In this document: piece after piece, positions 1-64,000 of the stretch | How positions within the stretch are numbered: the first letter of the stretch is position 1 | How the letters are laid out: each line of letters opens with the position of its first letter | Source of the DNA: Ohessyouella blattaphilus | GTDB taxonomy: Bacteria > Bacillota > Clostridia > Lachnospirales > Lachnospiraceae | Assembly (NCBI RefSeq): GCF_024721265.1 | Contig: NZ_JAMXOC010000009.1 | Location: 1 to 64,000, forward strand | Direction: 5' to 3' | Length of the DNA stretch: 64,000 nt | Notes under the pieces: generated by a model | What the model was told of the DNA's origin: nothing | Database searches by the model: none | The model's input: the letters and a program-made list of their open reading frames with translations, nothing else | Translations under genes and position numbers: made by a program

Positions 1-244
1 GCTCTGTCTCCGAAGCATACAGCTCTTCGGTTTCAGTTGTGGCAGAAAGACCAACGGTCTTACTACCTGCATCTACTCCAAGAGCAATTGGTTGCGCATG
101 AGTCGTGCTCTCATACATAAGTTGTATGGTAAACGGACAGCGTTTAACTACTTTTGCTTTACCTTCTCTAAGAAGGTGTTTTACTTTACCGTGCCTAGTG
201 GTCGGCATAAGTGGCTGTCCTTCTCTGCTTATGACATAAACCAT
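1..244 (-). CDS. iscB: IscB RNA-guided nuclease, N-terminal part (runs off window)
   Basis: Translation of the minus strand from an ATG at 244 reads 81 residues before the window ends. It starts MVYVISREGQPLMPTTRHGK, which holds the PLMP motif (residues 11-14) of the IscB PLMP/RRXRR domain. A RuvC-I segment follows, GVDAGSKTVGLSA, with the catalytic Asp at residue 58. IscB proteins, ancestors of Cas9, use an omega-RNA to cut DNA. The HNH and remaining RuvC parts would lie outside the window, so intactness is unknown. An AAAGGAG ribosome site stands 7 bases before the ATG. The long non-coding region upstream fits the omega-RNA expected for this family. An Iscb-like HNH protein of another group is the alternative. 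Confidence 0.85.
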   Translation of the reverse strand, partial: MVYVISREGQPLMPTTRHGKVKHLLREGKAKVVKRCPFTIQLMYESTTHAQPIALGVDAGSKTVGLSATTETEELYASETE

Positions 245-500
245 AAGACACTCCTTTCTGCAACTTAATGCATAACTCCGCCATTAGACGGTTAGTTGTT
301 CTTCGCCAATGTTATATAAGGTTTTACGCATACAGCACGGTTCCTACCCATCAAAACTGTTTAACCATATGCCACAGAGCCGCAGACTAGAACAGGCATC
401 CACGGGTGTCTATATATTCTTATATAACGTAGTCAGTTAAGACTTGGGCTAGTCAACAAGAGCTTTTAACAAGCTCCGTCCATAGAACTATGGGCGTGGT
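245..500 (-). ncRNA. Candidate IscB omega-RNA (HEARO-type) scaffold
   Basis: About 255 bases without a convincing ORF lie directly upstream of iscB, in the position of the HEARO/omega-RNA known for this family. Near its 5' end are two perfect or near-perfect hairpins: ATGGGCG/CGTCCAT (477-496) and GAGCTT/AAGCTC (460-476). In IscB systems the guide is the few bases just 5' of the scaffold, here about 501-523 read on the minus strand, so outside the element. The boundaries are inferred from the hairpins and the gene start; I have not folded the whole RNA. Confidence 0.65.
460..500 (-). mobile_element. Left end of the iscB-carrying IS200/IS605-like element
   Basis: Read on the minus strand, ACCACG is followed by CCCAT, a short loop and ATGGACG, giving a 7-bp subterminal hairpin (477-496). 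The same ACCACG-hairpin arrangement stands at 46113-46139 beside tnpA, in the same orientation relative to its downstream nuclease gene. This marks it as a TnpA-type left end. The tip lies near 500, only about 30 bases past the thioesterase stop codon. The right end is outside the window. Confidence 0.6.
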
Positions 501-530
501 TTATTGACAATATATCGCTCCTCTTTTGTT

Positions 531-950
531 TTATTTTTTCAGCTCCGCCAGAAACATCTGGTGGAAAGCTTCATTTGCTCTTTTAAGTGATACTAACTTG
601 CCATTTTCCCCGATAAAACAGTGCTTTGTATAACCTGTACAACACACCTCTTTCGTCTCCTCATTAACAATCTCATAACTGACTGTCAGGCGGATCCCGT
701 CATACTCTTCAATGGTCGTTCGAATCAATACGCTTTCGCCAAACTTAACCATTTTTAGATACTTGGCATTAGCTTCTAGAACCGGACTTATAATACCCTC
801 CTCTTCCATCTTCGCATAGCCCATATCGCACCACTCCATAAACTCTACCCGGGCTTCTTCAAACCACCGGATATAATTGGAATGATGAACGACTCCCATT
901 TGATCGGTTTCGTAATATTGTACCTTATGTTTGTAATCGTTTTTTAACAT
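531..950 (-). CDS. Acyl-CoA thioesterase, YbgC/FadM hotdog family
   Basis: A 139-residue single-hotdog thioesterase that should hydrolyse short or medium acyl-CoA thioesters in the cytoplasm. The family signature YYETDQMGVVHHSNYIRWF is near residue 12, with the catalytic Asp in the TDQMGVVHH stretch; length is normal for the family. I place the start at ATG 950 (MLKNDYKHK), not the upstream in-frame codon at 971. An AGGGGGTG ribosome site lies 7 bases before it, inside the T-box terminator hairpin. The gene is the first coding region after a Thr-type T-box leader, which is unusual for a thioesterase. An iscB element sits immediately downstream. The substrate cannot be told from the sequence. 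Confidence 0.85.
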   Translation of the reverse strand: MLKNDYKHKVQYYETDQMGVVHHSNYIRWFEEARVEFMEWCDMGYAKMEEEGIISPVLEANAKYLKMVKFGESVLIRTTIEEYDGIRLTVSYEIVNEETKEVCCTGYTKHCFIGENGKLVSLKRANEAFHQMFLAELKK

Positions 951-1171
951 AAAAAAACACCCCCTGAGCATACTTAATACACTACAAGGGGCGATAATCT
1001 CGCGGTTCCACCCTATTTTTCACTTCATTTTGACGATAACGGCATCACCGGATTGGTTTACAATCACTCAGAGGTGGTCTTCACATAGTTCAGAATTGAA
1101 AAACTTCCAGCCAAGGTTTTTCTCTCTTTAAAGCCTTCCTATGCTACTCTTCTCTTCACAGTTTTATGCTT
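951..1171 (-). promoter_or_regulatory. T-box leader with threonine (ACC) specifier
   Basis: The T-box core AGGGTGGAACCGCG lies at 1001-1014 and pairs with uncharged tRNA to form the antiterminator. Stem I carries AGTA on its 5' side and AGAGAG further along. On the 3' side, after the CTATG stem strand, comes T-GAA-G-ACC, so the specifier is ACC (1076-1078), Thr. The same spacing in the cysE leader of this window gives TGC (Cys), which supports the reading. The terminator is an imperfect hairpin (957-994) ending in seven T that abut the thioesterase ATG, so the ribosome site is buried in the stem. Confidence 0.85.
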
Positions 1172-1178
1172 TCCATAT

Positions 1179-1206
1179 ATTATAGCACGGTTTCTATTTT
1201 CCGCAA
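1179..1206 (-). promoter_or_regulatory. Promoter of the Thr T-box transcript
   Basis: TTGCGG (1201-1206) and TATAAT (1179-1184) are separated by 16 bases. The -35 overlaps the 3' end of the SEC-C gene. The start site would be near 1171, just before T-box stem I. Confidence 0.6.
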
Positions 1207-1700
1207 CATTTTTTATACTTCTTACCGCTTCCGCAAGGACAGGGATCGTTTCTACCGACTTTCTTTTCTTTACGAATGGTGGTGGATAACTTCTGCTCCT
1301 TATAAAGAGCAGCTCTTTCCTCTTCACTAAAAATCGGCTCCCATTGTGGTAACTCATATAACCAGTCGGCTTTTGCTGCTACCATGTTCTTATAAAGCTT
1401 CTCTTTATCGAAGGCTAGGCTTACTACGGTATCTTCCGTTGCCTTCTCTAAGTCATTTTCTTCCTTAAGGCTTTCGTTGATGCCGTCTAAAAAGCCCATC
1501 ATCGTAATTGGCTTTTGACCGAATTTTTTAGCTAACTCTTTAACCGTACCTTTTACTTCTGTATCTGGCTCCTCTAAAAGCTCGGCATAGATATTTTTCT
1601 CTATTTCAAAATAATCGCTCCAGAACTTTTGTAGTGTCCCCTGGTCAGCGCCTTCGTTATATGCTATTTCATGCCATTGTTCTAATAATGATTTTGCCAC
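1194..1700 (-). CDS. SEC-C motif protein
   Basis: A 168-residue soluble protein ending in [19 protein letters not shown], the SEC-C zinc-binding motif first seen at the C terminus of SecA. The N-terminal 140 residues are mostly helical and acidic with no enzyme motif that I recognise. In other proteins SEC-C is an accessory metal or protein-binding tail, so the role here is unknown. A GAGGAG ribosome site precedes the start. It stands alone: the next gene on the left has its own T-box promoter, and a divergent small membrane gene lies on the right. Confidence 0.75.
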
Positions 1701-1720
1701 GTCTATATTCTCCTCTTCGG

Positions 1721-1749
1721 TTTACATATTTTTCTTTCTCAATTATAAT
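1721..1749 (+). promoter_or_regulatory. Promoter of the small membrane protein gene
   Basis: TTTACA (1721-1726) and TATAAT (1744-1749) are 17 bases apart, about 40 bases before the ATG at 1789. Confidence 0.6.
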
Positions 1750-1788
1750 AGTATAAACTTAATCAATATGCAACCAAAAGGAGTACTT

Positions 1789-2019
1789 ATGCTTGATAAA
1801 CTGAAACGCGTTTTCGCCCTACTCGGCGCTATTATACTGCTAGCTATGTATGCTAACACTTTAATCTTCGCTTTGATGGATAGTCCTAAGAGTCAAGATC
1901 TCTTAAAAGCCTCCATCGCCTGTACCTTTATTATCCCTGTATTCTTATACGCCTATTCCCTGGTTTACCGAGTGATTAAGGAGAAGGAGAAAGATAAGTC
2001 CGACTCCGACGAAAAATAG
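1789..2019 (+). CDS. Small two-helix membrane protein, unknown function
   Basis: A 76-residue protein with two hydrophobic segments (about residues 8-28 and 41-62) and a highly charged tail, KEKEKDKSDSDEK. The start is set at ATG 1789 because AAAGGAG (1776-1782) precedes it at good spacing; the ATG at 1768 has no ribosome site. I recognise no family. The gene has its own promoter and is followed 27 bases after its stop by a structured repeat in the same orientation. Confidence 0.65.
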   Translation: MLDKLKRVFALLGAIILLAMYANTLIFALMDSPKSQDLLKASIACTFIIPVFLYAYSLVYRVIKEKEKDKSDSDEK

Positions 2020-2045
2020 AATGGAATGGGCTTTCCCGCTAATAC

Positions 2046-2185
2046 AATAGAATTTGCTCTTGGCAAATTCTTGCGCCTTCGGCGTGTGCTGTTGCACAAA
2101 ATTCCTAGCGCCGAAGTGCGCATTCCTAGCGGAGCGTTTTTAATTAGTGAGGAAAGTCCTCTGGACTTTCCTCACTAATTAAAAA
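2046..2185 (+). repeat. Structured intergenic repeat, copy A
   Basis: About 140 bases, matched in reverse orientation at 56221-56359. Its parts in order are: hairpin GAATTTGC/GCAAATTC (2050-2070); a long stem between 2072-2084 and 2109-2122 (TGCGCCTTCGGCG with its complement) enclosing hairpin TGTGC/GCACA (2085-2098); then a perfect 23-bp palindrome (2137-2159 with 2163-2185). The core is nearly identical between copies, whereas the terminal palindrome differs in sequence but stays paired. It lies just 3' of the small membrane protein gene. Confidence 0.85.
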
Positions 2186-2205
2186 GCAGGCGTTTACGCG
2201 CCTGC
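2181..2205 (-). terminator. Terminator of the 44-codon gene
   Basis: GCAGGCG/CGCCTGC stem (2186-2205) followed on the minus strand by TTTTT. The stop codon of the small gene lies in its loop. The T run is shared with the end of repeat copy A. Confidence 0.65.
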
Positions 2206-2328
2206 TCTTTGTGCTTCCCGTGTCATCAGAAGCTCATACATTTCATTATTTTGTCTTTCCTTGATTCGCTCAAGGTATTCTTCAATCGATATCGATTCTT
2301 TCTTTTGTTCTTTTTCCCCTGTAAACAT
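2194..2328 (-). CDS. Small 44-residue hypothetical protein downstream of purA
   Basis: An ORF too short for usual cut-offs. It begins MFTGEKEQKKESISIEEYLE and ends QRAGA. A strong GGAGGGG site lies 7 bases before the ATG at 2328, and the TAA at 2194-2196 sits in the loop of a terminator hairpin. The protein is very polar and predicted helical, with no membrane segment or cysteine. It follows purA in the same direction after 78 bases. I do not recognise it. The ribosome site, length and terminator fit a real gene. Confidence 0.6.
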   Translation of the reverse strand: MFTGEKEQKKESISIEEYLERIKERQNNEMYELLMTREAQRAGA

Positions 2329-2406
2329 TTTCAAACCCCTCCAATACATTTTACTCCATTCATCTTACTATAGTTTTGTTAAGAACATGTGGACTTCAAC
2401 TAAAAA

Positions 2407-3693
2407 TTATCTAAAGTTTCTAAAAATAATTTCATTTCTCCCCGGTCCATTGGAAATCAGACTAATTGGATAGCCGATTTGTTCTTCAATAAACTCAATA
2501 TAATCCCGGCATTCTTGTGGCAACTTGTCGTACTCAGTGATTCCCCTAATATCACTTTTCCAACCTTTTAGCACCTTAATAACCGGCTTTGCCTTTTCTA
2601 ATCTAACAGTCGTCGGAAACTCGGTGGTTACTTCGCCATCAATTTCATAACCGACACACACCGGAATCTCATCTAAATATCCCAGCACATCTAATACTGT
2701 GAACGCTACATCCGTAGTTCCCTGGATGCGACAGCCGTACTTGGACGCTACACAGTCAAACCATCCCATTCTTCTTGGACGTCCTGTCGTCGCACCATAT
2801 TCACCGCCATCACCGCCGCGTCTTCTCAACTCGTCAGCTTCCTCACCAAATATCTCACTAACGAACGCGCCCGCACCAACTGCTGATGAATAGGCTTTAC
2901 ATACGGTAATTACCTGCTTAATCTCATAAGGCGGAATACCAGCACCGATACTGCCGTAACCGGCAAGAGTAGACGAAGACGTTACCATTGGGTAAATTCC
3001 GTGGTCTGGATCTTTAAGAGAACCTAACTGGCCCTCTAAGAGAATTTCTTTCCCTTCTTTAATTGCATCTTCTAAAAAGAGTGAAGTATCGCAGACAAAA
3101 GGCTCTACCATCTTCTTGTATTCCATTAACTCCTGATATAGACTATCGGCCGAAATGGTCGGTTTCTTATATAGGTGTTCTAATAATACGTTCTTTTGCT
3201 CAGCCACCCGAGCTGTCTTTTCTCGTAAATACTCTTCGCTTCCGAAAAGCTCGCTTACTTGAAAACCAATTTTCGCATATTTATCCGAATAAAATGGGGC
3301 GATGCCCGATTTTGTCGAACCAAAAGATTGCTTACCTAAACGCTCCTCTTCATAAGCATCAAAATTCTTGTGATAACTCATGACGATCTGCGCTCTATCA
3401 GATACCAGAATCTTCGGGGTTGGCACACCTTCTTTTACAATCGAAGATACTTCCTCAAACAGTACCGGAATATCTAGGGCAACTCCATTTCCGATGATGC
3501 TCGTTGTGTGATCGCAAAATACACCTGATGGCAATGTATGAAGTGCAAATTTACCATAATCATTTATAATTGTGTGTCCAGCATTGGCTCCACCTTGAAA
3601 ACGAATGACAATATCTGCCTTTGTTGCTAACATATCAGTGATCTTGCCCTTACCTTCGTCACCCCAGTTTGCACCTACTACCGCTTTTACCAT
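2407..3693 (-). CDS. purA: Adenylosuccinate synthetase
   Basis: A 428-residue enzyme that joins IMP and aspartate with GTP hydrolysis, the first step from IMP to AMP. The N terminus NWGDEGKGKITDML holds the GDEGKGK phosphate loop with the catalytic Asp. The segment GGANAGHTI (about residues 35-43) and the late TTGRPRRMGWFD loop are also diagnostic. Length is as usual for the family. The gene has its own promoter (3734-3762), with a ribosome site before the ATG at 3693. A small 44-codon gene follows it. No purine riboswitch is visible upstream. Confidence 0.97.
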   Translation of the reverse strand: MVKAVVGANWGDEGKGKITDMLATKADIVIRFQGGANAGHTIINDYGKFALHTLPSGVFCDHTTSIIGNGVALDIPVLFEEVSSIVKEGVPTPKILVSDRAQIVMSYHKNFDAYEEERLGKQSFGSTKSGIAPFYSDKYAKIGFQVSELFGSEEYLREKTARVAEQKNVLLEHLYKKPTISADSLYQELMEYKKMVEPFVCDTSLFLEDAIKEGKEILLEGQLGSLKDPDHGIYPMVTSSSTLAGYGSIGAGIPPYEIKQVITVCKAYSSAVGAGAFVSEIFGEEADELRRRGGDGGEYGATTGRPRRMGWFDCVASKYGCRIQGTTDVAFTVLDVLGYLDEIPVCVGYEIDGEVTTEFPTTVRLEKAKPVIKVLKGWKSDIRGITEYDKLPQECRDYIEFIEEQIGYPISLISNGPGRNEIIFRNFR

Positions 3694-3733
3694 GCCCTAT
3701 TCCTCCTATTACTGTACTTTTACCGCAACCTCT

Positions 3734-3762
3734 ATTATATTACAAGATATGGGAAAAGTCTA
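3734..3762 (-). promoter_or_regulatory. purA promoter
   Basis: TAGACT (3757-3762) and TATAAT (3734-3739), 17-base spacer. Confidence 0.55.
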
Positions 3763-3772
3763 TTGATTTTTC

Positions 3773-5335
3773 CTACATAAGCGGTGCCAAAAGACGTAAC
3801 ACTTTACCCACCAAAATCCGGAAAACATTACGCTTATCCACCTCTATCAAGCTAACTTTGTGACAGCGCTTTAGTGTATCCTGAAAATCATCTTCAATGC
3901 GCAGCACTTCGGGATGATCATAGATAAACGCACCACACTCAAAATGCAAGTATAGGCCGCGATAATCTAAGTTTACCGTACCCACTGTTGCAGTATCATC
4001 ATCACTTACAAAGATTTTCGCATGCACAAACCCTGGATTAAACTCATAAATCTGCACACCTGCGGTAATCAGCTCCTTATAGTACGTCTTCGCCACCGCA
4101 TACGCATACCATTTATCTGGCACGTGAGGCATCATGATAATTACCTCGATGCCACTTTTTGACGCCCGCGTCAAAGTAGTAATCATCTCGTTATCGAGAA
4201 TTAAATACGGCGTCATGATATGAACGTATTTTTTGGCATGATTAATAATGTGAAAATAGACTTCTTCGCCGACATTCTCGTTATCAAAAGGCGTATCCCC
4301 ATACGGGATTACGTAACCGCTACTTCGCTGCCACCCTTTTTGGCGAGGTAGCAAGTACTTATCATACTTCTCCTCTACTCCTGAAGTCAGTTCCCACATC
4401 TCAAGAAACATGGTAGTAAAGCTGTTCACCGCCTCACCGGTAAACATTGCCGCTGTATCCTTCCAGTAACCAAACCGATTGATATGATTAATGTACTCAT
4501 CCGCTAAGTTAATGCCCCCAGTAAAGCCGTACTTCCCGTCAATGACTAAAATTTTGCGATGGTCTCTATTATTCTGAATACTTGATAAAAATGGGGTTAA
4601 CTTGCCCACCACGTGGCACTTAATACCACAAGCTTCTAATTCCCGGTTGTAATGCCATGGCAGCGTTGTCAGTGTTCCCATACCATCGTAGAGCACGCGC
4701 ACTTCTACACCTTCAGCCACTTTTTTCTTAAGGATATCAAGAATGGTATCCCACATTAGGCCTTCGGTGATGATAAAGTACTCCAAAAAAATAAACTTCT
4801 TCGCCTCTCGTAGGCGAATTTTCATCTCTTCAAATTTTGTTTCCCCATTGGGAAAATACTTTACTTCCGTATTTTTATACGTGGGATAGCCAACCTGCTT
4901 ATATAAATAATGAGCAAGCAACGTATTAGCCGGCTTATTCTCCCACATTTCCCCTACCGCTTCCGTATCCTGGGACAGATATTTCCTAGTCTCAAGATGA
5001 ATGACCGCCAACCGATTGCTGATTCTATAGGTTCCCGGTTGCATTTTTGTAAATAGATAAAACAACACACCAACTACCGGGAAAACAAGGATCAATAACA
5101 CCCATGTCATCTTAAAGGCAGGGTTTCCAGGACTATTAATCAAGTGAACAATGGCAAAGGCCTCAATCACAATAATCAAACCATAGATTAAAGGTAAAAA
5201 TTCCCGTAAATAATAAACCGAGCCAACCAAAATCAGAATTTGCACAATTAGTAACGCTGCAATGATGCCAATTCTGCTAAAGATCACTCGGGTAATTCCT
5301 TTTTTTGCTCTTGTCTGTGTTTCCTGTACCTTCAT
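3773..5335 (-). CDS. cls: Cardiolipin synthase, phospholipase D superfamily
   Basis: A membrane enzyme that condenses two phosphatidylglycerol molecules into cardiolipin. Two or three N-terminal hydrophobic segments (about residues 18-38, 44-65 and 75-95) precede two PLD catalytic HxK(x)4D motifs: HRKILVIDGKYGFTGG in the middle and HAKIFVSDDDTATVG near the C terminus. The ATG at 5335 (MKVQETQT) is preferred because GGAG sits 6 bases upstream; this gives 520 residues, normal for clostridial Cls. It stands as a single minus-strand gene with a divergent small gene upstream. Confidence 0.93.
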   Translation of the reverse strand: MKVQETQTRAKKGITRVIFSRIGIIAALLIVQILILVGSVYYLREFLPLIYGLIIVIEAFAIVHLINSPGNPAFKMTWVLLILVFPVVGVLFYLFTKMQPGTYRISNRLAVIHLETRKYLSQDTEAVGEMWENKPANTLLAHYLYKQVGYPTYKNTEVKYFPNGETKFEEMKIRLREAKKFIFLEYFIITEGLMWDTILDILKKKVAEGVEVRVLYDGMGTLTTLPWHYNRELEACGIKCHVVGKLTPFLSSIQNNRDHRKILVIDGKYGFTGGINLADEYINHINRFGYWKDTAAMFTGEAVNSFTTMFLEMWELTSGVEEKYDKYLLPRQKGWQRSSGYVIPYGDTPFDNENVGEEVYFHIINHAKKYVHIMTPYLILDNEMITTLTRASKSGIEVIIMMPHVPDKWYAYAVAKTYYKELITAGVQIYEFNPGFVHAKIFVSDDDTATVGTVNLDYRGLYLHFECGAFIYDHPEVLRIEDDFQDTLKRCHKVSLIEVDKRNVFRILVGKVLRLLAPLM

Positions 5336-5397
5336 ACCATCTCCTAGCAATTCTTCTTCGTCACTATTCTAACATAATCATTTTTTCTTCTCAACTG

Positions 5398-5426
5398 TTG
5401 TAAAATAAGAAAAAAAAGGCTACAAT
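5398..5426 (+). promoter_or_regulatory. Promoter of small protein gene 5457
   Basis: TTGTAA (5398-5403), 17 bases, TACAAT (5421-5426). Confidence 0.6.
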
Positions 5427-5456
5427 AAGAACAGAAAAGAAAAGGGGGCCTTGAGT

Positions 5457-5663
5457 ATGAAGAAATTTTTCAAATTTATGATTAAGTTATTAGCGGTAGC
5501 AACGGCGGTGATGGCGGCGATTTATTTTGTACGTACATACCTAATGGCAAATGATACTAAAGAATTCGTAGACGACTTCGATGATTTAGACTTTGAGCTC
5601 GATAACGATTTGAAAGCCCCTGAGCGCGAGTACGTTGATATTACTCCAGAAAAAAGCGAATAA
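5457..5663 (+). CDS. Small membrane-anchored acidic protein, unknown function
   Basis: A 68-residue protein with a Lys-rich start (MKKFFKFMIK), one hydrophobic helix (about residues 10-27) and a strongly acidic tail rich in DD, DLD and ELDND. Topology suggests an N-in signal anchor with the acidic part outside, or an uncleaved signal peptide. ATG 5457 is chosen because AAAAGGGGG lies 8 bases before it; an in-frame TTG at 5451 is the alternative. It has its own promoter and shares a bidirectional terminator with glnS. No family recognised. Confidence 0.7.
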   Translation: MKKFFKFMIKLLAVATAVMAAIYFVRTYLMANDTKEFVDDFDDLDFELDNDLKAPEREYVDITPEKSE

Positions 5664-5676
5664 CAAAAGCTGTTAT

Positions 5677-5716
5677 AAAAAAGCTGTGACCATTTTTTAG
5701 CGGTCACAGCTTTTTT
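5677..5716. terminator. Bidirectional terminator between small gene and glnS
   Basis: AAGCTGTGACC/GGTCACAGCTT stem with A and T runs on both sides, so it can serve both convergent genes. Confidence 0.85.
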
Positions 5717-5723
5717 CGCATAT

Positions 5724-7391
5724 TTATTGTTTTGGCAATCTGAAACTGCTCTTTAGCGATACAATTCGGTTAAAGACAGGCTGACCTGGCTTAGAGTCTT
5801 TCGAATCCACACAGAAAAAGCCATTTCTAACAAACTGGAAGCTGTCTAATGGCGATACCTCCATTAACGCTGGCTCTACCAGGGCGTTTTCAAGCACCTG
5901 GAGCGAATCAGGATTGATATTTAGACTACCATCTTCATTCGTTGCCCCTACTTCATCATCAATCAAGTTTTCATATAGTCGCACTTCTACTTGCTTAGCA
6001 TGAGCTGCACTTACCCAGTGAATCGTGCCTTTTACCTTCCGACCGGTAAAACCGCTGCCACTCTTTGTCTCGGGATCGTACGTACAGTGAATCTCGGTCA
6101 CCTTACCTGTCTCATCACAAGTATAATCCACACAAGTAACGAAATAAGCACCCATTAGACGGACTTCATTGCCTGGGAACAGGCGGAAGTATTTCTTCGG
6201 TGGTTCGATCATAAAGTCTTCTCGCTCAATATAGAGTTCTCTACCAAACGCTACTTCTCTTTCGCCAAGTTCCGGATTCTCCAAGTTATTGGGAATAGAA
6301 AGTAACTCTTCCTGACCTGCTGGATAATTATCGATAATGACTTTTACTGGATCGAGAATGGCCATCATTCGCGCTCTCTTCGTCTTTAAATCTTCTCTAA
6401 TACAGTATTCAAGCATCGCTGAGTCCACCACGCTGTTAGCTTTGGCAACGCCTACCATTTTCACAAACTCACCAATCGCTTCTGGTGTATATCCCCGGCG
6501 ACGCAGGGCCGAAATCGTCACTAGACGCGGATCATCCCAGCCATCCACAATTTTCTCATCTACTAAGCGCTTGATAAAACGCTTGCCCATAATCGTATTG
6601 GTTAAATTTAGCTTGGCAAACTCGATTTGTCTAGGTGCGGGATTGAACTCGCACTCTCTCACAAACCAATCGTACAAAGGTCGATGATCTTCAAATTCTA
6701 GTGTACAGATCGAATGGGTAATCCCTTCTATCGCATCTTCTAGAGGGTGAGCAAAATCGTACATCGGATAGATACACCAAGCATCCCCCGTGTTGTGATG
6801 AGATATGTGAGCCACTCGGTAAATAACCGGATCACGCATATTCATATTCGGTGAAGCCATATCGATCTTCGCCCGTAAAACCCGCTCACCGTCTTTGTAC
6901 TTACCGGCCTTCATCTCTTCAAAAAGCTTCTTGTTCTCTTCAATACTTCTATTTCTAAAAGGAGAGTCCTTCCCTGGTGTCGTCAGCGTCCCGCGGTATT
7001 CACGAATCTCCGCTGCTGAAAGCTCATCCACATAGGCTAGCCCCTTATCGATAAGAAGCAGCGCACATTCGTACATTTTATCAAAATAATCTGAGGCAAA
7101 GTGAAGGTGATCTTTAAAATCGATTCCTAGCCACGTAATGTCTTCTTTAATTGAATCAACGTATTCCACATCCTCTTTAATCGGATTCGTATCATCAAAA
7201 CGCAGATGAAATGTTCCCTCATATTGTTTTGACAAACCAAAGTTTAAAAGCGCCGACTTGGCATGTCCGATGTGTAAGTAGCCATTTGGCTCTGGTGGAA
7301 AACGGGTACACACCTCTTTATACACACCCTTTTCTAAATCTTTATCAATTTCTACTTCAATAAAATTTCTTGATACTACTTCTTCTGACAC
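5724..7391 (-). CDS. glnS: Glutaminyl-tRNA synthetase
   Basis: A 555-residue class I synthetase that charges tRNA-Gln directly. HIGH motif [13 protein letters not shown] is near residue 42; the family segment RFDDTNP follows. The second signature appears as [15 protein letters not shown], with MGKR where many GlnRS have MSKR. The C-terminal anticodon-binding beta barrels run from about residue 340 ([12 protein letters not shown] near the end). Many Firmicutes lack GlnRS and use the GatCAB route, so its presence is a useful taxonomic marker; it is known in several Clostridia. It is monocistronic, ending in a terminator shared with the opposite small gene. Confidence 0.96.
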
Positions 7392-7450
7392 AGCCTACCT
7401 CCCACAATATAATCGAATTCGTCTATCAATTATAGCAGTTTGCAAACTAA

Positions 7451-7489
7451 TTGAAAAGCCCCTTAAAATCTTGTATACTCATTATGAGA
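7451..7489 (+). promoter_or_regulatory. marR promoter with overlapping inverted repeat
   Basis: TTGAAA (7451-7456) and TATACT (7474-7479), 17 bases apart. CTCAT-T-ATGAG (7479-7489) overlaps the -10 end and could be an operator for the MarR protein itself. Confidence 0.55.
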
Positions 7490-7510
7490 ATCAACGAAAA
7501 GGAGTTTGTC

Positions 7511-7984
7511 ATGGATTATTCAAAAGATCAATTTATCTATTCACTTATGCGCTTTAAAAAATCAATGGTAAACCTCTCTACCGAATGCGAAATGCAGATG
7601 AACGAATTGGCGATTTTAAGTACCATTGTGGGTAATTGCAGCGCCAAAGGCGAAGGGACAAACCTTGATGTTCACGATATTCAAATCAAGCTGCAAATCA
7701 CCAAGCCTGCTGTCTCCTATATTTTAAATACACTGGAAAAAAAGAACTATATTAAAAGAGAAATCGATCCTAAAGATCGGCGCAAACTCTCGATTACCGC
7801 TACGAAAGAGGGTTGTGAGGCAGAAAAGGCCTTTGCCAAAACCTACGACCAAGCCTGGAATACCATTATCGCTCGCTTTGGCGAAGATGACATGAAGACA
7901 TTAATCACATTACTTGGACGGCTAAACGATATTTGCGAGGAATTTTCCACCGACAAGTTTTGTAACGACAAAAATAAGACCTAG
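7511..7984 (+). CDS. MarR family transcriptional regulator
   Basis: A 157-residue winged-helix regulator. The helix-turn-helix region VHDIQIKLQITKPAVSYILNT and the wing KREIDPKDRRKLSITATKEG (DxRS-like DRR) are clear at about residues 57-105. The start is ATG 7511, preceded by AAAGGAG; in-frame codons from 7451 lie in the promoter and are not used. It stands alone between the glnS promoter region and the ftsH end, so its target genes are not evident. Autoregulation is suggested by the short palindrome at its -10 element. The ligand is unknown. Confidence 0.85.
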   Translation: MDYSKDQFIYSLMRFKKSMVNLSTECEMQMNELAILSTIVGNCSAKGEGTNLDVHDIQIKLQITKPAVSYILNTLEKKNYIKREIDPKDRRKLSITATKEGCEAEKAFAKTYDQAWNTIIARFGEDDMKTLITLLGRLNDICEEFSTDKFCNDKNKT

Positions 7985-8005
7985 CCAAAAGCAGGTCTTA
8001 TTTTT
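7970..8005. terminator. Bidirectional terminator between marR and ftsH
   Basis: AATAAGACCT/AGGTCTTATT stem with flanking A and T runs; the marR stop codon lies in the loop. Confidence 0.8.
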
Positions 8006-8012
8006 ATGAATT

Positions 8013-9863
8013 CTATGCAACTTGCGTGTTTTCCTTTAATAGTTCCATAAACTCTTCACCGGTAAGGTTTTCCTTTTCGATTAGATATTCAGAAATCCGC
8101 GTAAGTGAACTATGGTTTTCCTCTAATAGACGGGTAGCCTCTTGTTGACACGCCTCGATTAACTGGCGCACCTCTTCATCTACTAAGGCCGTGGTTTGTT
8201 CTGAACACGTCGTCACGTCTCGCCCATCTAAATATTGACTACTAGAGCTCTCTAGTCCCATCGAACCAAACTTCTCACTCATACCATACTGGGTAATCAT
8301 CTTTCTTGCCAGTTCGGTAGCCCGTTCAATATCATTTGATGCCCCGGTAGTAATGTCTCCAAACTCTACAACTTCCGCTGCCCGACCACCAAGTAAGGTC
8401 ATAATCTGTCCCTTCAGTTCACTCCGCGTATAAAGATAACGCTCTTCTTCTGGGGCATTCATTGTATAACCTAAGGCTCCCATAGTTCGGGGAACAATAG
8501 TAATCTTTTGCACTGGCTGAGCTTTCTTCTGCAAGGCCGATACCATTGCATGACCCACTTCATGAAAGGCCACCATCCGCTTTTCTTGAGGATTCAGAAT
8601 CCTCCCTTTCTTTTCCTTACCTGCAATCACCTCTTCTACCGCTACTAGAAGGTCGCTATGGGTAATCGCGTGATGTCCCTCTTTTACCGCATGGAGCGCC
8701 GCCTCATTGATCATGTTGGCTAAGTCGGCACCGGTAGCACCACTTGTAGCTAATGCAATTCCGTCAAAATCCACGTCATCACTCACTAATACCTTCGCTG
8801 CATGCACCTTTAGGATACTCTTTCTGCCTGGCAAATCAGGACGATCGACAATCACTCGGCGATCAAAACGTCCCGGGCGCAGTAACGCTTGGTCAAGAAT
8901 CTCAGGGCGGTTAGTCGCCGCAAGTACCAGGATTCCTTTGCCGGATTCAAAGCCGTCCATCTCGGACAGCAATTGATTCAGCGTCTGCTCTCTTTCATCA
9001 TTTCCGCCAAGGGCATTATCCCGACGTTTACCAATGGCATCAATCTCATCGATAAAAACAATACAGGGAACATTTTTAGCCGCATTTTGAAACAAGTCCC
9101 GCACCCGGCTAGCACCAACACCTACAAACATTTCCACAAACTCCGAACCCGACAGATGGAAAAAGGGAACTTTTGCCTCACCAGCTACAGCCTTTGCTAG
9201 AAGCGTCTTACCCGTTCCCGGTGGACCCACTAATAAGGCTCCTTTGGGCTGTTTGGCACCAATTCGGGCATACTTTTCGGGATCGTGTAGATAATCCACC
9301 ATCTCCATCAAACTCTCTTTGGCTTCATCCTGACCCGCCACATCGCGAAAAGTAACTCCCGTTTGCTCTTCTACACTATACATCTTGGCTTTTGACTTGC
9401 CGACGGCCCCCATACCGCCCATCATGCCACCTTCTCCGCCCGATCTGCGCATGGCACCACGTATCATCAAGACGTAAAAGCCGATTAGCAATAAAAAGGG
9501 CAACACGGAGATAAGCACGGATAGCAAGGTATTACTTCGATTAATGGTCTGAGTAAAATCCACATTGTTTGCCGTTAGCGTTTCTACTAATTTAGGATTG
9601 TCCATCGCCCCGGTCACGTATTCTTTATTCTTTTCGCCTTCGAGAACGTAACGTATTTCCGACTCGTTAATCTCGGCCTTAGCTACTTTGCCAGCTTCCA
9701 CCTGTCTTAAAAACTCGCTATAACTCACTTCATTACGGCTAGACATAACGCCTGGAAATAGAATGCTGCCGAGAAGAACTAGCATAAGTCCAAGAGAAAA
9801 CCAACGAAAGATACCTCCTTGTCGTCGCTTTTCTGGTTTTGATTCATTCGGTGTATTCTTCAT
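8013..9863 (-). CDS. ftsH: ATP-dependent zinc metalloprotease FtsH
   Basis: A 616-residue membrane AAA+ protease for quality control. Two transmembrane helices (about residues 20-40 and 117-137) flank a small extracellular domain. Walker A GPPGTGKT and Walker [12 protein letters not shown] are present, followed by the arginine-finger region [20 protein letters not shown]. The zinc site is HEVGH, with a C-terminal Asp ligand region. A GGMMGGMG stretch sits between membrane and AAA parts. Ribosome sites AAGGAGG and AAGGAG stand in tandem before the ATG. The C39-like protease gene ends 5 bases upstream, so both are probably co-transcribed. Confidence 0.97.
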
Positions 9864-9868
9864 ACTCC

Positions 9869-10498
9869 TTAAAACCTCCTTCTTCTGCTACTATCAATGG
9901 TTACAAAGGCGCCACCACCGGTGGTCGTCGCTAACCAACGTTCAAGGTCAATTTCCGTGCGCTCACCTTGGTCATACATGGTCACCTTAGAGACCGATTC
10001 CAGACCGATTAAGGTAACCCAGTGCCAGTTATCGAGATTGTGCAAAGCCCCATTGGAAAGGTTAAGAAAAGCCACTGGTCGATTACTGGCAAATGCTTCT
10101 TTTAAAAATCCTTCTAGTTCCTGTACTGTCGGTCGCGTGGCCACCTCCTTAGGCACTTCTAATGTCTGAGTTTTAATCCGGTATCCCCGGTCCCGTCCAA
10201 AACGAGTCACGCCTTTTGTAAAGGTAGAGGCCTTATCCACTCCACGCAGCCCCGGTGTCACATAGCGCCATAACGCTTCCATTAACCGTATCATATCCGC
10301 CTTCTTCGTCCCATCTCCAGCAAAAAGTAGTTGCCCTTCTGGTCTTGTTGCCGCTAAATACCACAGTAGGTTTGCTGCCGCTGTCGGCCCGCACCCGCTC
10401 ATCCGCTGTAACCAAGATGAGTACCATTCTTGGTGGGCTCCATAAGAGACGCTGGCCTCTTCATCGATATGTAAAAGTTCCGGTTCCTCAATCATCAT
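9869..10498 (-). CDS. C39/papain-like cysteine peptidase family protein
   Basis: A soluble protein of about 210 residues with the order of a papain-fold protease: SGCGPTAAANLLWYL (candidate nucleophile Cys), then DNWHWVTLIG (His), then YDQGE (Asp). The family is common in Clostridia, but no member's substrate is known to me. The reading frame is open from 10591, but a strong promoter occupies 10563-10591, so translation must start further in. Candidates are the double Met at 10498/10495, or a rare ATT at 10522, which is the only one with a good GAAGGTGG site. It precedes ftsH by 5 bases. Confidence 0.7.
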   Translation of the reverse strand: MMIEEPELLHIDEEASVSYGAHQEWYSSWLQRMSGCGPTAAANLLWYLAATRPEGQLLFAGDGTKKADMIRLMEALWRYVTPGLRGVDKASTFTKGVTRFGRDRGYRIKTQTLEVPKEVATRPTVQELEGFLKEAFASNRPVAFLNLSNGALHNLDNWHWVTLIGLESVSKVTMYDQGERTEIDLERWLATTTGGGAFVTIDSSRRRRF

Positions 10499-10562
10499 TT
10501 TCGTTTCTGTAATTGTCTTAATATCGTCCACCTTCTTTTTATCTTTTTTAAATGTTAACCTC

Positions 10563-10591
10563 ATAATAATTAAACATTTAACTATTGTCAA
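10563..10591 (-). promoter_or_regulatory. Promoter of the peptidase-ftsH operon
   Basis: TTGACA (10586-10591), 17 bases, TATTAT (10563-10568). It overlaps the apparent 5' part of the reading frame and therefore limits the possible start codons. Confidence 0.7.
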
Positions 10592-10618
10592 TGAATCATC
10601 CGCAGTTCACCAAAAGTT

Positions 10619-10656
10619 CAAAAAAAAGAGAACTGTTTAGGAAACAGCTCTCTTCC
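10619..10656 (-). terminator. Terminator of the aconitase X operon
   Basis: AGAGAGCTGTTT/AAACAGTTCTCT stem, read on the minus strand, followed by eight T. Confidence 0.8.
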
Positions 10657-10676
10657 CTTTCACTTATTATTAATTA

Positions 10677-11120
10677 TCACTTTACTTCTACCACACCATC
10701 TTCTTTGATTTCGATTAGCATACCATCTTTTACGAAATCGAGAAAGTCCTTTCCCAAAGAATCAATAACGGGCATCTTCACCTCGTCTAACCACACATCT
10801 GCGAGAATCGCCCCCGCTCCTGCGAGAGAATCGATTGGTTCTGAAAAAAGCATACACGCAGGTTGGCGCTTCATCGCACAAGCACAATATAATACTAAGC
10901 CGCCTGTGGTAGAGCCAATGGTTTGCGGGAGGCAAAGAGCCTTTCCTGCCATCTCTTTCCCATATAAATCGGTGTTGTTTTGGTCGCCACACGTGGCCAT
11001 CTTATCACCAAACTGTAACGCTTTTTGAAAAGAAGCCAAGGTATTCACGCCTCCCCGAGATACCAGTGCCGGTGCACTTATCAATCCCGGAGTTACGACT
11101 CTGCCATGAAAACTCTTCAT
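10677..11120 (-). CDS. Aconitase X swivel subunit (DUF126)
   Basis: A 147-residue small subunit of aconitase X. The family pattern FHGRVVTPGLISAPALVS is at the N terminus and GSTTGGLVLYCA is in the middle; the latter corresponds to the conserved GSTTG-S loop that contacts substrate. The protein is encoded directly after the large subunit with a 4-base ATGA overlap, the usual arrangement. AcnX enzymes dehydrate cis-3-hydroxy-L-proline in characterised bacteria, or mevalonate 5-phosphate in archaea. Which applies here cannot be told from the sequence. It is the last gene of a three-gene operon ended by a terminator. Confidence 0.9.
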   Translation of the reverse strand: MKSFHGRVVTPGLISAPALVSRGGVNTLASFQKALQFGDKMATCGDQNNTDLYGKEMAGKALCLPQTIGSTTGGLVLYCACAMKRQPACMLFSEPIDSLAGAGAILADVWLDEVKMPVIDSLGKDFLDFVKDGMLIEIKEDGVVEVK

Positions 11121-12409
11121 AAGGCTCCCCCCTTTCCGCTGATTTTTTGCAGAATTTCTTCGTCTGTATAGTATCTAGCGCTAGTATAAGTACGAAGTTT
11201 ATTGCTCGATGTAATAATTGGCATCTTAGTACTTAGCGGGTTGTTCATATACATCAGCGGACAGATGTAAGAGAGGATGATTCCTGTGTTTTTTAGCCGA
11301 GTAGCGTATTCTGTTTCCGAGAATTTCTTTATCACCGCCGGCGCCGAAGTAAATACCGTGGGAATCACTACCTTTTTATTCCCTGACTCTAAAAGCCCTG
11401 CCTCTACTTTTTCTGTCCAGCTGATAAGCTGGTTGAAACTCATATGAGGACAGCCCATAAAACATAGCTTCGGCTTGTCCTCTTTGTTCTTCCAAATCAC
11501 TGGATAGCTGTCATAGACCCGCTGCAGTTCCTCGTCATCAATGACATAGGTTTTAGCGCCATCTTTAATAAGTCCCCGCTTTTCCTGCCTTGCTTCGGGC
11601 GTAATCCCTTCTACATGATACAAGCCCACCGCTCCATTTGAAGCAGTGGCCGCTCCCATATCTTTCAAATACGTTTTGGCGGCTTCATCGGGTTCTCCTA
11701 GCCAAGTATCCAGTCCGACAATGTAGGGAACCTCCTCCATTACTTTCATCCCGATGGCCGAGCCAAGAAGCTGAGCTTCCGGCTTTTTCGTCGTCTTAAT
11801 CTCAATCATCCAATCCGCTTTACGTCCTTCATCTGTAAGTAGCCCAAAATACGGAACGTAGCCTACAACCGCACCCATCAAGTCAATAATACCGGAATTG
11901 CGATTACACCTTGCTCCTAATACTGAGTTCGCATAGACTACTGCCGAGGATTCCGACCAAGATAAGATTTCGCCTTGCTTTGGTGTGTTTCCGACTTCAT
12001 CCAAATAGCAAGCACAAGTAAAGGCATCTTTCTCCAGTAGACCCAGTTTATTAAGTTGCTCCTCGTAGAAATCCTGCTTGCTATACATAAAATGCTTGAA
12101 AACGATATTTTGAATAAAGGAACTGGGCACATTGCTATCTAGGGGTCTTGGATCAACGGTGAATTTCTGTTCGGAGATACAGTCTTCGCGAATCAACTTA
12201 TCCATCAAATCATAAACCGGACCTAACGCTTTTAGGCCAAAGGATGTAACCAAGTGATTATACTTGCTCGTAACAGGAACCATCTCGGTAGCCTCAAATA
12301 ACTCCCCGTAACGGATCATCGTCTCCATTACCTTGGCCTTTATCTCGCCCTCGCTTCCCTTTAGAATATCCGCTTGCGCTTCTGTTAGTTTCATCTTATA
12401 ATTCGTCAT
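11117..12409 (-). CDS. Aconitase X catalytic subunit (DUF521)
   Basis: A 430-residue catalytic subunit of an aconitase-superfamily dehydratase. Cysteines that could bind the small Fe-S cluster lie in GARCNRNSG (about residue 170), CFMGCPHMSF (about 318) and SYICPLMYMN (about 383); the Gly-rich PHMSF region is characteristic of the family. Length is typical. It is translationally coupled to the small subunit and follows an old-yellow-enzyme gene by 16 bases. Known bacterial members convert cis-3-hydroxy-L-proline to delta-1-pyrroline-2-carboxylate. The flavoenzyme partner makes a different unsaturated substrate possible. Confidence 0.88.
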   Translation of the reverse strand: MTNYKMKLTEAQADILKGSEGEIKAKVMETMIRYGELFEATEMVPVTSKYNHLVTSFGLKALGPVYDLMDKLIREDCISEQKFTVDPRPLDSNVPSSFIQNIVFKHFMYSKQDFYEEQLNKLGLLEKDAFTCACYLDEVGNTPKQGEILSWSESSAVVYANSVLGARCNRNSGIIDLMGAVVGYVPYFGLLTDEGRKADWMIEIKTTKKPEAQLLGSAIGMKVMEEVPYIVGLDTWLGEPDEAAKTYLKDMGAATASNGAVGLYHVEGITPEARQEKRGLIKDGAKTYVIDDEELQRVYDSYPVIWKNKEDKPKLCFMGCPHMSFNQLISWTEKVEAGLLESGNKKVVIPTVFTSAPAVIKKFSETEYATRLKNTGIILSYICPLMYMNNPLSTKMPIITSSNKLRTYTSARYYTDEEILQKISGKGGAL

Positions 12410-12425
12410 CTTTTATCGCCCCCTT

Positions 12426-14480
12426 TCAGACCTTCATGGCCGCTTCGTAGGCGCTCCAGATAACAGAACGCAAATTACCAACCTTCAAGCAGTCGCCTAC
12501 TAACTTAGCTCCCTTACCTTCAGCTGGCTCTGGATTCGCGATATACCCGGCTGAGCTTATCACAGTATCACAATCAATTTTAATCTCATTGCCCGCTTTC
12601 GTTTGGCAAGTTATACCTGTATCCGTTACCTCCTTAAGAGTAGTGTCCAAATATACCGGGACTTTATGAAGGGCAAACCATTCTCGAAGATAGGAACTAT
12701 TAGCTAAACAGACGCCCTTCTGAGAAATTAAGTCATCCTTCATCTCGACAATGCTCGTTTCCTTCCCTTCTAAAGCGAGTTCATAGGCGATCTCACAACC
12801 GGTTAAGCCGCCGCCCACTACCACCACTGACTGACCTACAGGAGCACCATTTAGATAGTCACAAGCTTCAATCATCTTCTCATGACCGGGAACACTCTTT
12901 AGAATTCTTGGAATCGCACCAGTGGCGATAATAACTTCCTCACTGCCAAACTCATTAAGGCTCTGAATCTCCCGTCCTAAGTGAACTTCGATATTCAGGG
13001 TCTCCATCTGTCGTCGATACCAAGCTAGCAAATCGCGAAGCTTATCCTTATAAGACTCCGCACTGGCAGGAATAAACGTCCCGCCCAAAACTTCCGCTTT
13101 CTCATAAATAATCGGTTCATGCCCTCTTAGCTTTAACACCCGTGCGGTTTCCATGCCACCAATGCCACCCCCAATAATGTGTACTTTCTTAGGAGTCGTA
13201 GTCTTCGTAAGGTGATGCTTATCCCATTGCATCACTTCGGCATTCACCGCACATCTTGCCAAATGCAGGCTATCGGATAAATCTTGATCGTTAGGAACGC
13301 CCTTATAGTGACACATATTAAAACAACCGTTATGGCACAAAATACAAGGGCGAATATCCTCTTCCCGGTCTTCGATCGTCTTTGTGAGCCACTGAGTATC
13401 CGCTAAGAACGGACGCGCGAAGCCCGCGCCATCAATTTTCCCTGCGGCTACTGCTTCCGCTGCCGTATAAATATCCATACGTCCCGCACACACTACCGGA
13501 ATATCCACATACTTTTTGATATGCTTAACATCTGCCAAATTACAGTTTTCTGGCATATAAATTGGCGGATGCGCCCAGTACCACGCATCATACGTGCCAT
13601 TGTCACAGTTGAGCATATCATAACCTGCATCTTGAAGATATTTTGCCGCCTTCTCTGACTCTGCCATATCTCGACCTACTTCGACAAACTCTTCACCAGG
13701 TAATGCTCCTTCCCTAAAGCCCTTAGTCATAGAACGCACACTATACCTAAGTGACACTGGAAAGTCCGCACCGCACGCCTTTTTAATCGCTTGCACTATC
13801 TCAACGGCAAAGCGGTAACGATTTTCAAAAGAACCGCCGTATTGGTCTGTACGATGATTGACGTATTTGAAGGTAAACTGATCAAGCAGATACCCTTCAT
13901 GTACCGCGTGAATCTCGACGCCGTCGACCCCTGCGTACTGAAGCAACTTCGCCGTTTTCGCAAAGGCCTCTACAAACTCCTGAATCTCCGCCACCGTCAT
14001 CTCCCTTGAAGGCACCTTATCCGACCAGCGATTTGGTGAAGCACTAGGAGCGGCTGTAATCTTATCAAGGTCCATGAAAGGTTTTGATAGAACTCTCAAG
14101 GCTTTGTTCGTATAAAGAGTCTCCATCAACTTACTAATTGTAAACGATCTACCAAAGCCAGCGGTTAACTGTACAAATAGCTTTGCTCCTGTTTTGTGAA
14201 ATTCCGGCATCCAGGCTTTCAAATCCTCATACATTTTTTCGTTCTTATAAAGCCACTGTCCGAACATCGGGTTATACACCGGTTGGCATCCAGGTAATAC
14301 CAAGCCCGCGTGATTCTTGGCCACATCCATAATAAATCTGGAACCGACCTTGTCAAAGTGGTTCTTTTCCATCCAACCTAAAAGATTGGTTCCCCCCATG
14401 GACGTTAATACAATCCGGTTCTTAATCTCACAATTCCCGATTTGCCATGGTGTGAATAATGGGTTTAGTCTCTGATCCAT
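12426..14480 (-). CDS. NADH:flavin oxidoreductase, 2,4-dienoyl-CoA reductase type
   Basis: A 684-residue three-cofactor oxidoreductase. The N-terminal old-yellow-enzyme TIM barrel (about 1-340) binds FMN, with HAVHEGYLLDQF carrying active-site residues. CILCHNGCFNMCHYKG (about 375-395) holds cysteines for the 4Fe-4S cluster. The C-terminal half has two dinucleotide folds, IIGGGIGGMETARVL and VVVGGGLTGCEIAYEL, for FAD and NAD(P). The start is ATG 14480, 7 bases after AAGGAGG; the ATG at 14486 is too close to that site. It heads the operon with aconitase X. Relatives reduce enoate C=C bonds, including bile-acid and dienoyl-CoA substrates; the substrate here is unknown. Confidence 0.88.
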   Translation of the reverse strand: MDQRLNPLFTPWQIGNCEIKNRIVLTSMGGTNLLGWMEKNHFDKVGSRFIMDVAKNHAGLVLPGCQPVYNPMFGQWLYKNEKMYEDLKAWMPEFHKTGAKLFVQLTAGFGRSFTISKLMETLYTNKALRVLSKPFMDLDKITAAPSASPNRWSDKVPSREMTVAEIQEFVEAFAKTAKLLQYAGVDGVEIHAVHEGYLLDQFTFKYVNHRTDQYGGSFENRYRFAVEIVQAIKKACGADFPVSLRYSVRSMTKGFREGALPGEEFVEVGRDMAESEKAAKYLQDAGYDMLNCDNGTYDAWYWAHPPIYMPENCNLADVKHIKKYVDIPVVCAGRMDIYTAAEAVAAGKIDGAGFARPFLADTQWLTKTIEDREEDIRPCILCHNGCFNMCHYKGVPNDQDLSDSLHLARCAVNAEVMQWDKHHLTKTTTPKKVHIIGGGIGGMETARVLKLRGHEPIIYEKAEVLGGTFIPASAESYKDKLRDLLAWYRRQMETLNIEVHLGREIQSLNEFGSEEVIIATGAIPRILKSVPGHEKMIEACDYLNGAPVGQSVVVVGGGLTGCEIAYELALEGKETSIVEMKDDLISQKGVCLANSSYLREWFALHKVPVYLDTTLKEVTDTGITCQTKAGNEIKIDCDTVISSAGYIANPEPAEGKGAKLVGDCLKVGNLRSVIWSAYEAAMKV

Positions 14481-14523
14481 CTTCATGCCTCCTTTTTAGC
14501 TCTCGGTTAATAGAGTTCCGCCT

Positions 14524-14549
14524 ATATTTGACTAAATTATATCAAATAT
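14524..14549. promoter_or_regulatory. Inverted repeat over the OYE-AcnX promoter
   Basis: ATATTTGA and TCAAATAT are perfect 8-base inverted arms separated by 10 bases. The minus-strand TATAAT (14536-14541) lies between the arms, with a weak TGGTTA -35 at 14559-14564. The position fits an operator controlling the operon. Confidence 0.5.
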
Positions 14550-14563
14550 ATCGAATAATAACC

Positions 14564-14598
14564 AGAAAAAAAGGGCCTACGATTTCTCGTAAACCCTT
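14564..14598 (-). terminator. Terminator after tRNA-Thr
   Basis: AAGGGTTTACGA/TCGTAGGCCCTT imperfect stem followed on the minus strand by a run of T. Confidence 0.7.
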
Positions 14599-14609
14599 GC
14601 ACATTTAAA

Positions 14610-14682
14610 AGCTGCCAAGCGGACTTGAACCGCCGACCTCCGCCTTACCAAGGCGACGCTCTACCTACTGAGCCATGGCAGC
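14610..14682 (-). tRNA. tRNA-Thr (GGT)
   Basis: Cloverleaf read on the minus strand: acceptor GCTGCCA/TGGCAGC, D arm, anticodon stem TCGCC/GGCGG with loop TTGGTAA giving anticodon GGT, and T arm with GGTTCAAGTCC. CCA is not encoded. It reads ACC/ACT codons, the same codon class as the T-box specifier at 1076. Confidence 0.95.
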
Positions 14683-14737
14683 ATATAAGGCAAACTGCAA
14701 GATATAATATACCGTAGCCAGTCTACCCTTGTCAATG

Positions 14738-16045
14738 CTATTTTTCTATTTTCTCGATTTTTTTCGTAATTGTTTCCATGATCCGATGACTTTCCACATC
14801 CTTAACCTGAATCACAAGGTTGTTGGTCTCAAAAATAAAGCTTTCATGGTCCTCAGGTATACGATCGATTTCTTTAAGAATAAAGCCACCGAAGGTATCG
14901 TAATCTCCCTCTGGAAGCTCTATATCAAGAGCCTTTTCCACGGACTGAATATCCGCTGCCCCTTGGATAATCCATTCATTTTCCGAGCGCTGCTCAATTT
15001 CTTGTGGCTGAACCTCTTCCTGCAAATCATAAAGGTTACCAACCAGCTCTTCCACTAGATCATGAAGGGTAATGATTCCCGTTAGACCACCGTATTCGTC
15101 TAAGACGACGGCAAAATAAAGGCGGGTGTCTTGCATTTTGCGGAAGAGCACATTAGCTTTCATTGTCTCCGGCACAAAATGTGGCTTTTCAAGAGCCTCT
15201 GTCAGCGCTTTTTCCTTCGTCCGCTCCTTTAGGCGAAAATAAGTCTTTGTATTGAGAATGCCGATTATATTCTCCCGATTTTCTTTAAAGACCGGGTAAT
15301 TGGTGTGATGACTCTCATAGATTACTTCATCCCAGGCCGCTAAGTCTTCATCGGCATCCAATAGCAGCGTATCCGTTCGGTGGGTACAGATCTGCTCTAC
15401 GTCCATATCATCAAACTCAAAGACATTTTCGATAAAATTCGTTTCTTCAGAATCGATATTCCCCTGAGAGCGGCTTTCTAGCACTAACATCCGAATCTCT
15501 TCTTCGGTAACCTGCTCCCCTTCTTCATTAGGGTTGATACCTAGGAGACGCAGGACCCCATTGGTAGACTTGGTCAAGATAAATACTAACGGAGCAAATA
15601 CTTTCGCTACCCCATAAAGCAAACCCGACATTCCTAGCGCCATCGACTCGGTTTTCTTCATGGCAATTCGCTTAGGTACTAATTCACCAAAAACCAAGGT
15701 AAAGTAAGATAACACCAGCGTAATCACCACCACGGCAATGGTATTTAAAACAGAGCGAGGAATCCCTACTCCAAGGCCAATTAGACCATCGGCTAAAGGT
15801 CCTGCAAAGCTATCGGCGGCAAACGCACTGCCTAAGAGTCCTGCTAAAGTAATAGCCACCTGAATAGTCGCCAAGAACTTAGCCGGCTGTTCGGTTAAAG
15901 CAAATAGGCGCTGGGCTCTCTTATCACCTTTTTCTGACATGTTTTTAAGCTTTGTTTCATTCATAGAAATCACGGCAATCTCCGCGCTAGCAAAAATCGC
16001 ATTTAAAAAAATCAGAACAATTTGCAGAATTAACGGTGCAATCAT
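14738..16045 (-). CDS. CNNM/CBS-domain membrane protein (hemolysin C family)
   Basis: A 435-residue membrane protein of the CNNM/CorB type. The N-terminal DUF21 region (about 1-190) has four hydrophobic segments and the family signature FASAEIAVISMNETKL. A CBS pair (about 200-335) and a C-terminal CorC_HlyC transporter-associated domain (about 345-430, with GGFILKEIDRIPE) follow. CorB/CNNM relatives move Mg2+ or Co2+; the older hemolysin name is not a function claim. The ribosome site is GGAGGTCG. It lies immediately after rlmB (stop and start adjacent), so the two are likely in one operon with cysS-mrnC. Confidence 0.88.
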   Translation of the reverse strand: MIAPLILQIVLIFLNAIFASAEIAVISMNETKLKNMSEKGDKRAQRLFALTEQPAKFLATIQVAITLAGLLGSAFAADSFAGPLADGLIGLGVGIPRSVLNTIAVVVITLVLSYFTLVFGELVPKRIAMKKTESMALGMSGLLYGVAKVFAPLVFILTKSTNGVLRLLGINPNEEGEQVTEEEIRMLVLESRSQGNIDSEETNFIENVFEFDDMDVEQICTHRTDTLLLDADEDLAAWDEVIYESHHTNYPVFKENRENIIGILNTKTYFRLKERTKEKALTEALEKPHFVPETMKANVLFRKMQDTRLYFAVVLDEYGGLTGIITLHDLVEELVGNLYDLQEEVQPQEIEQRSENEWIIQGAADIQSVEKALDIELPEGDYDTFGGFILKEIDRIPEDHESFIFETNNLVIQVKDVESHRIMETITKKIEKIEK

Positions 16046-16789
16046 TTATTTTCGACCTCCCAAACGCTGTCTAACAATCTCATAAGCTAATATTCCCGTC
16101 GCCACTGAGGCATTCAAAGAGTCAATTTGCCCTTGCATGGGAATCTGGGCAAGAAAATCACAGTTTTCTTTGACCAATCTTCCCAGTCCTTCCCCTTCAT
16201 TACCAATTACTAAGCCGATCGGTCCTGTTAAGTTCTGGCGATACATGACCTCACCGGTCATATCTGCCCCCACAAACCACAAACCCTTTTCTTTTAGTTC
16301 TTTCATCGTCTGGACTAAGTTAGTTACCTTGGCCACCGGCGTATAGTTAAGAGCCCCTGCCGAAGTCCTCGCTACTACTCCTGTCAGTCCTGCGGCTCTT
16401 CGCTTCGGAATAATGACTCCGTGAGCCCCGGCTTGATTGGCGGTTCGGATAATGGCTCCTAAGTTATGAGGGTCTTCGATTTCGTCCAAAAGAATAAGAA
16501 ACGGATCTTCTTCTCGCTCTTTTGCAAGAGCTAGCATATCCTCTACGCTTCCGTACTCGTAAGCTGCCACATAGGCGATTACTCCTTGGTGTTTTCCCGT
16601 TTCTGACATCCCGTTTAGGCGATCTTTCGTTACAAAATTTAGAATTACATCTCGCTTTTTCGCTTCCCGAACAATGGTCTGTAAGGGACCTTCATGGCTA
16701 CCTTCTAAGATAAACACCTTATCCACTGGCTTATCTGCTCGTAGCGCCTCTAAGACCGGATTACGGCCTTCTATTTTCGAATCATTCAC
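16046..16789 (-). CDS. rlmB: 23S rRNA 2'-O-methyltransferase RlmB (SpoU/TrmH family)
   Basis: A 247-residue SPOUT methyltransferase that methylates 23S rRNA G2251 in characterised homologues. The N-terminal substrate-binding domain (EGRNPVLEALRAD) is followed by the three SpoU motifs: LLDEIEDPHNLGAIIRTA, LVIGNEGEGLG and IPMQGQIDSLNASVATGIL. The start is a GTG at 16789, 9 bases after AAGGAG. mrnC ends 3 bases upstream. Clustering of cysS, mrnC and rlmB is a standard Firmicutes arrangement, which supports the call. Confidence 0.94.
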   Translation of the reverse strand: MNDSKIEGRNPVLEALRADKPVDKVFILEGSHEGPLQTIVREAKKRDVILNFVTKDRLNGMSETGKHQGVIAYVAAYEYGSVEDMLALAKEREEDPFLILLDEIEDPHNLGAIIRTANQAGAHGVIIPKRRAAGLTGVVARTSAGALNYTPVAKVTNLVQTMKELKEKGLWFVGADMTGEVMYRQNLTGPIGLVIGNEGEGLGRLVKENCDFLAQIPMQGQIDSLNASVATGILAYEIVRQRLGGRK

Positions 16790-16792
16790 TGA

Positions 16793-17209
16793 TTATTTCT
16801 CCTTCTGTTTTTCCATTAAGCTGGCTAAACCGATTTCCACTAATTCAGAAATCCGCTCGTATTTCCCCTGTAGGTACAGGTAGCCCACTAAGGCTTCAAA
16901 GCCCGTGGCTCTCCGGTAATCCGTAACGCTCTGGTTTTTCGCTGGTGATACACTTTTGGTGTTACGTCCTCTTTTAAAGACTTCTCTTTCCTCATCGGAG
17001 AGCAAATCCTGAAGGGTGCGCATCATTGTACTTTGAGCCGCAGCATTTACCAAATGGCTAGTATCCTGATGCAACTTTTTCACCTGCTTATTTCCCGCTC
17101 GAATTATTTTAGTCTTGATAATCAAATCATAGACACTATCGCCGATAAACGCAAGAGATAAGGGAGAATATTCATTAACATTTAACTCTTTTTCTATTTC
17201 TTTTTCCAT
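16793..17209 (-). CDS. mrnC: Mini-ribonuclease III
   Basis: A 138-residue RNase III catalytic domain lacking the dsRNA-binding domain, as in Mini-III, which processes 23S rRNA precursor ends in Bacillus. The catalytic signature LSLAFIGDSVYDLIIKT is at about residue 17, and the second acidic helix GFEALVGYLYLQGKYER is near residue 105. The ATG at 17209 lies inside the 3' end of cysS, with AAGGAG 4 bases before it, so translation is coupled. Length and neighbours are typical. Confidence 0.94.
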   Translation of the reverse strand: MEKEIEKELNVNEYSPLSLAFIGDSVYDLIIKTKIIRAGNKQVKKLHQDTSHLVNAAAQSTMMRTLQDLLSDEEREVFKRGRNTKSVSPAKNQSVTDYRRATGFEALVGYLYLQGKYERISELVEIGLASLMEKQKEK

Positions 17210-18600
17210 TTGACTCCTTCTCTAGTATCTTCAAGAACGATTCCGGCAGCTAAAAGCTCGTCACGAATCTCGTCCGCCCTATTAAAGTCCTTATTCTTTC
17301 TGGCTGCCTGTCGCTCGGCTATTAATTTCTCGATATCTTCTGCTAGAATTTCCTCTTCTTTTAGAACAACAATCCCTAAGACATCACTTAATTCCACTAA
17401 AAGCTTAAGAAGCGCTTCTGTATACTCCTTAGAACTTTCCCCGTCAGTATTGCTATTGGCAAATCGCACCAATTCGAAGACCGCCGAGACAGCATCTGCC
17501 GTATTGAAATCGTCATCCATGGCCGCTTTAAAAGCGTCTTTATACTTCATCGCAGCTGTTAGCTGCTCTTTCTCTTGGGCTGTCATCTCGGTTACTTTAG
17601 CATGTTCACTAAGGAACTTAAGGTTGGCAGCACCGTTTACAATACGCTCAAGGCTCGTTTTCGCCGCTTCCATCAGCTCTGCGCTGAAATTAAGGGGACT
17701 ACGATAATGAGCGCCTAGCATAAAGAAACGTAGAACTTGAAGGTCGTACTCCTTAGACACCTCGCGCACCGTTCGGAAGTTTCCTAGTGACTTGCTCATC
17801 TTGCGATTATCAATGTTAAGGAAGGCGTTATGAAGCCAATATTTAGCAAAGGTCTTACCGTTAGCGGCTTCACTTTGAGCAATCTCGTTTTCATGATGGG
17901 GGAAAATCAAGTCCTCGCCACCAGCGTGAATATCAATTTCTTCACCTAAGTAACGCTTTGCCATCTCTGAACATTCAATATGCCATCCTGGACGGCCGTC
18001 GCTCCAAGGACTCTCCCAGGCTGGTTCTCCTTCTTTTTTTGGTTTCCAAAGCACAAAATCAAGATTATCTTCTTTCTCATCTGCACCCGTCACCTTTAAA
18101 TCCCGTTCCCCTGAGCGTAGCTCATCTAAGTTACGGTGAGATAATTTGCCGTACTCATCGAAAGCCCTGGTTTTATAATAGACGGTACCGTTCTTTTCGT
18201 AGGCATACCCCTTGTACACTAAGGTCTTAATCATCTCCACCATTCCCGAGATTTCTTCTGTGGCTTGGGGATGAGTCGTGGCTGGCTTAACATTCATCAT
18301 CGCCATATCCTTCTTACATTCTTCTATATACTTCGTGGAAACATCCGTTGCCGATACGCCCTCTTCCTTAGCCCGGTTAATAATCTTATCGTCTACATCG
18401 GTAAAGTTTGAGACGTAGTTCACTTCATAACCACTATATTCGAAATAGCGACGCACCGTGTCAAAGACAATCATCGGTCTAGCATTACCAATATGAATAT
18501 AGTTATAAACCGTGGGTCCACACACATACATCTTGACTTTCTTCTCTTCTAAAGGCACAAACTCTTCTTTACTTTTCGTTAAGGTATTGTATACTTTCAT
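17194..18600 (-). CDS. cysS: Cysteinyl-tRNA synthetase
   Basis: A 468-residue class I synthetase. The HIGH motif appears as YIHIGNARPMIVFD (about residue 34), KMSKSLGN lies at about 265, and the zinc ligands include Cys in MYCGPTVYN-type start MYVCGPTVYN, CSEMA and the HHENE segment. It follows cysE after 3 bases. Both are read from the Cys T-box at 19290-19535, so Cys-tRNA shortage raises both cysteine synthesis and charging. mrnC overlaps its 3' end. Confidence 0.97.
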   Translation of the reverse strand: MKVYNTLTKSKEEFVPLEEKKVKMYVCGPTVYNYIHIGNARPMIVFDTVRRYFEYSGYEVNYVSNFTDVDDKIINRAKEEGVSATDVSTKYIEECKKDMAMMNVKPATTHPQATEEISGMVEMIKTLVYKGYAYEKNGTVYYKTRAFDEYGKLSHRNLDELRSGERDLKVTGADEKEDNLDFVLWKPKKEGEPAWESPWSDGRPGWHIECSEMAKRYLGEEIDIHAGGEDLIFPHHENEIAQSEAANGKTFAKYWLHNAFLNIDNRKMSKSLGNFRTVREVSKEYDLQVLRFFMLGAHYRSPLNFSAELMEAAKTSLERIVNGAANLKFLSEHAKVTEMTAQEKEQLTAAMKYKDAFKAAMDDDFNTADAVSAVFELVRFANSNTDGESSKEYTEALLKLLVELSDVLGIVVLKEEEILAEDIEKLIAERQAARKNKDFNRADEIRDELLAAGIVLEDTREGVKWKKK

Positions 18601-18603
18601 CTT

Positions 18604-19254
18604 CTATTTTTCCTCGCTTTCTACTTTTTTAAGCTGCTTTTTTAACTTCTTTATCTCTTTATCAAGGCGACTGATTTCATTGCTAATTGGATCCGGTAAA
18701 TCCACCTGATTCATATCCGATCTCGGCACACTGACACCGCCCTTTTTCACAATTCGTCCTGGCACACCAACGACGGTACAATTCGGCGGCACCTCTTTCA
18801 GCACCACGCTACCGGCGCCTATCTTACTGTTGTGACCAATAGTAAAAGAGCCGAGAATCTTTGCCCCTGCACTAACCATTACGTTATCTTCTAAGGTTGG
18901 GTGGCGCTTTCCCTTTTCTTTTCCCGTTCCCCCAAGGGTCACCCCTTGATACAAAGTGACGTTATCGCCAATAATCGTCGTCTCTCCGATAATCACCCCA
19001 CTACCGTGGTCGATAAAAAGCCCCTTACCAATCCGAGCCCCCGGATGAATCTCGATTCCCGTCTTGCGCACTCCTCGCTGAGAAATCCACCGAGCCAAGA
19101 AATAATGACCTCGCAGAAAGAGCTTATGTGCTACCCGGTAGCGCAAAATCGCTTTGAAACTAGGATATAAAAACACTTCCATACTAGAACGAATCGCCGG
19201 GTCCCGTTCTCTGATTACCGCTATCTCTTCTTTTACATACGATATAATACCCAT
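18604..19254 (-). CDS. cysE: Serine O-acetyltransferase
   Basis: A 216-residue left-handed beta-helix acyltransferase that makes O-acetylserine for cysteine synthesis. Hexapeptide repeats run from about residue 65 to 160 ([22 protein letters not shown]), with the family His-Asp pair in [11 protein letters not shown]-like [11 protein letters not shown]. The short N-terminal helical part is as in Gram-positive CysE. The C terminus is a charged coiled coil ([17 protein letters not shown]). An AGGAG site precedes ATG 19254. The gene is first after the Cys T-box, followed by cysS. Confidence 0.95.
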
Positions 19255-19289
19255 ATCAACTTCTCCTATCCGACCGAAAGCATCACACT

Positions 19290-19535
19290 AAAAAACTCGC
19301 TTCTAGATACTATCTAGAGGCGAGTTATCCCGCGGTTCCACTCTAATTTAAAAGCTTTGTCGCTTTCATCTCCTTTAACGCGTAACGTGCGTTTTGACGT
19401 ATTCAGCTACTTTTCCTTCACCGAATCGACTCCCGAAGGCACTTCACAAACTTTCTGTTTAAGATTACTCTCAGCCAATGCAATCTCTCTCTGGAAACTT
19501 CCTTTTTGCTACTCTTTCGTTCACAGTCTTTAAGT
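19290..19535 (-). promoter_or_regulatory. T-box leader with cysteine (TGC) specifier
   Basis: The T-box core AGTGGAACCGCGGG is at 19329-19342. Stem I has AGTA, then AGAGAGA, and on the 3' side TTTG-T-GAA-G-TGC, so the specifier is TGC (19439-19441), Cys. The terminator ACTCGC...GCGAGT with T run is at 19291-19327. Target genes cysE and cysS agree with the specifier. Confidence 0.93.
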
Positions 19536-19552
19536 TAACACTATTTCCTTAG

Positions 19553-19581
19553 ATTTTATAAGATAATCCCTTACTTGTCAA
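19553..19581 (-). promoter_or_regulatory. cysE-cysS promoter
   Basis: TTGACA (19576-19581) and TAAAAT (19553-19558), 17 bases apart. The -35 overlaps the aroD stop codon region. Confidence 0.7.
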
Positions 19582-20320
19582 TCATTAGCGCTTTCATTTC
19601 CTCAATGGAGATTTGCCCTGGGGCGCTTTCTTCTCCAATGCTGGCAAAAGTCATACACGAAGCAAATCTCTCTGGATAGATACGGCTTTCAAGGCCCAGA
19701 TCACCCATAGCAATGGCTACTAAAGGAGCATTCTTCATCCGCTTATCCGCTTCGATTACGGCCTTTTTAAGTCGGTCTACATCGCCCTTTTCAAGAGGCA
19801 TATAAGCCACTTTGCAGATATCTGCTCCTAAATGGTGCATAATCCCTAGGCGCTCGATAATATACTCTTGCTTCGGCGTTTTACGGAAGTTGTGATTAGA
19901 CAAAATCGTCATAACCGCATGCTCTCTAGCACTGCGCATAATCTGACTCACCGCTCCCGACATGCCAAAGGCCTCGATGTCCACCAAATCCACGGTCTTG
20001 CTTTCGAGAATCTCTTGGTAAAGGGTACAATACTCTTCCGTAGACATATCGCCCTTTCCCCCTTCTTCTATCGTTCGATAGGTAAAGATAAGTGGCATTT
20101 CCCCGAGAATCTCCCTCGCCTCACCTAGGAGTTCTAAGACGTCTTCGATATGTCTTACGTTCTCAAAATGATCGATCCGCAGCTCTACTAAATCCGCCTC
20201 TGCCGCTACACATTTCTCAAGCGTTGCCAGAATTTCTTCCTTCTTTTTTCCCACTACCGGCACACAAATCTTGGCCGGCCCTCTTCCTAACTCTAACTCT
20301 CGCACTTCAATATACTGCAT
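19571..20320 (-). CDS. aroD: 3-dehydroquinate dehydratase, type I
   Basis: A 249-residue TIM-barrel enzyme of the shikimate pathway that dehydrates 3-dehydroquinate through a Schiff base. The active-site His is in LSNHNFRKTP and the Schiff-base Lys is in ADICKVAYMP; the N-terminal VVGKKKEEIL and EADLVELRIDHF segments are typical. ATG 20320 (MQYIEVREL) follows GAGGAGG at short spacing; an upstream TTG at 20338 is less likely. It follows the GNAT gene closely and is not next to other aro genes, so its regulation here is unclear. Confidence 0.94.
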   Translation of the reverse strand: MQYIEVRELELGRGPAKICVPVVGKKKEEILATLEKCVAAEADLVELRIDHFENVRHIEDVLELLGEAREILGEMPLIFTYRTIEEGGKGDMSTEEYCTLYQEILESKTVDLVDIEAFGMSGAVSQIMRSAREHAVMTILSNHNFRKTPKQEYIIERLGIMHHLGADICKVAYMPLEKGDVDRLKKAVIEADKRMKNAPLVAIAMGDLGLESRIYPERFASCMTFASIGEESAPGQISIEEMKALMIDK

Positions 20321-20334
20321 AATCCTCCTCAGAA

Positions 20335-21333
20335 TCAAACTACTTCATCAAGCATTATTTCTTTAAGGGGAATAATCTTTTCTAATTCCCCCTTAAGGCG
20401 CTCGCTTAAACTCACTCCCTCTTGCTCCGCCAGTTCAGAAACGCTCAGGGCACCAAATACAAAGCCACAAAGAACGCCAATCGGAATTACACCCTCACGG
20501 TTTTCCCTAGGACTCTCCATCAACATACATCCTGAGTATTCCGTCCCGGTAATCGTCAGGCAGAGATTATTCTCTTTTATATCATTATCCACGACTTCAA
20601 AACACAAAGCAACTAGACTTTTTAATTTAAGCAAAGACAAAAGTCGCTTAACGTCTAAAATCCGAATCATAATTACCGTCTCTTTAAACCCTTCACCGGC
20701 TAACAAAATTCCCCCCTTTAGGATTTTGCCATCCGCTTTTTTCACTAGCAACTTACCGCCGTCACTAGCGTATTCCTTAAGCAGACGCTGATAATACCTT
20801 TCGCTTCGTACGGTATAGACCTGATAACGCTCTTTAAAATAGGTGTTTGCCTGCTCTACAAGAGTCGGAATCTCCTTATCTGTAAGGGCTTCATAGCCTT
20901 CTGTGCGCGCAGTCTCCCTAGACAAATATTCCCACTTCTTACGGTACACCGTGTAAAACTCATAGGGCGAATAAATCGCTTCCGCTACCGGCATTAGATA
21001 CGTAATTAGCTCGCCTTCACGTCTAAGGTCGGCCATCACCGTTTCTAAAAGCTTTCGCATATACCCCCGGTGACGATATTCCTTTGCTGTTGCTACTGCC
21101 ACAATGTAGTGGATTGTGCAAGGGACTCCGCCAATCATCGCCGCATACGGATTAAGATGAATCATCGAAACAATTCGGTTATCTTCTTCAATTACATAAA
21201 TACTGTTATCAATTACCTTTTCCTGATAATAGTAATCCACAAAGCTCGCACTATCCTCAGGAAATACTGACTCGTACAGTTCTCTTGTACGCTTATGTTC
21301 TGAAAGTGCTAATTTTCTTACTTTTTCGGACAT
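20335..21333 (-). CDS. GNAT N-acetyltransferase with Eis/SCP2-like C terminus
   Basis: A 332-residue protein. The N-terminal GNAT fold (about 1-150) has the acetyl-CoA loop in [21 protein letters not shown]. The middle and C-terminal parts resemble the Eis-like second GNAT and sterol-carrier-like domains, as in many clostridial GNATs of this length. The substrate is unknown. ATG 21333 (MSEKVRK) is preferred because GGAGGG inside the ispF 3' end stands 8 bases upstream. The gene overlaps ispF by 16 bases, so the two are probably coupled. Confidence 0.8.
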
Positions 21334-21854
21334 CCTGCACACCCTCCACAGCCACCGCTACCGGTTTCAAAGCTATACGTATCCAGCGTTTCTAAAAGCG
21401 CAATCGCTTGGGCGCTAATGCCTTCTCCTTTGCCGGTAAAGCCTAAACCTTCTTCTGTTGTGGCCTTTAGATTCATCTGTGTTTCCTCAATTTGTAGCGC
21501 TTCTGCTAACACTTTTTTCATCTCCGCTAAATAGGGAGCCATCTTCGGCGCCTGAGCAATAATGGTGGCATCGATATTCCCTATAAAGAGATTGCGCTCT
21601 TCTAGCATCTTGGCCACTTCACGAAGAAGCATCACGCTATCTGCGCCTTTATATCTCTCATCTGTATCAGGGAAATGCTTACCGATATCCCCAAGACCAG
21701 CGGCTCCTAAAAGGGCATCCATAACCGCATGAGTCAATACATCTGCATCCGAATGTCCCAGCAAACCCAACTCATAGCGAATCTCTATCCCGCCAATAAT
21801 TAGCGGCCGCCCCTCACAAAGCTTATGAACATCATAACCTAATCCTACGCGCAT
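21318..21854 (-). CDS. ispF: 2-C-methyl-D-erythritol 2,4-cyclodiphosphate synthase with Cys-rich tail
   Basis: An enzyme of the MEP isoprenoid pathway. The metal-binding GYDVHKL and [19 protein letters not shown] motifs are N-terminal, and [20 protein letters not shown] is the conserved C-terminal signature. The core is normal at about 157 residues, but the protein has about 20 more, ending [12 protein letters not shown]. This tail is not part of the usual IspF fold and looks like a metal-binding or redox tag. The GNAT start lies in this tail coding region. Other MEP genes are not in the window. Confidence 0.95.
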
Positions 21855-21857
21855 GAT

Positions 21858-22124
21858 TTATTCCTCGCTTTCGTCGTCGACTTCTGCCTCTGCTTTTGCT
21901 TCCGGCTCATCTTTAACTTCGACCGTCGGTTGACTATCCTTATCTCTTTTGTATTCCCGGTATGTAAATGCTAAGATCACGACCGCAATCACTACAAAAG
22001 CCCCACCAAAGCCATAGCCCATCAATTGATTAGGACTCTCGCCACGAATGGCTTTAATAAACAAGTCACTGCCTAAATACAAAAGATAAACGGAACCGAT
22101 AATTCTAAAGATATATGTTCTCAT
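21858..22124 (-). CDS. Small two-helix membrane protein with acidic tail
   Basis: An 88-residue protein with two hydrophobic segments (about residues 4-24 and 36-57) and a C terminus rich in Glu and Asp (KAEAEVDDESEE). ATG 22124 (MRTYIFRII) follows AAGGAG at 6 bases; the upstream in-frame codon at 22148 lacks a site. It precedes ispF by 3 bases in the same direction. No known family is evident to me. Confidence 0.65.
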   Translation of the reverse strand: MRTYIFRIIGSVYLLYLGSDLFIKAIRGESPNQLMGYGFGGAFVVIAVVILAFTYREYKRDKDSQPTVEVKDEPEAKAEAEVDDESEE

Positions 22125-22172
22125 ACAAATCTCCTTATCTTCGCTCAAAATAGAATTTGCGTTACATAAAAT

Positions 22173-22202
22173 AGTGCGACCCTCTTATTAGAGAGCCGCA
22201 CC
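22173..22202 (-). terminator. Probable terminator after tRNA-Met
   Basis: Imperfect stem GTGCG...CTCT/AGAG...CGCAC followed by TATTTTAT on the minus strand, just 3' of the tRNA pair. Confidence 0.5.
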
Positions 22203-22207
22203 AGTAG

Positions 22208-22281
22208 TAGCGGGAACTGGATTTGAACCAGCGACACTACGGGTATGAACCGTATGCTCTAGCCAACTGAGCTATCCCGCC
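22208..22281 (-). tRNA. tRNA-Met (CAT)
   Basis: Acceptor GGCGGGA/TCCCGCT with discriminator A, anticodon stem TACGG/CCGTA with loop TTCATAC giving CAT, and T arm CTGGTTCAAATCCAG. The acceptor starts with a G-T pair and lacks initiator features, so it is elongator Met or, less likely, the Ile2 form read after C modification. Confidence 0.92.
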
Positions 22282-22316
22282 ATATGAAATTCTAACCAAA
22301 GCATAACTTTGGTAAA

Positions 22317-22389
22317 TGGGACCAATAGGGCTCGAACCTATGACCCCCTGCTTGTAAGGCAGGTGCTCTCCCAGCTGAGCTATGATCCC
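22317..22389 (-). tRNA. tRNA-Val (TAC)
   Basis: Acceptor GGGATCA/TGGTCCC, anticodon stem CCTGC/GCAGG with loop CTTACAA giving TAC, T arm with GGTTCGAGCCC, and no encoded CCA. It lies upstream of tRNA-Met in one transcript. Confidence 0.95.
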
Positions 22390-22426
22390 ATATAATTGCG
22401 GGTCGTTATCGCTGACCCGCTTTGCT

Positions 22427-22456
22427 ATTATACTATTTGATTGCCAGTGATGTCAA
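22427..22456 (-). promoter_or_regulatory. Promoter of the tRNA-Val/tRNA-Met unit
   Basis: TTGACA (22451-22456) and TATAAT (22427-22432), 18 bases apart. A perfect hairpin, GCGGGTC/GACCCGC (22398-22420), follows at the 5' end of the pre-tRNA. Confidence 0.75.
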
Positions 22457-22541
22457 CCATAAAATGAGCATTTTTTATCGATTTTACAAACTCATGGAAA
22501 CAAGTTATAATTACCTCATCAATTATAAGGAGCACTAATAT

Positions 22542-23399
22542 ATGGAAGTTAATTATGAACTGTATAAAGTCTTTTACACCGTTGCCAAGCTCTTAAGTTT
22601 TTCCGAAGCGGCTAGCGAGCTTTGCCTTTCCCAATCGGCCGTCAGTCAGTCGGTAAAGGCCTTAGAAACTAAGCTTGGCAAAACCCTCTTTGCTAGAAGC
22701 ACGAAAAAGGTTAGCCTGACCGGTGATGGCGAGCTTTTAATGACCCATATCGAACCAGCGATCGAATTTATTAGACGAGGCGAGGAAATTCTGTTAGACG
22801 AAAGCGCTGGTCGGATTCGCCTAGCCGCTAGCGATACCATCTGCCGTTACTTTCTCGTTCCGTATTTGAAGCGTTTTCATAAGCGCCATCCCGGTGTTCA
22901 CCTGCAGATTATCAATGCCACCAGCGCTGGTTGTCTCGAGCTTCTTAAGAAGAATAAAGTGGATTTAATCGTCATCAACCATACAAAGGAAAATCATCTA
23001 AGCCCTTACGATGCCCAAGTGGTAAAAGAATTTCAGGACGTCTTTGTAGCTGGTAGTGAGTATCAAGACCTAAGCACTAAGACCCTTACTTTTCACACGC
23101 TTCAAGAGCAGGGTCTGCTAATGCTTGATAAAAACAGCACCACTAGCGCTTTCTTACACAACGAGTTTCAAAAAAACGGCCTTGATTTATTGCCAGCCAT
23201 CGAAATCAGCAGTAACGACCTCCTGCTAGACCTAGCCAAAATCAATCTTGGCATCGCCTTTGTACCTGACTACTGCCTAAGTGGAAACGATAAGGGCTTA
23301 TTCGTCTTAAAGACAAAAGAACGACTGCCAACCAGACAGTTAGCAGTCGTCTATAACCCTCTTCAAACCAATGAATTAACTAGGGATTTGATTATTTAA
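22542..23399 (+). CDS. LysR family transcriptional regulator
   Basis: A 285-residue LysR-type regulator. The N-terminal winged helix has the signature FSEAASELCLSQSAVSQSVKALETKLG (residues about 20-46), followed by LFARSTKKVSLTGDGE. The C-terminal substrate-binding domain begins near residue 87 (RIRLAASDTICRYFL). A TTTACA/TATAAT-like promoter and AAGGAG site lie upstream. It is convergent with purL, and the two coding regions overlap by 8 bases. The effector is unknown; no divergent target gene other than the tRNAs is adjacent. Confidence 0.9.
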   Translation: MEVNYELYKVFYTVAKLLSFSEAASELCLSQSAVSQSVKALETKLGKTLFARSTKKVSLTGDGELLMTHIEPAIEFIRRGEEILLDESAGRIRLAASDTICRYFLVPYLKRFHKRHPGVHLQIINATSAGCLELLKKNKVDLIVINHTKENHLSPYDAQVVKEFQDVFVAGSEYQDLSTKTLTFHTLQEQGLLMLDKNSTTSAFLHNEFQKNGLDLLPAIEISSNDLLLDLAKINLGIAFVPDYCLSGNDKGLFVLKTKERLPTRQLAVVYNPLQTNELTRDLII

Positions 23400-26300
23400 A
23401 ATACTTAACACCAGACTCAAAGATCTTTAAATCTTGCTCACCGTAGATATTAATCGCTACGCTTCTATCCCGGCGCTCAGAGTGAGCCATTTTTCCTAAA
23501 ATACGACCATCTGGGCTGGTGATACCTTCAATTGCCCGGTAAGAACCGTTAACATTCCATTCGCTATCCATAGTAACCCGTCCTTCTAGGTCGCAGTACT
23601 GGGTAGCGATTTGTCCGTTAGCCGCTAATTTGTCAAGCCACTCCGTCGTCGCTACAAAACGTCCCTCACCGTGAGAAGCTGGATTGGTGTAGACATTGCC
23701 TAAAGTCGCTTCTTGTAACCAAGGCGATTTGTTAGACACCACCTTCGTATAGACCATCTTTGAAATATGGCGACCGATGGTATTGTACGTAAGCGTCGGT
23801 GACGAGGCATCCTGTCCCGTGATCTCACCGTTTGGTAATAAGCCTAGTTTAATCAGGGCTTGGAAACCGTTACAAATTCCCAGGATTAGGCCGTCTCTTT
23901 CATTTAATAGACGACTTACACTGGCTTTAAGCTTCTCGTGCTTGCAAGCGGTAGCAAAGAATTTGGCTGAACCGTCTGGTTCATCACCAGCGCTAAAGCC
24001 ACCAGGGAACATCACGATTTGACTGTTGTCAATGGCTCTTGCAAAAGCATCCAGGGATTCCGTAATATCCGCCCCACTTAAGTTCTTAAAGACAATGGTT
24101 TCGGTAGTGGCACCCGCTCTTTTAAAGGCCTTTGCCGTATCGTACTCACAGTTGGTACCAGGCATTACTGGAATAAACACCTGTGGTTTTGCCACTTTAT
24201 GCTGGCAGATATAAATATCCTTCGCTTCGTATAAATCGCTAGGAACACTGTCTTTACTGGCTTCCTTAACAATCGAAGGAAAGACTTTTTCAAGCGTTCC
24301 TTCCCAGCTTGCTAGCGCTTCTTCTAGGGAAATACTCACTTCTTTATAGGTAAACGCCTTCTCAGCCGTCACTTCACCGATTACTTGGTAAGCCCCTTCA
24401 CTACCGGATGCCACTTCTAGCACCAAGTCGCCAAAAGCTGGCGCAAAGAGCTCTTTTTCGCTCACGGCTTCGTCTAGCTTAACTCCTAGTTCATTACCAA
24501 ACGCCATCTTTGCTAAGCCCGCAGCCACTCCGTGACGGTCTAGTGTATAAGCAGCAACTACTTTACCTGCGCGCATATCCGCCAGCACTTGATCATAGAG
24601 AGCCATCAATTCGTCGTACTTCGGTAGGTCGTAACCATCCTTTGGAACGGACACCCAGACCAGCTTATTACCAGCTGCCTTCAGTTCGGGAGAAACGATC
24701 TCCTTTTCCACACCGGTGTCTACAGCAAAGGAAACTAAGGTTGGCGGTACATCAATCTCTTCAAAGGTACCAGACATACTATCCTTACCACCGATGGATG
24801 GTAAACATAAGCCCATCTGGGCGTTATACGCACCGAGAAGCGAGGCAACTGGTGTTCCCCAGCGCTTAGGATCGTCTTTCATCCGCTTAAAGTACTCCTG
24901 GAAGGTAAAGCGAATCTTCTTGTAGTCACCACCGCAAGCCACAATTTTTGATACGGATTCCAGAACGGCATATACGGCACCGTGGAAAGGACTCCAAGCC
25001 GATAGATAAGGATCGTATCCATAACTCATCATGGTCACCACATCGCAGTCCCCATCAAGGACTGGCAATTTCGCTACCATCGCTTGGGTTTCTGTCCGCT
25101 GATACTTGCCGCCGTGAGGCATAAATACAGAACTCGCTCCAATTGAACCGTCAAACATCTCAACTAAACCTTTTTGAGAGCACACGTTAAGATCTGCTAG
25201 GACGCTCAGCCACTTTTCTTTGACGTCCGTCACTTCTTCGGCTTTAAATATAGATTCTTCTTTATTCGGAACCAGCACGTGAGCAGTAGTCTCTTGATGA
25301 GCACCGTTGGTATCAAGGAATGCCCTTGAAAGGTTAACAATGTCTTTTCCGCGCCAATTAAGAACTAAGCGAGGAGTCTCCGTTACTACGGCCACTACTA
25401 CCGCTTCTAAATTCTCCTGAGCGGCATAGCCCATAAACTCATCAACGTCTTGCGGGTCGACCACCACGGCCATCCGTTCTTGGGATTCGCTAATAGCGAT
25501 TTCGGTTCCATCAAGACCGGCGTATTTCTTCGGTACTTTATCCAAATCGATTTCTAAGCCATCTGCTAATTCACCGATTGCCACGGATACACCACCGGCA
25601 CCGAAGTCATTACATTTCTTGATTAAAAAGCTTACTTCTTCTCTTCTAAATAACCGCTGAATCTTACGCTCTGTAGGCGGATTTCCCTTTTGTACTTCGG
25701 CGCCGCTTTCCTTTGTCGATTCTTCCGTATGTACCTTCGAAGAACCGGTAGCACCGCCGATTCCGTCGCGACCAGTGCGGCCTCCTAAGAGGACAATAAT
25801 ATCTCCCGGGTCTGAGGTCAGACGACGAACGGCTCTTCGCGGAGCCGCGCCCATTACGGCGCCGATTTCCATCCGCTTGGCCACATAATCAGGATGATAG
25901 ATTTCTTTAACTAGCCCCGTTGCTAGACCAATTTGGTTACCGTAAGAGCTATATCCATGAGCGGCCTCTCTAACGATTTTCTTCTGAGGAAGCTTTCCTG
26001 GTAAAGTCTCTTTAACCGATACGGTAGGATCTGCCGCTCCCGTTACCCGCATAGCTTGATAGACGTAAGTTCTTCCTGATAAGGGGTCGCGAATAGCACC
26101 GCCAAGACAGGTAGCCGCACCACCAAAAGGCTCAATTTCCGTAGGGTGATTGTGGGTTTCATTCTTAAAGTTCACAAGCCACTCTTCTTCTTTGCCGTCT
26201 ACCGTAACCGGTACCACAATACTACAAGCATTGATTTCATCCGACTCTTCCTGATCTTCTAGCTTGCCTTCCTTCTTTAGCTTGCGCATCGCCATTAAAG

Positions 26301-27132
26301 CCAAATCCATCAAACATACGAATTTGTCTTCCCGACCGGCAAAGATTTCACTGTGGTCTTTCAAATACTCTTGGTAAGTCGCTTCCATCGGCTCATTGTA
26401 GTCGCCCTCACCGAAGGTAATCTCGGTAAGTTCCGTCGAAAAGGTAGTATGACGGCAATGATCTGACCAGTACGTATCTAAGACCCTGATCTCCGTCATG
26501 GAAGGGTCTCGCTTCTCTTCCTGGGCAAAATACTTCTGGATATGCAAAAAGTCCTTAAAGGTCATGGCTAACCCTAAAGAGTCATAGAGTTCTTTAAGCT
26601 CTACTTCTGGCATCTTACTAAAACCATCAAAGATGATCACATCTGCTGGTTCGTTAAAAACCGTGTCTAAAGTCTCCGGCTTTTCTTCCTGGGCTTCTCT
26701 TGAATCCACCGGATTGATGCAGTGGCTCTTAATCGCTTCTAATTCGCTATCTGAAAGATTTCCCTTAAGTACGTAAGTGGTAGCCGTCTTTATCACCGGC
26801 TGTTCCGATTCTTTAATAAACTGCACACACTGCACCGCCGAATCGGCTCTTTGATCGTACTGACCCGGTAAAAATTCAACAGAAAACACCGTTTCCTCAG
26901 CACTCTTTGGAAGCTCCTCAAGATAAACTTCGTCTACAGGTGGTTCTGCGAACACGCCGCTAACCGCTGCCTTAAAGACATCATCGCTAACATTTTCCAC
27001 ATCGTAGCGAATCAGGACACGAACTCCTTCTACACTCTTAATGCCTAAGTAACTTTTGATTTCTGCCTGCAAATCCTTAGCCGCTACAGCAAAGTCTTGC
27101 TTTTTCTCAGCATACACTCTTTTTACACTCAT
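23392..27132 (-). CDS. purL: Phosphoribosylformylglycinamidine synthase, single chain
   Basis: A 1246-residue fused FGAM synthase that converts FGAR to FGAM using ATP and glutamine in purine synthesis. It joins the PurS-like N-terminal part (1-140), two AIRS-type halves, with HNHPTEIEPFGGAATCLGG and DFGAGGVSVAIGEL as landmarks, and a C-terminal class I glutaminase. The glutaminase nucleophile Cys is in LILGICNGFQALIKLGLL. Length is slightly under gamma-proteobacterial PurL and fits the clostridial form. Ribosome site GGAGG. It is a single gene; no purine riboswitch was seen. Its stop codon overlaps the end of the opposing LysR gene. Confidence 0.97.
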   Translation of the reverse strand: MSVKRVYAEKKQDFAVAAKDLQAEIKSYLGIKSVEGVRVLIRYDVENVSDDVFKAAVSGVFAEPPVDEVYLEELPKSAEETVFSVEFLPGQYDQRADSAVQCVQFIKESEQPVIKTATTYVLKGNLSDSELEAIKSHCINPVDSREAQEEKPETLDTVFNEPADVIIFDGFSKMPEVELKELYDSLGLAMTFKDFLHIQKYFAQEEKRDPSMTEIRVLDTYWSDHCRHTTFSTELTEITFGEGDYNEPMEATYQEYLKDHSEIFAGREDKFVCLMDLALMAMRKLKKEGKLEDQEESDEINACSIVVPVTVDGKEEEWLVNFKNETHNHPTEIEPFGGAATCLGGAIRDPLSGRTYVYQAMRVTGAADPTVSVKETLPGKLPQKKIVREAAHGYSSYGNQIGLATGLVKEIYHPDYVAKRMEIGAVMGAAPRRAVRRLTSDPGDIIVLLGGRTGRDGIGGATGSSKVHTEESTKESGAEVQKGNPPTERKIQRLFRREEVSFLIKKCNDFGAGGVSVAIGELADGLEIDLDKVPKKYAGLDGTEIAISESQERMAVVVDPQDVDEFMGYAAQENLEAVVVAVVTETPRLVLNWRGKDIVNLSRAFLDTNGAHQETTAHVLVPNKEESIFKAEEVTDVKEKWLSVLADLNVCSQKGLVEMFDGSIGASSVFMPHGGKYQRTETQAMVAKLPVLDGDCDVVTMMSYGYDPYLSAWSPFHGAVYAVLESVSKIVACGGDYKKIRFTFQEYFKRMKDDPKRWGTPVASLLGAYNAQMGLCLPSIGGKDSMSGTFEEIDVPPTLVSFAVDTGVEKEIVSPELKAAGNKLVWVSVPKDGYDLPKYDELMALYDQVLADMRAGKVVAAYTLDRHGVAAGLAKMAFGNELGVKLDEAVSEKELFAPAFGDLVLEVASGSEGAYQVIGEVTAEKAFTYKEVSISLEEALASWEGTLEKVFPSIVKEASKDSVPSDLYEAKDIYICQHKVAKPQVFIPVMPGTNCEYDTAKAFKRAGATTETIVFKNLSGADITESLDAFARAIDNSQIVMFPGGFSAGDEPDGSAKFFATACKHEKLKASVSRLLNERDGLILGICNGFQALIKLGLLPNGEITGQDASSPTLTYNTIGRHISKMVYTKVVSNKSPWLQEATLGNVYTNPASHGEGRFVATTEWLDKLAANGQIATQYCDLEGRVTMDSEWNVNGSYRAIEGITSPDGRILGKMAHSERRDRSVAINIYGEQDLKIFESGVKYFK

Positions 27133-27215
27133 TTACGTTCCTCCGAATTTTGCTCAACAATGAATCGTTCCGTTTAATCGTAGCATAGCCATCTTCATTA
27201 GTAAAATTAATATAT

Positions 27216-27929
27216 CTAATCTGATTTATTACTAGTTCTTATGTTTTTATAAAATCTGCGCAGAAATCCGATAATCACTAAGGTAACCGCCATTAAGGCA
27301 CCAAAAGTAACCCCAATTCGCAGAAGCATATCCGCAAAAAAACCTTCTGGAAGCATCCGAATCATATAATCCTCCGCGGGATCAAACATCCACAAATCAT
27401 TCGTAAAGAAGATTTCGTGAAAGATCGTAAAATACTTAGTGAAGTCAGTGGCAAAGAGAATGCCGATTATCCCTGCAGCAATTAAGACAGCTACAAACGC
27501 TCTAATAAACCCTTTAAATAAGACGCTACCTAAATCCGCTTTTCTTAGTATCAGCACGGCCACCAGCGCTAACGCCACTACCGCCGCCCAATTACGCAGC
27601 TTTAGGCCACCTAAGAATAATACCTTTACATCCGCCATATGGAGGCGATCTTGTTCGTTAAAGAAATCCTGCTCTTTCCCCTCTACCATGGTTGTAATCG
27701 ACAGTTCTTCTTCCCTGTCAATCAGATAATCCATCATCTGTACTGTAACCTTCATCACGTCTTCAAGCTTCATTCCCAGACTACTGGTGACGTCGTATTT
27801 TTCGTACTCTGTACGGTAAAATTTATACTCTGAGTCACCATAAATCGCCAATTGGAAACTGGAAATTAAAATTGTAAATATAAGTAGCACCATGGCCAAA
27901 AAGGCCACTACATTTTCTATTTTTTTCAA
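27216..27929 (-). CDS. TIGR01906/DUF1461 membrane protein, Lit-like
   Basis: A 237-residue integral membrane protein with a hydrophobic helix at the N terminus and three more in the C-terminal half. It matches the DUF1461 family, which includes the lipoprotein intramolecular transacylase Lit. The segments LHMADVKVLFLGG and FHEIFFTNDLWMFDPAEDYMIRMLPEGFF are typical of the family, and their His residues are candidate active-site residues. The start is a TTG at 27929 whose TTGA overlaps the helicase TGA, 10 bases after GGGAGGG; translation is therefore coupled. It is the last gene of the repair operon, which is an odd place for a Lit-like enzyme. Confidence 0.75.
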   Translation of the reverse strand: MKKIENVVAFLAMVLLIFTILISSFQLAIYGDSEYKFYRTEYEKYDVTSSLGMKLEDVMKVTVQMMDYLIDREEELSITTMVEGKEQDFFNEQDRLHMADVKVLFLGGLKLRNWAAVVALALVAVLILRKADLGSVLFKGFIRAFVAVLIAAGIIGILFATDFTKYFTIFHEIFFTNDLWMFDPAEDYMIRMLPEGFFADMLLRIGVTFGALMAVTLVIIGFLRRFYKNIRTSNKSD

Positions 27930-30298
27930 GATGTCTCGCCCTCCCAAAATTCTTCTAGCTGCTTCGTCACATCCTCTAGGCGACAGGGCTTAATATCCTG
28001 CCACTCCCGGGGAAAAATATCCTGGTATTCCCGTCTTCCAAAGCGCTCGTCCAAGAGTAAGATTACCCCTCGATCAGCCTCGGTACGGATAACCCTTCCC
28101 GCTGATTGCTGAACCTTATTCATGCCCGGATAAAGATACGCATAATCAAACCCTCTGCGACCGTTCTGATCGAAATACTCCTGAAGGAGTCCCCGTTCTC
28201 TGCCAATTTGAGGAATTCCAGTGCCAATTACAATCGCCCCTACTAACTTATCTTCTACCAGATCGATACCCTCCGAGAAAATCCCGCCCATAACGCAGAA
28301 ACCGATAAAACTATTCTCCCGTACCTCTTCAAAATTTTCTAAAAAGATTTCCCGAGATTCTTCAGACATGAAAGAGGACTGTAGCGCATATTCCACTTCG
28401 TCAGAAACTAATTCTTTAAATTCTTCATAAACTGCGTTCATAAACTGATAGGACGGAAAGAAGGCTAAGTAGTTGCCAGCGTAAGAAGCGGCTACTTGGA
28501 TGATGTACTGAGCGTATTTGCGGTACATCGCAGGCCCTCTTTTACTATACTTTGTGCTCACATCCATCCCTTGTAAAAGCAAGCGCTTACTCCTATCAAA
28601 AGGGGAATTCACGTAGATCGCATAAGCTTCCTTATCTTGGTTCAAAAGCTCTTTATAATAATAAATAGGCAAAAACGTGGCGGAGAAGAAGATCGTCGCT
28701 CGCCCTTTCGACAAGTACGACTCTAACATCCTGGCTGGGTTTACACAGAAAAGGTGAACCTTAAAGCTTCCTTCTTTTAACACCTCGCTGTAAATCAAAT
28801 AATCCTCATCTAAATGCTCATAAATATAGAGAAAATTACGAATATTAAAGTAAAACTCTAGAATCTCGTCCTCGATCTTCTCATTTCGGTGGTCCTCTAG
28901 GTAGCGATCCATCTCCAGTAAAAGCTTCGTCACCGTTAGATATAAGTCATTGGCATTGGGAAGCACCTGGTAATCCTCGCACTCTTTCCGAAGACTCAAC
29001 AGCTTTTTATTACACCCGTCCAAAACCCTATAAAGCTTTACATCATCCTTTACCTTACGGCGAATCTTTAGCACATCTTCTTTTACCAGTTCGCTACTAT
29101 ACATGCTCCTAGCTCGCTCCACTAAGTTATGGGCTTCATCAATCAGAAAAATATAATCGCCGCTAACCCCTTCCCCAAAGAAGCGCTTTAAGTGAGCATT
29201 GGGGTCGAACACGTAATTATAATCACAGACGATCAAATCAAACCACAAGGAAATATCTAGACCTAACTCAAAGGGACATACCTTCCACTTTTTGGCATGC
29301 TCTTCCAAAACCTCCCGACTCACCACCTCTAAAGTGGTAATTCCGTCGTAAACGGCGTCATTAATTCGGTCAAAATGCCCCTTCGCATAGGGACAATTAT
29401 CTGGATTACACTCACACTCTTCCATCAGGCAAATCTTCTCCTTGGCGGTAAGAGCAATCGTCTTATATCGCAGCCCTTGCTCCATCAGCAAAGTAGCCGC
29501 CGAAGTCGCTACCGTTCTCGTTACGGTCTTTGCTGTCAGGTAAAATATCTTCTCACCCTTGCCCTCACCAGTGGCTTTGACTGCCGGAAAGAGCGTCGCC
29601 ATGGTCTTTCCTACACCGGTAGGCGCTTGAATAAACAAGCGCTTTTCCTGAGCAATGCTGCGGTACACCGACACGGCTACATCCCGCTGTCCTTCTCTAT
29701 AATCATAAGGAAACTCTAAGCCCTTGATGGATTCATTGCGCTCCTCTTCGTGATCAATACGAAAAAGCGCCCATTTTTCATAGCGCTTTAATAAGCCTTT
29801 CATCCAGTCTTCTAACTCCTGAAAGGCATACATCTCGGTGAAACGACGTATTTCTTCTGTCTCCATCTGACAATAGGTCATCTGCACCCCGATTTTCTCG
29901 TATTCACTTTGTCTACCATATATATAAGCATAACACTTCGCCTGGGAAAGGTGCTCATGGGCCGGCGCTTCGATGCTTGCAATATCTTTTGATATCCCCT
30001 TAATCTCATCTACCCAAATCTCGCCATCTTCAGTAAAGATACCATCGGCTCGGCCCTCAAGACTCAGTTCAAAAGCATCAAAAGAAAAGGTCTCTTTCAG
30101 ACTGACCTCAGGGGTATAATGAGAGCCCATGCTCTTTTGAATCTTACGATGGATTTTGGCACCAAGCTGCATGGCATCCATATCCACACTCCCCTGACGA
30201 TTATCTAAATCCCCTTCCTTTTCCAAAAATTCAACTAAGTGACGGACAGATATTCTGATTAGTGGTTTCTCTTTTTGTGATATCTCAATTTGGCTCAT
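27926..30298 (-). CDS. XPD/DinG-family Fe-S helicase with N-terminal PD-(D/E)XK nuclease
   Basis: A 790-residue fusion. The N-terminal 180 residues look like a RecB/Cas4-type nuclease: GRADGIF then WVDEIKG (D...ExK) and QAKCYAYIY. The helicase has Walker A QAPTGVGKTMATLFP (about 230), a cysteine-rich Fe-S region CLMEECECNPDNCPYAKG plus WKVCPFE, and DEAH motif LIDEAHNL. Motif VI near the C terminus is QSAGRVIRTEAD. Relatives act in DNA repair and replication of damaged DNA. ATG 30298 lies 6 bases after a -10 element with no visible ribosome site, so the message from that promoter would be leaderless. Confidence 0.85.
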   Translation of the reverse strand: MSQIEISQKEKPLIRISVRHLVEFLEKEGDLDNRQGSVDMDAMQLGAKIHRKIQKSMGSHYTPEVSLKETFSFDAFELSLEGRADGIFTEDGEIWVDEIKGISKDIASIEAPAHEHLSQAKCYAYIYGRQSEYEKIGVQMTYCQMETEEIRRFTEMYAFQELEDWMKGLLKRYEKWALFRIDHEEERNESIKGLEFPYDYREGQRDVAVSVYRSIAQEKRLFIQAPTGVGKTMATLFPAVKATGEGKGEKIFYLTAKTVTRTVATSAATLLMEQGLRYKTIALTAKEKICLMEECECNPDNCPYAKGHFDRINDAVYDGITTLEVVSREVLEEHAKKWKVCPFELGLDISLWFDLIVCDYNYVFDPNAHLKRFFGEGVSGDYIFLIDEAHNLVERARSMYSSELVKEDVLKIRRKVKDDVKLYRVLDGCNKKLLSLRKECEDYQVLPNANDLYLTVTKLLLEMDRYLEDHRNEKIEDEILEFYFNIRNFLYIYEHLDEDYLIYSEVLKEGSFKVHLFCVNPARMLESYLSKGRATIFFSATFLPIYYYKELLNQDKEAYAIYVNSPFDRSKRLLLQGMDVSTKYSKRGPAMYRKYAQYIIQVAASYAGNYLAFFPSYQFMNAVYEEFKELVSDEVEYALQSSFMSEESREIFLENFEEVRENSFIGFCVMGGIFSEGIDLVEDKLVGAIVIGTGIPQIGRERGLLQEYFDQNGRRGFDYAYLYPGMNKVQQSAGRVIRTEADRGVILLLDERFGRREYQDIFPREWQDIKPCRLEDVTKQLEEFWEGETS

Positions 30299-30304
30299 TG
30301 CTTA

Positions 30305-30333
30305 AGTATAGCGTGATTGGCTATTCACGTCAA
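30305..30333 (-). promoter_or_regulatory. Internal promoter before the helicase gene
   Basis: TTGACG (30328-30333), 17 bases, TATACT (30305-30310) in the 38-base gap after the DUF4130 gene. The start site would fall at or next to the helicase ATG. Confidence 0.65.
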
Positions 30334-30336
30334 AGG

Positions 30337-31104
30337 TTAACAAAATTCCGTCATATTCCCGCGATACCACAAAGGCAAATGTTGCATTTGACACCGTCTG
30401 TTCTCTCGCTCTTTAATAGCGATTGAAGAGACAAAGTCTTTCCATAAGGCGCTATAAACCTGCTCTTCCGCCGAATATTCGAGAGTGGCTTCGGCAAAGC
30501 CAAATTCATCCTGAACCAGCACCCACTGCTTTTTCGCTTCCTTTACTACAAACATTTTATGGGTCTTATCGTAGATCATAAAATTCTCTTCTGGAAAACG
30601 ATCGGCAAAGTGGGGCGCTATACAAGAAAGCACCTGATTCTTCGGAGTGATTTTGGCATATAGCACCCCGTTTGCAAGCTCGCCAAAACGAATAAACTCG
30701 GTTAAGTTATGGGCTTCGCCACCAACATTACGACTCAGATAAAAAAGGGTATGGACATAAGGATTACTTAAGTGATCCATTATCTTTTTACTATCCGTTA
30801 ATTCCTTAGCCGCAGCAATGGTTCCCAGAATCGTTTCGCCCTTCTTTAAGTCGAAAGAAAGACAAGCCTGATAGATATCGTGATAAGCAGCATATCCTAA
30901 ATACCGCTTAATCATCCCTTCTACAGCTAACGCCTTTTTATTGCTTTCTTCCGTATCCAGATACTCACAGAACAGCGTTACCTCATCATCACCGGCAATC
31001 TGAATCCCAGCTTCTTCTTTTCGATTCTTGGTAAGCCAGGCGTCGTGAATTCCCGAGAAAATCCCTGTAACCGTATCACTACAACGATAAACTTTTTTTA
31101 ACAT
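30337..31104 (-). CDS. TIGR03915-type DNA metabolism protein (DUF4130)
   Basis: A 255-residue soluble protein that is the usual partner of the radical SAM protein encoded next to it. It starts MLKKVYRCSDTVTGIFSGIHDAW and ends in the conserved QMHLP/WYRGNMTEF tail (QMQHLPLWYRGNMTEFC). The family is described as a probable DNA repair or modification protein, sometimes fused to uracil-DNA glycosylase-like domains. No catalytic motif is certain. The ATG overlaps the 3' end of the radical SAM gene by 26 bases, and GGAGGG stands 7 bases before it, so the two are coupled. Confidence 0.88.
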   Translation of the reverse strand: MLKKVYRCSDTVTGIFSGIHDAWLTKNRKEEAGIQIAGDDEVTLFCEYLDTEESNKKALAVEGMIKRYLGYAAYHDIYQACLSFDLKKGETILGTIAAAKELTDSKKIMDHLSNPYVHTLFYLSRNVGGEAHNLTEFIRFGELANGVLYAKITPKNQVLSCIAPHFADRFPEENFMIYDKTHKMFVVKEAKKQWVLVQDEFGFAEATLEYSAEEQVYSALWKDFVSSIAIKERENRRCQMQHLPLWYRGNMTEFC

Positions 31105-32416
31105 CTGCTATCCCTCCAAAATTAACATCATCAAATAAGGACATTTGGCGATACGTCATCCCATCTGCACTTATCCCCGCTGGCAATCGCTCCTTGGTAT
31201 TTAAGAGATTTCGAGAAATATAATCCTCATCGATCTTTGTCGGATACATCATCTTGCCATTACAGGTGATAAAATAAAGTGCCCGTTTTAAAACAATGCC
31301 GATCTTCTTTAAATCATTAAAATCAAGTGTGCCCAAACGCCTCGCTTTCACGATACGCGTTGCTGAAGTATAACCAATCCCCGGGACTCTAAGCAGCATA
31401 TGATAACTGGCTGAATTAATTTCAACCGGAAAATGTCCTAGGTTCTTAAGTGCCCAGTTACACTTCGGATCAAACAAAACATTAAAGTTCGGTTCCTCCT
31501 CAGATAAAATTTCTGAAGCCTTAAACTGATAGTAACGAAGGAGCCAATCCGCCTGATATAGGCGGTGCTCTCTAAGAAGCGGCGGTCCTTCCCCGGTACG
31601 CGCCGGTAGGTTCTTATCTTCGTTAACATGGACAAAAGCCGAATAAAACACCCTTTTAAGCTGAAACTTCTGATACAAACTCTCTGTCACTTGCAAAATC
31701 TGATGGTCGCTCTCCGGTGTCGCCCCGATAATCATCTGGGTACTTTGTCCACCGGGAACAAACTGGGGCGCATTGCGATACGTAATAAGCTCTTGCTTAC
31801 TCTCTAGAGACTTATTCTGAATAAGGCGCATAGGCTTAAGAATCGCCTCTCGTGTCTTATGAGGCGCTAAAAGCTTAAGGGATGTTGCTGTTGGTAACTC
31901 CAAGTTAATGCTCATACGGTCCACTAGAAAGCCAATTCGTGTAATCCACTCCTTTGATGCACCGGGAATCCCCTTAACGTGAATATAACCTTGAAAGTTA
32001 TGCTCGTTACGCAGCTTATAGATGGTCGCGTAAATCAGCTCCATCGTATAGTCGGGACTTCTCATCACGCCTGAGCTTAAAAAGAGGCCCTCAATATAGT
32101 TACGGCGATAAAACTCCATGGTCAACCGGCAAACCTCATCTGGCGTAAAAGACGTCCGCTTCACATCGTTACTGCGTCGGTTAAGGCAATACTTACAGTC
32201 ATAGACACACTCGTTAGTAAAGAGAATCTTTAAAAGCGAAATGCATCTTCCATCAGAAGAGAAGGAATGACAAAGACCTGCCACCTTAGTGTTCCCCATA
32301 CCGGTACCATTGTTCCTCCGCTCTACGCCACTAGAAGTACACGCCACGTCATATTTTGCTGCATCTGTTAAGATATTCAACTTGTCATTAAGGCTCATTT
32401 CTTCTTGAATTCGCAT
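31079..32416 (-). CDS. TIGR03916-type putative DNA modification/repair radical SAM protein
   Basis: A 445-residue radical SAM protein. The cluster-binding triad is in LFTNECVYDCKYCLNRRSND (CxxxCxxC, about residue 70). The N-terminal AAKYDVACTSSGVERRN segment with extra cysteines is conserved in this group. The C-terminal part has a helix-hairpin-helix motif, LLRVPGIGYTSATRIVKARR (about 345-365), typical of DNA-binding repair proteins. It is first in an operon read from a promoter with a LexA box. The chemistry is not established for the family; action on damaged DNA bases is the common inference. Confidence 0.9.
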   Translation of the reverse strand: MRIQEEMSLNDKLNILTDAAKYDVACTSSGVERRNNGTGMGNTKVAGLCHSFSSDGRCISLLKILFTNECVYDCKYCLNRRSNDVKRTSFTPDEVCRLTMEFYRRNYIEGLFLSSGVMRSPDYTMELIYATIYKLRNEHNFQGYIHVKGIPGASKEWITRIGFLVDRMSINLELPTATSLKLLAPHKTREAILKPMRLIQNKSLESKQELITYRNAPQFVPGGQSTQMIIGATPESDHQILQVTESLYQKFQLKRVFYSAFVHVNEDKNLPARTGEGPPLLREHRLYQADWLLRYYQFKASEILSEEEPNFNVLFDPKCNWALKNLGHFPVEINSASYHMLLRVPGIGYTSATRIVKARRLGTLDFNDLKKIGIVLKRALYFITCNGKMMYPTKIDEDYISRNLLNTKERLPAGISADGMTYRQMSLFDDVNFGGIADVKKSLSL

Positions 32417-32454
32417 GCGGACTCCCCTCCCCTTTGCCTTCGTTTCTTTAATTT

Positions 32455-32483
32455 ATTATACCAAACACACGTTCGATTGGCAA
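32455..32483 (-). promoter_or_regulatory. SOS-type promoter with LexA box
   Basis: TTGCCA (32478-32483), 17 bases, TATAAT (32455-32460). The spacer holds CGAACGTGTGTTTG (32462-32475), which matches 13 of 14 positions of the Gram-positive LexA consensus CGAACRNRYGTTYC. A repressor there would block RNA polymerase. Confidence 0.8.
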
Positions 32484-32485
32484 GC

Positions 32486-32522
32486 AAAAAAAAGAGGACC
32501 GTAACACTTTACGTCCTCTTTT
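32486..32522 (-). terminator. Hairpin between mrp and the repair operon promoter
   Basis: AAAAGAGGAC/GTCCTCTTTT stem with T run. It lies 3' of the mrp gene in its reading direction, so it ends the mrp transcript. Confidence 0.8.
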
Positions 32523-32539
32523 ACCTAAACTTTCTGTAA

Positions 32540-33376
32540 CTATATTAACTTTTCCACCCCGTCAAGATAAGGCACTGACACTTCCGCGAACCGTTCTTCT
32601 TCCACCAGCTCAGCGATGTTAGCATCGATTGGTACTTTTGCTAAGATGGGAATCTTGTGCTTCTTGGCTAGCTCTTCAATCTTACTTTCACCAAAGACCG
32701 CGATTTCTTTGCCACAATCTGGACATTTCAAGTAGCTATAATTTTCTACTAAGCCTAGGACAGGAACATTCATCACCTCTGCCATGTTAATCGATTTTTC
32801 TACTACCGAGCGAACCAGATCCTGGGGAGAGGTAACGATAATAATACCGTCGATTGGTACCGTCTGGAACACCGTTAAGGGCACATCACCCGTTCCTGGT
32901 GGCATATCGATGAATAGATAATCTAAGTCACCCCAGACTACGTCTTTATAGAACTGCTGAACCACTCCCGTGATAATCGGGCTTCGCCAGATAACCGGGT
33001 CCTCTTGATTTTCTAGCAGCAAATTGATGGACATTATTTTCGTTCCGTCGCTAGTGACCTCGGGAATCATGCCCTCTTCATTCGCCATTGCTTTCTTATG
33101 GATTCCATACATCTTCGGGATGGAGGGACCGGTAATATCCGCATCCATAATTCCTACTTTCTTACCTAGGGTTTTCATCCGCTTAGCCATTAAAGCGGTT
33201 ACCATAGATTTACCTACACCGCCTTTACCACTAACGATGGCAATGGCGTGCTTTATCTCGGTGCTAGGGCCCGTGACTAGCTTTTCAGGGCCTTTCATCT
33301 GCTGTTCTTGTCCGCAATTGCCAGCGCTAGCGCAGCCCTCGCAATCGGATGGTTGACATTCTTTTTCTGTACTCAT
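32540..33376 (-). CDS. Mrp/NBP35-family Fe-S carrier ATPase
   Basis: A 278-residue P-loop ATPase that binds and transfers Fe-S clusters to apoproteins. The deviant Walker A GKGGVGKSMVTALMAKR is near residue 49. An N-terminal cysteine patch, CEGCASAGNCG, is as in NBP35-type members, and CPDCGKE near residue 217 is the CxxC for the bridging cluster. The segment YLFIDMPPGTGDVPLT is diagnostic. AGGAG precedes ATG 33376. It follows the OCD-family gene by 27 bases. Many Fe-S proteins lie nearby (helicase, radical SAM, aconitase X), but no specific client can be assigned. Confidence 0.92.
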   Translation of the reverse strand: MSTEKECQPSDCEGCASAGNCGQEQQMKGPEKLVTGPSTEIKHAIAIVSGKGGVGKSMVTALMAKRMKTLGKKVGIMDADITGPSIPKMYGIHKKAMANEEGMIPEVTSDGTKIMSINLLLENQEDPVIWRSPIITGVVQQFYKDVVWGDLDYLFIDMPPGTGDVPLTVFQTVPIDGIIIVTSPQDLVRSVVEKSINMAEVMNVPVLGLVENYSYLKCPDCGKEIAVFGESKIEELAKKHKIPILAKVPIDANIAELVEEERFAEVSVPYLDGVEKLI

Positions 33377-33403
33377 TTCTGATTTACTCCTCTACTTTCC
33401 TAA

Positions 33404-34354
33404 TTATTTACTTGCTTTGTTTAGTAAACTATTGGCTACGCAGACATCAAATAGTGCCATGCCTACGGATTTGAAATACGTTGTTTCTCCTTCAGTTATA
33501 TCCCTTTTCGCTGGCGATTGCAAATACTGATCCATTAGCACCACGTTTTCTTTCTTTAGGGCGCCACTAGCTAAGGGGATGCTTAAGTCGCCACTTTCTT
33601 CCATCGCGTAAGGAAGTTCAATATACACCTTATCCACTAATGCGAAGATCGCATCCGGAATCTCCCGTTTATCTGGGGTATAAGAGCCGATAGCCACGAT
33701 ACATTTGCCTCTAAGAAGCTCTTTATCGTCGGGCAGGATTGGCTCTTTCGCTAACGTGGTAGTGCAGATAATATCGCTTTTTGCTACCAACTCGCGAATA
33801 TCCTTGATAACCGTAATCGTTACATCCTCGCGACCGATGGCCTTTTGTAAGCGATTGATGTATTCGCTTAAGTCCTTTTCCCGGTGGTTATACAGATATA
33901 CATCCTTAATATCCCGGGCGTAACAAGCGTAATACGCCTGGTAAAAACCTTGAGTCCCCGTCCCGCAGATACCCACACTCCTGGCATTCTTCTTTGCCAG
34001 ATGGCGAATCGCCACGCCCCCTACGGCCCCGGTCCGATAAGCGGTAACCGCTTGCCCGTCTAAGAGCGCCCGGGGCGCTCCCGTCTCGTAGTCATTCAGT
34101 AGCACCACTCCGTCAATCGTCGGTAGCGAAAGCTTCCCATTATCAGGAAAAATCGAGAGAATCTTCGTCCCGATAATCTCATCGGTGATGTAACAAGGCA
34201 TATACATCATCGTCTTGTTTGCATCCTCCACCGTGGGCCGCTCCGGCATAAAAAACTTACCGCTGCCAAAAATTCGATACGCATTCTCGATTTCATCCAT
34301 AATTTCATTGGGATCGACTAAGCGCTCAATCTCTTCTTTTGATATCACCTTCAT
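33404..34354 (-). CDS. Ornithine cyclodeaminase/mu-crystallin family dehydrogenase
   Basis: A 316-residue NAD(P)-dependent enzyme of the OCD family. The nucleotide-binding loop is GICGTGTQGFYQAYYA (about residue 127), and the conserved LLDGQAVTAYRTGAVGGVA segment comes just before it. Members include ornithine cyclodeaminase, ketimine reductases and delta-1-pyrroline-2-carboxylate reductase. The last would complete cis-3-hydroxyproline breakdown if the aconitase X of this window makes pyrroline-2-carboxylate, but the genes are 20 kb apart. It overlaps or adjoins the MATE gene upstream by one base boundary, suggesting co-transcription. Confidence 0.85.
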   Translation of the reverse strand: MKVISKEEIERLVDPNEIMDEIENAYRIFGSGKFFMPERPTVEDANKTMMYMPCYITDEIIGTKILSIFPDNGKLSLPTIDGVVLLNDYETGAPRALLDGQAVTAYRTGAVGGVAIRHLAKKNARSVGICGTGTQGFYQAYYACYARDIKDVYLYNHREKDLSEYINRLQKAIGREDVTITVIKDIRELVAKSDIICTTTLAKEPILPDDKELLRGKCIVAIGSYTPDKREIPDAIFALVDKVYIELPYAMEESGDLSIPLASGALKKENVVLMDQYLQSPAKRDITEGETTYFKSVGMALFDVCVANSLLNKASK

Positions 34355-35752
34355 TTAACTAATCTCCTCTCTCGTAACATTGTGTAACCATTTATATTGA
34401 AAGTACCGCTTTAGACAAATCGGTACCTTAATAACTTCATCACTTAAAAGAATTACGTAGACTACCGGCACGCTCCACTTAAAGACGAAGGCCGCTAGAA
34501 AACCGATCAAAATCGAACAACACCACATAGAGAGCACATCGATAATCAGACCGAACTTGGTGTCGCCGCCTGAGCGAAAGACCCCTACCACTAAAGTCGA
34601 GTTAATCGCCTGACAAAGGGCAAAGTAGCTCATCACGTAGAACATAAAGGTAAGATACCCCTGGGCTTCTTCTCCAAGGGCCATATTGGCCGCGATAAAA
34701 GGACGAATAGCGAGTACTAAAAGGCCACCTAGGAATCCCAGAATGACACTGATTTTCAGGAATTCATCCCCGTATTTTTTCGCTAATTCCGTGCGTTTTT
34801 CCCCGATGGTTTTACCTAGCATAATCGCCGCCGCATTAGATACTCCAAAGGCGATAACCATGGCCAGTTGCCGGACAACCTGGGTAATCGAATTGGCGGC
34901 TACCGCCCCACTTCCCAAGTGACCGATAATCGCCGCATTCGCCGAGGTGCCCAGCCCCCACATCAATTCGTTGAGCACTACCGGTAGAGAGTACTTCATA
35001 AAATCTCGAACCAATAGCGGATCTAGCTTAAAGAGATAGCGAATCCGTACCCGCACCTCCCGGTTCTTAAACTTTGCGTAAAAGAAGACGATGGTAATCT
35101 CCACAATTCGAGCCACCAAAGTACCGATAGCCGCTCCTCGTACCCCCATCTTGGGCAGGCCAAAAAGTCCGAAGATTAGCACAGCGTTAATGGTTACATT
35201 GGTAATAAACGATGCCAGATAGACAAAGGTGGCGATAAGCACACGCTCGGTGCTCCGAACAATATATAAGTACACCTGAGTAATGGATACCAATACGTAA
35301 GAAATGCCCACAATCCTTAGGTATTTGACACCTTCGGCGATAACCTCTGGGTCATGGGAAAAAATTTGCATCAACAGCTGGGGAATGCAGAGGGCAGCTA
35401 GTGTAAAGAGGATGGCCACCCCGATTCCAAAAAGAAGTGCCATTCCCATAATCTTTTCAATTGCTTTCGTATCCTTCTTCCCCCAGTACTGAGCCGTTAA
35501 TACCGTGGCTCCACTAGTAATCCCCATCAAAATCAGCAACATAATAAACTGTACCTGATTCGCTAAAGACGCCCCCGATAAGACCTTCTCGCCGACCCGG
35601 CCGAGCATAATAACATCGGCTCCCGTAATCCCTACGTTAATTAAATTTTGCAGTGCCATCGGCACAATCAAGGCCAATACTTGGCCATAAAATATTTTGC
35701 GGTTAAAATCTACCCGCTTAGATTTCTTCGTTTGCTTTAGTGTAAATTTCAT
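34355..35752 (-). CDS. MATE family efflux transporter (first copy)
   Basis: A 465-residue inner-membrane antiporter of the MATE family with about twelve hydrophobic helices in two similar halves. Family landmarks are MLGRVGEKVLSGASLANQV early and the paired GAAIGTLVARIVE/GLGTSANAAIIGHLGSGAVAANSI segments. The start is placed at ATG 35752 (MKFTLKQ). Its 5' end overlaps the 3' end of the Fe-ADH gene. Substrate is unknown: Na+- or H+-driven export of drugs or metabolites is typical. A second MATE gene at 48104 belongs to a different branch by its low similarity. Confidence 0.88.
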   Translation of the reverse strand: MKFTLKQTKKSKRVDFNRKIFYGQVLALIVPMALQNLINVGITGADVIMLGRVGEKVLSGASLANQVQFIMLLILMGITSGATVLTAQYWGKKDTKAIEKIMGMALLFGIGVAILFTLAALCIPQLLMQIFSHDPEVIAEGVKYLRIVGISYVLVSITQVYLYIVRSTERVLIATFVYLASFITNVTINAVLIFGLFGLPKMGVRGAAIGTLVARIVEITIVFFYAKFKNREVRVRIRYLFKLDPLLVRDFMKYSLPVVLNELMWGLGTSANAAIIGHLGSGAVAANSITQVVRQLAMVIAFGVSNAAAIMLGKTIGEKRTELAKKYGDEFLKISVILGFLGGLLVLAIRPFIAANMALGEEAQGYLTFMFYVMSYFALCQAINSTLVVGVFRSGGDTKFGLIIDVLSMWCCSILIGFLAAFVFKWSVPVVYVILLSDEVIKVPICLKRYFQYKWLHNVTREEIS

Positions 35753-36911
35753 ATGCTTTCTGCGCATTGATTATTTCCAAGGACCCCAACAACCTCGTAT
35801 CCTCGAAAGTCGCCTTAGCGGCAAGTTTTCTTAAGTCCCCATCCGAAAAGGCACCCATTCCCAGCTGAGTCAATCTAATCGGCATATCTAAACTACTAAA
35901 AAACTGCTCGGTCTCTATAATACCTTTAAGCGCAGCCTCCTCATCCTCTTTTTCTTCTACTCCCCAGACTTTTCTGGCATAGCTAGCAAATCTAGGAACA
36001 TCTAATTTATATACCGTTCTCGCCCAAGAGCTCCATACCGCTGATAGGGAAGAACCGTGTGTTGTATCATATAGCGCACTTAGGGCGTGTCCCAAACCGT
36101 GAACGGCAAAGTCCTTTGGTCTGCCAAGCCTTGTAATCCCATTATGAGATAGAGAACCACTCCACATCAGTTCGCTCATCGCCAGATAATCCCCTGGTTT
36201 TTCATAGGCAAGTCGCCCGTTACGCACCGTATTTCGCATGACCCCTTCCGCCAGTTCATCCGTCATCTGGTTCAAATCACCAGAGACTGGAGTAAAATAC
36301 CCTTCGACGGTATGCATAAAGATATCAACGGCTCCATTGGCTACCTGGTACTTCGGCAATGTTAGCGTTAGCTCAGGATTTAGAATAGCAAATGCCGGAC
36401 GGTTAAGCTCACTACTCAAACCTCGCTTCACCTTTGTTTCTTCATTGGTTAATACCGCCGAATCGCTCATCTCACTGCCGGCAGCCGGAATGGTCAGAAT
36501 ACACCCGTGACGTAGCGCTCGCTCTGGTACTTCTATGCCTAACCAGTACTGCCAAATATCTTTTCGCTCATTAGCGATGCCGATGGCAATGGCTTTTCCC
36601 GTATCAATCACGCTGCCACCACCGATAGAAAGGACAAAGTCGACACCTAACTCCAGACCTTTTTCAATTCCCGTAATGGCGTGGCCAAGGCGCGGGTTCG
36701 CCACCACGCCGCCAAAGAGTACGCAGTCTATATTAGCTTCTGTTAGAAGCGACGTTACCCGGTCTAAGAATCCACTTTCTTCTATCCGCTTACTGCCGTA
36801 AACAATTAAAACCTTCTGGGCTCCTCGCTTACCAAGCTGGGCGGCTAAAGAATCTTCTGCCCCTCTACCAAACACGATTTCCGTAGGTAGGTTAAAAATA
36901 AAATTCTCCAT
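35718..36911 (-). CDS. Iron-containing alcohol dehydrogenase
   Basis: A 397-residue group III alcohol dehydrogenase, resembling the butanol dehydrogenase (BdhA/YqhD) branch. The nucleotide region is VLSIGGGSVIDTGKAIAIG (about 92-110). Metal ligands are expected at Asp in NGAVDIFMHTVEGYF (Asp, His) and in GLGHALSALYDTTHGSSLS (His, His), all present. AGGAG precedes ATG 36911. It follows the glycogen debranching gene by 12 bases and overlaps the MATE gene, so it may be in one operon running glgX-adh-MATE-OCD-mrp. Confidence 0.92.
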   Translation of the reverse strand: MENFIFNLPTEIVFGRGAEDSLAAQLGKRGAQKVLIVYGSKRIEESGFLDRVTSLLTEANIDCVLFGGVVANPRLGHAITGIEKGLELGVDFVLSIGGGSVIDTGKAIAIGIANERKDIWQYWLGIEVPERALRHGCILTIPAAGSEMSDSAVLTNEETKVKRGLSSELNRPAFAILNPELTLTLPKYQVANGAVDIFMHTVEGYFTPVSGDLNQMTDELAEGVMRNTVRNGRLAYEKPGDYLAMSELMWSGSLSHNGITRLGRPKDFAVHGLGHALSALYDTTHGSSLSAVWSSWARTVYKLDVPRFASYARKVWGVEEKEDEEAALKGIIETEQFFSSLDMPIRLTQLGMGAFSDGDLRKLAAKATFEDTRLLGSLEIINAQKAYEIYTKANEEI

Positions 36912-36923
36912 AAATAATCTCCT

Positions 36924-39005
36924 CTACTTAATGACGAACACCTTTAAGGTACGAGGTTCAATCTTTAGGTTGCGATCTTCGATTTTGATGCCTTGATGAT
37001 GAAAGCTCTCCTCTTCGTTCGCCGTATCAATCGTCAGATACAACTCCATACCTTCTGGAAGCTCTGGGAAGAAGCAATCTTGTTCTTCCCAGAACGCATT
37101 TAGAAGCACGTAGACAATATCATCACAGCGTCGCCGACGATCGTACCCGGCAAAGAGAACACCAAAGGCCTTTTCTGCTTGGAAAGGCGTAGTCTGGCGC
37201 CCCTGGGAATTATAAAAACTATAATCCGGGAAACGGCTAATCGCTGGCGCTAACTCTATCCGCAAGACCGGATGGGTCTTGCGAAACTCAATCACATTCT
37301 GAAAGAATTCAAAGATATCTCTATTTTTACAAAGTAAGGACCAATCTAGCCATGATATTTCATTATCCTGGCAGTAGGGGTTGTTATTGCCAAACTGGGT
37401 ATTGCAAAATTCATCCCCAGCTAGAAACATGGGCACTCCCCTTGAACACATCAAGACCCCAGCCGCATTTTTTATCATCCGTTTGCGCAGGCGCAGAATC
37501 TCTGGGTCATCGGTCTCCCCTTCCACCCCACAGTTCCAGCTTCGATTATCGTCCGTACCATCCGTAGAATTCCAACCGTTATCCTCATTGTGCTTCTCGT
37601 TATAAGAATACAAATCATAAAGGGTAAAACCATCATGACAGGTAATAAAGTTAATCGAAGGATTGTGGGTTCCGATATCATTACCATAGATATCCATGGA
37701 GCCGGCAATCCGGTTGGCGGCACTATTCGCCGCGTTCAAATCACCTTTTAAATAAGAGCGCATATCGTCCCGGTAACGACCGTTCCATTCAGACCACTTT
37801 TTATGTCCAGGAAAGGAGCCTACCTGATAAAGACCACCTGCATCCCAAGCCTCGGCAATCAGCTTGGTGTGGGATAAAATCGGATCATAAGCTAATGATT
37901 CTATCAAAGGCGGGTTTATTAACGGCGCACCGTTTTCATCTCGACTCAGAATAGAGGCAAGATCAAAGCGAAACCCATCAATCCGGTAGTTAGTAACCCA
38001 GTACCGAAGACAATCCACAATCATTCGTCGCACTACCGGATGATTACAGTTCATGGTATTACCTGTTCCTGAGAAATTAAAGTAATGACCATCTGGCGTC
38101 AGCATGTAATAAATGTTATTATCGACCCCTTTAAAATTAATAACCGGACCGTTCTCATCACCTTCTGCCGTATGGTTAAAGACCACATCGAGGATGACTT
38201 CGATGCCATTTTCGTGAAGGGCCTTTACTAATTGCTTGAACTCTCGTCCTTCGTGGTTGTACTCTCTGGCATGAGCAAAGCTTGTATTAGGAGCAAAGAA
38301 ACTAACGGTATTATAACCCCAGTAATTAACCAATTCCTTGCCGTTATGGACTCGGCGATCCCGGAGCTCGTCAAACTCAAACACCGGCATCAGCTCTACC
38401 GCGTTTACACCTAACTCCTTCAAGTAGGGAATCTTTTCCTTTAGTCCCTCAAAGGTTCCCTTCGCTTCGACGCTATCGTCCATCATGGTGAAGCCACGGA
38501 CGTGCATTTCGTAGATAATCAAATCATTAAAGGCAATCTGAGGGTTCTGGTAAGCCCCCCAGAAGAAGTTATTCTTAACCACCCGCGCCTTGTAGCCCGA
38601 GTAGGTCACATTCACGCCCCACTCCCGCTGACCAGCTACCGCTTTCGCGTAAGGATCGAGAATCTGGTTCTTTTTATCAAAAAGCAACCCTTCCTCCGGC
38701 CGATAAGGACCGTCTAGACGGAAGGCATACTCAAACTCTTCTACGTCGATATTAAAGATGATCATCGAATATACATCCCCAACTCGGTAATTCTGGGGAT
38801 AAGGAATCGTAGCATAGGGCTTCTTTTCGCCCTTTTCAAACAATAATAACTCACAGGCCGTCGCGCCTTTTGACGAGATGGTGAAGCAGACTCCCCCAGG
38901 AATCGGCGTCGCCCCCATTTGGTCATAAAAGCCTGGACGGATAGCAAAACCCTCTATCTCGTCTAGCGGTTGCATATGTAAATCTTGTTCATACGTATTT
39001 GGCAT
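36924..39005 (-). CDS. glgX: Glycogen debranching enzyme / isoamylase (GlgX type)
   Basis: A 693-residue GH13 enzyme that hydrolyses alpha-1,6 branches in glycogen. An N-terminal CBM48-like domain (about 15-130) precedes the catalytic barrel. The four GH13 regions are DVVFNHTAEG, GFRFDLASIL (nucleophile Asp), IAEAWDAGG (acid Glu) and FITCHDGFTL. A C-terminal beta domain follows. AGAGGAAA precedes ATG 39005. The gene heads a run of minus-strand genes; other glycogen genes are not in the window. An intracellular role is inferred from the lack of a signal peptide. Confidence 0.92.
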   Translation of the reverse strand: MPNTYEQDLHMQPLDEIEGFAIRPGFYDQMGATPIPGGVCFTISSKGATACELLLFEKGEKKPYATIPYPQNYRVGDVYSMIIFNIDVEEFEYAFRLDGPYRPEEGLLFDKKNQILDPYAKAVAGQREWGVNVTYSGYKARVVKNNFFWGAYQNPQIAFNDLIIYEMHVRGFTMMDDSVEAKGTFEGLKEKIPYLKELGVNAVELMPVFEFDELRDRRVHNGKELVNYWGYNTVSFFAPNTSFAHAREYNHEGREFKQLVKALHENGIEVILDVVFNHTAEGDENGPVINFKGVDNNIYYMLTPDGHYFNFSGTGNTMNCNHPVVRRMIVDCLRYWVTNYRIDGFRFDLASILSRDENGAPLINPPLIESLAYDPILSHTKLIAEAWDAGGLYQVGSFPGHKKWSEWNGRYRDDMRSYLKGDLNAANSAANRIAGSMDIYGNDIGTHNPSINFITCHDGFTLYDLYSYNEKHNEDNGWNSTDGTDDNRSWNCGVEGETDDPEILRLRKRMIKNAAGVLMCSRGVPMFLAGDEFCNTQFGNNNPYCQDNEISWLDWSLLCKNRDIFEFFQNVIEFRKTHPVLRIELAPAISRFPDYSFYNSQGRQTTPFQAEKAFGVLFAGYDRRRRCDDIVYVLLNAFWEEQDCFFPELPEGMELYLTIDTANEEESFHHQGIKIEDRNLKIEPRTLKVFVIK

Positions 39006-39070
39006 ATATTAATTTCCTCTCAAGTAAACTCGCTACTTCTATTATACTCGCGAGCCCCCTTTACTACAAG

Positions 39071-39109
39071 AAAAAAGCAATCTCAGATAAAAATATCTCA
39101 GACTGCTTT
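39071..39109 (-). terminator. Terminator of the hrcA-grpE-dnaK-dnaJ operon
   Basis: AGCAGTCTGAGAT/ATCTGAGATTGCT stem followed on the minus strand by TTTTTT; it stands directly after the dnaJ stop. Confidence 0.85.
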
Positions 39110-39113
39110 CTTA

Positions 39114-40235
39114 TTATTTTGATGCGCTTTTTAAGGTATTCCCACTTAATTCATCGAATTTCTTAAGTGCCGCTTTTGCTTCTTTACTAAGCTTGTCCGG
39201 TGTTTGAATCACAAGCGTAACGTAGTGATCGCCCCGAACCTTAGGATTTCGCAAGGAAGGTACACCCTTCCCTTTTAAACGAACCTTCGTATCGGTCTTC
39301 GTTCCGGCCTTCACGGTGTAGACCACCTCGCCGTCTACAGTCTTGATTTTAATATCTGCGCCAAGTGCTGCTTGGGCAAAGGAAATCGGTACTGTAGAGA
39401 ATAGATGAACGTCCTGTCTTTGGAAAATCGGATGTCTAGCCACCACTACTTCTACGAGTAAGTCTCCTCTTGGACCCCCGTTTGTTCCCGGTTCGCCCTT
39501 ATCCCGAATCCGCACGCTCTGGCCATTATCAATACCCGCCGGGATGCTCACCTTGATTTTCTTTTTCACGGAGACAAAACCACTTCCGTGACAATCCGGG
39601 CATTTTTCTTTCACAATCTTGCCAGTTCCGTGACAATCCGGACACGTCTGGACGTTCTGAACCGTTCCGAAGAAGGACTGCTGGGTATATACCACCTGTC
39701 CCTTACCGCCACACTTTGCACACGTTTCTGGACTAGTACCGGCTTTTGCCCCGGTACCGTGGCAAGTCGGACACTCCTCTTTTAAGTTGAGTTCCATCTC
39801 TTTTTCCGTGCCAAAGACAGCCTCTTCGAAAGTAATTCGGATACTTTTCCTGATGTTCATGCCCTTCATCGGCCCTTGATTAGAGTACCCCCGACGGCCA
39901 CCGCCCCCGAAGATATCCCCAAAGATATCGCCAAAGATATCACTAAAGTCAGCTCCGCTAAAGTCAAAACCGCCAAAGCCACCGGCTCCGCCGCCACCGC
40001 CACCATCAAAGGCGGCATGACCGAACTGATCGTATTGACGTCGTTTCTCAGAATCACTAAGAACAGCATAGGCTTCCGAGGCTTCTTTAAACTTCTTTTC
40101 AGCTTCAGCATCACCCGGATTCACATCCGGGTGATACTTTTTAGCTACTTGTCTATACGCTTTCTTTAAGTCAGCGTCGCTAGCGTCCTTACTGACGCCT
40201 AGCACTTCATAGTAATCTCTCTTAGATTCTGCCAT
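39114..40235 (-). CDS. dnaJ: Chaperone DnaJ
   Basis: A 373-residue class I Hsp40 that stimulates the DnaK ATPase. J domain with HPD motif ([11 protein letters not shown]), a Gly/Phe-rich linker ([17 protein letters not shown]), then the four CxxCxGxG zinc repeats ([32 protein letters not shown]) and a C-terminal substrate domain. It follows dnaK after 3 bases and ends the heat-shock operon. Confidence 0.98.
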
Positions 40236-40238
40236 TTT

Positions 40239-42125
<1,887 letters not shown>

Positions 42126-42141
42126 TTATCATTCATTTTTA

Positions 42142-42738
42142 TTAGTTTGCTACTTTAACCATACTGTGTCTGACTACGCTGTCTCTGTACATATATCCCT
42201 TTTGGAACTCTTCCGTCACTTCGTTTTCCCCGAAGTTCTCATCATCCACATGCATAACTGCATTGTGAAAGTCCGGATTAAAAGGGTTGCCGACGGCCTC
42301 TATCGGTTTGACACCGAGTTCTTCCAAAGAAGTAAGGAGCTGCTTATAGATCATCTCCATCCCTTGAATAAAGGAATTGTCCTTATCTTCTGTCGGCACG
42401 GCTTCCAGTCCTCGTTCAAAGTTATCGATTACCGGAAGAATTTTTTCTACCACATCTTTTGCACCAATCTCGTACATCTGAGATTTTTCTTTATCTGTCC
42501 GCTTACGAAAGTTATCAAACTCTGCCATCTGACGGGTAAGACGATCGGTAAGTTCTTCAATCTTTTCATCTTTTTTATCTTTCTTCGCCCGCTTCGACGT
42601 CTTCTTCTCTTTCTTCACTTCGCTTGCTTCTTCTTTTAACTCTTTCTCTTCGTCCTCAGACATGACTTGCTCATTTTCCTTGGCGTCTTCTACCGCCTCT
42701 TTCACCATGTCTTCCTGGCTCTTCTTTTCTTCACTCAA
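42142..42738 (-). CDS. grpE: Nucleotide exchange factor GrpE
   Basis: A 198-residue GrpE that releases ADP from DnaK. A long acidic/basic N-terminal coiled coil (rich in Glu and Lys up to about residue 70) is followed by the family signature GMEMIYKQLLTSLEELGVKPIEAVG, with FNPDFHNAV next. A TTG start at 42738 (read LSEEKKSQ) is preferred because AAGGTGG stands 8 bases upstream; the first in-frame ATG at 42783 would overlap hrcA. Confidence 0.93.
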   Translation of the reverse strand: MSEEKKSQEDMVKEAVEDAKENEQVMSEDEEKELKEEASEVKKEKKTSKRAKKDKKDEKIEELTDRLTRQMAEFDNFRKRTDKEKSQMYEIGAKDVVEKILPVIDNFERGLEAVPTEDKDNSFIQGMEMIYKQLLTSLEELGVKPIEAVGNPFNPDFHNAVMHVDDENFGENEVTEEFQKGYMYRDSVVRHSMVKVAN

Positions 42739-42754
42739 TTTACTAGCCACCTTT

Positions 42755-43813
42755 CTAACTGTCGTTATTCTCTCTATTTTCATTAAACATATTGTCTAGT
42801 TCAAGTTGTAACTTCTTCATGGACTTAAGCACGTGTTCGTAATCCATCCGCTTGGGACCGATAATACCGATACTGCCTTTTAGCCCTTCTCCTAAATCAT
42901 AGGTGGCGGTTACAACGCTGCAGTCCTTCATATTCTCTACCGGTGCTTCATCACCAATATAGACCTGAATACCCGTATTTTCTTCCTGAGACAAGGTATG
43001 GCTTACCAAATTGGCTAACTGCTGCTTTTCTTCAAAGGCATTAATAATCTCTTCCGCACTCTCCTTATCGCTAAGTTCAGGGTACTTAAAGAGATTCGTC
43101 GTCCCACTAGTGTAAACTTGCATTTCGTCGTCGATGGAGATGGCCTCCGCCACCGCATCGAGAACACAGCCGATTACTTCGCTATGGCTACCCGCTTCTT
43201 CCTTTAATCTGGCGATTAAGCCCAGATTAATACTTTCGATTGCCATTCCATTTAAGGTGGTGTTGAGAAGCATATTAAGCTTTAAAAGCATTTCGTCGGT
43301 AATGCTATCATCTACTTCGATAATCTTGTTCTTAATCACGTTACCACCAAGAACGATAACGGCGATAATCTGTTCGTCATTCACCTTTGAGAGCTGAATA
43401 AACTTAATTCTATTGGAGGCGGCGGCTGGCGAAGTAATCAGCGTGGCGTAGTTCGTATTCGTTGCCAACACTTTCGCGGCTTGCTTTAAGAGCTTTTCCA
43501 TCTTATCCACCCGCTCAAGCATCGCTTCTTGCTTCTCTTGGATCTCTTGTTCCTTCTCACTCATCAGCATATCTACATAAAGACGATACCCTTTATCGGA
43601 AGGAATTCGACCGGCAGAGGTATGAGGTTGTAAGATATAACCCATCTCCACAAGGTCTGCCATCTCATTACGAATCGTGGCGGAGCTGAGATTTAAGTCA
43701 GCATATTTAGAAATCGTTCGCGAACCTACCGGTTCACCAGTCTCTAAATAATTCTTGATAATCGCTTGTAAAATCTTTAGTTTACGCTCATCTAAACCAT
43801 AATCCGACACCAT
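42755..43813 (-). CDS. hrcA: Heat-inducible transcription repressor HrcA
   Basis: A 352-residue repressor that binds CIRCE. The N-terminal winged helix is SRTISKYADLNLSSATIRNEMADL, and the GAF-like effector domain covers about 100-300. C-terminal KSSIGIIGPKRMDYEHV is typical. AAGGAG precedes ATG 43813. It is first in the heat-shock operon and sits just below its own CIRCE element, so it controls itself and grpE-dnaK-dnaJ. Confidence 0.97.
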   Translation of the reverse strand: MVSDYGLDERKLKILQAIIKNYLETGEPVGSRTISKYADLNLSSATIRNEMADLVEMGYILQPHTSAGRIPSDKGYRLYVDMLMSEKEQEIQEKQEAMLERVDKMEKLLKQAAKVLATNTNYATLITSPAAASNRIKFIQLSKVNDEQIIAVIVLGGNVIKNKIIEVDDSITDEMLLKLNMLLNTTLNGMAIESINLGLIARLKEEAGSHSEVIGCVLDAVAEAISIDDEMQVYTSGTTNLFKYPELSDKESAEEIINAFEEKQQLANLVSHTLSQEENTGIQVYIGDEAPVENMKDCSVVTATYDLGEGLKGSIGIIGPKRMDYEHVLKSMKKLQLELDNMFNENRENNDS

Positions 43814-43835
43814 AGCACTCTCCTTAGTTTATTTG

Positions 43836-43862
43836 TTAGCACTCATTTAAACGGAGTGCTAA
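43836..43862. promoter_or_regulatory. CIRCE operator
   Basis: Perfect TTAGCACTC-N9-GAGTGCTAA between the hrcA promoter and start codon, the known binding site of HrcA. Confidence 0.97.
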
Positions 43863-43876
43863 TATCGTTCTGTTAT

Positions 43877-43905
43877 AATTTACCACCCTTAAGGCTCCTT
43901 GTCAA
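43877..43905 (-). promoter_or_regulatory. hrcA operon promoter
   Basis: TTGACA (43900-43905), 17 bases, TAAATT (43877-43882), placed just upstream of CIRCE. Confidence 0.65.
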
Positions 43906-43921
43906 CACCTCAACCTAAAAA

Positions 43922-43950
43922 AAATAAAGGGGACTCCCGCCCCTTTATTT
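43922..43950 (-). terminator. Terminator of the tcdA-rarA operon
   Basis: AAAGGGG/CCCCTTT stem followed by a long T run on the minus strand. The rarA stop codon lies in the 5' arm. Confidence 0.8.
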
Positions 43951-45258
43951 CTTTATCTGCTGGAACCACTTTTTAATGGTCTGCTCGTACCCATTATCGC
44001 TGGGCTCGTAAAACCGCTCATTAATAATCTCGTCCGGTAAATACTGCTGAGCCACGTAGTGATGAGGATAATCATGAGCATATTTATAGCCCGTACCTCT
44101 TCCTAAATCCGGTGCTCCTTTATAGTGAGCGTCTTGCAAATGAGGCGGTACGCTAGTCTTCTTCGTACGAACACTGGCATTTGCGGCAAAGATCGCGTTA
44201 TTTGCCGCATTGCTTTTCGGCGCACAAGCGATATAAAGTACCGCCTGAGAGAGAATAATCTGAGCCTCTGGCATGCCAACCCGTTCTACTGCTAGGCTAG
44301 CCGAGACAGCCACATTAAGAGCCATAGGGTCAGCATTTCCTACATCTTCTGACGCACAGATCATCATCCTTCTCGCGATAAACTTAATGTCCTCGCCGGC
44401 CGCTAGCATTTTGGCCAAATAATACACTGCCGCATCTGGATCCGACCCCCGCATACTTTTAATAAAAGCGGAAATGGTATCGTAGTGATTATCCCCTTGC
44501 TTATCATAGTGAACCACTCGCTTCTGAATACATTCTGCCGCCACATCTAGAGTGATATGAATTTTGCCATCACTGCTACGCTCAGTAGTCATAATCCCTA
44601 GCTCGATACCGTTAAGAGCACTTCTAGCATCCCCACCAGCCATATCCGCTAAAAAATCCAAGGCCTCTTCATCGATAACCCCGTCGTAGCTTCCCAGTCC
44701 TTTTTCCTTATCATAGACTGCTCGGCGAATAAGTTCCTTAATATCTTCCTTATCTAAAGGCTGTAGTTCAAAAATACTTGATCTTGAAAGAAGGGCCCCG
44801 TTTACCTCAAAATAAGGGTTTTCCGTTGTCGCCCCAATCAAAATAATGGTGCCGTCTTCCACAAAGGGCAAGAGATAGTCCTGCTGTGCCTTATTAAAAC
44901 GGTGAATCTCATCCACAAAAAGAATCGTCCGCTTCTGGTACATCCCCAGGGTTTCCTTGGCTCCCGCAACCACTCCTTCCATCTCCTTTTTCCCGGAAAT
45001 CGTGGCATTAATCTGGACAAATTCGGCACTGGTAGTATTTGCAATCACCTTAGCTAGCGTCGTCTTTCCTGTCCCTGGTGGCCCGTAAAAGATAACTGAA
45101 CTAAGCTTATCCGCTTTAATCGCCCGATAGAGCAGCTTATCCTTACCGATAATATGGCTTTGCCCTACTACCTCTTCAAGGGTGGTCGGCCTTAACCTAG
45201 CGGCTAAGGGCGACTCCTTTTCCTTTTTCTGCTGAGCAGCGTAATCAAATAAATCCAT
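43945..45258 (-). CDS. rarA: Replication-associated recombination protein RarA (MgsA), AAA+ ATPase
   Basis: A 437-residue clamp-loader-like ATPase that acts at stalled replication forks. N-terminal LAARLRPTTLEEVVGQSHI, Walker [14 protein letters not shown], Walker B ILFVDEIHRFNKAQQD and the later GATTENPYFEVN and KSMRGSDPDAAVYYLA segments match RarA/MgsA well. Its Bacillus relative helps with replication of damaged DNA. AGAGGTG precedes ATG 45258. It follows tcdA after 6 bases, downstream of a LexA-like box. Confidence 0.95.
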   Translation of the reverse strand: MDLFDYAAQQKKEKESPLAARLRPTTLEEVVGQSHIIGKDKLLYRAIKADKLSSVIFYGPPGTGKTTLAKVIANTTSAEFVQINATISGKKEMEGVVAGAKETLGMYQKRTILFVDEIHRFNKAQQDYLLPFVEDGTIILIGATTENPYFEVNGALLSRSSIFELQPLDKEDIKELIRRAVYDKEKGLGSYDGVIDEEALDFLADMAGGDARSALNGIELGIMTTERSSDGKIHITLDVAAECIQKRVVHYDKQGDNHYDTISAFIKSMRGSDPDAAVYYLAKMLAAGEDIKFIARRMMICASEDVGNADPMALNVAVSASLAVERVGMPEAQIILSQAVLYIACAPKSNAANNAIFAANASVRTKKTSVPPHLQDAHYKGAPDLGRGTGYKYAHDYPHHYVAQQYLPDEIINERFYEPSDNGYEQTIKKWFQQIKK

Positions 45259-45264
45259 CTATAC

Positions 45265-45984
45265 TCACCTCTTTATAATCTCTCTTACCACTTCACCGGC
45301 AATCAATAATCCAGCTACCGGAGGTACAAAGGCACAACTACCAGGAATACTTCTGCGCGTACCGCTATCTTCTCCCGTACTACGTCCGGACGTGTCTATC
45401 TGCTTCTCATCTGAATAAAGCACCTTTAAATGATAAATCCCCCGCTTTTTTAACTCTCTGCGCATCACCTTGGCTAAAGGATCCATGCTCGTCTTACTAA
45501 TGTCTGTAATCTGAAAGTTCTGGGCCGAAAGCTTATTACCGGTACCCATGCTAGAGATAATCGGTATGTTTCTTTCCTTAGCGACCTCTACTAAGGCGAG
45601 CTTCGCCGTCACCGTATCAATAGCATCGACAATATAGTCTACTTGGTCCTCTCCGGCAAAAAGCTCCTGGACATTTTCCGGCAACACAAAGACTTCATGA
45701 GTTGAAACCCACGTCTCTTTACAAATGTCAGCAATGCGTTCTTTCATTAATAAGGTCTTTTGCTGGCCAATGGTACTGTGATAAGCGATGGACTGGCGAT
45801 TGATATTCGTCAGCGACACTACATCATTATCAATCAGGATAAGCCTTCCTATCCCACTTCTGGCTAGGGCTTCAATACAGTGAGAGCCTACTCCTCCCAC
45901 ACCAAAAACCATTACCGTTGCCTTTCGTAACTTCTCAATTCCTTCTTCGCCGATCAAGAGCTCCGTTCGGGAAAATTCATGCAT
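45265..45984 (-). CDS. tcdA: tRNA threonylcarbamoyladenosine dehydratase
   Basis: A 239-residue ThiF/HesA/MoeB-type ATP-dependent enzyme that cyclises t6A37 to ct6A in tRNAs reading ANN codons. The P-loop is VFGVGGVGSHCIEALARSGIG, with DNDVVSLTNINRQ following. The conserved GTGNKLSAQNFQITDISKTSMDPLAK segment supports TcdA rather than MoeB or ThiF. The start is ATG 45984 (MHEFSRTE), 9 bases after GGAGG; the longer reading frame from 46134 runs into the promoter. rarA follows after 6 bases. Confidence 0.9.
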   Translation of the reverse strand: MHEFSRTELLIGEEGIEKLRKATVMVFGVGGVGSHCIEALARSGIGRLILIDNDVVSLTNINRQSIAYHSTIGQQKTLLMKERIADICKETWVSTHEVFVLPENVQELFAGEDQVDYIVDAIDTVTAKLALVEVAKERNIPIISSMGTGNKLSAQNFQITDISKTSMDPLAKVMRRELKKRGIYHLKVLYSDEKQIDTSGRSTGEDSGTRRSIPGSCAFVPPVAGLLIAGEVVREIIKR

Positions 45985-46001
45985 CTTTTCTTGCCTCCAT
46001 T

Positions 46002-46043
46002 GAACATTTGTTCTTATTATATCATTTCCCTTAAAAATAACAA
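46002..46043 (-). promoter_or_regulatory. tcdA-rarA promoter with LexA-like box
   Basis: TTGTTA (46038-46043), 16 bases, TATAAT (46016-46021). Directly downstream lies GAACAAATGTTC (46002-46013), fitting the inner 12 positions GAACRNRYGTTY of the LexA consensus, though not the flanking C residues. Confidence 0.55.
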
Positions 46044-46112
46044 GATTTCTTTTCTCTTTACATCCCCCTATTACCTCTGTTAAGATAGAAAGGCTATAAA
46101 GTAAAGCAGAGT

Positions 46113-46139
46113 ACCACGTCCATAAAACTTGCATGGGCG
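46113..46139 (+). repeat. Left-end subterminal hairpin of the IS605-type element
   Basis: ACCACG followed by a CGTCCAT/ATGGGCG stem with 9-base loop. Same motif, in the same orientation relative to the downstream nuclease gene, occurs at 477-500 on the minus strand. Confidence 0.7.
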
Positions 46140-46149
46140 CAGGTGAATG

Positions 46150-46443
46150 CTACTGATTTTTAATATATTCTTGTACTAGAGAGAGGCTTTGCTCGCTAAC
46201 AGTAGCAACAAAATAACTACTCGACCAAAAGTAAGGTTTCCAGTAAAACCTCCCTACTTCTGTAGGATAATCTCGCCTGGCAAATCTTGCTGTCTTGGTT
46301 TTTAGCAGATTCATAAATTCCGTCGGCGCCATCCCTGGAGTCACTTCAAAAAGTATCGGTACCTTGCAACCAGAACAAGATGATATTGAAGAAGAAAACC
46401 CGAGCCGATTCGTGTAATAAGGTTGATTATTATTTCTGAACAT
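46150..46443 (-). pseudogene. tnpA: Decayed IS200/IS605 transposase TnpA (Y1 type)
   Basis: Only the C-terminal half is recognisable: from ILFEVTPGM on, about 68 residues (46150-46356), with the family pattern FYWKPYFWSSSYFVATV and the active-site Tyr in VQEYIKNQ. The N-terminal half with the HUH metal motif and the usual YHLVW-like start is missing; the residues before ILFEV (including SCSGCKVP) do not resemble TnpA. No such sequence was found in the other minus-strand frames of this stretch. The truncated protein cannot catalyse strand transfer. It is divergent from tnpB, as in IS605. Confidence 0.8.
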
Positions 46444-46470
46444 ACGTTCTCTTTTCCCCTTTGCGTCCGC

Positions 46471-46499
46471 TTGTGATAATGGTACAATTACACTATAGA
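46471..46499 (+). promoter_or_regulatory. Putative tnpB promoter
   Basis: TTGTGA (46471-46476), 17 bases, TATAGA (46494-46499); an AGAGGTT site lies between it and the ATG at 46529. Confidence 0.45.
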
Positions 46500-46528
46500 A
46501 ACAAAGGGTTATCAAGAGGTTCAACCAT

Positions 46529-47926
46529 ATGTATAAATCAAAGCAAATATTAATATCTAAGAGGAAAGAGCCAGAACTATATACTTACCTTGAAGACTTA
46601 GGATTTCTTGCTAAGAGTCTTTACAATGCGTCTTTGTTTCGTATACGACAAAACTTCACCGGCAGAAGGAAAGAAGTTCTTTCAGAAAATGAAGAGTTTG
46701 TAGCAGAAGAAATCAGGCAAGTCTTAAGTCGTTATCCCCATCTGCAAAAGCCTAAGTCTGTACTTACTTATACCTTCCTTGAGAAGTTAATGCGAGTAAC
46801 CGAGAATCCAGATTTCTTTGCAGGACTTCCCATGCAAAGTGCGCAGGCGGTAGTTAAGCAAGCTGTTACGGATTTTAATAACTGGTTAGCAGCTAAGAAG
46901 GACTACGGGAATAATTCCCATAAATACTTAGGGGAGCCGCAGATGCCAAGATATAAGAAGGGAGAGTTCTGCTCCTTTCTTTTTACAAATCAAGACTGTG
47001 TTCTTTACGCCAGGGAAGATTGCACCGAAGGCGCTAACCTTAAGTTCCCTAAGAAGAAAGGACATTATCTTCTGGCAAGTTTGCCATTAGATGCCAAGCT
47101 AAAGATGGTTCAGGTTTCTCGGTGTTACGATTCTTATAAGCTTGGCATTGTACTAGAATTTCCAGTACTAGAAGTCTGTACCGGCGAAAGAGTGGCAGCC
47201 ATTGATTTTGGGATTAACAATCTTGCAACCATAGTATCCACAGGTGATATTTGCCAAGTATACAAGGGCGGGATTATCAAATCAAAGAATCAATGGTTTA
47301 ATAAAGAACGAGCTAGGCTTACATCCATTATGACAAAAGGACATCAAGTAAAGCAAAGAGTGTCCTCAAGGCGACTTACGAGGTTAAGTAAAGATCGCCA
47401 TTTATTTATCCAAGACTACTTTCACAAAGTAAGTAGGGATATCGTCAACGCCTGTGTAAAGGATGGCGTAGGAACGCTAATTCTTGGAGTTAATCAGGGA
47501 TGGAAGCAAGAAGCAAATCTAGGAAAGGCAATGAATCAGTCCTTTACCCAGATTCCTCTAGGCATACTTAAAGAAATGATACGCTACAAAGCCGAGTGGG
47601 CAGGAATCTCTGTGTACGAACAGGAAGAATCTTATACATCAAAAGCAGATTTTCTGTCGAGTGATGTCATGCCCGTATATTCCCAAAGGCAGGCAGATAG
47701 TCCTTTGACGATTTTTAGCGGTAAGCGAATCAAAAGGGGGTTATATGCTTCTGGTTCAGGTGTCATTTTAAATGCGGATGTAAACGCTGCGGCTAACATA
47801 ATGAGAAAAGCGATTCCAACATCTTCTCTAGAGCTAAAACGAGAAACATTAGAATCGCCTAAGGTTATTAATCTTCGAGATTTAAACTGTAAAAGTATTC
47901 CGGTCAAACGGATAGTGGCGGCATGA
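46529..47926 (+). CDS. tnpB: TnpB-family RNA-guided nuclease lacking zinc-ribbon cysteines
   Basis: A 465-residue TnpB. RuvC-I is AAIDFGINNLATI (Asp226), RuvC-III is LNADVNAAANI (Asp417). The usual RuvC-II Glu is absent: the strand reads TLILGVNQGWKQE with Gly320 where Glu is expected. Glu328 eight residues later, or Glu367 in EESYTSK, could replace it. The usual CxxC zinc ribbon after YTSK is missing (ADFLSSDVMP), and this group instead has FSGKRIKRGLY. TnpB proteins cut DNA guided by omega-RNA from the element's 3' end. Frame is intact, so it may be active. Confidence 0.9.
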   Translation: MYKSKQILISKRKEPELYTYLEDLGFLAKSLYNASLFRIRQNFTGRRKEVLSENEEFVAEEIRQVLSRYPHLQKPKSVLTYTFLEKLMRVTENPDFFAGLPMQSAQAVVKQAVTDFNNWLAAKKDYGNNSHKYLGEPQMPRYKKGEFCSFLFTNQDCVLYAREDCTEGANLKFPKKKGHYLLASLPLDAKLKMVQVSRCYDSYKLGIVLEFPVLEVCTGERVAAIDFGINNLATIVSTGDICQVYKGGIIKSKNQWFNKERARLTSIMTKGHQVKQRVSSRRLTRLSKDRHLFIQDYFHKVSRDIVNACVKDGVGTLILGVNQGWKQEANLGKAMNQSFTQIPLGILKEMIRYKAEWAGISVYEQEESYTSKADFLSSDVMPVYSQRQADSPLTIFSGKRIKRGLYASGSGVILNADVNAAANIMRKAIPTSSLELKRETLESPKVINLRDLNCKSIPVKRIVAA

Positions 47927-47929
47927 GAC

Positions 47930-48075
47930 CGCCTTCATGGCACGAACAGCCTGTACAATACAGGTTCGAAAGACGAAAGTGTTACGGCTAGTAAAGTAAG
48001 TCGAAGACTTACATCCTTGTTTGCACTTCGGTGCACAAGATACCACTTCCAAGCATAGACACCCCGAGTTGGTTA
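47930..48075 (+). ncRNA. TnpB omega-RNA / right-end region
   Basis: The non-coding 3' flank of tnpB carries three hairpins: CGAAC..CCTGT/ACAGG..TTCG (47943-47968), GTAAGTC/GACTTAC (47996-48012) and TGCAC-TTCG-GTGCA (48022-48035). Position and structure fit the guide RNA known for TnpB elements, with the guide being the flank beyond the right tip (about 48075 onward, in the MATE leader). Boundaries not resolved. Confidence 0.6.
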
Positions 48076-48103
48076 TTCATGCTATATGGCAGGAGGAAAT
48101 GAA

Positions 48104-49480
48104 ATGTCACAAGAAATACAAAAAGAAAATAAGATGGGAACTATGCCCATCCCCAAATTACTAGTCAGCATGTCGTTACCGATTATGCTTTCCATGCTCG
48201 TTCAAGCGCTCTATAACATCGTCGATAGTATGTTTGTTGCCCGCTTAAGCGAAGATGCACTGACAGCGGTATCCTTAGTCTTCCCCATTCAGAACCTAAT
48301 GATTGCGGTGGCCGCCGGTACCGGTGTAGGTATCAACGCTCTCTTATCTAGACACTTAGGTGAAAAACAAGCAGAAAAAGCCAATGTAACTGCAAGAAAC
48401 GGTATCTTTCTTGGGTTTTTAAGCTTTGTGGCCTTCGCCGTTATCTGTGGACTAGGAGCCAACTTCTTTCTCAGTACTCAGACTAACCATGAAGGCATTG
48501 TGGAGATGGGAAGCACATACATGCGTTATATCTCTGTCTTTTCCATTGGTATCTTCTTAGAGATTACCTTTGAGCGCTTACTCCAGTCAACAGGACGAAC
48601 CTTTTATACCATGATTACTCAGGGAATAGGGGCCATTATTAACATCATTCTCGACCCCATTTTAATCTTCGGTTACTTCGGCTTTCCTAAATTAGGGGTA
48701 TCCGGTGCTGCTATTGCCACCATTATTGGACAGATTATCGCCGCTTGCTTAGCTATCTACTTTAACCTCGCTAAGAATAAAGAACTAAACCTAAACATGC
48801 GCAAGTTTCGTCCTCACGGTCAAACGATTCTCAATATCTACAAAGTTGGTCTGCCTTCCATTATTATGCAGTCCATCGGCTCTGTCATGACCTTTGGCCT
48901 AAACAAGATCCTGTTACTCTTCTCTTCTACCGCCGCTGCGGTACTAGGAATTTACTTTAAGCTTCAGAGCTTTATCTTTATGCCGATCTTTGGACTGAAT
49001 AACGGTATGATTCCCATCATCGCCTACAATTACGGTGCCCGCAATCCAAAGCGTATCAAAGAAACCATTAAAATCAGCGCAATGATTGCGATCACGATTA
49101 TGTTGATCGGTATTTTAGCCTTCCAGTTTGGTACCGAGCCAATTTTGACCAACTTATTCTTCGCTTCTGACCAAATGTTAGAAATCGGTGTTCCTGCTCT
49201 GCGGACGATCAGTATCAGTTTTATCTTTGCTGGTTTTTGTATTATTACTTCCGCCACTTTCCAAGCACTAGGAAATGGACTGTACAGTCTGCTGATATCC
49301 TTCGTTAGACAGCTAATTTTCATTCTCCCTATGGCTTATATCTTTGCCAAGCTTATCGGTCTAAGCGCCGTTTGGTGGTCGATTCCCCTAGCGGAAATCG
49401 TATCGGTAATAATGTGTACCTTTTTACTAAAACGGGTCTTCCGGTTACAGATTAAGCCTTTAGAAGAACCACAAAAATAG
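48104..49480 (+). CDS. MATE family efflux transporter (second copy)
   Basis: A 458-residue multi-helix antiporter. N-terminal PIPKLLVSMSLPIMLSMLVQALYNIVDSMFVARL is the DinF/NorM-like start, and the paired GVSGAAIATIIGQI segment marks the first half. ATG 48104 (MSQEIQKE) lies 7 bases after AGGAGG; the upstream ATG at 48086 overlaps that site. The IS605-type right end lies about 25 bases before the ribosome site, so the native promoter has probably been displaced. Substrate unknown. Confidence 0.88.
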   Translation: MSQEIQKENKMGTMPIPKLLVSMSLPIMLSMLVQALYNIVDSMFVARLSEDALTAVSLVFPIQNLMIAVAAGTGVGINALLSRHLGEKQAEKANVTARNGIFLGFLSFVAFAVICGLGANFFLSTQTNHEGIVEMGSTYMRYISVFSIGIFLEITFERLLQSTGRTFYTMITQGIGAIINIILDPILIFGYFGFPKLGVSGAAIATIIGQIIAACLAIYFNLAKNKELNLNMRKFRPHGQTILNIYKVGLPSIIMQSIGSVMTFGLNKILLLFSSTAAAVLGIYFKLQSFIFMPIFGLNNGMIPIIAYNYGARNPKRIKETIKISAMIAITIMLIGILAFQFGTEPILTNLFFASDQMLEIGVPALRTISISFIFAGFCIITSATFQALGNGLYSLLISFVRQLIFILPMAYIFAKLIGLSAVWWSIPLAEIVSVIMCTFLLKRVFRLQIKPLEEPQK

Positions 49481-49482
49481 TC

Positions 49483-49530
49483 AAAAAAGCGACCACTTCT
49501 TTATCTTCTAAGAAGTTGGTCGCTATTTTA
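49483..49530. terminator. Bidirectional terminator after the MATE gene
   Basis: AGCGACCACTTCTT/AAGAAGTTGGTCGCT stem with A and T runs; serves the MATE gene and the opposite flavin reductase gene. Confidence 0.8.
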
Positions 49531-50094
49531 TTTCTTTTTCACACTGTGGCCAAAACCACCCAGCTTTTCTCCCAAGGTATAGTACTCTCCGTGGGAATAA
49601 GCGATTAGTCCCGTCTCATTTAAGGCAAAGCGACCGCTCTCTTCCATATACCGAGGGTCAATCTGTACTCCGACCACCTCTGCTAAGAACATATGGTGCG
49701 ATCCTAACTCCTTAATCTCCGTCACTTTACACTCGATATTAACGGGAGATTCGCCAATCGTAGGCGCATAGCTTAGATTCTCGGCCTTCCCTCTAGTCAG
49801 CCCCATCTCGGCAAACTTATCGAAGTCTCGGCCAGAACGTACGCCGCACCAGTCTGTAGCTATGGCAAGCGCTTCCGTAGTCAGGTTAATCACAAACTCT
49901 CCACTTTCCTTTATCAGGTTATAGGAATATCGCTCTGGCCTGACAGAAATATACGCATATGGCGGATTCGTACACACCGTTCCCGTCCAGGCGATGGTAA
50001 TTATATTATCGTTTCCCGCCTTATCAGCGGTACTCACCATAACCGCCGGCAAAGGATAGACCATATTGCCCGGCTTCCATAATTCTTTTTTCAT
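49528..50094 (-). CDS. Flavin reductase-like FMN-binding protein
   Basis: A 188-residue split-barrel flavoprotein. GNDNIITIAWTGTVCTNPPYAYISVRPERYSYNLI is the conserved flavin_reduct signature, followed by GEFVINLTTEALA. Members reduce FMN or act as flavin carriers or small-molecule reductases; the role here is unassigned. ATG 50094 is preferred over the GTG at 50097, with AGGGGG 8 bases upstream. The pyrophosphatase gene ends 9 bases upstream and both are probably transcribed together. Confidence 0.88.
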   Translation of the reverse strand: MKKELWKPGNMVYPLPAVMVSTADKAGNDNIITIAWTGTVCTNPPYAYISVRPERYSYNLIKESGEFVINLTTEALAIATDWCGVRSGRDFDKFAEMGLTRGKAENLSYAPTIGESPVNIECKVTEIKELGSHHMFLAEVVGVQIDPRYMEESGRFALNETGLIAYSHGEYYTLGEKLGGFGHSVKKK

Positions 50095-50106
50095 CACTTA
50101 TACCCC

Positions 50107-51744
50107 CTACTGTTGTAACGCCTCGATAACCGCTGGCGTCACTTGCTTCTTCCGGGAAACCACACCCTTTAAGATGACGTCTTCCGCATCTTCGGCTAGC
50201 TCAAAAGAAGCGATCAAAAGCTCTTTCGCGCCTTTACCGGCACAGATAACAAGGGAGGTCTCCTCCACAATATTGGTTAACATCAGGTACAATAAGGACA
50301 GTTTCTTCTTCTCTAAGACCTTCTCCATTATCGGCTCCACCTTCTGGCGAATATCCGCTAACTCTTCCGAACTCATAGAGCTACACTGACCGATGCCAAA
50401 GGTTGTCTTATCTACAGTAAACTGCTTAAAGTCTAACGTGACAATCTCTTCTGGGCTCTTGTCATTTAAGGCGCTACCAGCTTTAAACATCGCCTTTGCC
50501 ATCTCTGCCATATCGATTCCTGCAAGACCAGCGAGTCTTTTCGCCGTCAGTTCATCTACCGGTGTACAGGTCGGCGAACGAAAGAGCAAGGTGTCGGAGA
50601 TGATAGCGGCGCAGAGAAGTCCTGCCGTGGTTTGATCCGGAACGATTCCGTGCTCATCGTACATCTGGGAGACGATAGTCGCCGTACAGCCTACTGGCTG
50701 ATTCCGAAAATAGACCGGATTCATAGTTTCAATACTGGCCAAACGGTGATGATCGATAATTTCTAGAATCTCCGCTTCGCCAATTCCTTCGATTGCTTGG
50801 GATTTTTCATTATGATCCACAAGAATCACTTTCTTTTTCCGAGAGTTCATAAAGCGTCTCCGGGAAATAAAGCCCTTAAAACGCCCTGACTTATCAAGTA
50901 TTGGAAAGTCTCGAAACTTTTTGCTGGCCATCACTTCCTTAATGTCATCGACATATTCATTCATTCGAAAGCTGACAAAGGGACCCTTACTCATAAATTG
51001 CTTTACCGGAATACTCTGGTTAATCAGACGAACCGCATTGAAGCTATCAAAAGCGGTCCGAATAATGACAATGCACTTCTCTTCCGCTAGGGCTCGGACC
51101 TCTTCCGAGACCTGAGCGTTGCCACAAACCACCATACAGCTTACATCCTCTTCTACCGCACAGCGCTGGGCATCTTCACGGTTGCCCACAATCACCAAAT
51201 CATCCTTCTCCACAAACTCGGCAATGCGTTCTGTATCCGAAGTCCCGATTGCCACCTTACCTGCCATAAACTTCCCGTGGGGGTTTCCCGTTAACACTTC
51301 TCCGTCTAGGGTCTGAGCAATCGTTTTATACTGAGTGCCGGCATCTGCCAAAGACGAATTTTCATATACATCCATATACGATCTGGCAATATCTCCTGTA
51401 GAGATAATCCCTACCAATTCTTCACCTTCAAGAACCGGTAAGGCCTTGACATTTTCCTGCTTCATTTGCTGCCATGCTTCTCTAATGGAAACTCTGGGAG
51501 ACACTCCGGTGATATCGTGAATATCAATATCCTTTACCTGCAAGCGTACATTCGCCAAAGTAGACGGTGCCTTCACCTTAAATTTGTTTAGTACGTAAGC
51601 CGTCTCATCATTAATGTGACCGGCCTTTTTGGGCAGGTATTCATTGTCGCTAATTAAGTTCTTTAAGTTGGCATAAGCGATTGCCGAGCAGATAGAATCG
51701 GTATCCGGATTCTTATGACCAACTACGTATATTACTTTACTCAT
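50107..51744 (-). CDS. Manganese-dependent inorganic pyrophosphatase with CBS-DRTGG insert
   Basis: A 545-residue family II pyrophosphatase that hydrolyses PPi. The DHH start VVGHKNPDTDSICSAIAYAN carries the metal site. It is interrupted by two CBS domains (about 75-135 and 245-305) around a DRTGG domain (about 140-240), which sense adenine nucleotides in studied clostridial enzymes. The chain resumes with ILVDHNEKSQAIEGIGEAEILEIIDHH (DHH) and ends with DHHA2. A weak ribosome site precedes the start. It is divergent from the S1-domain gene with about 140 bases between them. Confidence 0.93.
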   Translation of the reverse strand: MSKVIYVVGHKNPDTDSICSAIAYANLKNLISDNEYLPKKAGHINDETAYVLNKFKVKAPSTLANVRLQVKDIDIHDITGVSPRVSIREAWQQMKQENVKALPVLEGEELVGIISTGDIARSYMDVYENSSLADAGTQYKTIAQTLDGEVLTGNPHGKFMAGKVAIGTSDTERIAEFVEKDDLVIVGNREDAQRCAVEEDVSCMVVCGNAQVSEEVRALAEEKCIVIIRTAFDSFNAVRLINQSIPVKQFMSKGPFVSFRMNEYVDDIKEVMASKKFRDFPILDKSGRFKGFISRRRFMNSRKKKVILVDHNEKSQAIEGIGEAEILEIIDHHRLASIETMNPVYFRNQPVGCTATIVSQMYDEHGIVPDQTTAGLLCAAIISDTLLFRSPTCTPVDELTAKRLAGLAGIDMAEMAKAMFKAGSALNDKSPEEIVTLDFKQFTVDKTTFGIGQCSSMSSEELADIRQKVEPIMEKVLEKKKLSLLYLMLTNIVEETSLVICAGKGAKELLIASFELAEDAEDVILKGVVSRKKQVTPAVIEALQQ

Positions 51745-51886
51745 TTCCTGTCTAACTCCTTATTCTTTCAAGGTTACCTTATAAGTTTGCCTTTTTTTAT
51801 TATTTTCGTCAACCACATTTTGCAATTATATGATATACTATTAAAATATACGCTATAAAGATAAACGAAGAGAGGTAATAAAAACC

Positions 51887-52591
51887 ATGAGTGATGAAAT
51901 CAAAAACGAAGAATTAAATGAAGAAACAACCACAATGGCGGACTTAGAGGATCATTTCGATGATGCAAATCCTTGGAATCGTCTACAGAAATATATGGAG
52001 GACAAAACGGTCCTAAATATCAAAGTTGAAGGTGTTGTAAACGGCGGCGTGATCGCTCACGTTGAAGGAATTCGCGGCTTTATCCCGGCTTCCAAGCTCT
52101 CACTTTCCTATGTGGAAGATTTAGAAACGTATCTCCTTAAAGAGATGGAAGTCCAAGTAATCGATGTAAACCAAGCAGAAAATCGCTTAGTCTTATCGGC
52201 AGTGGAGATTCTTAAAAAGAAAAAACAAGAAGAGCAAGCGAAAAAGCTTGAAGACGTAAAAGTTGGTTCCGTAACCACTGGAACCGTCGACAGCCTTCAG
52301 ACATACGGCGCTTTCGTTGTCTTAGAAAACGGTCTCTCTGGCCTCGTCCACGTTTCTCAAATCAGCCGTAAGCGGGTGAAATCACCAGCTGACGTTCTGA
52401 AAAAGGGCGACAAGGTAGACGTTAAAATCATCGGCATTAAAGATGGCAAAATCAGCTTAAGCATGAAGGCTCTTGAGCCAGGCGGTGATGACGGTTACGA
52501 ACGAGAAGAAAACTTTAAAGTAGATATCCCGAAAGCCGAAGACATTAGCCTTAACATGGGCGATTTATTTAAAGATATTAAATTAGACTAG
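51887..52591 (+). CDS. S1 RNA-binding domain protein
   Basis: A 234-residue protein with an acidic N terminus (MSDEIKNEELNEET), two S1 domains at about 39-105 (KVEGVVNGGVIAHVEGIRGFIPASKLS) and 124-190 (TGTVDSLQTYGAFVVLENGLSGLVHVSQIS), and an acidic tail ending MGDLFKDIKLD. It looks like a short relative of ribosomal protein S1, common in Clostridia, and presumably helps translation or RNA handling. AGAGAGG precedes ATG 51887. It stands alone with its own terminator. Confidence 0.85.
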   Translation: MSDEIKNEELNEETTTMADLEDHFDDANPWNRLQKYMEDKTVLNIKVEGVVNGGVIAHVEGIRGFIPASKLSLSYVEDLETYLLKEMEVQVIDVNQAENRLVLSAVEILKKKKQEEQAKKLEDVKVGSVTTGTVDSLQTYGAFVVLENGLSGLVHVSQISRKRVKSPADVLKKGDKVDVKIIGIKDGKISLSMKALEPGGDDGYEREENFKVDIPKAEDISLNMGDLFKDIKLD

Positions 52592-52593
52592 TC

Positions 52594-52628
52594 AAAAAAG
52601 AGAATTCCGCCCGGAATTCTCTTTTTTT
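52594..52628. terminator. Terminator after the S1 gene
   Basis: AGAGAATTCCG/CGGAATTCTCT stem with A and T runs on both sides; can serve the opposing nadE gene as well. Confidence 0.85.
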
Positions 52629-52630
52629 CT

Positions 52631-54526
52631 TTATATACTAAACCCATCGCTTACTGCATCACTAGGCATTCGCCAGTCTCCTCTTGGAGACAAGGCCACA
52701 CTTCCCACTTTTACCCCATCTGGTAAGCAAGACCGCTTAAACTGCTGGCTAAAAAATCTTCTTGTAAAGATTTTAAGCCACTTCCGGATAGTTTCTTCTT
52801 CATATTCACCGGCAAAGGCTAGTTTAGCGATGCGCAGGATTTTCTCCGTATCATACCCAAAGCGCAAGAAATAATAGAGAAAGAAATCATGAAGCTCATA
52901 AGGGCCAACTAAATCCTCGGTCTTCTGGACTATTTCACCATCTTTTGCCGGAATCAGCTCTGGACTAACCGGAGTATCCACGATATCAAGGAGTACCTTC
53001 GCCATCTTCTCATCCTCCCAGACACCCGCATAATACGTCACCAAATGCCGCACTAAGGTTTTGGGAATACTAGCATTTACCCCATACATCGACATATGAT
53101 CCCCGTTATAGGTCGCCCAGCCAAGAGCAAGCTCTGACATATCGCCAGTACCGATTACTAAGCCACCTTCTTGATTGGCCACATCCATCAAGACCTGGGT
53201 CCGTTCTCTGGCCTGAGAGTTCTCATAGGTTACATCGTGAAGCTCAGGGTCCTGATTAATATCTGCAAAGTGCTGAAGAACCGCCTCCTTAATATTGATT
53301 TCCCGTAAGGTCGCTCCCATTCCTTTTACCAGTTCACAGGCATTCTGATAGGTGCGATCCGTAGTTCCAAAGGCTGGCATGGTAATGGCGATAATCCCTT
53401 TTTTATCTAACTCTAGGTAATCAAAGGCTTTCGCTACTACCATTAGCGCTAAGGTGGAGTCAAGGCCACCAGAAATCCCTAAGACCACCTTTTTGCCGCC
53501 GATATGACGTAGCCGCTTACAAAGACCACGAGCTTGAAGCTCCAAAATCTCTTCACAGCGACAATTCATTTCCGTCTGGTCCATCGGTACAAAGGGCAAG
53601 CGCTTAAACGTACGGCTAAGCACCGTTTCTGTAAACTCAATCTCAAAAGGAATGCGCTTTAACACCCTCTGACCACTCATTTGAAAAGTCGTATTCTTCT
53701 GGCGCTCTGTTAGTATCCGCTTCGTATCGATTTCTGTATAAGTAATCCCTTCTACAAAACGCTCGCCTTCTGCTAAAAGACTGCCGTTTTCCGCAATTAA
53801 GTTATGTCCACCAAAGACCACATCTGTCGTAGACTCACCATTACCAGCGTTAGCATAGAGATACCCACAGATAATCCGAGCCGCCTGTCCCTTTACTAGC
53901 TCTTCACGGTAGGCCTCTTTTCCCACCAACTCATTACTAGCCGATAGATTCGCAATTACCGTAGCCCCTTCTAAGGCCATTTCAATACTAGGGGGAATCG
54001 GCGACCACAAATCCTCGCATATTTCGGCCCCAACAATCAAACCCTCTATTTTAGACGCGCAAAACAAAAGCTTAGCCCCAAAAGGTACCACTTCCCCTTC
54101 AAAGGGAATCTCACGAGGTTCACTAGGGCCTTCGGCAAACTGGCGCATCTCATAAAACTCGCCGTAATTCGGTAGAAAAGACTTGGTCACAAAGCCTAAA
54201 ATACGGCCGTGATTAAGAGCCGCCGCCACATTATAGAGCTCCCCTTCTACGGCTAAAGGTAGCCCCACAAAGATTAACGCATCTACTGACTTCGTCGCTT
54301 CGGCTACCCGCATAAGCCCTTCTCTAGCATTTCGTAATAACCGCTCCTGAAAGAATAGATCGCCACAGGTATAAGAAGTTAAATTAAGCTCGGGAAAGAC
54401 GATTACCTTGGCGCCCGCCGCTCCGGCTTCTAAGGTTCTTTTAATCGTTTCTTCTACGTTAAAACCAACATCTGCCACCCTCACTTCTGGAGTGACGCAG
54501 GCTACTTTTACAAATCCATCCTTCAT
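52631..54526 (-). CDS. nadE: Glutamine-dependent NAD+ synthetase
   Basis: A 631-residue two-domain enzyme forming NAD from deamido-NAD, ATP and glutamine. The N-terminal nitrilase-type glutaminase (1-290) has KVIVFPELNLTSYTCGDLF (Glu), then the Lys and the catalytic Cys in GLIVGAEICEDLWSP. The C-terminal synthetase has the PP-loop VVLGISGGLDSTLALMV (about 353). Length is usual for the ammonia-channelling type. AAGGAGG precedes ATG 54526, and hslO ends 3 bases upstream. Confidence 0.96.
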   Translation of the reverse strand: MKDGFVKVACVTPEVRVADVGFNVEETIKRTLEAGAAGAKVIVFPELNLTSYTCGDLFFQERLLRNAREGLMRVAEATKSVDALIFVGLPLAVEGELYNVAAALNHGRILGFVTKSFLPNYGEFYEMRQFAEGPSEPREIPFEGEVVPFGAKLLFCASKIEGLIVGAEICEDLWSPIPPSIEMALEGATVIANLSASNELVGKEAYREELVKGQAARIICGYLYANAGNGESTTDVVFGGHNLIAENGSLLAEGERFVEGITYTEIDTKRILTERQKNTTFQMSGQRVLKRIPFEIEFTETVLSRTFKRLPFVPMDQTEMNCRCEEILELQARGLCKRLRHIGGKKVVLGISGGLDSTLALMVVAKAFDYLELDKKGIIAITMPAFGTTDRTYQNACELVKGMGATLREINIKEAVLQHFADINQDPELHDVTYENSQARERTQVLMDVANQEGGLVIGTGDMSELALGWATYNGDHMSMYGVNASIPKTLVRHLVTYYAGVWEDEKMAKVLLDIVDTPVSPELIPAKDGEIVQKTEDLVGPYELHDFFLYYFLRFGYDTEKILRIAKLAFAGEYEEETIRKWLKIFTRRFFSQQFKRSCLPDGVKVGSVALSPRGDWRMPSDAVSDGFSI

Positions 54527-54529
54527 CTC

Positions 54530-55414
54530 TTACGCCTCCTTATCGCTATAATCCAAAATTCCCTGGAGGTCTTCCGGAGTATAGGTATAAGCCGTATTAC
54601 AAAAATGACACTTCACTTCAATATCTTCATCATCTGCAATCATTTCTTCAATATCTTCTCTGGCAATACTCGCTACTGCCGCGGCTACTTTTTCCTTATT
54701 ACAGTCGCAGTAGAACTTTACAGGCATCTCTCCTTGCACCACTAGCTCTAGCTCTCCTAATACCTGCTGGGCTAGTTCCACCGGCGTCATTCCCTCATCT
54801 AAGTACTGAGTAACCGAATTCATCTTGCCGATATTCGCTTCTAAGGTACTGATGGTCTCTTCTGAAGCAAAAGGCATTAGCTGAATGATAAAGCCACCGG
54901 CGTGGCGAACCGTGTTATCCTTATTCATTAAGACGCCTAAGCCCACTGAAGAAGGTACTTGCTCAGAATTGGCAAAATAATACGTCAAATCATCACCGAT
55001 TTCGCTGCTGACGAGAATCGTCTGTCCCGAATAAGGCTCTTTCAGTCCCAAATCCTTCACTACCGATAAAAGCCCAATACCAACGGCACCACCTACGTCT
55101 AATTTGCCGTTCTTTGGCGGAAGCATAACTTCTGGATTACCTACGTAGCCCTTAACCTCGCCTCTGGCATTTGCCGTTACCGTCAGCCCATTGATAGGAC
55201 CATCTGCATGAATCTGAAGCGTCAACACATCGCTATCATTCTTCATCATACTGCCCATCATAAGCGCTCCTGTCATCAAGCGACCTAACGCCGCTGTCGC
55301 TACTGGACTTAGACCGTGACGTTCTCTAGCTTCTTCTACCGTTGCTTTGGTGTAAGCGGCAAACACGCGAATCTCGCCACCTGCTGCAGTTCCTCTAATC
55401 ATATAATCGTTCAT
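54530..55414 (-). CDS. hslO: Redox-regulated chaperone Hsp33
   Basis: A 294-residue oxidative-stress holdase. The N-terminal core (GLSPVATAALGRLMTGALMMGSMMK) precedes the redox switch: CDC (residues about 236-238) and CHFC (about 268-271), which bind zinc when reduced and form disulfides on activation. AGGAG precedes ATG 55414. It lies between nadE and a methyltransferase gene, all closely spaced on the same strand. Confidence 0.96.
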   Translation of the reverse strand: MNDYMIRGTAAGGEIRVFAAYTKATVEEARERHGLSPVATAALGRLMTGALMMGSMMKNDSDVLTLQIHADGPINGLTVTANARGEVKGYVGNPEVMLPPKNGKLDVGGAVGIGLLSVVKDLGLKEPYSGQTILVSSEIGDDLTYYFANSEQVPSSVGLGVLMNKDNTVRHAGGFIIQLMPFASEETISTLEANIGKMNSVTQYLDEGMTPVELAQQVLGELELVVQGEMPVKFYCDCNKEKVAAAVASIAREDIEEMIADDEDIEVKCHFCNTAYTYTPEDLQGILDYSDKEA

Positions 55415-55420
55415 TATTAT

Positions 55421-56173
55421 CTACTCCTTATCATTTATCTTTTGTGCCAGTAGGCAGATCCGTTCGCTTTCAACATTTGGTTCTACTTCCTGATAATCGT
55501 CAAACTCACCCTTTATGGTAAACCCTACCTCTTCTAAAAGGAACCGTATCTCCCCGAGCTCATAAGCTCTCTGGGTATGGACTTCCCGGTGTCGCCGAAA
55601 GAGTTCCCCCTCTTCCTGAAGAAAAAACGTTACCTCGTATTCGTTTAAGCGCTCTTCCTCGTCGTAGTAATTATCCCAGATAAAAGCCCCATCCTCGCGA
55701 CTCTCAGCGATGGTCTCTTCCCCAATAATATCCCGGTATTTATGAACCGTATTAAAATCAAAAAAGAACACACCACCCTTTTTAAGATACCGATACGCTC
55801 TTGCAAAAACCTCTTTAAGCTCGGCAGGGCTTAGCAGGTAATTAAGCGTATCACAGGTGCTGATAAAGGCCTCTACCTTATCAGGAAGCTCTAGCTCCCG
55901 CAAATCCTGATTCAGATACAGAATCGACGCTGCTTTCCCAGCCGCAATACTCAGCATCTCTGGCGATACCTCAACGCCCATCATCTGGTAGCCTTGCGCT
56001 TTCATAAGCCTCGTCAAAACTCCCGTTCCACAGCCAAGATCGACCACTACGCCGCGCCTTATATCCTCATTATGTAATTGTCTCGTAATAAACCCAGCCC
56101 AGTCCTCATATGGAACATTATCCATAAAAAGATCGTAGACTGTCGCAAAGTCAGTATATTCGTTCATCCCCAT
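55421..56173 (-). CDS. Class I SAM-dependent methyltransferase
   Basis: A 250-residue methyltransferase. The SAM loop is VVDLGCGTGVLTRLMKAQG (about residue 41), followed by GVEVSPEMLSIA, and motif IV is DTLNYLLSPAELK. The acceptor is unknown; similarity to small-molecule enzymes of the UbiE/Trm type is broad. ATG 56173 is used; an in-frame ATG at 56167 is possible. No clear ribosome site is visible. The gene heads a methyltransferase-hslO-nadE unit. Confidence 0.85.
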   Translation of the reverse strand: MGMNEYTDFATVYDLFMDNVPYEDWAGFITRQLHNEDIRRGVVVDLGCGTGVLTRLMKAQGYQMMGVEVSPEMLSIAAGKAASILYLNQDLRELELPDKVEAFISTCDTLNYLLSPAELKEVFARAYRYLKKGGVFFFDFNTVHKYRDIIGEETIAESREDGAFIWDNYYDEEERLNEYEVTFFLQEEGELFRRHREVHTQRAYELGEIRFLLEEVGFTIKGEFDDYQEVEPNVESERICLLAQKINDKE

Positions 56174-56196
56174 ATTGTACCACAGATTTGTAAATG

Positions 56197-56225
56197 AAAA
56201 AAGAAGGCAACCGCCTTCCTTTTTT
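56197..56225 (-). terminator. Terminator after repeat copy B
   Basis: GAAGGC/GCCTTC stem followed by TTTTTT on the minus strand, ending the ilvB-ilvN-ilvE transcript after the repeat. Confidence 0.7.
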
Positions 56226-56359
56226 GTGTAATAGGAAAGTTCTTTGAACTTTCCTATTACATAAAAAGCGCTCCGCTAAGGATGCGCACTTCGGCGATAG
56301 GAACTTTGTGCAACAGCACACGCCGAAGGCGCAAGAATTTGCGGAACGCAAATTCTATT
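56221..56359 (-). repeat. Structured intergenic repeat, copy B
   Basis: Minus-strand counterpart of copy A (2046-2185). The hairpin GAATTTGC/GCAAATTC, the long TGCGCCTTCGGCG stem with its complement, and the TGTGC/GCACA hairpin are conserved base for base or nearly so. The terminal palindrome here is TGTAATAGGAAAGTTC with its complement (16 bp; 56227-56242 with 56246-56261), different from copy A's 23 bp, yet still fully paired. It begins 14 bases after the ilvE stop. Confidence 0.85.
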
Positions 56360-56372
56360 TTACCACTTCTAA

Positions 56373-57401
56373 TTATGCCTTTATCTCATGAATCCAGCCT
56401 TTTGGAGCTTCAATCTCACCCATCTGGATACCCGTTAACGTATCGTATAGCTGCTTGGTTACTTCTCCCATGCCTTCCATGCCACTGGGCAACAGAATCT
56501 CCTTACCGTGGTCAACGATTTTACCTACCGGTGAAATCACCGCTGCGGTGCCACAAAGACCACATTCTGCAAATTCTCCTAATTCAGAGACTGGAACCTC
56601 TCGTTCTTCTACAGTAAGACCTAAATACTTTTCGGCCACCTCCATTAGAGAACGTCTCGTAATCGACGGTAAAATGGTATTAGACTTAGGTGTAACCACC
56701 TTTTTATCCTTCGTAATAAAGATAAAGTTCGCTCCGCCCGTCTCTTCTACCATCGACTTTGTAGCCGCATCAAGATACATATTCTCATCAAAGCCTAAGG
56801 TATGAGCTTCTACAATCGCATGAAGACTCATAGCGTAGTTAAGTCCTGCTTTCACGTGCCCCGTGCCGTTTGGTGCCGCCCGGTCTTCATCACAAATTCT
56901 TAATGTAAGAGGCCTAACCCCGCCCTTAAAATACGGGCCAACTGGGGTGGCAAACACCCGGAACTGATACTCTTCGGCTGGCTTTACCCCGATTACCGGG
57001 CTACTGCCAAACATATACGGTCTTAAATAAAGAGTCGCTCCCGAGCCAAAAGGAGGTACGTAGGCCCCATTGCTACTGACCACTTGATCGACCGCGTTAA
57101 GAAACTGACCTTCTGGCAATGGCGGCATCTCTAGTCTCTTAGCCGAATTATTAATCCGCTCCGCATTGAGATCTGGCCGAAAGGTCACGATTCTGCCATC
57201 CTTAGTGGTATACGCCTTTAACCCTTCAAAGGCCGTCTGCGCGTACTGCAGAACCCCAGCGCACTCGCTTAAAACGATATTCGCCTCTGTGCTAAGCGCC
57301 CCTTTATCCCATGCCCCATCTTTATAATTACTTACATAACGATAATCGGTCGGTATATAAGTAAAGCCGATATTTGCCCAGTCTAATTGCTTCTTTTCCA
57401 T
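56373..57401 (-). CDS. ilvE: Branched-chain amino acid aminotransferase
   Basis: A 342-residue fold-type IV PLP enzyme that converts Ile, Leu and Val to their keto acids and back. N-terminal LDWANIGFTYIPTDYRYV, the QTAFEGLKAY and RPDLNAERINNSAKRL segments, and the PLP Lys in HVKAGLNYA (about 180) are all diagnostic, together with the late ECGLCGTAAVISPVGKI. AAGGAG precedes ATG 57401. It follows ilvN after 32 bases and is the last gene of the T-box-controlled ilv set. Confidence 0.96.
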   Translation of the reverse strand: MEKKQLDWANIGFTYIPTDYRYVSNYKDGAWDKGALSTEANIVLSECAGVLQYAQTAFEGLKAYTTKDGRIVTFRPDLNAERINNSAKRLEMPPLPEGQFLNAVDQVVSSNGAYVPPFGSGATLYLRPYMFGSSPVIGVKPAEEYQFRVFATPVGPYFKGGVRPLTLRICDEDRAAPNGTGHVKAGLNYAMSLHAIVEAHTLGFDENMYLDAATKSMVEETGGANFIFITKDKKVVTPKSNTILPSITRRSLMEVAEKYLGLTVEEREVPVSELGEFAECGLCGTAAVISPVGKIVDHGKEILLPSGMEGMGEVTKQLYDTLTGIQMGEIEAPKGWIHEIKA

Positions 57402-57433
57402 TCCTACACTCCTTCTCCTTACAAGCTGTCTGT

Positions 57434-57949
57434 TTATCTTTCCATTACACTAATCGATTCAATGCCGACGCTACCACCGCGTACCACTTCAATCGTCTTA
57501 TACTCTTCCTTCATCAATTTGATAACGGCGTCGTTCTTCGCCCCCGTCTGCACAAACTCTAATAGTAAGCTATCTTTGCCGTAGTCGATTACTCGGGCCT
57601 TAAAGGTATCCGCAATCTGAAAGAGGGACACTTTATCCTCTTTGGTACACTTCTTAACCTTTACGTAAAGGATTTCCTTCATCCGCACGAAAATATCCGT
57701 AAAATCAATCACCTTAATCACTTCCACCATCCGGTTCAGTTGCTTCTTGATCTGCTCAAACGTCTCATCGTCGCTGACCGTGGCTATCGTCATCCGCGAC
57801 ACACTCGGATCTTCCGTCGTCCCTACCGTCAAACTATCTAGATTATAGGATTTTCCCGAGAAAAGTCCGGATATCTTTGATAATACACCCACTTGGTTCT
57901 CTACGTAAAGAGAAATCCAGCGTTTTCTAATCGTCGTTTCATTACTCAT
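57434..57949 (-). CDS. ilvN: Acetolactate synthase small subunit
   Basis: A 171-residue regulatory subunit for valine feedback. ACT domain near the N terminus (WISLYVENQVGVLSKISGLFSGKSYNLDSL) and a C-terminal ALS_ss_C part. ATG 57949 (MSNETTIRK) follows AGGAGG at 7 bases. It lies 14 bases after ilvB. No anomalies seen. Confidence 0.96.
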   Translation of the reverse strand: MSNETTIRKRWISLYVENQVGVLSKISGLFSGKSYNLDSLTVGTTEDPSVSRMTIATVSDDETFEQIKKQLNRMVEVIKVIDFTDIFVRMKEILYVKVKKCTKEDKVSLFQIADTFKARVIDYGKDSLLLEFVQTGAKNDAVIKLMKEEYKTIEVVRGGSVGIESISVMER

Positions 57950-57963
57950 CGTCTTCTCCTCCT

Positions 57964-59673
57964 CTAACAATCCATAATCATATCTTCTAGGGTTCCCCCT
58001 GGTTGCACCATGGGATAAACCAAGTCATCAGGGTCAATAATAAATTCGATTACAGCGGTCTTTTTGCTCTTTACAGCTGCTTCGAAAGCCGGTCTAATCT
58101 CTTCCTTCTTTGTCACCCGAATACCTAGGGCCCCGTAGCTTTCTGCTAGTTTGACAAAATCCGGAGTATACTCCCACTCCCCGTTCTCCCCAGCTTTCCC
58201 CGGCGTCTCGTGGAGATTCGTCATGGAGTAACGCTTACCGTAGAAAAGCTTCTGCCACTGCCTTACCATTCCTAACACGTTGTTATTAAAGATACAGTTA
58301 ATAATCGGTAATTCTTGAATCGTCGCGGTAGCCAGCTCTTGGGAGTTCATCTGAAAGCCGCCGTCACCAGAAATCGAGACTACGGTCGCGTCTGGATTAC
58401 CAATCTTCGCCCCGATGGCCCCTGGAAGCCCAAAGCCCATGGTGCCCAGACCACCAGAAGTTACCAACCGCTTCTTTTCATTTAAATCTAAGAACTGGGC
58501 GGTAAACATCTGCTGCTGACCTACATCGGTAACAAAGATCCCTTCTTTAAAGAAATCATTCATCTCATCTAAAATATCTTTTGGTGTCATGTAAGGCTTT
58601 TCTTTAGCCGTCAAAGGGTGTTCCTTCTGAGCCTCATCAATCTCCTTAAGCCATGAATCCTGCTTGTTTTCGCTTACGTATTCTAGCATCTTGGTAATGG
58701 CGCTTTTGGCATCGGCAACGATTGGCACCTCTACCTGCACGTTTCTAGAGATTGCCGAGGTATCGATATCGATATGGACAATCTTTGCTTTTGGCGCAAA
58801 AGAATGGAGCTTTCCTGTAATACGGTCATTAAATCGAGTCCCGATCGAAAACAAAAGGTCACAACTGTTTACCGCCTTATTGGCAGCATAAGCTCCGTGC
58901 ATTCCCAGATTCCCAATATAAAGAGGATGATCCGTAGGAATCGCTCCCTTTCCCATAATCGTGGTGATTACCGGAATCCCTGTCTTCTCAACTAGCTTCT
59001 TAAAGACCTTATTGGCATCTGCAATATTAACCCCGCCACCGGCTAGGAATAATGGCCGCTTGGCATTTTCTAGCATTTTAATCGCTCGCTTAAGCTGTCC
59101 GATATGAGCATTCGTATTGGGCTTATATCCCCGAATATTTACCTCTTCTGGATACTCCGCTGGGCCTAGCTCAGCCATCACATCCTTTGGCAAATCAATC
59201 AATACGGGTCCCGGTCGTCCCGTTCTGGCAATGTAGAAGGCTTCTTTGATGATCCTTCCTAAATCTTCTCGGTTACGCACCGTCAAACCGTATTTCGTAA
59301 TCGGTCTGGTAATCCCCACAATATCGACTTCCTGGAAAGCATCATTACCGATTAAGTGACGAGCAACCTGTCCGGTAAAACACACCAGTGGCACGCTATC
59401 GTAATTCGCTGTCGCCAGCCCTGTAACTAAGTTGGTAGCTCCCGGTCCGCTAGTAACGAGGCAAACCCCCACCTTACCTGTCGTCCGGGCATACGCATCT
59501 GCCTCGTGGACTAAGGCCACTTCTTGTCTAGGCAGGATGACCTTCGTATAGTCTTGTTTATACAGTTCATCACTGATGTCAATGGTACAGGCTCCGGGAT
59601 AACCGAAGATGGTATCAACCCCTTCTTCTCGTAAAGCCTTAACCAATAATTTGTTTCCGCTAATCTTCCTCAT
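57964..59673 (-). CDS. ilvB: Acetolactate synthase large subunit
   Basis: A 569-residue ThDP enzyme that condenses pyruvate (or pyruvate and 2-oxobutyrate) for branched-chain amino acids. The catalytic Glu is in RQEVALVHEADAYAR (about residue 50), the ThDP/Mg loop is ISGDGGFQMNSQEL...FNNN, and QQMFTAQF is in the middle. AAGGAGG precedes ATG 59673. The first gene after a T-box leader, with ilvN and ilvE following. Confidence 0.97.
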   Translation of the reverse strand: MRKISGNKLLVKALREEGVDTIFGYPGACTIDISDELYKQDYTKVILPRQEVALVHEADAYARTTGKVGVCLVTSGPGATNLVTGLATANYDSVPLVCFTGQVARHLIGNDAFQEVDIVGITRPITKYGLTVRNREDLGRIIKEAFYIARTGRPGPVLIDLPKDVMAELGPAEYPEEVNIRGYKPNTNAHIGQLKRAIKMLENAKRPLFLAGGGVNIADANKVFKKLVEKTGIPVITTIMGKGAIPTDHPLYIGNLGMHGAYAANKAVNSCDLLFSIGTRFNDRITGKLHSFAPKAKIVHIDIDTSAISRNVQVEVPIVADAKSAITKMLEYVSENKQDSWLKEIDEAQKEHPLTAKEKPYMTPKDILDEMNDFFKEGIFVTDVGQQQMFTAQFLDLNEKKRLVTSGGLGTMGFGLPGAIGAKIGNPDATVVSISGDGGFQMNSQELATATIQELPIINCIFNNNVLGMVRQWQKLFYGKRYSMTNLHETPGKAGENGEWEYTPDFVKLAESYGALGIRVTKKEEIRPAFEAAVKSKKTAVIEFIIDPDDLVYPMVQPGGTLEDMIMDC

Positions 59674-59719
59674 TCTCTCTACCTCCTTCTAATGTAAGGT
59701 GACCCGTTAGTGCATATAA

Positions 59720-60005
59720 AAAGCCCTAAGCCGTTCAATTAAACAGCTTAGGGCGAATAATACTATCCGTGGTACCACCTAAATTCAAAGATTGCTCTTT
59801 GCACTCATGCCAATACGGGAATCTCTTCCGATATTGCCCCTCGGTAACGTGAGGATAACGTTGAAGCCTACTAAAGATTACTCGTTCGGTCCACTGCTCA
59901 AAGGCTACTTCCCAATACCCATCACGAAGATTCTCACCAACCATCTTCTCTCTTTGCTTCCGTAGTAGAGGTACTCCTCCTTGTCATTGCATTTGTCTGA
60001 TAATT
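59720..60005 (-). promoter_or_regulatory. T-box leader of the ilvB-ilvN-ilvE operon
   Basis: The T-box core AGGTGGTACCACGG is at 59767-59780. The terminator GCCCTAAGCTG/CGGCTTAGGGC with T run lies at 59722-59755, 50 bases before ilvB. AGTA and AGAGAG of stem I are near 59955 and 59965. The specifier could not be set with confidence; by gene content Ile, Leu or Val is expected. This fills the whole 410-base gap between ilvB and the glycan operon, and an overlapping short frame is a shadow. Confidence 0.85.
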
Positions 60006-60011
60006 AAAGCC

Positions 60012-60040
60012 ATTATATTAAATCTTTAGTTTATTGTCAA
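60012..60040 (-). promoter_or_regulatory. Promoter of the ilv T-box transcript
   Basis: Consensus TTGACA (60035-60040) and TATAAT (60012-60017) with a 17-base spacer. Confidence 0.85.
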
Positions 60041-60089
60041 TATCTTTTCGCAGAAGATATTATAAATAATGCCTTTGGACGATAATTTA

Positions 60090-60974
60090 CTATATATCGT
60101 TTATAACAGGTTGCACATATTCAATAACATCTGCTACAGTCAAAGCTATCGTTCTCTCTGGGTAGAAACGGTCCAGATACATAATAAGGTTCTCGTCATA
60201 TTTTCCTGGCTTAGACTTTAAAATATATGCAAAAAACTTAATGATTTTAAGCTGTGGATTTCGCCTCTCTTCTTCACTCCTACCACTCCACATACCTTTA
60301 CTATGAATTCTATACGTTGACAAAACCTCATCTAAAAAACCGATTTTCCCACTCCAAGAGATGACAAAATGCGTTAACCAATCTCCCGTAGCAATATATA
60401 CTAATTCTATCGGATATTGATTATATGTCACTTGGCGGTAAAAACAGTTGTTGACACTTCCAATAGGATTATATTTTGAAAGTTGTTCGTCCGTTATATA
60501 TCTTACGCCACCCCATTCTGACAACTCTTGCTGCTCAGGATGTATAAAAGTTTCTCCAGATTCCTCAAATAATAAATTCATTTTACTAAAGCTCATTAAG
60601 AATTCTTTATTTGCCGTCAAAAAATTCACATGTTTTTTTATAAAGAAGGGTGTTGTCCAGTAATCATCCCCTTCTATTCTACAAAAAAACTCGCCATCAA
60701 AATTTTTATACATCTGGCTACGATATATAGGCGCGATGTCAGGGCCAAGATTGTATGCATTATAGTATCTAGTAATTTTATATTTATGTTTTCGATTCCA
60801 CTCATGAATTGTTTCTTCAATAATTTCTCGAGTTCTATCTGTGGAAGCATCATCAAAAATAACTAATTCTAATTTACCATTATATTTCTGTGAAAAAATA
60901 CCTTCAAGACACTGCTTTACATATTTTTCATGGTTATACGTAATCATTGCCACAACAACTTTTTTCCTATACAT
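60090..60974 (-). CDS. Glycosyltransferase family 2
   Basis: A 294-residue GT-A glycosyltransferase. N-terminal VVVAMITYNHEKYVKQCLEGIFSQ and the donor-binding LVIFDDASTDRTREII (DDAS) are followed by a FFCRIEGDDYWT DxD-like site. It has no membrane segment. ATG 60974 (MYRKKVVV) lies 5 bases after GAGGGGAG; the in-frame codon at 60998 is less supported. It overlaps the upstream pyruvyltransferase-like gene by 8 bases and is the last gene of a surface-glycan operon. Base composition is AT-richer than neighbouring core genes. Confidence 0.88.
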   Translation of the reverse strand: MYRKKVVVAMITYNHEKYVKQCLEGIFSQKYNGKLELVIFDDASTDRTREIIEETIHEWNRKHKYKITRYYNAYNLGPDIAPIYRSQMYKNFDGEFFCRIEGDDYWTTPFFIKKHVNFLTANKEFLMSFSKMNLLFEESGETFIHPEQQELSEWGGVRYITDEQLSKYNPIGSVNNCFYRQVTYNQYPIELVYIATGDWLTHFVISWSGKIGFLDEVLSTYRIHSKGMWSGRSEEERRNPQLKIIKFFAYILKSKPGKYDENLIMYLDRFYPERTIALTVADVIEYVQPVINDI

Positions 60975-62223
60975 TATTTCTCCCCTCCCCTCTTTCAAGA
61001 ATCCTTTTAAAATAATTCATTTTCTCTATATGCAATAATTTTTCTTTTTTACATACATCAGCCAACTGACTACTCATAGATTTAATAATTTCCTCGAAGT
61101 CATTTTTAACGCGTTTCAATGCATGCCTAACATTTTTACATATAAAGTCCTCTCCATAAGTATCATCTATTAGCATTTTCAAAAGTCCATAACTCTTGCA
61201 ATAGTAGTATCTACTGTCGCCTAAAACATCCTTTACTATTTGCATACATGGTATCTTGTTATTTAACGCTAATAAAAACAAGTGGTAGCGCTGACATATC
61301 ACAAATTCAGCATTAGATACCACTTCTAACGCAACTTCAATTGGGAGAAAAGAGTTCTTTTCAAAATTAAATACTGTTTTAATTTTTACATTTTCCTTTA
61401 TAAGATGACTCATCTGATATTCTCCACCGTATTCTTTATCCAGCGGAAGAAAAACCACATCGATTTTGTGCACCTCTAAAAAATAATCAACGAATTCCCG
61501 GATATCTTCTGTCAAATCTTCCATTTCTACTAACGAACTGCTAAGCTCTATAACTATATATTTCGCTGGTAAATCGAGTGATCTTTTGCGACTAAATAAA
61601 TCAGACGTCACACCATACAAATCATCTATAATCACTTCAATTTCTTCGGAAACACCTATACTCCGCATAAAACTAGGGGACAAATAATTATCCCTTGATG
61701 CATACTTCACGTTTCTAAGTGTAGAGAAAAAAGCACGAAACGTTTCTGACTGATCATCAAACGGTCCAAATGTATTCCCAAGAAAAAAAATGGGAATTCC
61801 GATCTCATTAGCTAATAGAATAGTACCCATTATCGATAAAGACTTATACAAACGATGGCGAGCCAACCATAATTTATTAAAATAGCCTCCTCCCGTAACA
61901 ATCAACACATCAAGCCGTTTCAACTGTTCTTTTACATCTGTGCTATTTTCAATTCGCTCGACAATATCAAGCGGCATATACGTCTCGTCCGCAAACTCAA
62001 CTTGATATTCCCTCCCTAATATTGGTTGATATGTATCATTTACTTCTACTTGTATTACATTGAAATCTCCTGTCGGAAAATACTCATCTATCACAGCACT
62101 AACCCCAGCTTTATTATAGGTAAACAGAAGCCCTTCCTTAGTATTGATATTCATTATATCATTTACCAACATTGCATAATCACCAAAATTCATATCACCA
62201 AATGGTCCGACATATCCTATCAT
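60967..62223 (-). CDS. Polysaccharide pyruvyl transferase family protein
   Basis: A 418-residue protein of the CsaB-type family that adds ketal pyruvate to surface sugars. N-terminal GYVGPFGDMNFGDYAMLVNDIMN and middle IVTGGGYFNKLW (GGG loop) with a later FVICQRYHLFLLAL segment correspond to the family pattern, in which R-H pairs bind substrates. Some members are not transferases, so the sugar is unassigned. GGAGG precedes ATG 62223. It follows the ATP-grasp-HAD fusion gene by 12 bases. Confidence 0.8.
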   Translation of the reverse strand: MIGYVGPFGDMNFGDYAMLVNDIMNINTKEGLLFTYNKAGVSAVIDEYFPTGDFNVIQVEVNDTYQPILGREYQVEFADETYMPLDIVERIENSTDVKEQLKRLDVLIVTGGGYFNKLWLARHRLYKSLSIMGTILLANEIGIPIFFLGNTFGPFDDQSETFRAFFSTLRNVKYASRDNYLSPSFMRSIGVSEEIEVIIDDLYGVTSDLFSRKRSLDLPAKYIVIELSSSLVEMEDLTEDIREFVDYFLEVHKIDVVFLPLDKEYGGEYQMSHLIKENVKIKTVFNFEKNSFLPIEVALEVVSNAEFVICQRYHLFLLALNNKIPCMQIVKDVLGDSRYYYCKSYGLLKMLIDDTYGEDFICKNVRHALKRVKNDFEEIIKSMSSQLADVCKKEKLLHIEKMNYFKRILERGEGRNNV

Positions 62224-62235
62224 TAAAGTCCTCCG

Positions 62236-63537
62236 CTAAAAAAAATTCCAATCCAATAAACTCTCTATCATATCTACATCAAAAGTTGGTATCCCATGTA
62301 TTTCTCTTATCTCTTTTCTTTCTGAAAAGGAATCATCAATAAAAATAGCATTTTTTTTCTTTATATATCTACACTTCTTGTCGCTTCGTTCAATTTGAAT
62401 AATTTCTGTAAATAACTCTTGCGCTATTGCATGTTTTTCCAAAGTCTTCTGTATATCTCCGTCATGCTTGGTCAAAAGATATATCTCTTTGCCCTGTGTC
62501 TTTGCTTGATATAAAACTGCAATCAAAAGTACATTTGGACGATCTCTAATTACTAAAGTATCATCAAAATCCACGTATATTGCATTATAATAATGTTCGA
62601 TTTGATAACGACTTATAAATGCTCTATCGACTTCAATATCATAATCATTACAATTGATATCAAGAGTAATTCCTAAAATTTCATATATAGTTAATAACGG
62701 AAAATTTACACCTTGGTTTCTAGACAGACCCATGGTTCCTGGAATTCTTGCAGAAATTTCTAATAACTTGTAATCTCCATTCGTATCCTTGCGCACTTGA
62801 AAAAACCATGCGCCAATAAACACTAGTTTTCTGTTTATCGTTTTGGCGATATCTAATAATTCTACGTCCAACGCAGTTTTTTTTGAACGAACACTTATTC
62901 CTATACGAGTTCGTTTCCTTACTCTAGGCTGTACGAAAGCAATTTCTCCATTAGATCCAGTAAAACAATCAACCGTGTACTCTTCACCTGGTAAATATTC
63001 AGCTAATAAATAACTATCCTTATCCACCAATTGTTCCAATTCCTCTCTTGATTCAACTCTTCTCGCACCTATAGAGCTATGACCAATTCGTGGTTTGATA
63101 AAAATAGGAAACTCTTTACCTTCCACTTTACTTGTGAACATACGTGGAATAAAACTTTCTGTCGAAAAGAAATTATATGTCAACAGCTTGTCACGGCAAA
63201 TCTCAATGGTTTTTAAAGGACTCGTTACTACCCTCGTACAAATATCCTCAGCAGCTTTTGTTAAAATATACTGAACTTCATCATTGGCTGGGTATAAAAA
63301 ATCAATTTTCAAGTTTTCTAAAACCTTGTTTAATTCATAAATAAAAGAAGCGTCCGTAACATAAGGGAGTTGTGGCGACACATGTTCATATATAAATTTT
63401 GTATGATCATCGACACTAGTTGCCCCCCACACCTCTATATTTTTGCAATACTTTAAAGCATTATTAATTTCAAGTCCCACTTCGCTCCCAGCCGGAAATA
63501 TCATTATCTTTATTGCTTCTTTACTTCGATTGTTCAA
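62236..63537 (-). CDS. ATP-grasp ligase fused to a HAD-like hydrolase
   Basis: A 433-residue fusion. The N-terminal 300 residues are an ATP-grasp ligase resembling CarB-like ligases: YPANDEVQYIL, FIKPRIGHSSIGARRV, YLLAEYLPGEEYTVDCF and LLEISARIPGTMG. The C-terminal 125 residues are a HAD fold: AIYVDFDDTLVIRDRP (motif I DxD), YLLTKHDGD and AIFIDDSFSERKEI (motif III/IV acidic pair). The start is a TTG at 63537, after GGGAGG. Such a fusion could ligate and then dephosphorylate a sugar or amino-acid moiety, but the substrate is not known. Confidence 0.82.
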   Translation of the reverse strand: MNNRSKEAIKIMIFPAGSEVGLEINNALKYCKNIEVWGATSVDDHTKFIYEHVSPQLPYVTDASFIYELNKVLENLKIDFLYPANDEVQYILTKAAEDICTRVVTSPLKTIEICRDKLLTYNFFSTESFIPRMFTSKVEGKEFPIFIKPRIGHSSIGARRVESREELEQLVDKDSYLLAEYLPGEEYTVDCFTGSNGEIAFVQPRVRKRTRIGISVRSKKTALDVELLDIAKTINRKLVFIGAWFFQVRKDTNGDYKLLEISARIPGTMGLSRNQGVNFPLLTIYEILGITLDINCNDYDIEVDRAFISRYQIEHYYNAIYVDFDDTLVIRDRPNVLLIAVLYQAKTQGKEIYLLTKHDGDIQKTLEKHAIAQELFTEIIQIERSDKKCRYIKKKNAIFIDDSFSERKEIREIHGIPTFDVDMIESLLDWNFF

Positions 63538-63579
63538 CAGAACCTCCCTTAATTCAAATACTCTATTATTGCTCAGTCA

Positions 63580-64000
63580 CTACATATGTAATACTTTTTT
63601 ACATATTCCTAGCCACGATAGGCTTTTCATCTCCACTTTTTGATACTCTCTCTCCCTGATTTTCTCAATTCCGGCAGCGATTCGCCGTTCATAATCCGAC
63701 AAATCCTCTGCTCTGGCTTCGTCGTTATCATATAGCATCGGCAAGGTAACAAATTCTACCACGCTTCCAGGGATATTTACGGCAAGCCACTCCTTAATGC
63801 CCGGCAAATCGCTAATCACCACTTTACAGCCGCAAGCAATCGCTTCCATCATGGTCAAAGATAATCCTTCTGAAAAAGAAGGTAGGACAAAGACTTCACT
63901 TTGCCGGTAGTGTTCCGCTAACGCACCTTGACTTAGCGCTCCCGTAAACTCTACTTGGTAAGGCAAGTCCTGGGCCAGCTTCCTAATCTCAGAAAACTCT
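63580..64000 (-). CDS. Glycosyltransferase family 1, C-terminal part (runs off window)
   Basis: The minus-strand frame stays open to the window edge; the last 140 residues are seen. Family GT4-type donor-binding signature: VFVLPSFSEGLSLTMMEAIACGCKVVISDLPGIKEWL, with the E(x)7E pattern (EGLSLTMME). The N-terminal acceptor half lies beyond 64000. It is the most upstream gene seen of the glycan operon. Its 3' end is followed by 42 bases and then the TTG start of the fusion gene. Higher GC than the three genes after it. Confidence 0.88.
   Translation of the reverse strand, partial: EFSEIRKLAQDLPYQVEFTGALSQGALAEHYRQSEVFVLPSFSEGLSLTMMEAIACGCKVVISDLPGIKEWLAVNIPGSVVEFVTLPMLYDNDEARAEDLSDYERRIAAGIEKIREREYQKVEMKSLSWLGICKKVLHM

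Follow-up and report, generated by a model that had tools for sequence, protein, structure and literature searches.

A family of short structured repeats in Lachnospiraceae whose right end usually abuts a terminator-like hairpin in a nearly fixed orientation

Small structured repeats dispersed between bacterial genes are known in several forms; PATE and MITE derivatives of IS200/IS605, for example, carry hairpins at both ends and show no visible target duplication. REP sequences and REPINs are extragenic palindromes for which mobilisation in trans by the RAYT (TnpA-REP) transposase, acting on single strands, has been proposed, and they are marked by a GTAG or CGTC tag beside a palindrome of 20-40 bp (PMC3733652). 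Among the repeats of Streptococcus pneumoniae, BOX and RUP are reported to have terminal inverted repeats and target duplications and to be enriched between convergent genes, SPRITE resembles a terminator, and T-boxes occur in a composite together with a BOX element (PMC3049150).

Here, we describe a repeat found in a stretch of 64,000 nucleotides of the Ohessyouella blattaphilus genome (the window), which we group with the small structured interspersed repeats and which is distinguished by its docking on terminators. The window holds two copies, A and B (Table 1), presented in the first-pass annotation as dispersed and sharing three stems. This description was borne out, as their arms of 130 nt are 84% alike, lie 54,060 nt apart and occupy opposite strands. 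We assign a probability of roughly 0.65 to the reading that they represent non-autonomous mobile repeats of Lachnospiraceae, about 140 bp long, which insert beside terminators in one orientation and are perhaps moved as a folded single strand. Copy number, spread over many genera and covariance all support the initial suggestion of a dispersed, structure-conserving repeat similar to REP or MITE elements.

Table 1. Positions of the repeat copies and of adjoining features within the window
Feature	Position	Strand	Remark
Copy A, full extent (both stems, conserved 3' motif and terminal palindrome)	2043-2185	+	
Copy A, stem 1: 9-bp hairpin AGAATTTGC/GCAAATTCT close to the left end	2049-2071	+	covaries across genera (helix 1)
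Copy A, stem 2: long hairpin GCGCCTTCGGCG..CGCCGAAGTGCGC with inner stem and one-sided loop	2072-2122	+	covaries across genera (helices 2-4)
Copy A, sequence-conserved 3' motif: family form GTGCGCATCC..GCGGAGCGNTTT, ATTCCTAGCGGAGCG in copy A	2116-2139	+	column counts, 77 copies
Copy A, terminal palindrome: 23 bp, perfect (2137-2159 with 2163-2185), loop TCT	2137-2185	+	
Hairpin abutting copy A: minus strand reads AGCAGGCGCGTAAACGCCTGCT, then T-run (copy A's terminal A-run)	2185-2206	-	
83-aa ORF converging on copy A	1768-2019	+	likely small membrane protein (by reading)
Promoter-like site ahead of the 83-aa ORF	1721-1749		
Copy B, including the A-run at its right end	56215-56362 (core 56265-56362; repeat match 56233-56362)	-	
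Terminator-like hairpin abutting the right end of copy B, T-run towards the element	56203-56218	+	
Probable relic: left end (about 15 nt) fused to the right end TTACATAAAA	22147-22172	+	read from sequence

On its plus strand, the element consists of stem 1, stem 2, the motif ATCC..GCGGAGCG-TTTT and a terminal palindrome ending in AAAAA, together about 140 bp. Both copies fold far better than their dinucleotide shuffles (z of -11.45 for copy A and -10.85 for copy B, with none of 200 shuffles as good). In the minimum-energy fold of copy B, the loop of stem 1 pairs with the GCGGAGCG motif and displaces stem 1; the three stems are the fold of the family, which differs from this minimum. The palindrome lengths of 23 bp and 16 bp reported previously were right, but the arm of copy B extends to 22 bp with one mismatch, the 16 bp being its uninterrupted perfect part.

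As read from the sequence, the setting of copy A is convergent, with the 83-aa ORF at its left and, at its right, a small minus-strand ORF whose stop codon falls inside the abutting hairpin. On the minus strand this hairpin folds with -18.5 kcal/mol, and it may serve there as a terminator; this is our own reading, set against a consensus scan which listed it as terminator-like on the plus strand only. The scan does not list it on the minus strand because the T-run pairs into the stem there. Stem 1 of copy A was found terminator-like on the minus strand by the same scan. The hairpin GCGC-A-TCC..GGA-GCG with its T-run was considered as a plus-strand terminator; the version present in copy A has a weak fold (-6.6 kcal/mol, z of -0.48). 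Copy B is located behind a gene of its own orientation, and its abutting hairpin, terminator-like according to the consensus scan, displays the opposite tract too, on the far side, as judged by reading. The left edge of the window (1-508, minus strand) carries a HEARO RNA followed by a reading frame which, judged by its start, is probably IscB/IsrB-like and which runs off the edge. The RNA itself lies at 291-508 of the window (minus strand) and scores 139.2 bits with the Rfam family RF02033.

The genome-wide search proposed by the first-pass annotation revealed many more copies in the genome than these two. At E<=0.01, BLAST with copy A found 25 matches in the genome (3.25 Mb), among them the copy's own palindrome on the other strand. 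A covariance model of a 98-position core, built from 21 sequences (R1), gave 22 matches at E<=0.1, 18 of them full length and four partial. The palindrome pattern, with up to 3 mismatches allowed, occurred at 11 places, 10 within element copies and one (L328) in a shortened derivative which keeps both ends, its stem 1 passing straight into the palindrome. Two other copies, L021 and L022, still contain a remnant of the right arm and thus represent internal deletions keeping both ends; in the partial copies L023 and L024 such a remnant is doubtful. Both ends are not present in L019, which runs straight into the A-run, and in L025, which consists of the right part only. The probable relic precedes a hairpin on the downstream side of a tRNA-Met gene. 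One-sided, LINE-like truncation was considered as the rule in this genome and is ruled out by the internal deletions of L021 and L022 and by L025, L019 being compatible with it.

In the large R1 searches, where strict filters and the scoring of few candidates per genome led to an undercount and make copy counts lower bounds, matches were found in at least 61 of the 149 Lachnospiraceae genomes sampled, each from a different genus (E<=1e-3), in at least 65 of 392 genomes across the order (E<=1e-4; 58 from the same family and seven from three other families), and in at least 2 of 398 genomes across the phylum, namely that of O. blattaphilus and one other of the same family (G166). A pattern scan of named genomes detected at least 119 stretches. 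Among the stretches listed, most titles naming a family or genus refer to Lachnospiraceae or to genera which we take to be its members, and a few others occur, such as an Anaerolineaceae bin (L184, 42.1 bits with R1). The same pattern matched a single contig in IMG/VR. By reading, the copy on the IMG/VR contig L290 (211-400) has an enlarged inner arm and lies directly behind a repressor-like gene. An element of the G119 type gave no match when used as a query against phage and plasmid records. Copies A and B matched no Rfam family at the gathering threshold, and in a scan of 10 loci at E<=0.5 the element was hit only by mir-4679 and mir-283, on the bare hairpin and far below gathering. A family of small-RNA genes, the duplicates of which happened to sit at gene ends, would account for the strong structure and the conserved motif. 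Such an origin is nevertheless highly improbable, since a simple sigma-70 pattern found no promoter-like site in the direction of the element in the interval that separates copy A or copy B from the gene before it, partial copies exist, and the copy number is uneven among genera.

Covariance well beyond chance was found when copies from different genera were compared. In an alignment of 77 diverse copies, which was fitted to the covariance model and is hence biased toward it, two-sided changes occurred in 24 of 25 core pairs, and 92.1% of pair cells were standard. The covariation score reached 0.580, as compared with 0.168 in shuffles (0 of 500 as high) and at most 0.107 for slid partners. Two pairs of stem 2 often fail, the one at columns 40-177 in 46 of the 77 rows and the one at columns 41-176 in 49, and the 3' motif is conserved as sequence. 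Within the O. blattaphilus genome, the palindrome accounted for nearly all two-sided changes (20 cells, spread over all 11 counted pairs), the 26 core pairs contributing 3 cells, and for this reason the evidence for the core structure rests on the cross-genus comparison. As regards the selection on structure proposed initially, the palindrome changes seen within this genome are explicable without it: hairpin-templated copying or palindrome swapping could produce two-sided changes with no selection.

Indeed, the palindromes vary faster and in both arms at once, as expected from swapping of modules or from arm-to-arm copying. Ten copies fetched from one genome (G311) occupy ten places and have near-identical cores, apparently a sign of recent spread; these cores are joined to different palindromes (L340-L349), as if the palindrome had been exchanged as a module. 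Perfect palindromes made up 73 of 125 distinct ones (arms of at least 12). When read on the plus strand, G-T mismatches outnumber A-C mismatches by 35 to 14 in the palindromes and, once two misaligned pairs are excluded, by 29 to 7 in the core, counts which are phylogenetically non-independent, and this excess suggests that folding takes place on the plus strand.

The constant feature of the main type of the repeat is a terminator-like hairpin which abuts the right end, in a nearly fixed orientation. We assembled 175 copies, after exclusion of 15 of 85, 14 of 42, 5 of 64 and 4 of 22 rows (the same place under another locus, second matches, and cut or partial copies), and a palindrome was detected in 171 of them. 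At least 100 nt on both sides were available for 147 copies, 125 of the main type and 22 of a divergent G012/G119 type, and 500 nt on both sides for 90. Hairpins were scored, with a cut-off of 18, and ORFs were called by simple scripts of our own. Of the 18 copies in the O. blattaphilus genome, 16 had a strong hairpin starting no more than 14 nt from the right end, as compared with one at the left end and none in shuffled flanks. Over all genomes, and with these 18 copies included, the corresponding numbers outside the G012/G119 type were 89 of 125 at the right, 14 at the left and 4 after shuffling, the other 36 main-type copies being devoid of a strong right-end hairpin. The 89 docked hairpins lie close to the element, an offset of 0 being found for 51 and an offset of 1 for 15 (66 together). 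In controls taken from the same flanks, a hairpin was present at 37 of 451 random non-coding positions and at 22 of 105 positions after A-runs. The element-facing side of the docked hairpins was A-rich in 78 of 89 cases and the far side T-rich in 27, so that most of them read as minus-strand terminators.

Since the A-run belongs partly to the right arm of the element itself, sites without the element are of special importance. Four empty sites are homologous on both sides, two of them empty in G452 (L352/L390, L351/L391) and two in G001 (L015/L397, L006/L400). Each has a hairpin preceded by at least five A residues and lacks the palindrome; at L006/L400 the hairpins correspond by place and differ in sequence. 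At two other sites homology is confined to the right side (L003/L404, L353/L392), and there were no empty sites among the 27 Butyrivibrio loci listed. The presence of a terminator-like hairpin and an A-run, with no palindrome, at related empty sites indicates that the palindrome arrived with the element. All of these sites are diverged and their junctions are not exact to the base; at this resolution, the right end falls on the tract of the hairpin or within 1-2 bases of it. We saw neither a target duplication nor any conserved motif in the left flank, though the empty sites have diverged too far for the ends to be placed to the base. It might be proposed that the repeat is a MITE of a DDE transposon, with short inverted repeats and a target duplication that escaped recognition, and its size, copy number and intergenic position would be in line with such an origin. 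We regard this as quite improbable, because the left end (TAAAATAGAATT) and the right end (TTACATAAAAA) are, by reading, not inverted repeats of each other, and no duplication is visible at the empty sites, even if their divergence makes the resolution of this comparison low.

The G012/G119 type (L082-L120, L141-L170) is a subfamily of recent spread, near-identical at many places and common to two genera. It has different ends, from GTCAAGACTCGC.. to ..CCGACTGAGTTA, and many of its copies contain an added inner hairpin, CCCCCACCT..AGGTGGGGG, which resembles the ends of a Y1 element in another genome (G136). The right-end pattern was matched 50 times in G119, some places being counted on both strands. 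With a terminator hairpin at the right end in 4 of 22 copies and at the left end likewise in 4 of 22, this type has no preference, and docking is therefore a property of the main type and not of every relative. Three repeat cores in tandem were noted in L131 (G004) and L217 (CALWLY010000005.1), one core starting at the right end of another.

The surroundings of 90 copies of all types were examined by simple ORF calls. The left gene is oriented away from the element in 66 of 90 cases and the right gene toward it in 73 of 89; 55 of the 90 layouts are tandem, 18 convergent and 11 divergent, and tandem layouts form 47 of 77 in the main type taken separately. A strong hairpin accompanies main-type copies in 31 of 47 tandem, 16 of 16 convergent and 6 of 9 divergent layouts, and in 4 of 5 of the remaining layout. 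Thus, the location immediately downstream of a gene of like orientation, noted earlier, does hold for copies A and B, but it is a minority layout in the family, and the idea of a 3'-end structure belonging to such a preceding gene did not turn out to be the rule. Clustering of neighbouring genes revealed no mobile gene recurring beside the copies. Six clusters of 3-5 loci do recur, one being the antisense reading of another; from their sequences, we take them to be of ABC-transporter, cytidylate-kinase-like, methionyl- and asparaginyl-tRNA-synthetase and GntR types.

Two copies lie directly behind T-box leaders (L003, L056), and two others do so as judged by a sub-threshold score or by motif (L030, L140). 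A methionyl-tRNA-synthetase-like gene is the left neighbour at L030, L053, L109 and L175. These settings perhaps reflect repeated independent insertion in one kind of leader. The window itself contains two T-box leaders scoring above the Rfam gathering threshold (19313-19533 and 59746-59996, minus strand). Such positions bear on a further explanation, according to which the repeat is not mobile now and is an ancient module, a terminator or insulator, maintained for its part in termination and mainly inherited, with hairpins beside it simply because all of them mark gene ends. Long hairpins with A and T runs, the terminator-like character of stem 1 of copy A on the minus strand, intergenic position and ordinary-looking neighbours all suit this explanation. 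On the other hand, T-box leaders are not gene ends, the docking is one-sided, there are sites which have the terminator and no element, and near-identical copies occur at many places within single genomes. We therefore consider it improbable that the repeat is such an inherited module, although an element, once inserted, may add termination or insulation afterwards.

How, then, could the repeat move? Both hairpin ends are kept in several shortened copies, the orientation is almost fixed, folding appears biased to one strand, and no inverted repeats or duplications are visible; transposition of a folded single strand fits this combination best. In the mechanism which we envisage, an enzyme acting in trans would recognise the folded plus strand, as the excess of G-T over A-C mismatches suggests, and would hold the hairpins at both ends of the element. 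The right end would then be joined to the T-tract beside a terminator hairpin, in a manner resembling the handling of hairpin-ended elements by HUH/Y1 single-strand transposases. An insertion that falls behind a terminator and ahead of the following transcription unit should do the host little harm, and this would account for the spread.

Spread through RNA was ranked second, both routes being treated as candidates. Here, a plus-strand transcript would anneal by its 3' AAAAA to the T-tract of a terminator and be copied by a reverse transcriptase supplied in trans, as an analogue of a SINE. The fixed orientation on a hairpin plus T-tract, a kind of target known from group IIC introns, the A-rich right end and the plus-strand folding bias are consistent with this route. 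So are the left-truncated copies of G119 and G012 which keep the right end (L143, L147, L155, L157, L158, L161), though they come from 30 loci listed which were chosen by their right end, with some places present twice, and belong to the type without docking. The route is nonetheless unlikely, in view of the shortened copies in the O. blattaphilus genome which retain both ends, the lack of any group II intron match in Rfam scans, and the distribution of the enzyme: four of 21 element-bearing genomes (G009, G012, G103, G452) gave no match to the reverse-transcriptase domain RVT_1, and the O. blattaphilus genome gave just a fragment below the cut-off. More generally, one may ask if a non-autonomous element could recognise the exposed T-tract of an intrinsic terminator, together with its hairpin, as its very target, perhaps by way of a SINE-like RNA intermediate primed at that tract; we offer this new mode of transposition as a speculative and rather doubtful proposal.

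For single-strand transposition, the enzyme data are mixed as well. Y1_Tnp was present in 11 of 18 element-bearing genomes and missing from seven, with nine matches, the RAYT subtype not being separated, in the O. blattaphilus genome; one of the nine is a Y1 (IS200/IS605-type) transposase gene fragment at 46153-46356 of the window (minus strand). Neither Y1 nor reverse transcriptase was found in G012, a genome 86% complete, and in G103. Such absence is weak evidence, because old copies can outlive their enzyme. No element copy was detected by R1 in 30 Y1 loci with flanks of about 1.5 kb, the sole match being in the viral contig L290. BLAST of five element types against the Y1 loci showed similarity to the inner hairpin in L296 and, in addition, two exact matches of 13 and 15 nt. 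The IS200/605-type (Y1) elements of the O. blattaphilus genome were rejected as the source of the mobiliser, their ends being different from those of the repeat.

Provided that docking is the outcome of insertion, it would clearly exemplify how a non-autonomous bacterial repeat can target safe harbours, in a family widespread among a major group of gut and rumen bacteria, of which we found no description in open-licence literature or Rfam. Copies located behind conditional T-box terminators may alter regulated leaders, and the mobilising enzyme, if found, would be one that inserts beside terminators instead of inside genes.

When compared with the known systems, none of which fits on all defining features tested, the repeat stands apart. 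BOX, RUP and SPRITE of S. pneumoniae are nearest in kind, being short, structured, intergenic and present in tens of copies; the comparison was made by their described features, BOX being defined by its boxA-boxB-boxC sequence modules. They differ in sequence and host family, and our repeat is mostly found in tandem layouts (55 of 90) and has one end on a terminator. REP sequences and REPINs are similar in form, whereas the repeat is about 140 bp long with a covarying core, and Y1_Tnp is missing in 7 of 18 genomes; moreover, two alignments (A1, A3) displayed, on reading, neither a GTAG nor a CGTC tag next to the palindrome or to stem 1. The likeness to derivatives of IS200/IS605 lies in the hairpins at both ends, with no target duplication visible, and in the inner hairpin of the G012/G119 type, which resembles the ends of the Y1 element in G136. 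In contrast to these derivatives, the left junction of the repeat is variable and has no conserved short target sequence. The right junction is a T-tract on the minus strand. Group IIC introns are nearest in target, as insertion beside a terminator stem-loop is common to both (PMC7923331) and is found in the main type and not in the G012/G119 type; they differ from the repeat in that it has no domain V/VI (no Rfam group II match) and, at 140 bp, is too short for a reverse transcriptase gene.
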